NCBI GenBank assembly: GCA_002689325.1
Contig: NZFP01000007.1
Coordinates: forward strand, 1 to 43,918
Direction: 5' to 3'
Origin: Rickettsiales bacterium
GTDB lineage: Bacteria > Pseudomonadota > Alphaproteobacteria > Methylaequorales > Methylaequoraceae
DNA length: 43,918 nucleotides
Below the pieces are notes generated by a model, which was not told where the DNA came from, made no database searches, and worked only from the letters and a program-made list of their open reading frames with translations. Positions 1-43,918 of this stretch are shown in pieces. The position numbers and the translations under genes are program-made. Positions within the stretch are counted from its first letter, which is position 1. Each line of letters begins with the position of its first letter.

Positions 1-80
1 AAATAATAAAATTTTATAGTTTATTTTTTTATTATATTATGCTTTAAATTAATAGATTATTTTTAATTAATTTATTAAAC

Positions 81-1124
81 ATGTATTACTTTTTTAAAAA
101 TATACGAACAAAACTTTTTGTTCTTCTGTTAACCCTTGTCATCCCTATATCTAGCTATTCTGCTGATACTGAAAATGATCCATTTGAGGGTACTAATAGG
201 AATATATTTAAGTTTAATAACGTGTTAGATGACAATTTCTTTAAACCTGTTGCTAAAGGTTGGCGTAAAATACCTGATATTCCAAGAAAACCACTCTCTA
301 ACCTCGCTTCAACTGCTCAGGCGCCAATTAGCCTTGCTAACGCCATACTACAACTAAACAGAGAGAGTATTGGTAACATCTTAGGAAAATTTTTAATTAA
401 CATGACTTTTGGCTTGGGAGGAATGTTTGACATTGCTGGTACTCAAGAATTTGGAAACATGCCTACTGTGGTAGAAGACTTTGGACAGACACTTGCTACA
501 TGGGGTGTGCCAGACGGTCCCTACGTAATGTTACCTATATTTGGACCTTCTAGTGTTAGAGATTCTTTTGGATTAGGGGTAGATACAGTTTTCAACCCTC
601 TGTCATTTGCTTATAGAATGAATAATATTGGGTTAGAGGCGAGATTATCTGGACCAACCGTCAGGGGAGTTACTACAAGAGAAAAATATCTTGACTATAT
701 TGACGAAATGAAGGCAAGCTCACTTGATTTTTACGCTACCATGAGGAGTTTATATAGACAAAAAAGAAAAAAAGAAATTAGCGGTGAACTTGAAGAATCA
801 ACGTCTCTTCTTGGCCTTCCCATAAAAAACACTGAAAACGCACCAAACATGATTGATGACTCTGAAGTTTCAACAGAAATTAGTATCGATTCTAATGATC
901 AAATCGAAGATAAGCCACAAAAGATTACAAAAATTGAGGTTCCATCTAGTAGTCTTAAAAAAATGGTTAAGTCTTCCGCTAAGAGTGATGTTGGTCTAAT
1001 GCCTTCGTCTAATTATCCAGGGGCCAGCAGCACTGGCGGTTACGCACCTAGAATTTACAATGGTTTAATGCCTTCTTCAACATATCCTGGATTTAGTGGT
1101 TCGAGAGTTAACTTAATCGAATAG
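81..1124 (+). CDS. mlaA: MlaA (VacJ) family phospholipid-asymmetry protein
   Basis: MlaA family member; such proteins sit at the outer membrane and remove misplaced phospholipids from the outer leaflet, passing them to MlaC. The family core covers roughly residues 30-230, beginning with the typical DPFEGTNR and followed by the FGLGGMFD and PYVMLPIFGPSSVRD motifs. A hydrophobic signal segment spans residues 10-27, but there is no cysteine anywhere, so no lipobox: the protein is not lipidated as in Escherichia coli. A polar C-terminal extension (about 235-347) is absent from the short E. coli protein and ends with two copies of GLMPSSxYPG (305-314 and 328-337). mlaC follows 15 bases downstream, supporting a two-gene operon. 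The mlaFED transporter genes are not in this window. Family assignment is secure; the role of the tail is unknown. Confidence 0.93.
   Translation: MYYFFKNIRTKLFVLLLTLVIPISSYSADTENDPFEGTNRNIFKFNNVLDDNFFKPVAKGWRKIPDIPRKPLSNLASTAQAPISLANAILQLNRESIGNILGKFLINMTFGLGGMFDIAGTQEFGNMPTVVEDFGQTLATWGVPDGPYVMLPIFGPSSVRDSFGLGVDTVFNPLSFAYRMNNIGLEARLSGPTVRGVTTREKYLDYIDEMKASSLDFYATMRSLYRQKRKKEISGELEESTSLLGLPIKNTENAPNMIDDSEVSTEISIDSNDQIEDKPQKITKIEVPSSSLKKMVKSSAKSDVGLMPSSNYPGASSTGGYAPRIYNGLMPSSTYPGFSGSRVNLIE
993..1091 (+). repeat. Imperfect tandem coding repeat in mlaA 3' end
   Basis: Two copies of a ten-residue unit, GLMPSS[N/T]YPG, lie 23 residues apart at the protein C-terminus. The codons differ between the copies (for example gtcta/gttta, tcgtct/tcttca), so the peptide is conserved rather than the DNA, which suggests selection on the protein sequence. 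Confidence 0.7.
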
Positions 1125-1139
1125 GGTGTTAAACAGGGT

Positions 1140-1730
1140 ATGCTGAAAAGATTCGTATTAACCTTCTTACTTTTGGCACCAACCGTTTCTTTTTCTGGAG
1201 GATTAGCCGATAAAAGCAAAGTCTTTGTTGAGAATCTAGGTAAAGAAGTTGTTGAAAAGGTTTCTGACATAAATATTTCTGATAACCAAAGGCTACAAAA
1301 TTTTAAAAAACTATATCTATCTACCTTTGATAACTATTATATATCTAGATTTGTTTTAGGAAGATATTGGAGGACTATAGACAAAAACATACAAAAACAA
1401 TTTGTTAAATCATTCAATAAGTATATTGTCGCAACTTATGCTCCTAAGTTTAAGGGTTGGGAGGGAACCTTTAAAGCAACCGATTCATTATTTGAAAATA
1501 ACTATTATAATGTAAAGATGGACATTGAGAATAAAGATGGGCCAACTTTAAAAATGATGTGGAAAATGTACTTAAATAAAAACAAAGAATTTAAAGTCCT
1601 TGATGTTAACATTGATGGTGTAAGTATGTTGGTTACTCAAAGGGCAGAATTTTTATCAGTAATTAAGAATAACCCGAATGGTGTTAAAGGTTTAATTGCT
1701 GAGATGGAAAAAAAATCTGCTGGATCTTAA
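1140..1730 (+). CDS. mlaC: MlaC/Ttg2D family periplasmic phospholipid-binding protein
   Basis: MlaC-type lipid carrier that shuttles phospholipids between the outer-membrane MlaA complex and the inner-membrane MlaFEDB transporter. Residues 1-20 form a signal peptide with a hydrophobic core (FVLTFLLLAP). Family features include the FVLGRYWR segment near residues 75-82, followed by a helix ending in FVKSFNKYIVATYAPKF, and a late VDG-like turn (NIDGVSMLVTQRAEF) typical of the fold. The 196-residue length is normal. It lies directly after mlaA on the same strand. The next gene converges on it with a 25-base gap and no evident terminator hairpin. Confidence 0.9.
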   Translation: MLKRFVLTFLLLAPTVSFSGGLADKSKVFVENLGKEVVEKVSDINISDNQRLQNFKKLYLSTFDNYYISRFVLGRYWRTIDKNIQKQFVKSFNKYIVATYAPKFKGWEGTFKATDSLFENNYYNVKMDIENKDGPTLKMMWKMYLNKNKEFKVLDVNIDGVSMLVTQRAEFLSVIKNNPNGVKGLIAEMEKKSAGS

Positions 1731-1755
1731 CCCTATTCTCTAACTTTTTTTAGTT

Positions 1756-3132
1756 TTATTCTAGAAGTTTAAACATTATTGAGCAAATAAACCCTCCAAG
1801 TGTTGATAAACCAACTAAATTGTTATCTGATAAGTGCGATGCCTCAGGAAGCATCGCTGAACAAATCATGGTTAACATTGCTCCAGCTGCTATACCTTCA
1901 ATAAACACCAAGCTACCATGGCTTATCGAATCGCCAATATACGCCCCTAATGCTGCACCAACTGCTGTTAGAATAACAAGACTTGACCAAAGAGATAATA
2001 CTCTTGTAAAGCTCATTCCTTGTTTTTGCATTTGAGCAGAACTAGATAAAGCCTCAGGAAAATTTGACAAGAATAATCCAGCGATAAATGTATAAGGCAA
2101 AACGCTCAAGAATGTAGGTTCTATCCCATTAGCAGCCTGAGCGGCAGCAGTTCCAAATATAGCTATACCTATCACAATACTCTCTGGAATTGCATCAAGA
2201 GCTATTCCCAACCAAATAGCCATAGCCGCATGACTGTGAGAATCATGGTCCTTTTGAAGATCGGTTCTCGTCGGAAGTTGTTGACCTGTTCCTAAACTAA
2301 TTGCCTTCATAGCCTGGTTGGTCCAGTTTTTTTTTTCTAAGTTATCTTGCTCAAGAAATGCAATATTTTCTTCGTGCCTTTCTGTGGCAAGTTTTTTTAC
2401 AGCTTCATCAAATTCAGGTATCATTTTCCTTAACTCATGAAAGTCATCAGCACTTAAAACTAATAGTTCTGTTTTTTCCGTGGCCCTTACATCTGACGGT
2501 CTTTTTGTATTATTCAATAAGGCCATTTCGCCAACAATTGAACCTTTTTCAAGTTCTATATCTCTATGATCGGGACTGTCTACAGATAACTTTCCGTAGT
2601 GAACTATGAACATAGCTTGTGCTGTGTCACCTCGGGAAAAAACTTTATCACCATCATTATATAATCTAGGCTTTAACCTTACTAAAATCGCCTCTATGTC
2701 TTCAGGGCTAACTGAAGCGAACATTGGAATATTACAGATATCCTCAAGAGTTTCGCGAAAAAACTTTTCCTTTTTTATTGCAGATTTGGAAATAATATAT
2801 GCTGTTTTTCTAAGATAACCTCCACCTTGACCAATAAGTTGATCCAAAAGAACAAAAAGAAGTCCTCCAACAATACATCCGCCTATTAAAACAAAAAAAC
2901 TATGCTTACTTTCACTAATTTCCTGAGGTGTTTCTGCAACTACTAGATGTTCTACAGTAGGTGCTACTAATTCGATTGCTAGAGCTGATAATAATGCTCC
3001 TGCTCCAAATGCTGCTAAGATTCCTATAATGTAGGAGGGAATTTTAAGGGTTAAGCCTACCAGTGAACCTAGAGTTAGTGAAAATGCTGCGATGCCCCCT
3101 GAAAAAAAGGCCCAATAAACCAAAGTAGTCAT
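1756..3132 (-). CDS. ZIP-family metal transporter with inserted cyclic-nucleotide-binding domain
   Basis: Predicted inner-membrane metal cation permease with a cytoplasmic sensor domain. Three hydrophobic helices (about residues 4-26, 32-56, 78-100) are followed by a soluble segment of some 190 residues, then further helices carrying ZIP-like motifs: HSHAAMAIWLGIALDAIPES (299-318) and SNFPEAL (356-362). The soluble part holds a cyclic-nucleotide-binding domain (about 131-245) with a phosphate-binding cassette GEMALL...KR (201-211) including the arginine expected to contact the nucleotide phosphate. A His/Asp-rich stretch (DHDSHSH, 295-301) precedes helix 4, as in many ZIP proteins. I chose the ATG at 3132 because GGAGGG lies 3 bases upstream; a TTG at 3174 in the same frame adds 14 residues but lacks such a site. 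Ligand and metal are not determinable from sequence. Confidence 0.8.
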   Translation of the reverse strand: MTTLVYWAFFSGGIAAFSLTLGSLVGLTLKIPSYIIGILAAFGAGALLSALAIELVAPTVEHLVVAETPQEISESKHSFFVLIGGCIVGGLLFVLLDQLIGQGGGYLRKTAYIISKSAIKKEKFFRETLEDICNIPMFASVSPEDIEAILVRLKPRLYNDGDKVFSRGDTAQAMFIVHYGKLSVDSPDHRDIELEKGSIVGEMALLNNTKRPSDVRATEKTELLVLSADDFHELRKMIPEFDEAVKKLATERHEENIAFLEQDNLEKKNWTNQAMKAISLGTGQQLPTRTDLQKDHDSHSHAAMAIWLGIALDAIPESIVIGIAIFGTAAAQAANGIEPTFLSVLPYTFIAGLFLSNFPEALSSSAQMQKQGMSFTRVLSLWSSLVILTAVGAALGAYIGDSISHGSLVFIEGIAAGAMLTMICSAMLPEASHLSDNNLVGLSTLGGFICSIMFKLLE

Positions 3133-3135
3133 ATA

Positions 3136-3141
3136 CCCTCC
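3136..3141 (-). promoter_or_regulatory. Ribosome binding site of the ZIP/CNB gene
   Basis: GGAGGG on the minus strand sits 3 bases before the ATG at 3132. It is one of the few strong Shine-Dalgarno sequences in this AT-rich window and decides the start codon of this gene. Confidence 0.65.
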
Positions 3142-3213
3142 GTAAAATAAAAAACTAATTTTACACCATATCAAGTTTTTTTTAAATAATTTTTTTAAAT
3201 AGACTTGTTAAAT

Positions 3214-3290
3214 TGGTAGGCCCGGAGGGACTTGAACCCCCGACAACACCGTTATGAGCGGTGCGTTCTAACCAACTGAACTACGGGCCT
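3214..3290 (-). tRNA. tRNA with CAU anticodon, probably tRNA-Ile2 (lysidine type)
   Basis: A complete 77-base cloverleaf with encoded CCA. The acceptor stem AGGCCCG pairs fully with CGGGCCT, the T-loop is TTCAAGT, the anticodon stem is CACCG/CGGTG and the loop is CTCATAA, so the anticodon is CAU (complement at 3254-3256). The A1:U72 pair, the C4:G69 and C5:G68 pairs and the anticodon stem resemble tRNA-Ile, and those C:G pairs are known recognition elements for TilS. I therefore favour tRNA-Ile2, in which C34 becomes lysidine and AUA is read. Elongator tRNA-Met is the alternative; initiator tRNA is excluded by the paired 1:72 end. It lies between rpoD and the ZIP gene on the same strand. Confidence 0.88.
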
Positions 3291-3375
3291 AATTGAAATA
3301 TTTAATGGGTTGTTAAATATAATAATCTTTAAATTATTATCTTACAAAACCTTTTTTATAGAATTTGAATAGTTA

Positions 3376-5313
3376 TCAGTTATCAAGAAAACTTCTTAAT
3401 TTTCTGGAGCGGCTAGGATGTTTTAATTTTCTAAGACCCTTTGCTTCAATTTGTCTTATTCTTTCTCGTGTCACTGAAAATTGTTGCCCAACTTCCTCTA
3501 AAGTATGGTCTGTATTCATTCCTATACCAAATCTCATTCTTAACACTCTCTCCTCACGAGGTGTTAACGTTGATAATACACCCGTTGTTGCCTCACGAAG
3601 ATTATTTTGAATGGCAGCATCTAATGGTAGTTTAATTGCTTTATCTTCAATAAAGTCACCCAGATGACTATCATCTTCATCACCAACAGGAGTTTCCAAA
3701 CTTATTGGTTCCTTTGCGATTTTTAAAACTTTTCTTACTTTTTCAATAGGCATACCCAACCTAGATGCCAATTCCTCAGGTTGTGGCTCAACACCATTTT
3801 CATTGAGTATTTGTCTTGAAACCCTAACTAGCTTACTTATTGTTTCTATCATGTGGACAGGAATTCTTATTGTTCTAGCTTGATCAGCAATGGACCTAGT
3901 GATTGCTTGTCTGATCCACCACGTAGCATAAGTTGAAAATTTATAGCCTCTTTTATATTCAAATTTATCAACAGCTTTCATTAATCCTATATTGCCTTCT
4001 TGAATCAAATCTAAAAATTGAAGGCCACGATTTGTATATTTTTTAGCTATGGATATTACGAGTCTTAAGTTAGCTTCAATCATTTCCTTTTTTGCTTTTC
4101 CAGACTCAACAACACCTTCATTTATTACTTTGTAAATTTCTGCAATTTCTTCAGTGGTCATTAAAGAATTATTCACGATATCCTTCAACTCAGATACAGA
4201 GTTAATAGTTTCGTCGTTTTCTGCAAAAGCTTTCCACTTTTTATCAGTTTTCTTTTTTAAGTTTTTAAGCCAATTTCTGTTTATTCCATTTTTATTAAAT
4301 TCGCTCTTAAATTCCTCATTATTAATTTTAAGTTTTTTAGAAATACTAGAAAGTCTATTTATCAAAGTAATAGTTTTAAAATTGAAACTTTTATGTTTTT
4401 CTACAACATCATCTATCCTCGATTGATTTATAAATAGACCACAAATTAAATCAGAAATATTTTGCTCGTTATTTCTAATTTTACTCATAGTTTTAAGATC
4501 AACTTTCTTATTCAAAGTTTTTGACTCAATGTAATCAGACCTAATTTTTTGATATTTCTTGTAGTTTTTTGAAAAATTCTTCAAGTTTTCAATAATAGTA
4601 GGTCTAAGACTTTCCTCTTTCTCTAAAATTGATAAATCAGAGACATCATTGGTATCTTCACTTTCTTCCTCAGAATCAAATTCGGTTTCTTCGTCATTAT
4701 TTTTTTCTGAATCTTCTTTGTTTTCACCTTCAAATATAGTTTCATCTTCTATTTCAAGTGAATCAAAATCATCTTGCAAACCATTTATTGATCTAAAAGT
4801 TGCATCTAAGTCTATAAAGTCTCTAAGTTGTCTTTCTTCTTTATTATATTCTTCAAAAAAATTAAAAATTGAGCTCATGGAAATAAAACTTCTAGAAAAA
4901 GCATCCTCTATTTTTTTTTTCCCACTTTCTATTCTTTTTGCAATTTCTATCTCTCCAGAACGCGACAACAATTCCACATTCCCCATTTCTTTAAGATACA
5001 TTCTAACTGGATCATCAGCTCTTCCTGTATCACTATCCTTATCTGCAGTTGATTTGAGTGCTACTCTATTATCTTCTTCATCTGATGAACTGTCATCAGC
5101 ATCATTTTCATAAATCTGTATGTTTAAATTTTCAATCTTAGAATAAAATTCATCCTTGTCCTCAAATTGACCTTCTTCTAATATGTTTTCACATTCGTCT
5201 CTTTTTAAAAAACCTTGTCTTTTTCCTTTAGCAATAAGTTTTTTTAAAAGTTCGCCGGTTTTATAAATAAGTGGTTCTTCTGAATTAATTTTTTTATTTT
5301 TATTTTCGGGCAT
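3376..5313 (-). CDS. rpoD: RNA polymerase primary sigma factor RpoD (sigma-70)
   Basis: Housekeeping sigma factor directing RNA polymerase to -10/-35 promoters. All group 1 landmarks are present: a region 1.1-like N-terminus (about 1-90), region 1.2 beginning [11 protein letters not shown] (101-111), an acidic lysine-rich non-conserved insert (about 180-350), region 2 from [16 protein letters not shown] (around 415) through [14 protein letters not shown], region 3, and region 4 with [17 protein letters not shown] and the helix-turn-helix [20 protein letters not shown] (614-633). Length 645 is normal for alphaproteobacteria. It follows dnaG with a 51-base gap on the same strand; yqeY-dnaG-rpoD is a conserved alphaproteobacterial arrangement. 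The N-terminal part is unusually rich in Asp/Glu/Ser. Confidence 0.98.
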
Positions 5314-5364
5314 AATTTTTAAAGCTTTTATTACATATCTAAATGAACAGCTAATGAATAATAT

Positions 5365-7110
5365 TCAAGATTTTTTTTTAATTACACTAATTTCTTCTAT
5401 TAACAAATTATACTGATTAATCATTTTAGAAGTTTCATTTTTGTCAGTTGAATAAGTAATCATTTTTTTTAATTTTTCTTTTTCTTTTATTAAGTCAGGT
5501 AATTTTAGATTATTTAATATTTGAACAAAAAGTTGGACCTTTTCAGATTTTTTTAGGACCTTTAAATGAGTTTGATACAAATTATTTAATTTTTCTATAA
5601 TTGATGAATATTTATTTTTTAATCTATTTATCGGGAGGTCTTTAGATTCATTTTCAGAACTAATAGTTGTTATAATATCCTTTTTTATTGCCTCCAAACT
5701 ATTATTATCTAATTTAATCTTAGCTATATCTTCAATCATTGATAAAAAAATTTCCATTTCAAAAAAAGCATAAACAATTAATAGCTTTTCATTGATTTGA
5801 CCTTCTGCTTTTTGAAAATAAGTTTTCACCCCTTTGTTCTTCAAAGAGTTTTTTTCCCATAAAAATTGTTTTTTTTTATTCATTAAAAACTTGTAATATT
5901 CAGTTGATACAGATCTATTCTTAATTTTATTCGAATAAGACTTAATTGTTTCATCAATTTTAGCAATAAATTCAGGGCTAAAATCATTAAAAGACTCAAT
6001 TATAATTTTCCACAAAAAATCAGCTAAGCTTATCGCACTAGCTTTGAGAAAATTAAACTGCTGAAAATTATTTTTATTAAAAAAACTGTCGGGATCGTAC
6101 TCAGAGGGCAAAATAATAAACTTGAATGATTTTCCTGGTGACAGAAATTCAAGAGTTTTAAGTGCAATTTTTTTTGTTGACTCTTGACCAGCTGTGTCAC
6201 CATCAAAACAAATGAAGGGAACGTCAACTAGATTCCAAAGTTTATTCATCTGGTTTGATGATAAAGATGTCCCCATTGATGATAATGCGCATTTGAAATT
6301 ATTTTTATACATGGAAATCACATCCATATAGCCTTCTACTAAAATAAGTTCTTTATTTTTTTTTATAACTTCATAATTTTGAGTAAGTCCGAATAAAATC
6401 TCACTTTTTTTAAAGATTGAACTTTCCTGAGAGTTTATGTATTTAATTTTTGATGCACCAAGTGACCTTGCCCCGAAGGCAACAATTTTATTTGCATAAT
6501 TAAAAATAGGGAATGTTATTCTTCCTTTAAATCTTCCAAAAAAATTATTGTCTTCTTTTTTTATAAACAAATCTGTTTTTTTTAAATCCTCTAAAGAAAT
6601 TCCATAATCACTGAAATAATTAATTATCTTTTCTTCGTTTGGACAAAACCCTATGTGGAACTTATCTATTGACTCTAAATCTATTTTTCTTGATTTTAGG
6701 TAATTTATTGCAGAATTATTAGTTTTAAGGTTTTTAACGAACAAATCATTAGCCAAACTTAAGATTCTAAAAAGTTTATTCTGTTGATTAAGTCTTTCTG
6801 AATCTTCATAAACAAAATCAATTCCCAGGTAATTGGATAAGTATTTAATTGTTTCTGGAAAAGAAAAATTTTTAAATTCCTGTATAAAAGTTATTACATT
6901 TCCTCCAGCTTTACACCCAAAACAATGATATAACCCTTTACTATCATTAACGTTGAAAGAGGGCGTTTTCTCATCATGAAAAGGACATTTTCCTACAAAG
7001 GAATTGCCTCTTGGTGTTAATGTGACATATTTTGAGATTAGTTGAGATAATTTTGAGCGAGTGTTAAATTGTATTAATAGTTCTTCTATTGATATTCTTT
7101 TTCTTTTCAT
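5365..7110 (-). CDS. dnaG: DNA primase DnaG
   Basis: Synthesises RNA primers at the replication fork. The N-terminal zinc-binding domain has the CPFH...CFGC arrangement (C42, H45, C63, C66). The catalytic core follows, with the TOPRIM motifs LVEGYMDVI (about 257-265) and FDGDTAGQ (about 302-309). The C-terminal third, where the helicase-binding domain lies, is rich in Lys/Asn and poorly conserved. Length 581 is slightly short but complete. The start overlaps the yqeY stop by 4 bases (ATGA type), indicating translational coupling. Confidence 0.97.
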   Translation of the reverse strand: MKRKRISIEELLIQFNTRSKLSQLISKYVTLTPRGNSFVGKCPFHDEKTPSFNVNDSKGLYHCFGCKAGGNVITFIQEFKNFSFPETIKYLSNYLGIDFVYEDSERLNQQNKLFRILSLANDLFVKNLKTNNSAINYLKSRKIDLESIDKFHIGFCPNEEKIINYFSDYGISLEDLKKTDLFIKKEDNNFFGRFKGRITFPIFNYANKIVAFGARSLGASKIKYINSQESSIFKKSEILFGLTQNYEVIKKNKELILVEGYMDVISMYKNNFKCALSSMGTSLSSNQMNKLWNLVDVPFICFDGDTAGQESTKKIALKTLEFLSPGKSFKFIILPSEYDPDSFFNKNNFQQFNFLKASAISLADFLWKIIIESFNDFSPEFIAKIDETIKSYSNKIKNRSVSTEYYKFLMNKKKQFLWEKNSLKNKGVKTYFQKAEGQINEKLLIVYAFFEMEIFLSMIEDIAKIKLDNNSLEAIKKDIITTISSENESKDLPINRLKNKYSSIIEKLNNLYQTHLKVLKKSEKVQLFVQILNNLKLPDLIKEKEKLKKMITYSTDKNETSKMINQYNLLIEEISVIKKKS

Positions 7111-7568
7111 TTAAGATTTTTTTTAGCCAGATTAGCAACCTCTTTCATATCGACTTGACCTGGATATTCACTTTTTAAAAAGCTTATTAATTTGCCTAAG
7201 TCTTTTATAGATAAGCAATCTAAATCGGATATTGTTTTAATGATAATTTTTTCAAGTTCATCAGATGTAATTTGCTTAGGTAAAAACGAGTTTATAATCT
7301 CAATTTCTTTTTCTTCTCTTTTCTTAAGATCAATTCTCCCAGCTTTTGAATAGATATCTACACTTTCTTTTCTTTGCTTGACCATATTTTGAAGAAGTAA
7401 AAGGATCTGCTGATCTGAAATAGTATCTCCCTTTTTTTTTGTTCTGTTTTCAATATCACTGTCTTTAATGGCAGCTAAAATAAGACGTAATGTTGCGGTT
7501 GCAATATCATCCCTTTTTTTGAGATTATCGTTTAGACTTTTTTTAATATTTTCTCTCAGAGAAGTCAT
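7107..7568 (-). CDS. yqeY: GatB/YqeY domain-containing protein
   Basis: Small helical protein related to the tail domain of the GatB amidotransferase subunit; its precise function is unsettled, although a tRNA-related role has been proposed from the domain. The sequence shows typical features: LRENIKKSLNDNLKKRD at the N-terminus, TLRLILAAIKDSDIE, a KQRKESVDIYSKAGRIDL segment, and EIEIINSFLPKQ. Length 153 matches the family. It is the first gene of the yqeY-dnaG-rpoD run, overlapping dnaG by 4 bases and diverging from carA across about 100 bases. Confidence 0.93.
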   Translation of the reverse strand: MTSLRENIKKSLNDNLKKRDDIATATLRLILAAIKDSDIENRTKKKGDTISDQQILLLLQNMVKQRKESVDIYSKAGRIDLKKREEKEIEIINSFLPKQITSDELEKIIIKTISDLDCLSIKDLGKLISFLKSEYPGQVDMKEVANLAKKNLK

Positions 7569-7632
7569 TATTGATATCCATATCTAATAAACCCAAAAAA
7601 ATCAATAAAACTATTAAATTTCATTTTCAACT

Positions 7633-7661
7633 TTGGAAAAAATTTATTCTGTGTATATTAT
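7633..7661 (+). promoter_or_regulatory. Candidate sigma-70 promoter of carAB
   Basis: TTGGAA (7633-7638) and TATTAT (7656-7661) are separated by exactly 17 bases, a close match to a primary-sigma promoter. Transcription would begin about 7668-7669, at the ATG chosen for carA, so the message may be leaderless. In such an AT-rich region chance matches are common, so support is moderate. Confidence 0.4.
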
Positions 7662-7668
7662 TTCTCAA

Positions 7669-8817
7669 ATGTTAAAAGGCTCTATTAATGAGAATGATGA
7701 TTGTATTCTTGTATTGAATAATGGTCATCATTTTTTGGGGAAGGGTTTCGGTTATCACGGAAACTTCTTTGGTGAAATTTGTTTTAATACATCAATTACT
7801 GGTTATCAGGAAATTCTCACTGATCCCTCTTATTTTAAACAAATTATAACCTTTACTTTTCCTCATATTGGAATAGTAGGAACTAATAAAGTAGATATTG
7901 AAAGTTCTAAAATATATGCGTCAGCTTGTATAATAAATAATGAGCTGACCCCATCTTCAAATTTTAGATCAGAAAAAAATTTTGAGAATTGGCTTAAAAA
8001 AAATAAAAAAGCATGTATTACCGGCATTGATACCAGATTACTTACAAAAATAATTAGAGATAAAGGAGCTTGTAATGCACTTATTCATTTCCCAAGAAAA
8101 AATTTAGAAAAAATTGATTATTTAAAAAATGAATTAACTAGTTTTCCTTCTATGAAAAACACTGACTTAGCCTCTGAAGTGTCAACAAAGTATATCTTCA
8201 AGTGGGATAATAATAAAAAGATACCTGTAAATTTTAAAGATATTAAAGGTAAGTTCATAGCCGTTTTAGACTATGGAATAAAAAATAATATTCTTAAAAT
8301 TCTAAATCAAAGTAAATATCAAATTATTGTTTTTCCATATAATTACAAAATAGAAAAGATTTTAAATAAAAATACAGTTGGAGTTTTTTTGTCTAATGGA
8401 CCAGGCGACCCAAAAGCTACATTTGAAAAAGTTAAAAATAATTTATGCCTGATTAAAAATACTGAAATACCTATTTTTGGAATATGTTTAGGACACCAAA
8501 TCCTTTCACTTTTATTTGGTGGAGAAACTGAAAAAATGCACCATGGGCATAGAGGGGCGAATCATCCTATTAAAAATCATGCGAATGGAAAAGTTGAAAT
8601 TACTGTTCAAAATCATGGTTTTGTTGTTTCAAAAAAAAAGCTACCAAAAAATATGAAAGTAACACATTCATCTCTTTTTGATGGTTCAATTGCAGGAATA
8701 AAAATTGTGAAAAAACCTTTTTTTTCAGTTCAATACCATCCAGAGTCTTCACCAGGTCCGCAAGATAGTAGATATTTATTTCAAAAATTTGAAAAATTAA
8801 TAGAAAATTATGCCTAA
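7669..8817 (+). CDS. carA: Carbamoyl-phosphate synthase small subunit
   Basis: Glutaminase subunit that hydrolyses glutamine and channels ammonia to CarB for carbamoyl phosphate, the precursor of pyrimidines and arginine. The N-terminal CarA domain begins [16 protein letters not shown], with [17 protein letters not shown] shortly after; the C-terminal class I glutaminase domain has [15 protein letters not shown] (nucleophile Cys) and the catalytic HPE of YHPESSPGP. From the ATG at 7669 it is 382 residues, as usual. A TTG 36 bases upstream in frame would overlap the candidate promoter, so I prefer the ATG. The stop overlaps the carB start by 8 bases. Confidence 0.96.
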
Positions 8818-11800
8818 AAGAAAAGATATTAAAAAAATTATGATTATTGGAGCTGGACCAATAGTTATTGGTCAGGCTTGCGAGTTTGATTATTCTGGTG
8901 CGCAAGCATGTAAGGCTTTAAAAGAAGAGGGATACAAAGTAATTCTAGTAAATTCAAATCCAGCAACAATTATGACAGATCCTAATCTCGCTGATAAAAC
9001 ATACATTGAACCGTTAAATTCATACTTCCTTGAACAAATAATTAAAAAAGAAAGACCTGATGCTTTACTTTCAACCATGGGAGGACAAACAGCTTTAAAT
9101 CTGTCGATAGATTTACAAAGAAAAAAAATTCTTTCAAAATATAAAGTAGAACTTATTGGGGCTACTAAATCAGTCATCGAGAAAGCCGAGAATAGAGAGC
9201 TTTTCAAAAGATCTATGGATAAGATAGGACTTGATTCACCTAAAGGATATGTAGCAAATAATTTAAACAAAGCACTAAAAATACTCAATGCTCTAAAATT
9301 TCCCGTAATTATAAGACCATCTTTTACACTTGGTGGTTCAGGTGGAGGAACAGCAAAAAATAAAAATGAATTCATAAACATTGTAAAAAAAGGTATTAGC
9401 TTGTCACCTATAAGTGAGGTTCTGATAGAAGAATCTTTAGTTGGATGGAAAGAATATGAAATGGAAGTTATAAGAGATAAAAATGATAATTGTATCATTG
9501 TTTGTTCAATAGAAAACATTGACCCAATGGGTGTTCATACTGGTGACTCAATTACTGTTGCTCCATCTTTAACCCTTACTGACAAAGAGTTTCAAAAAAT
9601 GCGTAATGATTCGATTAGTGTAATTAGAGAAATTGGTGTTGAGACAGGTGGAGCAAATGTACAGTTTGCTGTTAATCCAAAAAATGGAAGAATGGTTGTA
9701 ATTGAGATGAACCCAAGGGTTTCAAGGTCATCAGCCTTAGCATCCAAGGCAACTGGTTTCCCGATTGCTAGAGTAGCGGCTAAATTAGCAATTGGATATT
9801 CTTTGGATGAATTAAAAAATGATATTACTAAAACTACACCTGCTTCATTTGAGCCAACAATTGACTACATTGTTACAAAAATACCAAGATTCACATTTGA
9901 AAAATTTAGTGAAACAGAGGAAAAACTAGGAACCGCTATGAAATCAATTGGTGAATGTATGGCTATAGGAAGAAATTTCAAAGAATCTTTCCAAAAAGCT
10001 TTAAGAAGCTTAGAGATAGGTTTAGAGGGTCTAAACTCAAATAAAAATTTAAAAGCTAAAAAGAAAGAAAAACTTAAAATTCTTCTTGAAAAAAATCTTC
10101 CTAACAAATTTTTAATTATTGCTGAAGCTCTAAGAAAAGGTATTGACATTGACACAGTTATAAAAAAATCAAAATACGACTATTGGTTTATTAGGGAAAT
10201 AGATGAAATTGTAAAGCTTGAAAATATTTTAAAAAAAAAATTTAATCTTAATCTTTATAAAAAATGTAAGGCTGCTGGTTTTTCAGATAATAGAATTTTA
10301 GATCTATCAAAAATATCTCCAAAAAAATTAAAAGATCTAAAGAAAAGTTATAACCTTCATGCAAAATTTAAAAATATCGACACATGCTCTGCAGAATTCA
10401 AGTCATTTACTCCATATATGTATTCTTCATGGGCATCAAATAATTACAGCCCTAGTTTTGAAAAAGAGACTGATATTACAAATAAAAAGAAAGTTATTAT
10501 TATCGGCGGAGGGCCCAACAGAATTGGTCAAGGTATTGAATTTGATTATTGTTGTGTTCACTCTTCATATGCTATCAGGGAAATGGGATTTGAATCAATT
10601 ATGATAAACTGTAACCCCGAAACTGTTTCTACCGACTATGATACTTCAGATAGACTATATTTTGAACCATTAGATATCGAATCAGTTTTGTCTATCTGCA
10701 AATCTGAAAGTTTAAAAGGTCATTTATTAGGAGTAATTGTTCAGCTTGGTGGACAAACTCCTCTTAAACTTGCAGAAAAGATTTTTGAAAACAAAATTAA
10801 GATTTTAGGAACAAGTTTTAAATCCATTGATTTGTGTGAAGACAGAGACAGTTTTAACAAATTAATAAAAAAACTTGAAATAAATCAACCTAAAAGTGAC
10901 ATTGTTTTTAATTTAAAACAGGCAAAAAAGTCTTTAAAAAGAATTCAGTTTCCAATTGTTATCAGACCTTCATATGTGTTAGGAGGTCAAGCTATGAGAA
11001 TAGTTAATAATGAACTAGAGCTAGAAAAATATTTTCATTCTAATTTTATTGAAAACAATAAGGCAATCTTAATTGATGAATTTTTATTGGGTGCAAAAGA
11101 AATTGATGTTGATGCACTGTCGGATGGAAATGATGTTTTTATTGCAGGGATTTTGGAACATATTGAAGAGGCTGGTGTTCATTCTGGGGACTCGGCATGC
11201 TCTCTACCCCCTCAAACTATTCCTAAAAAGATTATCTATGAAATAGAAAACATTACTAAATCAATTGTTAAAAAACTCAAAGTTGTTGGCTTTACAAATA
11301 TTCAATATGCAATTAAAGACGAAAAAGTTTTTGTTTTAGAGGTAAACCCTCGAGCAAGCAGAACTGTGCCTTTTATAAGTAAATCAATTGGAGTTCCGTT
11401 AGCAAATATTGCTACAAAACTAATGCTTGGAAAAAAGCTTAAAGATTTTAAACTTTTTAATAAATATTTAAATTCTGTATTTGTAAAAGAATCAGTTTTT
11501 CCTTTTGATAGATTCCCAGGTGAAGATGTTATCCTTGGCCCAGAAATGAAATCAACAGGTGAAGTCATGGGAATTGATAAAAAATTTCCAGTAGCCTACA
11601 TTAAATCTCAAATAGCCGCTGGAAATAATCTACCCTTTAAAGGATTAGTCTTCGTTTCTGTCAGAGATGAAGACAAAGAAAATATTTTTTTACTCTCCCA
11701 AGTATTAAAAAAGATTGATTTTAAAATTTGTGCAACGAGAGGTACGGCAAAGTTTCTATCAAGGTTTGGTGTTGAAACTGAAATTGTAAATAAAGTTAAC

Positions 11801-12007
11801 GAGGGAACTCCTCACATTCTAGATTTAATTGAAAAAAAAAAGATTCAATTGATTATCAACACTACCTCAGGAAAGAAATCAATTGCTGACAGTTTTTCTA
11901 TAAGAAGAAGTGCTATAATAAACAAAATTCCTTATTTTACAACAATTTCTGCTGCTAAAGTTGCAGTTACAGGGTTAAATATAATAAAAAAAAAAAATTT
12001 TCAGTAA
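8810..12007 (+). CDS. carB: Carbamoyl-phosphate synthase large subunit
   Basis: Synthetase subunit making carbamoyl phosphate from bicarbonate, ammonia and two ATP. Two homologous halves are visible, each with a pre-ATP-grasp Rossmann motif ([20 protein letters not shown] at the start; [18 protein letters not shown] near residue 564) and an ATP-grasp domain ([27 protein letters not shown]). The C-terminal allosteric MGS-like domain has the [16 protein letters not shown] segment. Length 1065 is standard. It is translationally coupled to carA through an 8-base overlap. An A10 tract just before the stop encodes lysines in frame. Confidence 0.98.
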
Positions 12008-12071
12008 AACCAATTCAAGATGTTTATAAATAATAGAATTTAATTTTTTAAATATTATAATATAATTTATA

Positions 12072-12554
12072 ATGACCGAAAAATTACCAATGACAGCCGA
12101 TGGTCTTGCGAAGTTAAAATCTGAGCTTGAAAATCTCAAAAATTCTGAGAGACCTAATATAATTAAAGCAATTGCAGAGGCAAGAGAGCATGGTGACCTT
12201 TCAGAAAATGCAGAATATCACGCAGCTAGAGAAAAACAAAGTTTCATTGAAGGAAGAATTTCTGAACTTGAAAACAAAATAAGCAGAGCCGAAGTTATAG
12301 ATATTTCTTCACTTGATAATTCAAAAATTACATTCGGGGCAACGGTGAAGATAACAGACCTTAGTAATGACGAAACTCACACATACACAATAGTTGGAGC
12401 AGATGAATCAGATATTGAAAAAAACTTAATATCAATCTCTGCACCCCTAGGTAGGGCCATGATCAATAAAACAATAAATGATGTAATTGAAGTTACAACT
12501 CCTGGTGGATTAAAAGAATATCAAATAAATTCAATAAAATATTCTCAAATATGA
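12072..12554 (+). CDS. greA: Transcription elongation factor GreA
   Basis: Binds the secondary channel of RNA polymerase and stimulates cleavage of backtracked RNA. The N-terminal coiled coil carries the acidic tip EHGDLSENAEYHAAREKQ (about 38-55), in which the Asp/Glu pair acts in cleavage; the C-terminal FKBP-like domain ends with the family-typical glycine-rich turn TPGGLKEYQI. Length 160 is typical. TATAAT-like sequences occur just upstream (12056-12066) without a convincing -35. The stop overlaps the trxB start by 4 bases. Confidence 0.97.
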   Translation: MTEKLPMTADGLAKLKSELENLKNSERPNIIKAIAEAREHGDLSENAEYHAAREKQSFIEGRISELENKISRAEVIDISSLDNSKITFGATVKITDLSNDETHTYTIVGADESDIEKNLISISAPLGRAMINKTINDVIEVTTPGGLKEYQINSIKYSQI

Positions 12555-13489
12555 GCAAAATTGAAAATATTACAATTTTAGGTTCCGGTCCAGCAGGATA
12601 CACAGCAGCAATTTATGCAGCAAGAGCTGGACTTTCTCCATTGATGGTTTCTGGTTTAGAACAAGGTGGACAACTTATGATAACAACCGACGTTGAAAAC
12701 TACCCTGGCTTTGAAAAGCCTATTCAAGGACCATGGCTTATGGAACAAATGAAGAATCAAGCCAAATCATTTGGAACAAGAATTTTAGTAGATTTTGTAA
12801 AGGATGTGGATTTAGAAACCCTACCTTTTAAACTTAAAACAGAGAAAAAACTGATAAAATCTAATTCCATTGTTATTGCAACTGGTGCGAAGGCAAACTG
12901 GTTAAATATAAAAGGCGAACATGAGTTTATGGGATTTGGAGTTTCAGCATGTGCAACATGTGATGGTTTTTTTTTTAAAGGTAAAGATGTAGCTGTTGTA
13001 GGTGGTGGTAATACAGCCGTTGAGGAAGCTTTGTTTTTGTCTAATTTATGCAGAAAAGTTTATATTATTCACAGAAGAGATAGATTAAGGGCTGAAAAAA
13101 TACTTCAAGAAAGGTTGTTTCAAAAAAAAAATGTTGATTTTATTTGGAATAGTAATGTTACAGAAATAACTGGAGACTTAGAAAAAAAAGAACTTCAGTC
13201 GATTATTATTAAAAATAAAAACAATGAAATTAATCAATTGTCAATTGATGGATTCTTTGTTGCAATTGGTCATAGTCCAGCAACTACTTTATTCAAAAAT
13301 AAATTACAAATGGATAATGATGGTTATATTTTTACAGAACCAAATTCTACAAAAACAGATATCGAAGGAGTTTTTGCAGCTGGTGACGTTACTGACAGAT
13401 TATACAGACAAGCTGTAACAGCTGCCGGAATGGGTTGTATGAGTGCAATTGAGGCAGAAAATTTCCTTAGCTTAAGAAAAATTATTTAG
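12551..13489 (+). CDS. trxB: Thioredoxin-disulfide reductase
   Basis: FAD- and NADPH-dependent reductase that keeps thioredoxin reduced. The N-terminal dinucleotide fold is GSGPAGYTAAIYAARAG, the redox-active pair is C134/C137 in CATCDGFF, the NADPH-binding motif is VVGGGNTAVEEA, and the C-terminal FAD motif is GVFAAGDVTD. Length 312 is normal. The start overlaps the greA stop (ATGA). The 3' end overlaps the end of the converging panE-like gene by 18 bases. Confidence 0.97.
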   Translation: MSKIENITILGSGPAGYTAAIYAARAGLSPLMVSGLEQGGQLMITTDVENYPGFEKPIQGPWLMEQMKNQAKSFGTRILVDFVKDVDLETLPFKLKTEKKLIKSNSIVIATGAKANWLNIKGEHEFMGFGVSACATCDGFFFKGKDVAVVGGGNTAVEEALFLSNLCRKVYIIHRRDRLRAEKILQERLFQKKNVDFIWNSNVTEITGDLEKKELQSIIIKNKNNEINQLSIDGFFVAIGHSPATTLFKNKLQMDNDGYIFTEPNSTKTDIEGVFAAGDVTDRLYRQAVTAAGMGCMSAIEAENFLSLRKII

Positions 13490-14389
13490 CTTTTTTATTC
13501 CCTCGACAATTTCACTATGAATAGGGCATTTAATATTATATTTTTTAGATAAAACTGCTATCGATCCAGATAACCAATCAAGCTCAAGCTTTTTATTATT
13601 ATTAAAATCAACATGCATTGATGATGTCATATTAAATGGCATATTCTTTATTTTTTCTAACCAAAATTCTACTGGGTCACTTTTAAAAGAAACACCAAAT
13701 TTTTTTGATAAATTGTACGTTTCAAACATTGCGTCTATGAATTTTTTTTTTAAAACTTTATCTTCAAAAATTTGACCAATTGATTTCAAAAAAAATGTTG
13801 TCATACCACTATAAGCAGATAAAAAAATAAATTTTTCCCAAATTTTTTCTTTAATATTTTTTTTAAAAATTATTTTAAGTCCAATTTTTTGAACATTGTC
13901 ACAAAAACCTTCAAGTAACTCGTTTTTCTCAACATCATATCCTCCAACAAAAAAAGTAGCCAGCTTGCCAACATGTTTTATGGTTTGATTTTCATCTACA
14001 AAAACAGAAATTTGAGCAACCGCACCAATTGTACCTATATCTGGAAGTTTTTTTTTTAATTTTTCTTCAGCATAAATACCATTTTGAAAGGGAAGAATAA
14101 TAGGTTTATTTTTAATTTTATTTTTAATTTCATCAAGTACAGAATCAAAGTCATACAACTTAACCGTATTAATAATGATATCAAAAGATTCTTTTTCAGG
14201 AATTTTCTCAGTGACTTTTATTCTTGGGTAATAAATTTTTCCTAATTCACTTTCGAGTTTTAAACCATCAGATTTTAAATAACTAAGCCTTTTTTTTCTG
14301 GCAACAAATGTTACATCATAATTATTGTTCACTAAATAAGATCCAATAAAACCACCTATTCCACCAACACCAATAACTAAAATTTTCAT
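13472..14389 (-). CDS. 2-dehydropantoate 2-reductase family protein (PanE/ApbA-like)
   Basis: NADPH-dependent ketopantoate reductase family; the classical member makes pantoate for coenzyme A. The sequence opens with the Rossmann motif GVGGIGGFIGSYL, has the catalytic-lysine region NTVKLYDFD, a second lysine region (KIWEKFIFLSAYSG), and the C-terminal SSMHVDFNNNKKLELDWLSG in which the Ser and Glu positions of the substrate site are kept. Length 305 fits. The family includes paralogues of uncertain substrate, so the panE function is likely but not proven. It is followed after 4 bases by aspC upstream on the same strand, and its 3' end overlaps trxB. Confidence 0.82.
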   Translation of the reverse strand: MKILVIGVGGIGGFIGSYLVNNNYDVTFVARKKRLSYLKSDGLKLESELGKIYYPRIKVTEKIPEKESFDIIINTVKLYDFDSVLDEIKNKIKNKPIILPFQNGIYAEEKLKKKLPDIGTIGAVAQISVFVDENQTIKHVGKLATFFVGGYDVEKNELLEGFCDNVQKIGLKIIFKKNIKEKIWEKFIFLSAYSGMTTFFLKSIGQIFEDKVLKKKFIDAMFETYNLSKKFGVSFKSDPVEFWLEKIKNMPFNMTSSMHVDFNNNKKLELDWLSGSIAVLSKKYNIKCPIHSEIVEGIKKLNNFS

Positions 14390-14393
14390 AAAC

Positions 14394-15596
14394 TTAGAAT
14401 AATTTTTTCAAAGATTCTTCTATTTGTAAGCATGCATTTTTTAACTTTTCTAACGAAGTAGCGTAAGAAAGTCTGAAATATGGGGACTTACCAAAAGCTA
14501 CACCAGGCACTACAGCTACATTTGCATGATTCAATAAAAACTCAGAAAAATCTAAATCATTTGAAATTAATTTACCATCGTTATATTTTTTACCAATAAA
14601 TCCATCACATGATACATAAAGATAAAATGCACCTTGCGGTATAAATGGTTCAAAACCATCTATTGAAGAAAAAAAATCTACCAAGAAGTTTTTTCTTTCC
14701 TCAAATTTCGCTAGCCAATCCTTTAAGAAAGTTTTTTCATTTTCTAGCGCAAACATAGCGGCCATTTGACTAATAGAGCATGGGTTTGTTGTACTCTGCG
14801 ATTGTATTTTTGAAATTGATTTAATAAGCTCTTTATGCCCTGCTCCGTATCCTATTCTCCATCCAGTCATTGAAAAAACTTTAGAGACCCCATTTACAAT
14901 AAAAGTTCTATCATGTAAGTCAGGAGAGATATTTAAAATATTAGTAAATTTTGTATTTTTATAGAGAATATGCTCGTAAATATCATCGGAAAGGATAAAA
15001 ACATTTTTATACTTTCTTATAACATCTGCAAGTTTCCTGAGTTCTTCTTCTGAATAAACAGAACCTGTTGGATTTCCAGGGGAGTTTATAATAACCCACT
15101 TAGTTTTATTTGTAATATTTTTTTCTAAGTCCTCAGGTTTTACCTTAAAGCCATTTTCAAATTTTGTCTCTACAATTATAGGTTTCCCATTACATAAATT
15201 AACAATATCAGGATATGAAACCCAATAGGGAGAGGGAATTAATACTTCATCACCTTCATCTATTGATGACATAAAAAGGTTGTAAATAACGTGCTTTCCA
15301 CCAACACCAACAGTTATATTTTCGTTTTTATAGTTTAAGTTATTTTCATACTTAAACTTCTTTACTATGGCGTCTTTTAACTGATCAGTGCCATCTACTT
15401 GAGTGTATTTTGTAAACCCGTTTTTAATAGCTTCAATTGCAAATAACTTTATATGATCAGGCGTATCAAAGTCTGGTTCTCCTGAACTAAGACTTATAAC
15501 TTTTTTACCATCTCTGGTCATTTCTCTTGCCTTTTGAGAAATTTTTACTGTCAGAGAAGGATGAAACCTAGATAATCTATTCGATATGAAATTCAT
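14394..15596 (-). CDS. aspC: Class I aminotransferase, aspartate/prephenate type
   Basis: PLP-dependent aminotransferase of the class I (Ib) group typical of alphaproteobacteria, interconverting aspartate and oxaloacetate and often also acting on prephenate. Motifs: SLSSGEPDFDTPDHI near residue 36, SPYWVSYPDI, the NSPGNPTGSVYS segment, the DDIYEH cofactor-binding aspartate, and the PLP lysine in GVSKVFSMTGWRIGY. The C-terminus carries the substrate arginine in YFRLSYATS. Length 400 is typical. It lies upstream of the panE-like gene with a 4-base gap and diverges from uvrB. Confidence 0.9.
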   Translation of the reverse strand: MNFISNRLSRFHPSLTVKISQKAREMTRDGKKVISLSSGEPDFDTPDHIKLFAIEAIKNGFTKYTQVDGTDQLKDAIVKKFKYENNLNYKNENITVGVGGKHVIYNLFMSSIDEGDEVLIPSPYWVSYPDIVNLCNGKPIIVETKFENGFKVKPEDLEKNITNKTKWVIINSPGNPTGSVYSEEELRKLADVIRKYKNVFILSDDIYEHILYKNTKFTNILNISPDLHDRTFIVNGVSKVFSMTGWRIGYGAGHKELIKSISKIQSQSTTNPCSISQMAAMFALENEKTFLKDWLAKFEERKNFLVDFFSSIDGFEPFIPQGAFYLYVSCDGFIGKKYNDGKLISNDLDFSEFLLNHANVAVVPGVAFGKSPYFRLSYATSLEKLKNACLQIEESLKKLF

Positions 15597-15685
15597 TAAT
15601 TATGGAAAAAAATTTAAAACTTCAACATTTAGGATTATATATATTCTTAAATAAAAATATATTAGATTTTAAAATTAATTAAAAT

Positions 15686-17656
15686 ATGAAAAATTTTTCA
15701 ATTGAATCAAGATTCTCAGCTTCTGGTGATCAACCCTCAGCGATTAATTCACTTTCTTCTAGACTTGAAAAAAATATCAAAAACCAAGTCTTATTAGGAG
15801 TCACTGGATCTGGTAAAACTTTTACCATGGCTAGTGTCATAGAGCGACTACAAAGACCTTCCTTAGTTTTTGCACCAAATAAAATTTTAGCAGCTCAACT
15901 TTACAGTGAAATGAAAAGCTTCTTTCCAAAAAATTGTGTTGAATATTTTGTGTCATATTACGATTATTATACCCCTGAGGCTTACGTTCCTAGAACAGAT
16001 ACATACATAGAAAAAGAATCATCAATAAATGAACAGATTGATCGAATGCGACATTCAGCAACCAGAGCGTTACTTGAAAGAAAAGACACGGTCGTTGTCG
16101 CAAGTGTTTCATGTATATATGGAATTGGTTCCGTTCAATCATATTCATCAATGGCCTTTAAAATTAATAAAGGCTCAGTGTATGAAATTGAAAAATTAAA
16201 AAGGAAGTTAGTTGAACTACAATACAAAAGAAATGATAATGTTCATGTAAGAGGAACATTTCGAAATAGAGGTGACTTTTTAGAAATATTTCCATCACAC
16301 CTAGAAGATAAATCATGGAGAATTTCTTTTTTTGGGGATAAAGTTGAATCTATTGACGAATTTGATCCGTTTCTAGGTGTGATTTCAAAAAGTTTAGATG
16401 AAATAACTATTTTTGCAAATAGTCACTATGTAACTCCAAAACCCTCTTTAGATAGAGCAATAGATGCTATTAGAGAGGAACTTAAAAAAAGAATAAAATA
16501 TTTTGAATCTAAAAAATTATTCATTGAAGCACAAAGAATTGAGCAAAGAACAAATTTTGACCTTGAGATGATATCTGCTACGGGAAGTTGCTCGGGAATA
16601 GAAAATTATTCAAGGCATTTGTCTGGAAGAGAGGAAGGACAGCCTCCACCAACGTTATTTGAATATCTTCCTAAAGATTCTATAATATTTATAGATGAAT
16701 CACATGTAACAATTCCTCAGATTAAAGGAATGTTTAAAGGAGATAGGTCAAGAAAAGAAACTCTTTCTGAACATGGTTTTCGTTTACCTTCATGTAAAGA
16801 TAATCGTCCTCTAAAGTTTGAAGAATGGGAAAAGTTTAAAGGACAAACAATTTATGTTTCAGCTACTCCCGGTGATTATGAGCTAGAAAAAAGCAAAGGA
16901 GTTTTTGTTGAACAAGTTGTCAGGCCGACTGGATTGATAGATCCAATTTGTGGAGTAAAGAAGGCTACCAACCAAATCGAAGATGTTATTAATGAATGTA
17001 AAAAGTTAAGTCAGAGAAAATTGAGAGTTTTAATCACAACCTTGACAAAAAAAGACGCCGAAAAAATAACTGATTACCTGAATGAAAATGAAGTAAAGGC
17101 CAAGTATATGCACTCAGATATAGAAACCTTAGAAAGAATTGAATTAATTAAAAATCTAAGAATTGGAAAGTTTGATGTTCTTGTTGGTATTAATCTTCTT
17201 CGCGAAGGACTAGATATCCCAGAATGTGGATTAGTGGCAATTCTTGATGCTGATAAAGAAGGATTTTTAAGATCGCATGTTTCCCTAATTCAAACAATTG
17301 GAAGAGCTGCAAGAAATATAAATGGAAGAGCAATTCTTTACGCTGACTTTAAAACCGAATCAATATCGAAAGCTCTTGAAGAAACTTCGCGTAGAAGGAT
17401 AAAGCAGATTCATTATAATAAAATAAATAATATTACACCAAGGTCAACATCAAGAAAAATTGAAGAAAGTATAGAGAACCAAAGTTCAATTAAAAATAAA
17501 AAAGATAATAGTTTATCAGAAGAAAGTTCTATAATTGATCTAAAAAAGAAAATGCTTGAATATGCTGAAAATTTAGATTTTGAAAAAGCAGCTGAAATTC
17601 GTGATAAAATTAAGATTTTAGAGAAGAAAGAAATGGGTATTAGTGAAAGTCTATAA
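15686..17656 (+). CDS. uvrB: Excinuclease ABC subunit UvrB
   Basis: Damage-verification helicase of nucleotide excision repair, loaded by UvrA and nicked together with UvrC. Walker A is GVTGSGKT (38-45), the beta-hairpin region YYDYYTPEAYVPRTDTYIEK follows, the DEAD-type motif is DESHVTIPQI, helicase motif VI is QTIGRAARN, and a C-terminal UVR domain (about 620-650, KMLEYAENLDFEKAAEIRDKI) contacts UvrC. Length 656 is typical. The 3' end overlaps the next gene by 14 bases, and uvrC lies only one gene further on. Confidence 0.98.
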   Translation: MKNFSIESRFSASGDQPSAINSLSSRLEKNIKNQVLLGVTGSGKTFTMASVIERLQRPSLVFAPNKILAAQLYSEMKSFFPKNCVEYFVSYYDYYTPEAYVPRTDTYIEKESSINEQIDRMRHSATRALLERKDTVVVASVSCIYGIGSVQSYSSMAFKINKGSVYEIEKLKRKLVELQYKRNDNVHVRGTFRNRGDFLEIFPSHLEDKSWRISFFGDKVESIDEFDPFLGVISKSLDEITIFANSHYVTPKPSLDRAIDAIREELKKRIKYFESKKLFIEAQRIEQRTNFDLEMISATGSCSGIENYSRHLSGREEGQPPPTLFEYLPKDSIIFIDESHVTIPQIKGMFKGDRSRKETLSEHGFRLPSCKDNRPLKFEEWEKFKGQTIYVSATPGDYELEKSKGVFVEQVVRPTGLIDPICGVKKATNQIEDVINECKKLSQRKLRVLITTLTKKDAEKITDYLNENEVKAKYMHSDIETLERIELIKNLRIGKFDVLVGINLLREGLDIPECGLVAILDADKEGFLRSHVSLIQTIGRAARNINGRAILYADFKTESISKALEETSRRRIKQIHYNKINNITPRSTSRKIEESIENQSSIKNKKDNSLSEESSIIDLKKKMLEYAENLDFEKAAEIRDKIKILEKKEMGISESL

Positions 17657-18404
17657 AAAAGCGCTTGTTACCGGAGGGGCTCAAAGAATTGGTGCCTCGA
17701 TGGTAGAGTTTTTAGCCAACAACGGAATTGATGTGGCAATTCAATACAATAGGTCAGAAAAAGAAATTAATAATATTAAAAAAAAAGTAAACAAGCTAGG
17801 TGTTAAATTTAATGCCTTCCAATGTGATTTTAGTCAAGATTGCAATTTTGACATTTTTTTTCAAAAAGTAAAAAAACTTCACGGAAATATTGATATTTTG
17901 ATTAATAATGCCTCAACATTTGAATTTGATACAATAAAAAAAACTAGTCATAAAACTTTTGATAAACATATTAATGTTAACCTTAAAGCTCCATTCTTTC
18001 TTTCAAAAAGTTTTGTTCAGCAACTATTAAATAAAAATGGACTAATTGTTAATATAATTGATCAGAGAGTAAAAAATATAACACCATATTTTACCTCTTA
18101 TACACTAAGTAAATCAGCGTTATATACAATGACAAAAAGTCTGGCAGTATTTTTGGCCCCAAAAATTAGAGTAAACGGAATATCACCTGGTCCTACATTA
18201 AAAAGTGTAAATCAGACTCCAAAACAATTTAAGGATCAAATATCGAGAACACCAATGAAAAGAAAGGTTGAATTAAATGAGATAAATAATGCTCTTGGCT
18301 ATTTAATAAAAAACGAATCAGTTACTGGTGAAATATTAACACTAGATTCTGGACAAAGTCTTGGTTGGGCTAACTCTAAATCAAAGGTATTCTCTACTGA
18401 TTAA
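17643..18404 (+). CDS. Short-chain dehydrogenase, pteridine reductase/FolM-like
   Basis: NADPH-binding SDR resembling FolM/PTR1 dihydromonapterin or pteridine reductases. The sequence shows TGGAQRIG (cofactor loop with Arg, favouring NADPH), the INNAS motif, the active-site YTLSKSAL (YxxxK), and VNGISPGPTL; the C-terminus has LDSGQSLGWA, typical of FolM-like members. The start is GTG, overlapping uvrB by 14 bases; no ATG gives a complete Rossmann fold. An SDR of this type before uvrC is common in alphaproteobacteria. The true substrate cannot be read from the sequence. Confidence 0.8.
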   Translation: MKVYKKALVTGGAQRIGASMVEFLANNGIDVAIQYNRSEKEINNIKKKVNKLGVKFNAFQCDFSQDCNFDIFFQKVKKLHGNIDILINNASTFEFDTIKKTSHKTFDKHINVNLKAPFFLSKSFVQQLLNKNGLIVNIIDQRVKNITPYFTSYTLSKSALYTMTKSLAVFLAPKIRVNGISPGPTLKSVNQTPKQFKDQISRTPMKRKVELNEINNALGYLIKNESVTGEILTLDSGQSLGWANSKSKVFSTD

Positions 18405-18522
18405 ATGAAAATAAGTTGTCAACACATTGTTATATTTAAATTTTTTCTTACCCTCTACAAAATAAATAATTAAAAATAATGCCATATTTCCTGACTAAAC
18501 AAAAAAATATCAATATTATCAG

Positions 18523-18637
18523 TTATTTACAAAATTGATTAATTTTTAATCAATTGGGTTGAAAGTCGCAGAATTAGCAAGATTAAAAAAAAAACTCAAA
18601 GATTATTAACAAAGTTATCCACAAAATTAGTGGATAG
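18523..18637. promoter_or_regulatory. Cluster of DnaA-box-like sites (candidate origin element or DnaA-regulated site)
   Basis: The longest gene-free stretch in the window (18405-18686, 282 bases) contains a perfect DnaA box TTATCCACA (18615-18623), two one-mismatch copies in the same orientation (TTATTTACA 18523-18531; TTATTAACA 18603-18611), and an opposed weaker copy (CTATCCACT, minus strand, 18629-18637). TATCCAC and GTGGATA form a 7-base inverted repeat with a 7-base loop (18616-18636). Surroundings are AT-rich. Whether this is a replication origin, a DnaA-titration site or chance is open. Confidence 0.35.
18533..18555. repeat. Perfect 10-base inverted repeat in the folM-uvrC gap
   Basis: AATTGATTAA and TTAATCAATT are separated by TTT. 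The stem is A/T-rich and not followed by a T run on either strand, so it is a poor intrinsic terminator. It sits between the first and second DnaA-box-like sites and could be a protein-binding palindrome. Confidence 0.5.
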
Positions 18638-18686
18638 AATTTTGTCTGTAATTTTTTATAATAAATGCAATAACTTGTAAGATTTT

Positions 18687-20531
18687 ATGAAACTAAAAAC
18701 CGACTATAATTATAACAGAGGACTTGCTGTTTTGAAGGAAGCATCGAAATCATTTCCTAATGGCTCAGGAGTCTACAAATTTATCGATTCCTCTGAATCA
18801 ATTATTTACATTGGAAAAGCAAAGAATTTACGTAAAAGAATATCCTCATACTCAATTAATAATAATCAGACAAGACGAATTAAGACACTTATTAGTCTTA
18901 CCAACAAATTAGAATTTATAAAGACTCCAACAGAGATAGATTCGCTTATACTTGAAAACAACCTTATAAAAAAAATTAAGCCTCCATTTAATATTAGGTT
19001 AATGGACGACAAAAGCTTTCCTTATATTATGATAAGTAAAAGTCAAGAATGGCCAAGAATAAAAAAATATAGGGGAAAGCAAACAGCAGAAAACATTTTT
19101 TTTGGACCTTTTGCAAATGTAAGTGTCGTTGATGAAGTTTTAAAACAGCTGGAAAAAGCATTTTTAATTAGAAGTTGTTCAGATAATATTTTTAACTCAA
19201 GAAAAAGACCCTGCATTTTACATCAAATTAAAAGATGTAGTGCTCCGTGTGTGGGGCTAATTACATCCCAAGAATATTCCCATTTAGTTAATGAAGCCAT
19301 TCTATTTTTAAAAGGTAAAAACCCTAAACTAAAGAGTACTCTTGTTAAACTCATGGAAGATAAAAGTAAACAAGAAGATTACGAGCAAGCCGCGATAATT
19401 AGGGATAGAATAAAAGCAATATCTAGAATTAATTTTGAACAATATTCAGATTTAAATAAAAGTGAGAATTTTGACATCGTATTTCTATACCAAAAGTTTG
19501 ATCAAGTTCATGTTCAGTTATTTTTTTTTAGATCAGGAAAGAATCTTGGTAATAAAGATTTTTTTTTATCAGAAAAACTGTTTGAAGAGTCAGAAACAAT
19601 TTTAAGACAGTTTTTAATTTTTTTTTATAAGCGTAATACTCCACCAGATGAAATATTAATAAATTTTGATCTAAAAAATACTGAACTTATTAAAGAAGTT
19701 ATTTCTCCAAATAAAAGTCTTGAAATTAAAAAACCTAAAAAAGGGAAAAAGCTAGAGTTAATGAAGTTAGTTAAGGATAACATTCAGGCATCAAGTAAAG
19801 GTAAACAAAACATCAAAAACAATGAGCCTGAAGTACTTAAAAGTATTTATGAAAAATTTAAACTTAAAAACTTTCCGTTTAGAATTGAGGTATATGATAA
19901 TAGCCATCTAAGTGGAACAGACGCAATTGGGGCAATGATAGTATATCAAAATTTTGAGTTTTCAAAAAATCACTATAAAAAGTTTAATACAAAAACTAAA
20001 TCAGACAGAATTTTTGACGATTATGAAATGATGGCTCAAATGATAGAAAGAAGATTTAATTTTTCTGAAGAATGGAAAAATGAACTTCCAAATCTAATTA
20101 TTATTGATGGTGGAAAAGGTCAACTTAATACAGTACAAAGGATTCTTAAAAAAAAAAAAATTTCTAACATTGATTTATTGAGTATTTCTAAAGGTACAAA
20201 TAGGAGATCTAGTGAGGATAAAGTTCACTCCATTACACAAAACATTAATTTGAATAACAATGAAAAGGAGTTTTATTTTATCCAAAAACTTAGAGATGAA
20301 GCCCATAGATTTGCTATTTCATCACATAAAGCAAAAAGATCAAAAAAAATGAAGGGTTCTATCTTTGACCAAATCTCAGGAATAGGAAAGAAAACTAAGT
20401 ATAATCTCTTAAATTATTTTGGTACAATAGAAAATATTCAAAGTGCTAGCTTAACTGATTTAAAAAAAGTTGAGGGTATAGGGTCCGAAACTGCTAAAAA
20501 AATTTATAAGGAATTTAATAAAATTGTTTAA
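18687..20531 (+). CDS. uvrC: Excinuclease ABC subunit UvrC
   Basis: Dual-incision nuclease of nucleotide excision repair. The N-terminal GIY-YIG nuclease is seen as GSGVYKF...IYIGKAKNLRKRISSY (residues 25-55), followed by a cysteine-containing linker (CILHQIKRCSAPC), a UVR domain (about 225-260), the RNase H-like endonuclease core with EVYDNSHLSGTDAIGAM and IIDGGKGQL, and C-terminal helix-hairpin-helix repeats (ISGIGKKTKYNLLNYFG; VEGIGSETAKKIY). Length 614 is normal. An A13 tract (20148-20160) encodes lysines in frame. The stop overlaps the pgsA start by 8 bases. Confidence 0.98.
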   Translation: MKLKTDYNYNRGLAVLKEASKSFPNGSGVYKFIDSSESIIYIGKAKNLRKRISSYSINNNQTRRIKTLISLTNKLEFIKTPTEIDSLILENNLIKKIKPPFNIRLMDDKSFPYIMISKSQEWPRIKKYRGKQTAENIFFGPFANVSVVDEVLKQLEKAFLIRSCSDNIFNSRKRPCILHQIKRCSAPCVGLITSQEYSHLVNEAILFLKGKNPKLKSTLVKLMEDKSKQEDYEQAAIIRDRIKAISRINFEQYSDLNKSENFDIVFLYQKFDQVHVQLFFFRSGKNLGNKDFFLSEKLFEESETILRQFLIFFYKRNTPPDEILINFDLKNTELIKEVISPNKSLEIKKPKKGKKLELMKLVKDNIQASSKGKQNIKNNEPEVLKSIYEKFKLKNFPFRIEVYDNSHLSGTDAIGAMIVYQNFEFSKNHYKKFNTKTKSDRIFDDYEMMAQMIERRFNFSEEWKNELPNLIIIDGGKGQLNTVQRILKKKKISNIDLLSISKGTNRRSSEDKVHSITQNINLNNNEKEFYFIQKLRDEAHRFAISSHKAKRSKKMKGSIFDQISGIGKKTKYNLLNYFGTIENIQSASLTDLKKVEGIGSETAKKIYKEFNKIV

Positions 20532-21075
20532 TTTAAAAAATATTCCAAACTTTTTAACAATTCTTAGGATTGTTCTCATTCCTAGCATAATTATATGTAT
20601 AGAGCTTGGGAATGAAAAATATTATTGGATAGCTCTATTTCTGTATGTTACAGCATGCTTTTCTGACTTTTTAGATGGTTATCTTGCTAGAAAATTTGAC
20701 ATAGAATCAAATTTTGGAAGGTTTTTAGATCCAATTGCAGATAAAATCTTAGTAGTCTCTGTACTTATAATTCTTATTGCCAATCATCTTATTGCGGGAG
20801 TTTTTGTTTACCCAGCATTAATAATAATACTTAGAGAAATAATAGTATCTGGCCTGAGGGATTTTTTTTTACATTCTACAAAAACACTTTTGGTTACTAA
20901 TTTAGCTAAATGGAAAACACTGATTCAAATGTCTTCGCTTGGTTTTTTATTAGTGCAAACTAATTTTGAAACAAAGTTAATTTTGTATTTTGGTAATTTT
21001 GGACTTACAATAGCTTCAGCTATCACAATTTATACTGGCTATATATATTTTAAAAAAAATCTTAAACTATTTTAA
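20524..21075 (+). CDS. pgsA: CDP-diacylglycerol-glycerol-3-phosphate 3-phosphatidyltransferase
   Basis: Inner-membrane enzyme for the committed step of phosphatidylglycerol synthesis. The CDP-alcohol phosphotransferase signature is visible as SDFLDGYLARKFDIESNFGRFLDPIADK (four aspartates and the DG...AR...G...D...D pattern). Several hydrophobic helices surround it. The start is TTG inside the last codons of uvrC; the resulting FNLKNIPNFLTILRI matches the usual PgsA N-terminus, so this start is preferred. mobB begins at the very next base after the stop. Confidence 0.95.
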   Translation: MFNLKNIPNFLTILRIVLIPSIIICIELGNEKYYWIALFLYVTACFSDFLDGYLARKFDIESNFGRFLDPIADKILVVSVLIILIANHLIAGVFVYPALIIILREIIVSGLRDFFLHSTKTLLVTNLAKWKTLIQMSSLGFLLVQTNFETKLILYFGNFGLTIASAITIYTGYIYFKKNLKLF

Positions 21076-21591
21076 ATGAGAAATATTTTTGGCATTGTAG
21101 GTTGGAGTGGAAGTGGAAAAACACATTTGATTTGTAGAATTATAAAATATTTTGATAAAAAAAAGATTAATGTTTGTTCAATCAAACATTCTCATCATAA
21201 TTTTGAAATAGATAAAAAAGGTAAAGATAGTTATGAACATTTAAAATCAGGTTCAAACGAAGTTGTGATTTATAATGAATATAAATTCGCTATGATTACA
21301 AAAAAAAAAAAAAAAAAAATTACTTTAAAAGATATAGTAAAGAAATTTTCTCTGGATACTGACATAATATTAATTGAAGGCCTAAAAAAAGGACCAAATA
21401 AAAAAATAGAGGTATACAGAGACTCAATCAAAAAACCCCTACTCTGTCAAAGAGATAAAAACATAAAAGCACTAATTTTTGATAAAGTTACTCCAAAAAT
21501 TTCAAAAATAAGTCTTCCTAAATTTCATATAGATGAGACAAAAAAAATAGGTTCTTTTATTTTAAAAGAGATTAAAAATGAAAAACAATAA
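21076..21591 (+). CDS. mobB: Molybdopterin-guanine dinucleotide biosynthesis adapter MobB
   Basis: GTP-binding protein that assists attachment of GMP to molybdopterin. Walker A is GWSGSGKTHL (about 9-18), followed by CSIKHSHHNFEID and a DIILIEGLKKGP segment, all typical of MobB. Length 171 is normal. It starts immediately after pgsA and overlaps moeA by 14 bases. The gene contains a 20-A run (21300-21319) encoding six lysines in frame. No mobA is seen in the window. Confidence 0.92.
   Translation: MRNIFGIVGWSGSGKTHLICRIIKYFDKKKINVCSIKHSHHNFEIDKKGKDSYEHLKSGSNEVVIYNEYKFAMITKKKKKKITLKDIVKKFSLDTDIILIEGLKKGPNKKIEVYRDSIKKPLLCQRDKNIKALIFDKVTPKISKISLPKFHIDETKKIGSFILKEIKNEKQ
21300..21319 (+). repeat. 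Poly(A) tract of 20 inside mobB
   Basis: Twenty consecutive A bases lie in the mobB coding frame, giving a run of six lysine codons. The frame downstream continues into recognisable MobB sequence, so the assembled length preserves the gene. It is the longest homopolymer noticed in the window. Confidence 0.9.
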
Positions 21592-22810
21592 AATGCTTAT
21601 TTCTGTCAACTCAGCTAAAAAAAAAATGATTGACAGTTTAAAAAATTATAAAAATGCATCTGAGTTTATAGATTTTAAAGATTCAGAGAACAGAGTACTA
21701 GCAAATAATATTGTTTCAAAGAATAATATACCAGAATTTGATAATTCTGCAGTTGATGGTTTTGGGATTAATTATAATTCGATTAGAAAAGGAAAAAAAA
21801 CTCTCAAGATAGTTGGAGAATCCAGACCAGGAAAACCATTTAAAAATAAAGTAAAAATTGGGGAAGCAATAGTAATTTTTACTGGAGCATTTATTCTAAA
21901 AAATAATAATATTAATACCATCTGTTTTGAAGAAAATTGCCTAATCGAAAATAACAATCTTAAAATTATTAAATTGCCAGAGAAAGGCGACAATATTAGA
22001 AAAAAAGGAGAAGACATAAAAGAAAATCAAGTTGCTTTTAAAAAAGGAAGAAAAATTAGAACCGTTGACCTTGCACAATTGTCCTCTCTTGGTTTAAAAA
22101 AAATAAAGGTATTTAAGAAAATAAAAGTTGGTGTCTTTTCATCAGGGGATGAAATCTCTTCAAGTTCTAAAAAAAAAAAATTTTCAATATTTGATGCCAA
22201 TAAAACTGTATTAATCAGTTTAATAAAAAGATTAGGTTGTGAAATTTCAGACTTAGGTGTGATCAAAGACAATTTTGAACACACACACAAAAAATTAAAT
22301 AAAAATCTCTCGTCCTTTGACCTGATTATAACTTCAGGTGGAGTTTCAAAAAGCAGAATTGATCATATTGGAAATTTTTTTTCGACTTCAGGTAAAGTCA
22401 ACTTCTGGCAATTGTCTTTAAAACCTGGAAGACCCTTCGCCTTCGGAAAATTAAATAATACTCCATTTATTGGTTTACCAGGAAACCCTGTAGCTGCTGT
22501 AGTTACCTTCTTAATGCTTGTTGTAAATTTTCTTAAAAATTTATGTGGTATAAAAAAAACTGAAATTATAGAAAGGTTAATTCCTGCAAATTTTGAAATG
22601 AAAAAAAAAACTGGAAGAACTGAGTGGCTTAGAGGATCAATAAAAATAATAAATAATAATTTTTTTCTTGAAAAATTCCATACAAGTGGATCGGGAATTA
22701 TTTCCTCTATTTCTAATACAGATGGTATAATTGAAATTAATGAAGATGTTAAATATATAAAAAAAGGAACCTTATTAAAGTTTTATAGATACGAGGATAT
22801 TTTAAATTGA
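21578..22810 (+). CDS. moeA: Molybdopterin molybdenumtransferase MoeA
   Basis: Inserts molybdate into adenylylated molybdopterin. Domain markers in order: the N-terminal SENRVLANNIVSKNNIPEFDNSAVDGFG block, GDNIRKKGEDIK, the MoCF-fold segment KVGVFSSGDEI, TSGGVSKSRIDHIG, and GLPGNPVAAVVTF, with the C-terminal domain IV ending near residue 405. Length 410 is normal. It overlaps mobB by 14 bases and moaD by 4 bases, so it is part of a tightly coupled Moco set. Confidence 0.95.
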   Translation: MKNNKMLISVNSAKKKMIDSLKNYKNASEFIDFKDSENRVLANNIVSKNNIPEFDNSAVDGFGINYNSIRKGKKTLKIVGESRPGKPFKNKVKIGEAIVIFTGAFILKNNNINTICFEENCLIENNNLKIIKLPEKGDNIRKKGEDIKENQVAFKKGRKIRTVDLAQLSSLGLKKIKVFKKIKVGVFSSGDEISSSSKKKKFSIFDANKTVLISLIKRLGCEISDLGVIKDNFEHTHKKLNKNLSSFDLIITSGGVSKSRIDHIGNFFSTSGKVNFWQLSLKPGRPFAFGKLNNTPFIGLPGNPVAAVVTFLMLVVNFLKNLCGIKKTEIIERLIPANFEMKKKTGRTEWLRGSIKIINNNFFLEKFHTSGSGIISSISNTDGIIEINEDVKYIKKGTLLKFYRYEDILN

Positions 22811-23058
22811 AAATACTTTATTTTGCGAAAATAAAAGAAATCATCGGTAAGAATGAAGATTCAATCATTATTGATGAAGAAACTACTGTTGAAGATATTG
22901 TTAAAAAATTAAAATTAATTAATAAATCTTATAAGTTAGCCTTTAAAGATATAAAAAGTGTTAAATGTTCAGTTAACTGTAATTATATAAATTCATTTCA
23001 AACAAAAGTAACAAATAAAGATGAGCTTGCTTTTTTTCCTCCAGTAACTGGTGGTTGA
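22807..23058 (+). CDS. moaD: Molybdopterin synthase sulfur-carrier subunit MoaD
   Basis: Ubiquitin-like small subunit whose C-terminal glycine is thiocarboxylated and donates sulfur to precursor Z. The protein is 83 residues, begins MKILYFAKIKEIIGK and ends in the diagnostic FFPPVTGG with the terminal Gly-Gly. The start is TTG overlapping the moeA stop (TTGA); no ATG is available in frame near the 5' end. moaE follows with a one-base overlap. Confidence 0.93.
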   Translation: MKILYFAKIKEIIGKNEDSIIIDEETTVEDIVKKLKLINKSYKLAFKDIKSVKCSVNCNYINSFQTKVTNKDELAFFPPVTGG

Positions 23059-23477
23059 TGAAAATAATATTTCAAACAGGAGAGTTGAATGTTGAAAAGA
23101 TGTTGGAAAGTTTTACCTCAAAAAATCGTAATTCAGGAGCAGTAATATCTTTTCTTGGAAAGGTCAGGCCTTTAAGAAACAAAAAAAAAATAATGAGTAT
23201 GGATATTGAAATTTATGAAGAAATGGCTTTGTACCAAACAAAAATAGCCATAAGGAGTTTGTTAAAAAAATTTAAAATTCATGATTATCTTATTATGCAT
23301 AGATATGGAAACCTCAAACCAGGTGAAATTATTATCTTTGTTGTTGTAGCAAGTGAACATAGAAAAGAGGGTTTTACTTTTATTCAAGATATTGTGTTGT
23401 ATTTTAAAAAAAAGATTACTTTTTGGAAAAAAGAAAATTACGCACAATCTTCTAAGTGGCTTGATGTTCAAAATTAA
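23058..23477 (+). CDS. moaE: Molybdopterin synthase catalytic subunit MoaE
   Basis: Large subunit that, with MoaD, adds the dithiolene sulfurs to form molybdopterin. Conserved parts are SGAVISFLGKVRP, MHRYGNLKPGE, ASEHRKEGF and the C-terminal FWKKE lysine motif of the active site. The ATG at 23058 gives a TGATG junction with moaD and 139 residues; an in-frame TTG three bases earlier adds one residue and is less likely. moaA and moaC are not in this window. Its end lies three bases from the end of converging ilvE. Confidence 0.94.
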   Translation: MKIIFQTGELNVEKMLESFTSKNRNSGAVISFLGKVRPLRNKKKIMSMDIEIYEEMALYQTKIAIRSLLKKFKIHDYLIMHRYGNLKPGEIIIFVVVASEHRKEGFTFIQDIVLYFKKKITFWKKENYAQSSKWLDVQN

Positions 23478-23480
23478 TAA

Positions 23481-24353
23481 TTAAGTAGTTACTTTTTTGT
23501 TAAATTCTGACATTAAGAATTTGGTTAGCTTTCGATCTTCAAAATTTAATTTTTTAATACAACTAACAGGTGTAATTTCAACGGCTGTTCCAGTCAAAAA
23601 AACTTCATCACAAGCCTTTAAAAAATCAAGTTTAAAATGGCTTTCATGTACTTTTATTTTATTTTCTTTTGCAATTTCAATGACGGTTTGTCTAGTGATA
23701 CCATTTAAAAAACAATCAGCAATTGGTGTAAATAGCTCACTATTTTTCACAAAAAAAATATTTGCTCCAGTTGCTTCTGCTATATATCCTCGGTAATCAA
23801 GCATCAAAGCATCATCAAAACCGAGTTTCTCAGCCTCATGTTTGCTGAGAGAACAAATCATGTATAAACCTGCTGCCTTGCTATCCGTTGGGGCAGATTC
23901 TGGTGAAGGTCTTAACCACTTTGAAACATTTAGTTTGATTCCCTCAAGTAATTTCTCAGGAGAAAAATAGGAAGGCCATTCCCAGGCAGCAATTGCAAGG
24001 TTTGTTGATCCTTTTTTTGCAGAAATAGCCATCATTTCGCTTCCTCTCCAAACAACAGGCCTTACATAACCATTAGAAACATTTTGCTTCAAAATTATTT
24101 CTTTTGTGATGTCAATAACGTCCTGATAAGCAAAAGGAATATCTAAATCTAAAATTTTTGCAGAATAAAAAAGTCTTTCAATATGCTCATTAAGTTTAAA
24201 GATTCTTCCATCATAGATTCTTAAACCCTCAAAAACGCAACTTGCATAATGAAGGCCGTGATTAAGAACATGAATATTTGCATCACTCCATTTTACGAAT
24301 TTACCATTTAACCAGATAAACCCATCTCTTTTATCAAAAGGTAAGATTTGCAT
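23481..24353 (-). CDS. ilvE: Branched-chain amino acid aminotransferase
   Basis: PLP fold type IV aminotransferase for the last step of valine, leucine and isoleucine synthesis. It has the N-terminal WLNGKFVKWSDANIHVLNHGLHYASCVFEG segment in which the sequence LHYASCVFEG is highly typical, the PLP lysine in DSKAAGLYM, and EATGANIFFV near the cofactor site. The ATG at 24353 gives 290 residues; a TTG seven codons upstream is possible but not needed. It diverges from the response regulator across roughly 85 bases. Confidence 0.94.
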   Translation of the reverse strand: MQILPFDKRDGFIWLNGKFVKWSDANIHVLNHGLHYASCVFEGLRIYDGRIFKLNEHIERLFYSAKILDLDIPFAYQDVIDITKEIILKQNVSNGYVRPVVWRGSEMMAISAKKGSTNLAIAAWEWPSYFSPEKLLEGIKLNVSKWLRPSPESAPTDSKAAGLYMICSLSKHEAEKLGFDDALMLDYRGYIAEATGANIFFVKNSELFTPIADCFLNGITRQTVIEIAKENKIKVHESHFKLDFLKACDEVFLTGTAVEITPVSCIKKLNFEDRKLTKFLMSEFNKKVTT

Positions 24354-24439
24354 AAATTTTGTTATAGGATACAATCAAAAAAATTACCATTAAATATGCA
24401 AATTTATTTTATTTAAAAACTTTTATTATAAATTATTTT

Positions 24440-25126
24440 ATGGAAAACAAACCACACATATTGTGTGTTGATGATGATGATAAAATAAGAGAGTTACTGA
24501 AAGTTTTTTTAAGGAAAAAAAACTTCAGTGTTTCAACAGCAGAAAGCGTTGATGAAGCAAAAAAATTACTGAACTTATTTATATTTGACATTATTGTTTT
24601 AGATATAATGATGCCTAATGTCAGTGGAACTGAGTTTCTCAATACTTTTAGAAAAGAAAATATAAACACTCCTGTAATAATGCTTACTGCTAGTAGTCAA
24701 TTAGACATAAAAACTCAATCATATAACCTTGGATGCGACGACTATTTGAGCAAACCATTTGAACCAATGGAGCTTATTCTTAGAATTAAAAAACTTCTCA
24801 ATCCAAGAATTAATAACACTAAAAATAATAAAAAATATTATTTTGGTGAATTTATTTATGAATTAAATACAAAAAAATTAAACAAGAATAACAAAATTGT
24901 AAGTTTAACTACAAACGAAGAGTACCTATTAGAAATTCTGATTAATAATGTAAATAAAGAGATCTCAAGAGAATACATTGGAAAAAAATTAAATATACAT
25001 TCTAATTTACGTTCAGTTGATGTGATTATTGCAAGACTTAGAAAAAAAATAACCTCAAGCTCAGACACCTCATTTCTCAAAACAGTAAGAGGCAAAGGTT
25101 ATATGCTAATAAGTGAGTATGAATAA
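24440..25126 (+). CDS. OmpR-family response regulator
   Basis: Two-component transcriptional regulator. The receiver domain (1-115) has the acidic pocket VDDDD (10-14), phosphoacceptor D55 in VLDIMMP, T83 in MLTAS and K105 in SKPFEP. A winged-helix DNA-binding domain follows (about 130-225), with TTNEEYLLEILI and RSVDVIIARLRKKI, ending RGKGYML, as in OmpR. Length 228 is normal. The histidine kinase gene overlaps the 3' end by 8 bases, so they are a cognate pair. Alphaproteobacterial relatives include osmoregulatory OmpR, but the stimulus here is unknown. Confidence 0.94.
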   Translation: MENKPHILCVDDDDKIRELLKVFLRKKNFSVSTAESVDEAKKLLNLFIFDIIVLDIMMPNVSGTEFLNTFRKENINTPVIMLTASSQLDIKTQSYNLGCDDYLSKPFEPMELILRIKKLLNPRINNTKNNKKYYFGEFIYELNTKKLNKNNKIVSLTTNEEYLLEILINNVNKEISREYIGKKLNIHSNLRSVDVIIARLRKKITSSSDTSFLKTVRGKGYMLISEYE

Positions 25127-26396
25127 ATTATTTAAAAAGTTTACCCCAAAAAAAATCTTACCCAGATTACTTCTTATTTTTTTGCTACCCCTAATTCTAA
25201 CTCAATCATTATTAATTTTTTTATTTTATGATCGTCATTGGGAAAAAATTATTACAAGATTTTCTAATATTGCAAGCAATCAAATAGCCTTTTTGATTTC
25301 AGAAGATAAAAGCAACGGTTACGTAGTAGCTCAAAACTCTGCAATTAAACTCAACCTTAAATTTTTGAAAGTTAAAAATTATAAAGATGGTATAGAAAAA
25401 AAGTTTTTTTTTGAAAAAAAAATTGAAAAAAAAATTAAAGATCGGCTAGGTGAAAGCTTTTTTTTATCAATTAAAGAAAATGAAATTCATGTTTTAAAAA
25501 AAGAGATTGCTTATTTTTATTTAATTAAATTTCCAAAAAAATATCTTCTTAGTGAGACACCTCTGATCCTTTTTCTATGGATGATATTTTCGTCATTAAT
25601 ATTTACATTAATTGCATTTTTATTTTTGAGAATTCAAATAAGAGCTATTCAAAGATTAGCTAATTCCGCTAAAGAATTTGGTGATGGAAAAAAAATAAAA
25701 AAATTTAAACCTGAGGGTGCCATGGAAATTAGGAAGGCAGGGAGTTCATTCATTCAAATGAAAAAAAAAATTAATAATTATATAGAACAACGAACTAGTT
25801 TTTTAGCAGGTATTTCACACGACCTTGGAACAATTCTGACAAGAATTAAATTACGAATAGAACTAATGGATGAAGACGAGGAAAAACAGCAAATTAAAAA
25901 TGACATCCAAACTATGGAAATGGTTTTAAAAGAATATCTTGATTATTCTGAAAAGATCAACGTAAAAAGAATTGTTTCAATAAATATATTTAATTTAATC
26001 ATTGAAGTTACAAATTCCTCTAATGATCTTAAAAAGAAAACTAAAATATCATGTAAAAAAAATATTTTTTTTAAAACTGACAGAAATTATTTATTTAGAA
26101 TTATTTTTAATGTGTGTGAGAATGCATCAAAATATGGAGAAAATATTTCTATTAGAGCAAAAAAAAAGTCTAATTCTCTTTTTATAGACATAGAAGATGA
26201 TGGACCAGGAATACCTGATAAATTTAAAAGAAAAGTATTTAAACCATTCTTCAAAATTGATGACTCAAGAAACTTAAATCAAGGTGGGTCGGGATTAGGT
26301 TTGAGTATTGCAAATGAATTAATAAAAAAACTTAAAGGAAAAATTTATTTAAAAGATTCCAAAAAAAAAGGTGCTACTTTTACAATAAGTCTTTAG
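25119..26396 (+). CDS. EnvZ-like sensor histidine kinase
   Basis: Inner-membrane sensor paired with the preceding regulator. Two membrane helices (about 14-36 and 146-170) flank a periplasmic domain of about 110 residues, followed by a HAMP-like segment, the dimerisation helix with H234 in SHDLGTILTRI, the N box NVCENASKYG, the G1 box DDGPGIPD and GGSGLGLSIANEL. The H-box reads HDLGT-I where EnvZ relatives have HDLRTPL; Arg and Pro are both replaced. The ATG at 25119 is chosen over a GTG six bases upstream. The 3' end overlaps proC by 17 bases in opposite orientation. Confidence 0.92.
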   Translation: MNKLFKKFTPKKILPRLLLIFLLPLILTQSLLIFLFYDRHWEKIITRFSNIASNQIAFLISEDKSNGYVVAQNSAIKLNLKFLKVKNYKDGIEKKFFFEKKIEKKIKDRLGESFFLSIKENEIHVLKKEIAYFYLIKFPKKYLLSETPLILFLWMIFSSLIFTLIAFLFLRIQIRAIQRLANSAKEFGDGKKIKKFKPEGAMEIRKAGSSFIQMKKKINNYIEQRTSFLAGISHDLGTILTRIKLRIELMDEDEEKQQIKNDIQTMEMVLKEYLDYSEKINVKRIVSINIFNLIIEVTNSSNDLKKKTKISCKKNIFFKTDRNYLFRIIFNVCENASKYGENISIRAKKKSNSLFIDIEDDGPGIPDKFKRKVFKPFFKIDDSRNLNQGGSGLGLSIANELIKKLKGKIYLKDSKKKGATFTISL

Positions 26397-27189
26397 CAAT
26401 TTCTACTGACCTTCTTTCAGCTTTGGATATTGCTTGACTAATTAATAAACTTAATTTTTTATCTTTTTTTAAAAAACTTAGTGCCTTTTCAGTAGTACCA
26501 TTTTTGCTAGCTACTTTTTTAACGATATCATGAAAATTTAGCTTTTTATCAATTATTTCTATTGTACCGCTAACAAGAATTAAAACGAGTTCATTAGAAA
26601 GTTTTTTATTAAAACCGTTTTTTATTAATATTTTTGATAATATTTCAAAAAAAAAACTCAAATAAGCTGGGCCACCACCAAAAAATGCCGTAAAAAAATC
26701 CATTTGGTTTTCTTTCTTTAACCAAATAAGTCTCCCAAAGAAAGAAAAATTACTTTCAATTTTTTTTTTTTCGAAAACACTCAAATTACTCGAAAAAATT
26801 CCTGTAGTACTTTTATGAACTTTTAAAAGTAAATTCGGCATAATTCTAATCACCTCGACTTTATAATCAAAAAAAGATTGTATTTTTTTTTCTTTTAATC
26901 CAGCAACAAATGATATTATTTTTATTTTTGGCTTCTTTTTCTGGCTAATTATTTTCAAAATTTTTAAAGCCTGCTGAGGTTTAATACAAAGCAATATGTA
27001 TTTAACCTTTTCGAGTGAAATTTTTTTTATGTTTTCACTAGCTTCAAAGAAATTTTGATAGTTTTTACTTATCTTTTTTAAAAGATTTTTATTTTCATCA
27101 CATATTAGAATTCTTTTTTTTTTTTTATAAAAGCCACTTATAATGTTTTGACCTAGATTACCACATCCAACTAGTAATGACTCAGTCAT
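26380..27189 (-). CDS. proC: Pyrroline-5-carboxylate reductase
   Basis: NADPH-dependent last step of proline synthesis. The N-terminal Rossmann motif is VGCGNLGQNIISGF; KYILLCIKPQQA and VIRIMPNLLLKVHKSTTG are the ProC-typical central motifs; the C-terminal domain has the FGGGPAYLSFFFEIL and KVASKNGTTEKALSFL segments. Length 269 fits. It overlaps the YbjN gene stop by 4 bases, a pairing conserved in alphaproteobacteria. Its 3' end overlaps the histidine kinase gene. Confidence 0.94.
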   Translation of the reverse strand: MTESLLVGCGNLGQNIISGFYKKKKRILICDENKNLLKKISKNYQNFFEASENIKKISLEKVKYILLCIKPQQALKILKIISQKKKPKIKIISFVAGLKEKKIQSFFDYKVEVIRIMPNLLLKVHKSTTGIFSSNLSVFEKKKIESNFSFFGRLIWLKKENQMDFFTAFFGGGPAYLSFFFEILSKILIKNGFNKKLSNELVLILVSGTIEIIDKKLNFHDIVKKVASKNGTTEKALSFLKKDKKLSLLISQAISKAERRSVEIAKDLL

Positions 27190-27689
27190 GCAAGACCATA
27201 TCTGTCCAGCATTGAATTTCTCAAAATAAATTTTTCATCATTTTTTTTAGAAAAAGAGATTAGAAAAATTGGAAAAAATCTATCAAACTCTTTAATTACT
27301 ACACTCAAAAAGTCTTCTATTTGTTCCAATGTCATATAATTAAGACCCTTAGTGGAAACTTGATACTTAAAAAAAATAGTTTCATGCCGAGAACAATAAT
27401 GGAAATAACCTAAGTTTATTTTTTCATTAATTGATGAAATTAGAGAATAAATTTCTTTAGTAATCTTTATCTTATTTTTAAAATCATAACATGCACTAAA
27501 ATTTATAATTTTATTTGTTTCATTCCAAACGATAGCAATCTCATATTTAGACCATGACCCATTAAATTTTAAACCTAAATGATCAGCAGTGTATCTTAGA
27601 GGTTCAACATCAAATTTGTAAATATGATCTTCAATGCAATCAATTGGATTGGCGTAAGATACTATTTTATTTTGACTAAAAAAATCCAC
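27186..27689 (-). CDS. YbjN domain-containing protein
   Basis: YbjN-family protein of 167 residues; the fold resembles type III secretion chaperones, but the function is not established. Family hallmarks are DHLGLKFNGSWSKYEIAIVWNE near the middle and the alphaproteobacterial C-terminal pattern with RNSMLDRYGLA. The start is GTG at 27689; an ATG six bases further upstream is in another frame. It sits immediately before proC with a 4-base overlap, as seen in other alphaproteobacteria, but no functional link is proven. Confidence 0.85.
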   Translation of the reverse strand: MDFFSQNKIVSYANPIDCIEDHIYKFDVEPLRYTADHLGLKFNGSWSKYEIAIVWNETNKIINFSACYDFKNKIKITKEIYSLISSINEKINLGYFHYCSRHETIFFKYQVSTKGLNYMTLEQIEDFLSVVIKEFDRFFPIFLISFSKKNDEKFILRNSMLDRYGLA

Positions 27690-27769
27690 GACATAATATT
27701 AATATATAAAATAAATTTAAACAACAACAATTAGTAGTAAATTCTCTCTAATATACAATATATAGTAAT

Positions 27770-27958
27770 ATGCTTAAAGATTCCCTTATTATTTTGTTGT
27801 TACTTTTTTACTTAATTATTTTTATTTTTTGGTTAATTTGGTTTCATAGATCAGTAAGAAAAGCTATTAACAAAAAAAATATTTATTTATTTAATATTAT
27901 TGGATTTGTTGTTACCACATATGTTATTAGTTTTTTTGTTTTGCGAGTACTCTCGTAG
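27770..27958 (+). CDS. Small two-helix membrane protein, unknown
   Basis: A 62-residue protein with two hydrophobic helices (about 5-25 and 42-60) separated by a basic loop containing WFHRSVRKAINKKN. I do not recognise a family. It lies between a divergent YbjN gene and hldD (15 bases downstream), with an ATG start and an AT-rich leader. In many alphaproteobacteria a small UbiK-type coiled-coil protein sits near lgt, but this sequence is not that. It could be real but is short, so confidence is moderate. Confidence 0.55.
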   Translation: MLKDSLIILLLLFYLIIFIFWLIWFHRSVRKAINKKNIYLFNIIGFVVTTYVISFFVLRVLS

Positions 27959-27973
27959 TTTAAGGTTAATGAT

Positions 27974-28933
27974 ATGATAGTAGTTACTGGAGGTGCAGGA
28001 TTTATTGGTTCTAACTTAATAAATTTTCTTGAAAGCACAAATATTAAAGAAGTTATATCAGTTGACTGCAAAAACTATGAAAATATTGATTATTTCAACA
28101 ACAAAGATTTGAGGAAAGTTTCTCCTGATGATCTTGAAAATTTTTTAAATGAAAACAATAAATCTATAAAATTAATAATTCATCTCGGCGCAATTACATC
28201 AACAACAGAAACAGATGCAAAATTAATTATAAAAAATAATATTAATCTTTCTTTATTTATTTGGTCATGGTGTATAGAAAATAAAAAAAGATTAATATAT
28301 GCTTCATCAGCAGCTACCTACGGTGATGGTTCTAATAATTTCGATGATCAAGAAAAAAGTAACTACCTCTCTAAATTGATTCCACTCAATCTATATGGAT
28401 GGTCCAAACATTTATTTGACAAATTTATTATCAGTCAAAAAAAAAAGCCACCACAATATGTAGGATTAAAATTTTTTAATGTTTATGGACCGAATGAATT
28501 TCATAAATCTGAAATGAGAAGTATTGTACTAAAAATTTTTCAGAAAGTTTCAAATAATCAAACTGTAAAACTTTTTAAATCACACCACCCACATTATAAA
28601 GATGGTGAGCAGATGAGAGACTTTATTTATGTTAAAGATGTTGTAAATATTATTAAGTGGTTTGTTGATAATAAAAATATAAATGGAATTTATAATGTAG
28701 GAACCGGAAAGCCAAGAAGTTTTCATGACTTAGCAGTTTCAGTGTTTAAAAACTCAAACAAAAAAAATAAAATTAAGTATATTGATACACCAAAAAATAT
28801 AAGGGAGCAGTACCAATATTTCACAAAAGCAAATATAAAAAAACTAAGGAAAACTGGTTATAAAAAAAAATTTTTTTCATTAGAAGATGGAATTAAAGAC
28901 TATATTAGAAATCATTTAATTATAAACCTATGA
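27974..28933 (+). CDS. hldD: ADP-glyceromanno-heptose 6-epimerase
   Basis: NAD(P)-dependent extended SDR converting ADP-D-glycero- to ADP-L-glycero-D-manno-heptose for the LPS core. The sequence has VTGGAGFIGSNLIN at the N-terminus, HLGAITSTTETD, ASSAATYGDGS, the catalytic YGWSKHLFDKF (YxxxK), KFFNVYGPNEFHK, and RDFIYVKDVV, which distinguish HldD from other epimerases. Length 319 is normal. It overlaps lgt by 4 bases. Other heptose genes are not in this window. Confidence 0.92.
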   Translation: MIVVTGGAGFIGSNLINFLESTNIKEVISVDCKNYENIDYFNNKDLRKVSPDDLENFLNENNKSIKLIIHLGAITSTTETDAKLIIKNNINLSLFIWSWCIENKKRLIYASSAATYGDGSNNFDDQEKSNYLSKLIPLNLYGWSKHLFDKFIISQKKKPPQYVGLKFFNVYGPNEFHKSEMRSIVLKIFQKVSNNQTVKLFKSHHPHYKDGEQMRDFIYVKDVVNIIKWFVDNKNINGIYNVGTGKPRSFHDLAVSVFKNSNKKNKIKYIDTPKNIREQYQYFTKANIKKLRKTGYKKKFFSLEDGIKDYIRNHLIINL

Positions 28934-29703
28934 TATATGAGCACAATCTTAACCCTGTTGCAGTTGAATTTTTTTCTTTAAAAATTCATTGGTATTCTTT
29001 GGCTTACATTTCAGGTTTTATATTCTGTAATTATTATTCAAAATATTTAATTAAACAAAAAATATTAAAGCTTAAATTATCAATAATTGATGATCTTATT
29101 ACTTGGCTTATTGTTGCTGTATTAATTGGAGGAAGACTAGGATATGTTATTTTCTATAATTTTGATTTTTATTTTAGTAATCCTCTTGAGATATTAAAAA
29201 TCTGGCAAGGAGGAATGTCATTTCATGGAGCATTAATTGGAGTAATTATTTTAATTATTTTTTTTTCAAGAATAAAAAAAATTAAATTCTCTCAACTTGC
29301 TAATTTAGTTGCTTTCAGTTCTCCCATTGGAATTTTTTTAGGTAGATTAGCAAATTTTATAAACGCTGAACTTATAGGAAGGCCAACAGATGGTACATGG
29401 GGTGTCTTGTATAAGTCAGAATTATATACAAGACACCCTAGTCAAATCTACGAGGCTCTGTTTGAGGGTTTAATTATTTTTCTACTACTAAACCTCTTTA
29501 TAAGAAGCAATCTTAAAGATAAATTTAATGGATATGCTTTATTTTTGATATTTTATAGTCTTTTTAGATTTAATTTAGAATTTTTTAGACAACCAGACTC
29601 CCATTTAGGATTAATTGTAGGTAATATGTCAATGGGACAAATTTTAACTTTGCCAATGTTGATAATTGGGATAGTTTTTTTAAAAAATGAAAAAAAGCTC
29701 TAG
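28930..29703 (+). CDS. lgt: Prolipoprotein diacylglyceryl transferase
   Basis: Integral inner-membrane enzyme that transfers diacylglyceryl from phosphatidylglycerol to the lipobox cysteine of prolipoproteins. Signature segments are WYSLAYISGF, IGGRLGYVIFYN, GGMSFHGALIGV (His) and the Lgt signature GRLANFINAELIGRPTDGTWGV; the C-terminus has RHPSQIYEALFEG and FRFNLEFFRQPD. Length 257 is normal. It overlaps hldD by 4 bases and midA by 17. Presence of Lgt means that lipoproteins are made here even though MlaA in this window is not one. Confidence 0.96.
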   Translation: MIYEHNLNPVAVEFFSLKIHWYSLAYISGFIFCNYYSKYLIKQKILKLKLSIIDDLITWLIVAVLIGGRLGYVIFYNFDFYFSNPLEILKIWQGGMSFHGALIGVIILIIFFSRIKKIKFSQLANLVAFSSPIGIFLGRLANFINAELIGRPTDGTWGVLYKSELYTRHPSQIYEALFEGLIIFLLLNLFIRSNLKDKFNGYALFLIFYSLFRFNLEFFRQPDSHLGLIVGNMSMGQILTLPMLIIGIVFLKNEKKL

Positions 29704-30718
29704 AATATATAATACTTTTAGAAATGGTGGGACTCTTTCTTTAAGTAGGTTTATTTTTCTCTGCCTCTATGAAAAAGATCATGGGTATTATCAAAAAAAT
29801 AGAATAGGAACTGATTTCATAACAGCTCCAGAAATTAGTCAGCTTTTTGGTGAATGTGTTTCAATATTCATAGCTTCAATTAATCAAAGGGTTGGAAAAA
29901 TTAGAGATTTTTGTGAGCTGGGTCCCGGTAATGGAACTCTAATAAATGATCTATCAAAAAACCTTAATAAACTGATTAAAGAGGAATTAAATTTTTTTTT
30001 ATTCGAAAAATCAAATAATCTTGTTAAAAATATAAAAAAAAATATTAAGAACCTGAACATTTCATATCTCAGGAAATTAATTTTTCCACCGAGGCCAATT
30101 TTTTTTATAGCAAACGAGTTTTTTGATGCCTTACCAATAAATCAGTTTGAAAAAACCTCAAATGGTTGGTTAGAAAGAAGAATTGATTTAGTTGAAGGAA
30201 AATTAAAACTCACTTTAAAAAAAAACCCTTTTTTCAAATTTTTAGAAAAGCAGAGTAAAAAAGGTGATGTAGATGAAATATCGCCATATACTGAGCTTTA
30301 CTTGAAAAGAATTTTTAGTCATTTAAATAAATTTGGGGGAGGTTTACTTATTTTTGATTACGGCCCTCTTAAAAAAAGAAAAATTGACCCCCTTCAGTCT
30401 ATTTTTAAAAAAAAAAAAAACTATTTTCTTAATAATCTCCATAAATCAGATATTACTTACCACGTTGATTTTGAAAAAATAAAGCAGCAGGCTATTAAAT
30501 CAGATTTATTTTTTTATGGACCAATCACTCAAAAAAAATTTCTTTTTTTTAACGGAATTAATGAAAGATTTATTAAATTATCACAAGGTTTACAATCTAA
30601 AAAACAATTTCAAATATTAGACTCTCAGTTTACTAGGCTTACCGATGCTAAAGGAATGGGAGATTTAATTAAATGTGCTTTTATTACTAAAGAAGAAGTT
30701 GAACTAAATTTTTTCTGA
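29687..30718 (+). CDS. MidA/NDUFAF7-type SAM-dependent methyltransferase
   Basis: Family of class I methyltransferases whose mitochondrial member methylates an arginine of complex I subunit NDUFS2; the bacterial role is inferred. The sequence shows GTDFITAPEISQLFGE (SAM region), ELGPGNGTLINDL (motif I), and IANEFFDALPINQFEK, all diagnostic. Length 343 is typical. It lies in the conserved alphaproteobacterial order lgt-midA-pgeF. An A14 tract (30407-30420) is in frame. It overlaps lgt by 17 bases and pgeF by one. Confidence 0.9.
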   Translation: MKKSSRIYNTFRNGGTLSLSRFIFLCLYEKDHGYYQKNRIGTDFITAPEISQLFGECVSIFIASINQRVGKIRDFCELGPGNGTLINDLSKNLNKLIKEELNFFLFEKSNNLVKNIKKNIKNLNISYLRKLIFPPRPIFFIANEFFDALPINQFEKTSNGWLERRIDLVEGKLKLTLKKNPFFKFLEKQSKKGDVDEISPYTELYLKRIFSHLNKFGGGLLIFDYGPLKKRKIDPLQSIFKKKKNYFLNNLHKSDITYHVDFEKIKQQAIKSDLFFYGPITQKKFLFFNGINERFIKLSQGLQSKKQFQILDSQFTRLTDAKGMGDLIKCAFITKEEVELNFF

Positions 30719-31485
30719 TGTCTAAAAAAAATAGAATTATTTTTTACAAAGATTTTCAATATTGTTTTTTCACAAGGAATGGTGGCGTTAGTAAAAAAAA
30801 CTTCAGTTCTTTAAACTGTTCATTTAATAAGGGTGACAACGATTTAAATGTTAAAAAAAACAGAGAGTATGTACGTGAAAAATTTTGTAGCAAAAAAAAA
30901 ATAATTTTAATTAATCAAGTTCACTCCAACAAAATTTTCTTTATTGATAAAATCACCAATCAAATTTTAAGTGGAGATGGAATTATCTCTGACAGAAAAG
31001 ATTTAGTTCTTGGTGTTTTGACTGCAGACTGTGCTCCCATAGTAATTCTGGGAAAAAAATACTTTGGAATCATACATGCAGGTTGGAAAGGAGTTTTTTC
31101 AGGAATAATAGAAAATGCTCTGAACTTTTTTTTTGAAAAGGGTGAATACAAAGAAGATATTTTTGTGGATGTAGGTCCTCATTTAAAAAAAAATTCTTTT
31201 GAAGTTAAGAATGATTTTCTTGTTAACTTAAAAAAACAAGAAATAAATTCAGAAAAATATATTTCGTCAATAAAAAGAAAACTTTATTTTGATTTCAGTT
31301 TACTTATTGCAGATAAAATAATTAATTGTGGCATTGATAATTTTAATATTTCAAAAATAGACACATTTCAAAACTACAATAATTTTTATAGTTTTAGATA
31401 CTATTTAAAAAAAGGAATTAAAAATTGTGGTAGGCAAATCAGTTTAGTTAGTATAAAAGATAATTATGAAATTGGTATCAGGTAA
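30718..31485 (+). CDS. pgeF: Peptidoglycan editing factor PgeF (YfiH/laccase-domain family)
   Basis: YfiH/LACC1 superfamily; bacterial PgeF is reported to hydrolyse a wrongly incorporated amino acid from peptidoglycan precursors, whereas older annotation as polyphenol oxidase is doubtful. Conserved zinc-site motifs are NQVHSN (His), TADCAPIV (Cys) and IHAGWKG (His). The usual GPCI segment reads [13 protein letters not shown] here, a variation. Length 255 is typical. The ATG overlaps the midA stop by one base, and prs starts inside its 3' end (20-base overlap). Confidence 0.9.
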
Positions 31486-32398
31486 TAGCAATAAACCCCT
31501 TGCTGAGAGCATAGCCAAATATCTTGGTGTTAAATTAGTTGACGCAACAATAAAAAAATTTCCTGATAAAGAAATTTTTGTTGAAATTCAAGAAAATGTG
31601 AGGGGAGAAGATGTTTTTGTCATACAATCAACTTCATTTCCTGCTAACGACCATGTAATGGAATTACTAATTACAATCGATGCTCTTAAAAGAGGCTCAG
31701 CCAAGAGAATAGCTGCAATTATGCCTTACTATGGTTATGCAAGGCAGGATCGAAAGTCCGGACCTAGATCACCAATATCAGCTAAATTACTTGCTAACCT
31801 AATAAGTGTAGCTGGCGCAGATAGAGCCCTTATGGTTGATCTTCACGCTGGACAAATCCAAGGTTTTTTTGATATTCCAACAGACAATCTATTCGCTGCA
31901 CCTGTTTTTATAGAAGATATTAAAAAGAAATTTTCTGAAAAAGATTTTATTATCATATCTCCTGATGTAGGTGGAGTTGTAAGAGCCCGCGCAATTGCAA
32001 AAAGATTAGACTGTGATCTTGCTATAATTGACAAAAGAAGAGAGAAAGCAAGTGTTTCTGAGGTAATGAACATTATTGGTGAAATTAAAAATAAACATTG
32101 TATTTTAATTGATGATATTTGTGATACTGCAGGGACACTTTCAAATGCAGCGAAAGCGTTAAAAGAAGAAAAAGCAGAATCAGTATACGCATACATTACT
32201 CATGGAGTTTTATCAGAACCAGCCATAGAAAGAATAAATAATTCACCTATTGATAAAATGATAATAACTGATAGTATTCTCGCTCGAGAAGATGTACGTT
32301 CTTCTAAAAAAATTGAGCAATTGTCTATAGCTCCTCTCATTGGAGAGGCAATAGGAAGAATTACAGAAAATAGGTCGGTTTCGAGTCTATTTGCTTAA
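31466..32398 (+). CDS. prs: Ribose-phosphate pyrophosphokinase
   Basis: Makes PRPP from ribose 5-phosphate and ATP for nucleotide, histidine and tryptophan synthesis. Motifs: the N-terminal [39 protein letters not shown] (flexible loop), the ATP-binding [12 protein letters not shown], and the PRPP loop [12 protein letters not shown]. Length 310 is standard. It is nested into the end of pgeF by 20 bases and followed 12 bases later by the rplY start. Confidence 0.97.
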
Positions 32399-32410
32399 TA
32401 GGAGTGTATC
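32399..32410 (+). promoter_or_regulatory. Ribosome binding site of rplY
   Basis: TAGGAG ends at 32404, six bases before the ATG at 32411. This supports translation starting at 32411, upstream of the poly(A) frame break. Confidence 0.6.
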
Positions 32411-33131
32411 ATGAATGAGAATTCACAATTAATAGTTAGTAAAAGAGAAAATAGTGGAACTGGCGATTCTCGGAGCTTAAGACAAAAAAAAAAAAATACC
32501 AGGAATAATTTATGGTGATAAAAAAGATCCTATTCCTATTTTGTTAGATGAAAAGATTCTTAAATTGAAAATTAAAGATCCTACTTTTTTTTCCAAGCAA
32601 TGTGAAATTAAATTTAATGATGAAGTTATAAAAGTTTTACCTAAAGACTTGCAGCTTCATCCTGTAAAAGAAAGTATTTTGCACATTGATTTTCTGAGAG
32701 TTAGTGGGAACACCACTGTAACCTTACTTGTTCCAGTTAAATTCATAAACGAAAATAATTGCCCGGGTATAAAACAAGGTGGAGTTTTAAATATTGTTAG
32801 ACGTGAAATAGAACTCATAACTTTAGTTTCAAAAATACCTGAATCTCTTGAAGCAAACCTTGATGGATTAGAAATTGGCGACAGCATACACATTAGCTCA
32901 ATAAATTTAGAAGAGGGGGTAAAACCTACAATTTCTGATCGAGACTTTACTATTGCTACAATTGCACCACCAACAGTCTTGAAAGTTGAAGAAGAGAAGC
33001 CAGTTGAAGAAACTGATGAAGGTGTTCAAGATGCTGAAGCAAAAGAAGGGGATTCAAGCGTAGATAAGCAGGAAGCAGCAAAAGAAAAATCCTCTGATGG
33101 GAAAAAATCAGAAGATAGCGAAAAAAAATAA
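32411..33131 (+). CDS. rplY: 50S ribosomal protein L25/TL5/CTC, interrupted by a frameshift at a poly(A) tract
   Basis: Ribosomal protein binding 5S rRNA, of the longer CTC type. Translation from the ATG at 32411 gives an N-terminus ending SLRQKKK; the expected continuation IPGIIYGDKK, a classic L25 motif, lies in the +1 frame. The break coincides with 13 consecutive A (32484-32496). Removing one A gives a continuous 239-residue protein: L25 domain (about 1-95), beta-barrel CTC domain (about 100-190), and an acidic/lysine-rich tail. Read as assembled, translation ends at a TGA about 16 bases beyond the tract. A TTG at 32541 would make a truncated protein lacking the N-terminal RNA-binding part. 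Sequencing error, a real mutation, or slippage are the options. Confidence 0.88.
32484..32496 (+). repeat. Poly(A) tract of 13 at the rplY frame break
   Basis: Thirteen A bases directly follow codons for SLRQ. The upstream and downstream L25 frames differ by one base exactly here; twelve (or fifteen) A would join them. Confidence 0.9.
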
Positions 33132-33145
33132 TGTTTTCCAATTAA

Positions 33146-33709
33146 ATGATTTTAATAACTGGACTTGGTAACCCTGGTAAAGAATTCTTAAAAACAAGAC
33201 ATAATATTGGTTTTGATATAGTTGATTCGATACATTCTGAATTTAATTTTCCAAAATATTCTGAAAAATTCAACTCTTTATATTCAAAAAAAACTATATA
33301 TGACAAAATCATAGTGATTCAAAAACCAATGTCATATATGAATTTAAGTGGAGGCCCAATAAAAAAAATTTTCAATTTTTTTAAAATTAATGATACTCAA
33401 GATATTTTTATTTTTCATGATGACTTAGACCTTGAGTTCTCTTCACTGAGAATAAAAAATTCTGGAGGGCATGGAGGTCACAATGGTATTAAAAGTATTA
33501 TAGGGCTGATTGGACCTAACTTTAATAGAATAAAATTTGGAATTAAAAACTCTTTATACAAAGAAAAAAATATTGATGCTGATAAATTTGTTTTAGATAA
33601 ATTTAACTTGGAAGAATTAAAAATGATTGAGAATATTAAAAAAAAAATAATTATTAATTTCAAATTACTAATAAAAAAAGACTTTTCATCTTTTAAAAAT
33701 AATTTTTAA
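33146..33709 (+). CDS. pth: Peptidyl-tRNA hydrolase
   Basis: Recycles tRNA from prematurely released peptidyl-tRNA. Motifs: GLGNPGKEFLKTRHNIGFDIVD at the N-terminus (including the catalytic His), KPMSYMNLSGGPI, the HDDLDLEF active-site aspartate, and GGHGGHNGIKSI. Length 187 is typical. It follows rplY by 14 bases and precedes ychF by 1 base, in the conserved order rplY-pth-ychF. Confidence 0.97.
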   Translation: MILITGLGNPGKEFLKTRHNIGFDIVDSIHSEFNFPKYSEKFNSLYSKKTIYDKIIVIQKPMSYMNLSGGPIKKIFNFFKINDTQDIFIFHDDLDLEFSSLRIKNSGGHGGHNGIKSIIGLIGPNFNRIKFGIKNSLYKEKNIDADKFVLDKFNLEELKMIENIKKKIIINFKLLIKKDFSSFKNNF

Positions 33710-33710
33710 C

Positions 33711-34808
33711 ATGAGTTTTAACTGTGGAATATTAGGCTTACCAAATGTTGGAAAATCAACATTATTTAACGCCCTAACGTCAACTCAAAAAGCTGAATCT
33801 AAAAATTACCCCTTTTGTACAATTGATCCTAATATTGGAAAAGTTCAGGTCGAAGATAAGCGCTTAAAAAAAATTTCAGAAATTTCTAGATCAGAAAAAA
33901 CAATATTTAATCAGTTGGAATTTGTTGATATTGCTGGTCTAGTCAAAGGTGCAAGTAAAGGCGAAGGGCTAGGAAATAAATTCTTGTCAAACCTTTACTC
34001 TGTTGATGCTCTAATTCATGTTGTCAGATGTTTTGAAAATAAAGACATTACGCATGTTGATAGTAAAATATCTCCTATTGATGATATTAATATCATTGAG
34101 ACTGAACTTTTACTCTCTGATCTTACAAAAATTGAAAATATAATTGAAAGTTTAAAAAAAAAAAATAAAGGAAAAGTTATCGATCCCCAGCTTTTAACCA
34201 CACTTGAAACTGCAAAAAAAAATTTAGATGACGGAATCTTTTTAAGAAATTGTTCCAAAGAACCGGGAGAATCAAGAATACTTACCAGCTATAATCTTTT
34301 GACCATAAAACCAATGATTTATATTTGTAATGTAGATGAAAATTCAATTACAGCAGGAAATGAATTAAGCAAACAGGTAGAAAGAATTGCTAATGAAACA
34401 TCTACAAAAGTATTAAATATTTCAGCTGATATTGAATCTGAAATTTCTCTGATTGAAAATTTAAAGGAAAAACAAGAATTTCTGTTATCAATTGGTTTAA
34501 AAGAAACGTCATTATCAAAACTTGTTAGAGAAGGATATGACCTCTTAAATTTATTAACTTTTTTTACATCTGGTATCAAAGAATCTCGAGCTTGGTCTTG
34601 TCAAAAAGGTTCTTTTGCACCAGATGCTGGAGCTAAAATTCATACTGACTTTAAACGTGGTTTTATCAAAGCTGAGGTTATTGATTATCATGATTTTATA
34701 GAATTTAAAGGTGAACAAAATTGTAAAGAAAATGGTAAGGTCAGGTTAGAAGGTAAAGAATATCTAGTAAAAGACGGAGACATAATAAACTTCAAATTTA
34801 ATGTTTAG
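33711..34808 (+). CDS. ychF: Redox-regulated ATPase/GTPase YchF
   Basis: Universally conserved Obg-family P-loop protein (OLA1 type) that prefers ATP and associates with ribosomes. G1 is GLPNVGKST, G3 region is DIAGLVKGASKGEGLGNKFL, the altered G4 reads NVDE instead of NKxD (typical for YchF), and the C-terminal TGS domain is AGAKIHTDFKRGFIKAEV. Length 365 is standard. An A12 tract is in frame around 34154. The 3' end overlaps the end of the converging aldolase gene by 11 bases. Confidence 0.96.
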   Translation: MSFNCGILGLPNVGKSTLFNALTSTQKAESKNYPFCTIDPNIGKVQVEDKRLKKISEISRSEKTIFNQLEFVDIAGLVKGASKGEGLGNKFLSNLYSVDALIHVVRCFENKDITHVDSKISPIDDINIIETELLLSDLTKIENIIESLKKKNKGKVIDPQLLTTLETAKKNLDDGIFLRNCSKEPGESRILTSYNLLTIKPMIYICNVDENSITAGNELSKQVERIANETSTKVLNISADIESEISLIENLKEKQEFLLSIGLKETSLSKLVREGYDLLNLLTFFTSGIKESRAWSCQKGSFAPDAGAKIHTDFKRGFIKAEVIDYHDFIEFKGEQNCKENGKVRLEGKEYLVKDGDIINFKFNV

Positions 34809-35430
34809 ATTTATAGTGAGCAAATTTTTTTAAAACATTACTAATCTCATTTCTACTTAAAAGTTTAAAATTTTTTGATAACAAACAAAAATAATACTGC
34901 CTTGCCAGTTTTTCTAATGCCAAAGAAAGATGGATAGCCTCATCAATATTTTCACCAAGACTTATTTGTCCGTGATTTGCGATCAAACATCCTTTTCTAT
35001 CTCTGCATGCTGATAACACAAAGTTGGCTAGTTGTGTTGTTCCAAAGGTTGCATACTTTGAGCACTTAATGTCATCTCCTCCAAATTCAGCTATCATATA
35101 ATGAAATCTTTTTATCGTTTGCCTCATACAAGAAAGAATAGATGCCCAATCAGAATGACAATGAACAATTGAGCTAACTTCTTTTCGTTTTTTGTAGATT
35201 AATAAATGTAAATCAAGCTCACTAGACGGTTTTATTCCATTTTTAACATTTCCTTCAAAATCAATTATAGAAATATTTTCATTTTTTAAATTTTTTATAT
35301 CTATACCAGAAGGGGTAATGAAAATTTTTTCTTTAAATTTTATACTAATATTACCCTCAGAACCTAAGTTCATACCTTTTTTTAGAAGTAAGTTATAATT
35401 TTTAATAATTGTCTCTTTTATCATTTTCAT
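34798..35430 (-). CDS. Class II aldolase/adducin family protein, Ald2-like
   Basis: Zinc-dependent class II aldolase family (FucA-like). Seen: SEGNISIKF, ITPSGI, a Glu in SSELDLH, the metal-binding HCH pair (IVHCHSDWAS) and a third His in ANHGQISLG. The GGDDIKCSKYATFGT segment resembles FucA and Ald2 rather than the MtnB dehydratase. Directly after mtnP and mtnA, it most likely cleaves 5-methylthioribulose-1-phosphate or 5-deoxyribulose-1-phosphate to DHAP and an aldehyde, as in the DHAP shunt. The ATG at 35430 (210 residues) is preferred over a TTG at 35436; two bases separate it from mtnA. The exact substrate is inferred from context. Confidence 0.8.
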   Translation of the reverse strand: MKMIKETIIKNYNLLLKKGMNLGSEGNISIKFKEKIFITPSGIDIKNLKNENISIIDFEGNVKNGIKPSSELDLHLLIYKKRKEVSSIVHCHSDWASILSCMRQTIKRFHYMIAEFGGDDIKCSKYATFGTTQLANFVLSACRDRKGCLIANHGQISLGENIDEAIHLSLALEKLARQYYFCLLSKNFKLLSRNEISNVLKKFAHYKSKH

Positions 35431-35432
35431 AA

Positions 35433-36503
35433 TCAATTTTTTAATTTTTTCTTTATAGAAGAGAAGTTAGCTTTACAAATTCCATTTTCAGTTATTAAGG
35501 CTGTAATAAATTTTGAGGGTGTAACGTCAAAAGCTGGGTTAAAAGTTTTAGTTTTTTTTTCGTAAATTCGTTCAGTAAAAAGTTTTTTAGATTTTTCAAA
35601 ACTTACATTAGACAACTCTTTTCCATCTCTTATTTCAATTGGTATATCTGATCCTTTTTTTAAATAACGGTCTATTGTTGAAGTAGGTAATGCCACATAA
35701 AATGGAATATTATTTTCATGAGCCGAGATTGCTTTCAAGTATGTACCTATTTTATTACAAACATCTCCATTCATTGCAGTTCGGTCACTTCCAACTAAGC
35801 ACAAATCAACTTTTCCATTTTGCATTAAATACCCTCCTGCATTATCAACAATAACAGTATGTGGAACTTTTTCATTTTTTAACTCCCATGATGTTAAGAG
35901 TGCTCCTTGATTTCTAGGTCTTGTTTCATCTACCCATACATGTAAAGGAATTTTGGCTTGATTAGCACAAAAAATAGGAGATAAAGCAGTTCCATAATCA
36001 ACGGTTGCCAACCAACCTGCATTACAATGTGTTAGTATATTAACTGGTTTCTTTTTTTTTTTATAAATTTTTTCAATTATCTTAAGTCCATGATGACCTA
36101 TCCTTTTACAGTTTTCAATGTCATCATCTCTAATCAATTTTGCTAGTTCAATTGCTAAACTAGCTCTTTTTCTTGGAATTGTTTTGAGCAACTCTTTTTT
36201 TATTTTATCTAATGCCCATTTAAGATTAACTGCTGTAGGCCTAGTTTGTAAAAGTTTTTTATAAGAACTTCTTAAATTCGTTAAACTAGAATTCTTTTCA
36301 ATTGACTTTGCAAGACCAAAAGCAGCAGCCACTCCAATCAAAGGAGCACCTCTAACTTTCATATCCTTGATAGCTTTACAGAAATCATTAAGTGATTGTA
36401 ATCTTTGTATTTTAAATTCGAAAGGAAGTCTTGTTTGATCAATAATTTTTATTTCACTATTTTCCAACCAAATTGTAGAAAAGCTTCTATTTTTTACTTT
36501 CAT
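35433..36503 (-). CDS. mtnA: S-methyl-5-thioribose-1-phosphate isomerase
   Basis: Isomerises methylthioribose-1-phosphate to methylthioribulose-1-phosphate; related enzymes also accept 5-deoxyribose-1-phosphate. Motifs: KVRGAPLIGVAAAFGLA, the catalytic Cys in ILTHCNAGWLATVDYGTAL, DETRPRNQGA, and the catalytic Asp in VGSDRTAMNGDVCNKIGTY. Length 356 is typical. It overlaps mtnP by 4 bases and is followed by the class II aldolase. It is distinguished from eIF2B-like relatives by the intact catalytic residues. Confidence 0.94.
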   Translation of the reverse strand: MKVKNRSFSTIWLENSEIKIIDQTRLPFEFKIQRLQSLNDFCKAIKDMKVRGAPLIGVAAAFGLAKSIEKNSSLTNLRSSYKKLLQTRPTAVNLKWALDKIKKELLKTIPRKRASLAIELAKLIRDDDIENCKRIGHHGLKIIEKIYKKKKKPVNILTHCNAGWLATVDYGTALSPIFCANQAKIPLHVWVDETRPRNQGALLTSWELKNEKVPHTVIVDNAGGYLMQNGKVDLCLVGSDRTAMNGDVCNKIGTYLKAISAHENNIPFYVALPTSTIDRYLKKGSDIPIEIRDGKELSNVSFEKSKKLFTERIYEKKTKTFNPAFDVTPSKFITALITENGICKANFSSIKKKLKN

Positions 36504-37357
36504 AAATCATTCAAAATATATTTAAGTTTTTTCTTGGTAGATTTGTCTATTTTTTCTGAATTAGTTATTAATGAATTTTTAGATATATTTTTTATTTTGT
36601 CATCACAACTTATTTTTTTTATTTTTGAAAACTCTTCTATTAACTTAAATGCATTATTAGAGTTTTTATTTAGGGTTGCAACTATCTGATCAACAGTTAC
36701 AGAATCATGCTTAGGATGCCAACAGTCAAAATCAGTAACCATAGAAATTGCAGAATAGCAGATACCTGCCTCTTTCGCTAACTTTGCTTCAGGCATATTA
36801 GTCATCCCAATAATATCACAGCCCCACGATCTAAAAAGATTTGATTCGGCTAGTGAAGAAAATTGTGGTCCCTCTATACAAATATATGTACCGTTAGGAT
36901 GAAAATTAAGTTTCAATTTTTTCAAATTTTTTATGGAAATTTCTCTTAAGTTTTCACAAACCGGAGAAGACATTGACACGTGGGAAACACAATCGTCTTC
37001 AAAAAAAGTTTTATTTCTTAAATAAGTATTATCTATAAATTGATCGACTACAACAAAATCTCCTGGTTTAAAGTCCTCTCTAAGGCTTCCAACCGCAGAT
37101 AATGATATAATATTCTGTACACCTATTTTTTTTAAACATTCTATGTTAGCTCTATAATTAATTTTTGAAGGAGAAATGTTATGATTGATTCCATGCCTTG
37201 GTAGAAAAGCAATTGACTTTCCATTTAAAGACCCTAGACATACCTTCCATGACGGCTTACCAAAAGAGGATTTAATTGTTTTCCACTGTATTTTTTTTAG
37301 ATTAGGAATTTTATAGAGACCACTTCCGCCGATGAAAGCGATTTCAACTTCACTCAT
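36500..37357 (-). CDS. mtnP: S-methyl-5'-thioadenosine phosphorylase
   Basis: Phosphorolyses methylthioadenosine (and probably 5'-deoxyadenosine) to adenine and the sugar 1-phosphate. Sequence features: FIGGSGLYKIPNL at the N-terminus, FLPRHGINHNISPSKINYRANI, SAVGSLREDFKPGDFVVVDQFID, YICIEGPQFSS, and GMTNMPEAKLAKEAG with the base-contacting residues. Length 285 is normal. It begins 4 bases after petC and overlaps mtnA by 4 bases. Confidence 0.95.
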   Translation of the reverse strand: MSEVEIAFIGGSGLYKIPNLKKIQWKTIKSSFGKPSWKVCLGSLNGKSIAFLPRHGINHNISPSKINYRANIECLKKIGVQNIISLSAVGSLREDFKPGDFVVVDQFIDNTYLRNKTFFEDDCVSHVSMSSPVCENLREISIKNLKKLKLNFHPNGTYICIEGPQFSSLAESNLFRSWGCDIIGMTNMPEAKLAKEAGICYSAISMVTDFDCWHPKHDSVTVDQIVATLNKNSNNAFKLIEEFSKIKKISCDDKIKNISKNSLITNSEKIDKSTKKKLKYILNDL

Positions 37358-37361
37358 AAGT

Positions 37362-38138
37362 TTAATCTAAGTCCTTCCAGACTTTTCTCTTTACTCCAAG
37401 TAACATAATAGTAATTAAAACAAGGAAAAAAATTGTTTTAACACCAAGGCTTTTCCTTTTTTCTAATTCAGGTTCTGCAGTCCATGCTAAAAAGGCAGTA
37501 ACATCTTTAGCTATTTGAGAGTATGTTGCTTCAGTTCCGTCATCGTACTCAACTATATCATCCATAATTGGTGAAGGCATAGCAATTTGGTTTCCTGGAT
37601 AAAAAATATTGTAGTACATTCCTTCACTTGCTTCAAAGTCATCCGGAAATTCTTTATATCCATTTAGCAAACTGTAAAGATAATCAGCGCCTCCTGACCT
37701 AGCTTTTACGATAAGAGATAGATCTGGTGGATAGGCTCCATTGTTTGCGCTTCTAGCTATATTGTCATTCTCGTAAGGACCGACAAACTTATCGCTTGGA
37801 AGTGCTTCTCTTTGAAACATTTCTCCTTCATCATTAGGACCATCTGTAATTTCATATTCACCAGCAATTGATTTAATTTCATCACTTGAAAATCCTATAT
37901 CCTTAAGGTCTCTATAAGAAACGTGTCTAATTCCATGACAAGCTGCACAAACCTCTCTATAAACTTTAAATCCTCTCTGAAGAGCTGTGTTGTCGAACCT
38001 TCCAAATATTCCATTAAATGGCCATTTCTGCTCCATTAATTCTACTTTTGGACCAGCTGATGAAACTGTTAAAGGAAACAAAATAGTTGATAGTAAAAAA
38101 AGTTTCTTTAATTTACTTTGCATAGTTTTCATTACCAT
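37362..38138 (-). CDS. petC: Cytochrome c1 of the bc1 complex
   Basis: Membrane-anchored c-type cytochrome that takes electrons from the Rieske protein. A signal peptide (about 8-28) is followed by the haem-binding CAACH (64-68). The Met-ligand region is GNQIAMPSP, and a C-terminal membrane helix ([14 protein letters not shown]) precedes a basic end. Length 258 is typical for alphaproteobacteria. Three in-frame ATGs (38138, 38132, 38123) lie in the petB 3' end; I give the longest, and none has a clear Shine-Dalgarno site. Confidence 0.96.
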
Positions 38139-39363
38139 CTTTATCGAACTTTTTAGACAAAACTGCAGCCGAGATACTAGATGGTAGCTCGCTTATTTTT
38201 TCGTATCGAGAAAGTAAAGGCATTATAATTAAGAAAAATGAAAAGTAATAAACAGAGGCAATTCTAGCAATTAGAACATAAACACCCTCTGCAGGCATAG
38301 CACCGACCCACCCCAAAACTATACAGTTCATAAAGAACAACCAATAAAATTGTTTGTAGAAAGGTCTGAAGGTTGCGCTCCTTACTTTATGTTTATCTAG
38401 CCATGGAAGTAAGAAAAGAACTAAAACAGCAGCAAACATTAATAAAACTCCCATTAATTTATCAGGGACCGCTCTTAAAATTGCATAAAACGGGAGAAAA
38501 TACCATTCTGGAACAATGTGAGGTGGTGTTTGTAGCGGGTTTGCAGGAATATAGTTGTCAGGGTGACCTAAAAAATTTGGAGCAAAAAACACTAAAGCAG
38601 CGTAAATTATTAAAAATACCCCTAACCCAAAATAATCTTTAACTGTGTAGTAAGGATGAAAAGGAATGGTGTCTCCAGAGGACTTAACGTCTACACCTGT
38701 GGGGTTATTTGAGCCAAATTGATGAAGTGCAACTAAGTGAAGGGCAACAACACCAACTATACCAAAAGGTAAGAGGTAATGTAGTACAAAAAATCTACTC
38801 AAGGTTGGGTTATCTACTGAAAAACCACCCCATAAAAAAGTTACAATATAATCACCAATTAAAGGAAAAGCAGAAAATAAATTTGTAATAACAGTTGCTC
38901 CCCAAAAGCTCATTTGTCCCCAGGGAAGAACATAACCCATAAATGCTGTTGCCATCATCAAGAGTAAAATAACTACTCCAAGCATCCATAGTATTTCCCT
39001 CGGGTATTTGTAAGAACCATAATATAAGCCTCTGAAGATATGAATGTAAACTATAATGAAGAACATCGAAGCTCCATTCATATGAATGTACCTGAGAAGC
39101 CATCCGTTATTTACATCTCTCATTATTCTCTCAACACTATCAAATGCAATCTCAGTGTTGGCAGTATACTGCATGGCTAAAAGTATGCCCGTCACAATCA
39201 TTATCACTAAAGTAATCCCGGCTAACGAACCAAAGTTCCAGAAATAGTTAAGATTTTTTGGAGTTGGATAATCTCTTAAATTGTGGTTTATAAAAGTAAA
39301 GATAGGGAGTCTTTTGTCTATCCATGATGCTATTCCTGTGTTTTTATTTTCTTGATTTTGCAT
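38113..39363 (-). CDS. petB: Cytochrome b of the bc1 complex
   Basis: Quinol-oxidising core subunit with eight membrane helices and two b haems. The N-terminal half has [18 protein letters not shown] and the haem-ligand histidines in [21 protein letters not shown] and [22 protein letters not shown]. The Qo-site [18 protein letters not shown] motif marks helix E-F. Length 416 is typical. It starts 2 bases after petA and overlaps petC. Confidence 0.98.
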
Positions 39364-39365
39364 AA

Positions 39366-39914
39366 CTATCCAATCCTAATTATATCATCACTGACGAACT
39401 TGTAAGGCGGAATCTCAAGATTAAGTGGAGCTGGTCCTTTTCTAATTCTCCCGGAAGTATCATAGTGAGACCCATGACATGGGCAGAACCAACCTCCGTA
39501 TTCACCTTTGCTATCCCCAATCTTTTGACCTAATGGAACACAACCTAAATGGGAGCATACACCAACCACAACCAGCCACTTGGGGTTTTGTACTCTTGAT
39601 TCATCTGATTCTTTATGAGGTAAGTCATCAACAGATACATTACTAGCTGAATTAATTTCTGATTCTGATCTGTGTCTAATAAAAATCGGTTTTCCTCTCC
39701 ACATAACAGTTAAACTTTGTCCTTCTTCAAGCGGGGAAAGGTCAACTTCAGTGGTTGAAAGAGCTAGTACATCTTTACTTGGGTTCATTGTGTCAATGAG
39801 TGACCAAGCAAAGGCTCCTCCACCTGCAATTGCCAGACCTGTTGTAGTGATGAAAAGAAAGTCTCTTTTTTCTTCATCAATTGAAGTAGGTTTATCTTTG
39901 GTATTAGTATTCAT
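39366..39914 (-). CDS. petA: Rieske iron-sulfur subunit of the bc1 complex
   Basis: Carries the [2Fe-2S] cluster that takes the first electron from quinol. The cluster ligands are in CSHLGC (120-125) and CPCHGSH (144-150). A single N-terminal helix (about 22-40) anchors it. The signal resembles a Tat motif but reads KRDFLF where most homologues have RRDFL; a Lys-Arg variant is tolerated in some Tat substrates. It is the first gene of the six-gene minus-strand run petABC-mtnP-mtnA-aldolase and diverges from hemF. Confidence 0.97.
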
Positions 39915-39976
39915 TTCTTTAATTATATTATCTTTAATCTTATGTTATTAATATAAAAAGAAAAAAATTTAAAACA

Positions 39977-40822
39977 ATGAAAAAAATTGATGATAAAAAA
40001 AAGATTTCTAGTGCATGGTTTAGAGAATTACGGGATAAAATCTGTCAAGAACTTGAAAAATTTGAGATTTCAGGGAAAAAGTTTAAAAAAAAAAAATGGA
40101 ACAGAGATATAAAAGGTTCAAACAATCTCGGCGGTGGAGAAATGAGTGTCTTAAGAGGTGAAACTTTTGAAAAAGCTGGAGTAAATATATCCACTGTTTT
40201 TGGTCCTATTTCTCATGAATTAAAAGGTAAGATCCCTGGTTCTAAAAAAACCAAAAATTTTTGGGCTTCTGGGATTTCTGTTGTTATCCATCCCTATTCT
40301 CCTAAAATTCCTGCTATTCATATGAATACACGATTTATTGTCACAGGGAAAAATTGGTTTGGAGGTGGTACAGACATTACTCCAAATAATTTAAAATCTT
40401 TAAATTCTATTAAATTAGCAAATTACTTTCATAATCAACTTAAGGAAATATGTGAAAGATACCAAAGAGGAAGTTATAAGAAATATAAGAATTGGTGTGA
40501 TGAGTATTTTTTTTTACCGCACAGAAATGAGCCTAGAGGTTTAGGTGGAATATTTTATGATTACTTAGACTCAAAAAATTGGGAATCAGACTTTTCTTTT
40601 ACAAAGGATGTCGGACAAACCTTTTTGAATGCTTACATTAACATAACAAAAAAAACAATAAATATGAAATGGAAAGAATCAGACAAAAATTTGCAATTAC
40701 TCAGAAGATCTAGATACACAGAATTTAATTTGCTTCATGATAGAGGAACAAAGTTTGGCCTACAGACTAACGGAAATATTGATGCAATTTTCATGTCTTT
40801 ACCTCCTAGAACTGGTTGGTAA
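39977..40822 (+). CDS. hemF: Oxygen-dependent coproporphyrinogen III oxidase
   Basis: Cytosolic haem-pathway enzyme performing two oxidative decarboxylations with O2. Diagnostic motifs are GGGEMSVLRGETFEKAGVN, PAIHMNTRF, WFGGGTDITPN and FFLPHRNEPRGLGGIFYD. The protein is 281 residues, normal for the family. An A12 tract near the 5' end (from 40085) is in frame. Use of HemF implies aerobic growth. The 3' end overlaps the converging cca gene by 24 bases. Confidence 0.97.
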   Translation: MKKIDDKKKISSAWFRELRDKICQELEKFEISGKKFKKKKWNRDIKGSNNLGGGEMSVLRGETFEKAGVNISTVFGPISHELKGKIPGSKKTKNFWASGISVVIHPYSPKIPAIHMNTRFIVTGKNWFGGGTDITPNNLKSLNSIKLANYFHNQLKEICERYQRGSYKKYKNWCDEYFFLPHRNEPRGLGGIFYDYLDSKNWESDFSFTKDVGQTFLNAYINITKKTINMKWKESDKNLQLLRRSRYTEFNLLHDRGTKFGLQTNGNIDAIFMSLPPRTGW

Positions 40823-42031
40823 AAGTTGCATTGCAAATTTTATACATTGTTTTTTTAAGGGAGAACAATTTTGCTCAATCCACCATTTCTTAGTCTGTAG
40901 TAAAGCTTCTCCCATTTTTTCACCCTCTCTAAAACCAACTTTTTTTAAATCAGTCCCGTTAATGGGAAATCCTTTTTTTTTAAATTTTTTGATTTCTTCA
41001 TAAAGCTTTAAAAATTCTGTCTTTGAAATTTTTTTCACTACGGTTGCAAAAATAATATGATCTATTACTAATTCTTTATTATTTTCATACAACAAATAGT
41101 AAACATTTTTTAATTCAAAATTTTTATTATTAATTTTACCAGCTATTCTTTGCTGGCTATATTTATTCAAATGACTTAAAAAAATTAATTTTTTTGCTTT
41201 TCTATTTCTTATTAAGAATTTAATTCTTCTTTCAAATGAAATATTATCTATCTCCCTTTCTAATCTGCAAAGACTTATAAAACCATTAAAATCAAATTTA
41301 CTAGCTAGAGACAATTCAAGAAATTCATCTATTTTTCTTTGCGTAAAACTTGATTCAAAATTAGTTAATATTATTATTTTTTTTAACTCATTAATTCGTC
41401 TTTCAAATGACAAAAATTGTATTTTTTTCTTAAATTTTTCGCAGATTTTTAAATCTTTTTTGTAAAATTTATTTGAGTAATAAATTGAAAATCTGATAAA
41501 TCTTAAGATTCTCAAAAAGTCCTCCTTGATTCTTCTCTCGGTATCTCCGATAAACTTAACAATTGGATTTTTCCTAGTAAGATCCTTAATACCGCCATGA
41601 GGGTCCTTTAAATTACCTTCAGTATCACAATAAATTGCATTAATTGTAAAATCTCTTCTTTTTGAATCTTCTGTCAAATCTGGAAAAAATTCTACATTAG
41701 CTTTTCTTCCAAATGTCTCAACATCTCTCCTCATTGAAGTCAAATCAAAAGTATTTTGTCCATCATAAATTACAATTGATCCATATTTTATGCCAACCGA
41801 TGAAAATCTAACTTTTTTTTTTTTTAAAATTTTAATTACCAGTTTTATGGGTAAATCTGTAACTAAATCAGGTGATGATGATATTTTTTTCTTTAATATT
41901 AGGCACCTCACAACTCCACCTACTAAAAACAAATTTCCTTTATGAAACTTTAAAAGAACTTCAATTTTTTTTATTTTTGCTAATGGAAGTTTTACATATT
42001 TGCAGGTTTCAAGAAAATTTTTAATTTTCAT
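40799..42031 (-). CDS. cca: CCA tRNA nucleotidyltransferase/poly(A) polymerase family protein
   Basis: Class II nucleotidyltransferase expected to add or repair tRNA 3' CCA ends. The head domain begins LFLVGGVVRCLIL (35-46), with FDLTSMRRDVETFGR and RRDFTINAIYCD also present; a tail rich in Lys/Phe follows. The catalytic DxD, normally GDIDIATD-like, reads SPDLVTD (53-59), so the first Asp is replaced by Ser while D55 is kept, and the usual VRD is VRC. The start is ATG at 42031 (a TTG precedes it). It overlaps the DUF6111-like gene by 11 bases. Family membership is clear; full activity is uncertain. Confidence 0.88.
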   Translation of the reverse strand: MKIKNFLETCKYVKLPLAKIKKIEVLLKFHKGNLFLVGGVVRCLILKKKISSSPDLVTDLPIKLVIKILKKKKVRFSSVGIKYGSIVIYDGQNTFDLTSMRRDVETFGRKANVEFFPDLTEDSKRRDFTINAIYCDTEGNLKDPHGGIKDLTRKNPIVKFIGDTERRIKEDFLRILRFIRFSIYYSNKFYKKDLKICEKFKKKIQFLSFERRINELKKIIILTNFESSFTQRKIDEFLELSLASKFDFNGFISLCRLEREIDNISFERRIKFLIRNRKAKKLIFLSHLNKYSQQRIAGKINNKNFELKNVYYLLYENNKELVIDHIIFATVVKKISKTEFLKLYEEIKKFKKKGFPINGTDLKKVGFREGEKMGEALLQTKKWWIEQNCSPLKKQCIKFAMQLLPTSSRR

Positions 42032-42251
42032 CAAAATATCCAGGTATTATAACTTCACCATCAAACTTTGGTGGATAGTAATTTTTTTTTGTTTCAACTT
42101 TGTTAATTAAAAAAAAAGCTACTAAACCTAAGAAAATTAAAAACAATAATACTAAATTCAAATAAATAGATTTTTTATTAACTTTTTTTTTGAAGAAAAA
42201 AACAAGAAAAAAAATTAATAGTGTAATGACGAAAATTAATACTTTAACCAC
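42021..42251 (-). CDS. DUF6111-like small membrane protein
   Basis: A 76-residue protein with two hydrophobic helices (about 3-19 and 28-49) and a C-terminal soluble tail containing YYPPKFDGEVIIPGYF, which resembles the tail of alphaproteobacterial DUF6111 proteins encoded beside cca. The function is unknown. The start is GTG. The stop overlaps the cca start region by 11 bases, so the two are probably cotranscribed. Family assignment rests on the tail motif and the neighbour. Confidence 0.65.
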   Translation of the reverse strand: MVKVLIFVITLLIFFLVFFFKKKVNKKSIYLNLVLLFLIFLGLVAFFLINKVETKKNYYPPKFDGEVIIPGYFDEN

Positions 42252-42331
42252 TTACTAAAAAATACTATGTTAATATTGCATTAATTATTTCTATGATCAT
42301 CATTTCAATATTATAACAACTATTTAAAGAT

Positions 42332-43129
42332 ATGAGCACCTCAAGGATAATTTTTTTTTCTCTAGCTTTAACTCTTATTTCTTTTAACGTTAATGCTACA
42401 AAGCTACTTTCCTATCAAAGTGAATATGAGATTAGTCTTGCTAATTCTGAAAAAATACGTTTACCCGGTAAAACCTATGTAGACGAGGCTTCTGGGCAAC
42501 TTTTTATTGATTGGATTAATAATTGTAAAAACTCTTGGGTATCCAATCAAAGAATGATGACTCGATTCATAAATTCACATGGAGTTGGAACAGTTAGCGA
42601 AATTAACTATTCTATAAATGAAAAAGCTGACGGCTCAGACATGGATTTTGTTTTAGAAGTTAAAGAGGATGCTGAATTAGTGGAAAGAGTTTATGGAGAA
42701 GCAAAAATAAATAATAATTTGATTGTTAAGTTTCCACAAACGGATAAAGAAAATTTAAACTTTTCCGATGATGTAGTTTTCCCTCACCAATTTCTTGAAG
42801 AAATAATATCAAATCTTTACTCTAAAAAACGAATGATTACCAAAAAAGTATATGAAGGAACGATTCCAGACAAGTTTTTTAATATTTCTGTGTTTCTAAC
42901 AGATCAAATTATTAGAGAATCTGACATAAAACTTCCTAAAAAAATTAACAACAAATTTAAAAAAATTAGAATGTCCTATTATCAAGACAACCAGCAAACA
43001 CCTATATTTGAGCAAACAGTTAATCTTAATGATCAAGGAATAGCAAACTTTTTCAGATATGATTATGCTGACTATTCTTTAATTTTAAAGTTAAAGAAAA
43101 TTAACTTAGTCAACCTAGACTGTGATTAA
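42332..43129 (+). CDS. EipB/DUF1849-family periplasmic envelope protein
   Basis: Alphaproteobacterial cell-envelope protein; Brucella EipB is a periplasmic beta-spiral protein needed for envelope integrity. A signal peptide covers residues 1-22. The mature part starts with LLSYQSEYEISLA and has the family pattern GQLFIDWINNCKNSW and DGSDMDF. Two cysteines remain, one at the WINNC position and one at the extreme C-terminus (LDCD), matching the conserved disulfide known in EipB. Length 265 fits. It stands alone on its strand, and its 3' end overlaps the converging last gene by 15 bases. Confidence 0.8.
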   Translation: MSTSRIIFFSLALTLISFNVNATKLLSYQSEYEISLANSEKIRLPGKTYVDEASGQLFIDWINNCKNSWVSNQRMMTRFINSHGVGTVSEINYSINEKADGSDMDFVLEVKEDAELVERVYGEAKINNNLIVKFPQTDKENLNFSDDVVFPHQFLEEIISNLYSKKRMITKKVYEGTIPDKFFNISVFLTDQIIRESDIKLPKKINNKFKKIRMSYYQDNQQTPIFEQTVNLNDQGIANFFRYDYADYSLILKLKKINLVNLDCD

Positions 43130-43841
43130 TTTCACTCTTTTTTTATGAATTGTACCGTATTCTTTAATTTTTTTTCTTAGTTTTAACTCCATTTTTTTGT
43201 CTTTACTTAAAGAAATAAAAATAGTGTTAGGAGCTGTTCTATTGACTATTACAGGACAATTAATTTTTATATTTTTCAACTTTAAATGATTCTTTATTTC
43301 ACTCAAGTAATTGATATTTGTTTTATTGAAAGATTGAAACTGAGTAAAAATTATAGTTTTTTTTTTTGATAAATAAGTCTCTATCTCTTTTACTAACAAG
43401 TATTTTAAAGACATTTTCTTACTTTTTTTTTTTTTTTAATAAACCATTATCAGGGTCCAAAAAAATAATATCCTTTTTTTTAAAAAAATTTATTGAATCA
43501 GTGAACCATTTTTCTCTGTTCAGCAAAGGTATTTTTTTATTATAAAAGCTTACATATTGGCTCAAATGTGTTTTTTTTGTGAAAGTTATAATATTTCTAA
43601 ATTTTTTTGTTTTTAACTTAACAAATTCGTCATAAATTTTTCTATCAATAGTTTTGAATTCATTTCCCTTTAGAAAATATCTTTTTTCTCCATCTTTTTT
43701 ATTTAATTCTTTCTGTCCAATTTTTTTTGGATCCACCAAATACCAATTAAGACCAATCTTCTGATTAAATGCACAACTCAAAAACTTTACAAAAATAAAT
43801 TTTTGAAAATCATGAATGTCACCTAAGTATCTTTGTTGCAT
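43115..43841 (-). CDS. Conserved hypothetical protein with LDPDNGL motif, interrupted at a poly(A) tract
   Basis: I recognise the pattern of a conserved hypothetical family: an N-terminus like QQRYLGDIHDFQKF, NWYLVDP, DGEKRYFL, FLDPDNGL, then a C-terminal half with TIIFTQFQSFNK and late beta strands. Its function is not established. As assembled, the first 140 residues end DNGLLKKKKK followed by TAA; the rest, beginning SLKYLLVKEIE, is in another frame. The break falls in a run of 15 A on the minus strand (43423-43437). Removing one A joins both halves into 241 residues. An ATG at 43414 could start the second half separately, but the two halves match one family protein. Confidence 0.7.
43423..43437 (-). 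repeat. Poly(A) tract of 15 at the frame break of the last gene
   Basis: Fifteen consecutive T on the plus strand, A on the coding strand, follow the codons for DNGLL. Fourteen A would keep the frame open (KKKKSKKMSLKY); fifteen leads to a stop two codon positions after the tract. Confidence 0.9.
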
Positions 43842-43918
43842 ATTTTTTATACTATGATTAATTATTAGGCAATTATTATAGATTAAATTAAAAAAAAAAA
43901 TATAATTTAAATTTTTAA

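Follow-up and report, generated by a model that had tools for sequence, protein, structure and literature searches.

The window, the whole stretch of 43,918 nucleotides that was analysed, is contig C8 of a draft genome of 1.307 Mb in 46 contigs (88.8% complete). It contains the gene order prs-rplY-pth-ychF, in which rplY, encoding ribosomal protein L25 of the L25/CTC type, adjoins prs (31466-32398) on one side and pth (33146-33709), followed by ychF, on the other (the names of prs, pth, and ychF come from sequence reading). Direct reading of the draft sequence finds rplY broken by a single surplus A. The Shine-Dalgarno motif AGGAG lies just 5′ of the ATG at 32411, and the first 24 codons (32411-32482, plus strand) align in the zero frame with the L25 N-terminus of the two nearest genomes, AG-899-D02 and AG-892-K07. 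A run of exactly 13 A (32484-32496, plus strand) then shifts the frame by +1. Translation from the ATG produces MNENSQLIVSKRENSGTGDSRSLRQKKKNTRNNLW and then meets a stop codon; within it, the zero frame reads MNENSQLIVSKRENSGTGDSRSLRQKKK, departing from the L25 sequence after the run, while the L25 continuation, IPGIIYGDKKDPI..., sits one frame over and extends to a stop codon at 33129-33131. This remainder (32496-33131, plus strand, +1 frame) comprises the rest of the L25 barrel, the TL5/CTC C-terminal domain, and an acidic, lysine-rich tail. Pfam detects Ribosomal_L25p (PF01386; 48.5 bits, profile positions 23-82) and Ribosomal_TL5_C (PF14693; 87.4 bits) in it, the pairing of L25 with a TL5 C-terminal domain that marks the L25/CTC type. 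The assembly yields a single L25 match, with no second copy. An earlier note on this DNA had described rplY as split at 13 A behind an ATG at 32411 with a Shine-Dalgarno sequence, and the motif, the tract length, and the differing frames are all confirmed.

Downstream of the run, rplY shows normal purifying selection. Its dN/dS there is 0.13-0.14 against AG-899-D02 and AG-892-K07, which falls inside the 0.03-0.20 range of the neighbouring genes (prs, 0.03; ychF, 0.07-0.08; the gene at 30718, 0.14-0.15; pth, 0.17-0.20; lgt, 0.10-0.14). These ratios rule out pseudogene decay of rplY. Both the Pfam domains and the dN/dS of 0.13 agree with the earlier observation that the downstream L25/CTC sequence is intact and the gene not decayed, though such preservation is expected from every main explanation except an old loss.

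The two nearest genomes belong to the same genus as the source organism and share 83% identity with it over the downstream L25 sequence. HIMB59-MED-G10 is in the same family, and the source is therefore a HIMB59-like marine alphaproteobacterium. The related genomes, obtained from single cells or metagenomes, are marine and HIMB59-like, so the hint at an insect endosymbiont in the earlier note was mistaken. Of the relatives, 51 have an L25 match, and in every case the match is free of stops. Visual inspection of fifteen genomes of the family always finds the conserved Arg separated from the (I/V)P(G/A) motif by four residues, in frame, with spacers such as KEKK, LEKK, SDKK, TDKQ, SKNH, and others. 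Counted as 12 A, the run in the window restores this spacing as QKKK, whereas at 13 A the frame is broken. Since 12 A gives the four residues found in every relative that was read, 13 A exceeds the count by one, and 15 A would add a residue absent from the family. The two congeners carry A8 and A9 at this site, and upstream a GAA codon breaks the series of lysines; thus, the long A run itself is new in this lineage. Neither the break nor a long A run occurs in rplY of the congeners or of the other family members read, and the locus was not found in viral contigs. The earlier note had named, as evidence against its own proposal, close relatives in which ordinary lysine codons stand in place of a long A run, and such relatives exist.

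Long A runs are ordinary in this clade. Runs of A13 or T13 number 58 in 1.29 Mb of this genome, four of them in the window, so the A13 tract in rplY is by itself unremarkable. Coding A runs of at least 10 occur 487 times, against 402 expected when synonymous codons are permuted within genes, while coding T runs of at least 10 are slightly depleted by the same measure (58 observed, 80 expected); the pattern is similar in both congeners. In Escherichia coli, AAA-AAA-AAA occurs some 50 times less often than expected (PMC5009743). Unlike E. coli, therefore, the clade shows no avoidance of A runs in coding sequence. An A20 run in mobB (window positions 21300-21319), the longest A/T run in the part of the genome covered, is in frame and encodes six lysines. 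What is unusual in rplY is the broken frame, which is confined to this assembly.

The frequency of such breaks was assessed by using the long open reading frames of each of the three genomes as tblastn queries against the others, covering 98.6% of this assembly, 0.80 Mb of AG-892-K07, and 0.38 Mb of AG-899-D02. A/T runs of at least 8 in aligned genes were scored as intact when the same homologous frame lay on both sides and as broken when two frames were involved, and start-codon overlaps and truncated-query artefacts were removed. On this basis, 24 curated mid-gene breaks at A/T runs of at least 9 were found in this assembly. A break common to all three genomes would escape the scan, a circumstance directly excluded for rplY. 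The proportion broken climbs with run length, from 0/826 at 8 bases, 2/428 at 9, 5/170 at 10, and 1/66 at 11 to 5/50 at 12, 5/33 at 13, and 6/21 (29%) at 14 or more. For runs of at least 10, 22 of 340 are broken here, compared with 1 of 115 in AG-899-D02 and none of 296 in AG-892-K07, or 1 of 411 in the two congeners together (Fisher p = 2e-7). The contrast is independent of curation, as the uncurated breaks at such runs number 24 here and 1 and 1 in the congeners. It is also seen at equal long-run density in this assembly and AG-892-K07. An apparent break at an A14 run in AG-892-K07 proved to be an artefact of a truncated query from this assembly, and the other frame switches listed lie nearly all at gene starts or ends. 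The direction is +1 in 17 of the 24 breaks.

Three genes in the window are split alike. Besides rplY, an A12 run (11986-11997, plus strand) puts the final ~12 codons of carB in a different frame from that of both congeners, and an A15 run on the minus strand (43423-43437, T15 on the plus strand) splits a hypothetical gene (43115-43841, minus strand) that is continuous in AG-892-K07 (contig C3, about 119743-120465). Outside the window, about 21 further genes are split at A/T runs of 9-16 on contigs C2, C7, C9, C13, C20, C24, C25, C31, C33, C34, C35, C40, C44, and C45. With names assigned from Pfam, the genes broken in this assembly include those for signal peptidase I (lepB), riboflavin kinase/FAD synthetase (ribF), ATP synthase delta (atpH), chorismate synthase (aroC), a Mur ligase, MTHFR (metF), a RecG-like helicase, a tRNA pseudouridine synthase, a ClpA-like ATPase, phosphoglucose isomerase, and an AFG1-like ATPase, in addition to the carB tail. 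Several of these, namely lepB, ribF, atpH, aroC, and the Mur ligase, are indispensable, and a single viable cell could hardly lack them all. With so many indispensable genes broken, either the sequence is wrong at the runs or every one of the genes is rescued.

The pattern of breaks favours the former. Most probably, the cell has a normal, working L25/CTC rplY, and the draft consensus gives its poly-A run one A too many. The surplus base would have arisen through a read or assembly error at a 12-A homopolymer, or from a tract-length variant, unfixed in the population, that found its way into the consensus. Even at 12 A the run is recent, no special mechanism of expression would be needed, and reads of the run would be expected to show 12 A. 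The earlier note had left the choice between an assembly or homopolymer problem and slippage by RNA polymerase. The first of these is better supported by breaks that depend on length, occur at A/T runs alone, are specific to one assembly, and strike many indispensable genes; the second loses ground, as the rplY break is unshared, of the +1 type, and set among congeners that stay in frame. Errors or unfixed variants are favoured both by the nearly unbroken congeners and by the share of runs of 14 or more that are broken, which is 29%. Draft-consensus homopolymer errors likewise appear as single-base indels at A/T runs that become more frequent with length, in genes that are otherwise intact, and they hit indispensable genes while sister assemblies are free of them. 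The present case differs in that most breaks are one base too many. Counting against a consensus error, 15 of the 21 coding A14-A20 runs in the same assembly, including that of mobB, are in frame, and the excess of breaks could reflect a real hypermutable lineage, as mutS is missing from the assembly, although it falls in a contig gap. Compared with other rplY genes of the L25/CTC (TL5-type) class, this one has the same Pfam domains and the same prs-rplY-pth-ychF order, and it differs by the A13 frame break, which is found in this assembly only.

It is also conceivable, although unlikely, that this cell or strain truly carries a 13th A, recently gained by replication slippage at A12, such that the rplY allele is frameshifted and largely inactive or hypomorphic. 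L25 is dispensable in E. coli, so a cell with a frameshifted rplY would survive. A/T runs are slippage-prone by nature, the dependence on run length fits replication slippage equally well, and the downstream part of rplY is undecayed, as a very recent allele would be. However, real frameshifts in lepB, ribF, atpH, aroC, and the Mur ligase together would be hard for a viable cell to bear. A further point on the side of such an allele is that this assembly has no MutS match, though one is present in all relatives that are at least 90% complete. This absence is accounted for by a contig gap. Contig C42 starts inside a glnD-like gene, the next one after mutS in the congeners, and the one preceding mutS there is absent as well; with both flanks cut or missing, mutS falls in the gap and is uninformative on repair. 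MutS loss was thus set aside as the cause of tract instability.

If the 13th A is real, RNA polymerase slippage might instead produce a share of mRNAs carrying 12 or 15 A, as has been described in Buchnera and Blochmannia, a reading of rplY that is distinctly improbable. Correction of 12-50% of transcripts is reported for these endosymbionts (review PMC5009743), and Blochmannia vafer, with 153 poly-A runs of at least 9 in coding sequence, has eight such frameshifted genes (PMC3017870), which gives slippage a standing in principle. Like the slippage genes of Buchnera and Blochmannia, rplY belongs to an AT-rich genome and has a single indel in a long poly-A tract, with the downstream sequence intact and selected. 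The same defect recurs in several indispensable genes, and the clade does not avoid long coding A runs. However, frameshifts expressed in this way are expected to be conserved across populations or species, and that of rplY is absent from the congeners and from every other family member compared. The congeners, which should share a rescue mechanism, keep their frames almost everywhere at equal tract density, and if rescue made run length a matter of indifference, about two thirds of the long runs should be out of frame, far above the share seen at 14 or more. The direction is also unfavourable. Being +1, the rplY break needs a one-base deletion or a two-base insertion for its correction, whereas homopolymer slippage in the transcriptomes of E. 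coli and Buchnera is mainly single-base insertion, with restored frames not found (PMC5574713). Such insertion is no cure for +1 breaks, the majority here. Moreover, deletion rescue by E. coli RNA polymerase was undetectable on the poly-A runs tested, all of them shorter than that of rplY (PMC6260861). The case thus departs from Buchnera and Blochmannia in its unconserved break, marine clade, and +1 direction. Less credible again is the broader proposal that some two dozen genes, including several indispensable ones, are truly frameshifted in A runs and expressed through transcription slippage; if true, it would place slippage expression, so far described mainly for insect endosymbionts, in an AT-rich marine alphaproteobacterium.

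Rescue at the level of translation, whether through a +1 shift of the ribosome on the A run or through an internal start for the downstream part, has next to no likelihood. The downstream part is open and conserved, as this would require. However, the frameshifting typical of A runs is −1, which by direct reading leads into the wrong frame. The ATG just past the tract (TTTATGG, near 32513) lies in a frame other than that of L25, and the earliest start in the L25 frame, a TTG at 32541, would cost much of the 5S-binding domain. Neither arrangement is conserved in relatives.

A run one A too long in the consensus, as favoured here for rplY, carries a caution for AT-rich drafts, where a frameshift at a long A run calls for comparison with sister genomes before the gene concerned is declared split, lost, or recoded. 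The clade carries hundreds of coding A runs of at least 10 with their frames kept, and how its RNA polymerase and replication handle them is a testable question.

Elsewhere in the window, the minus strand at 1756-3174 encodes a membrane protein with a central cyclic-nucleotide-binding domain (PF00027, residues 170-249). The hydrophobic stretches flanking this domain have no Pfam match but look ZIP-transporter-like.
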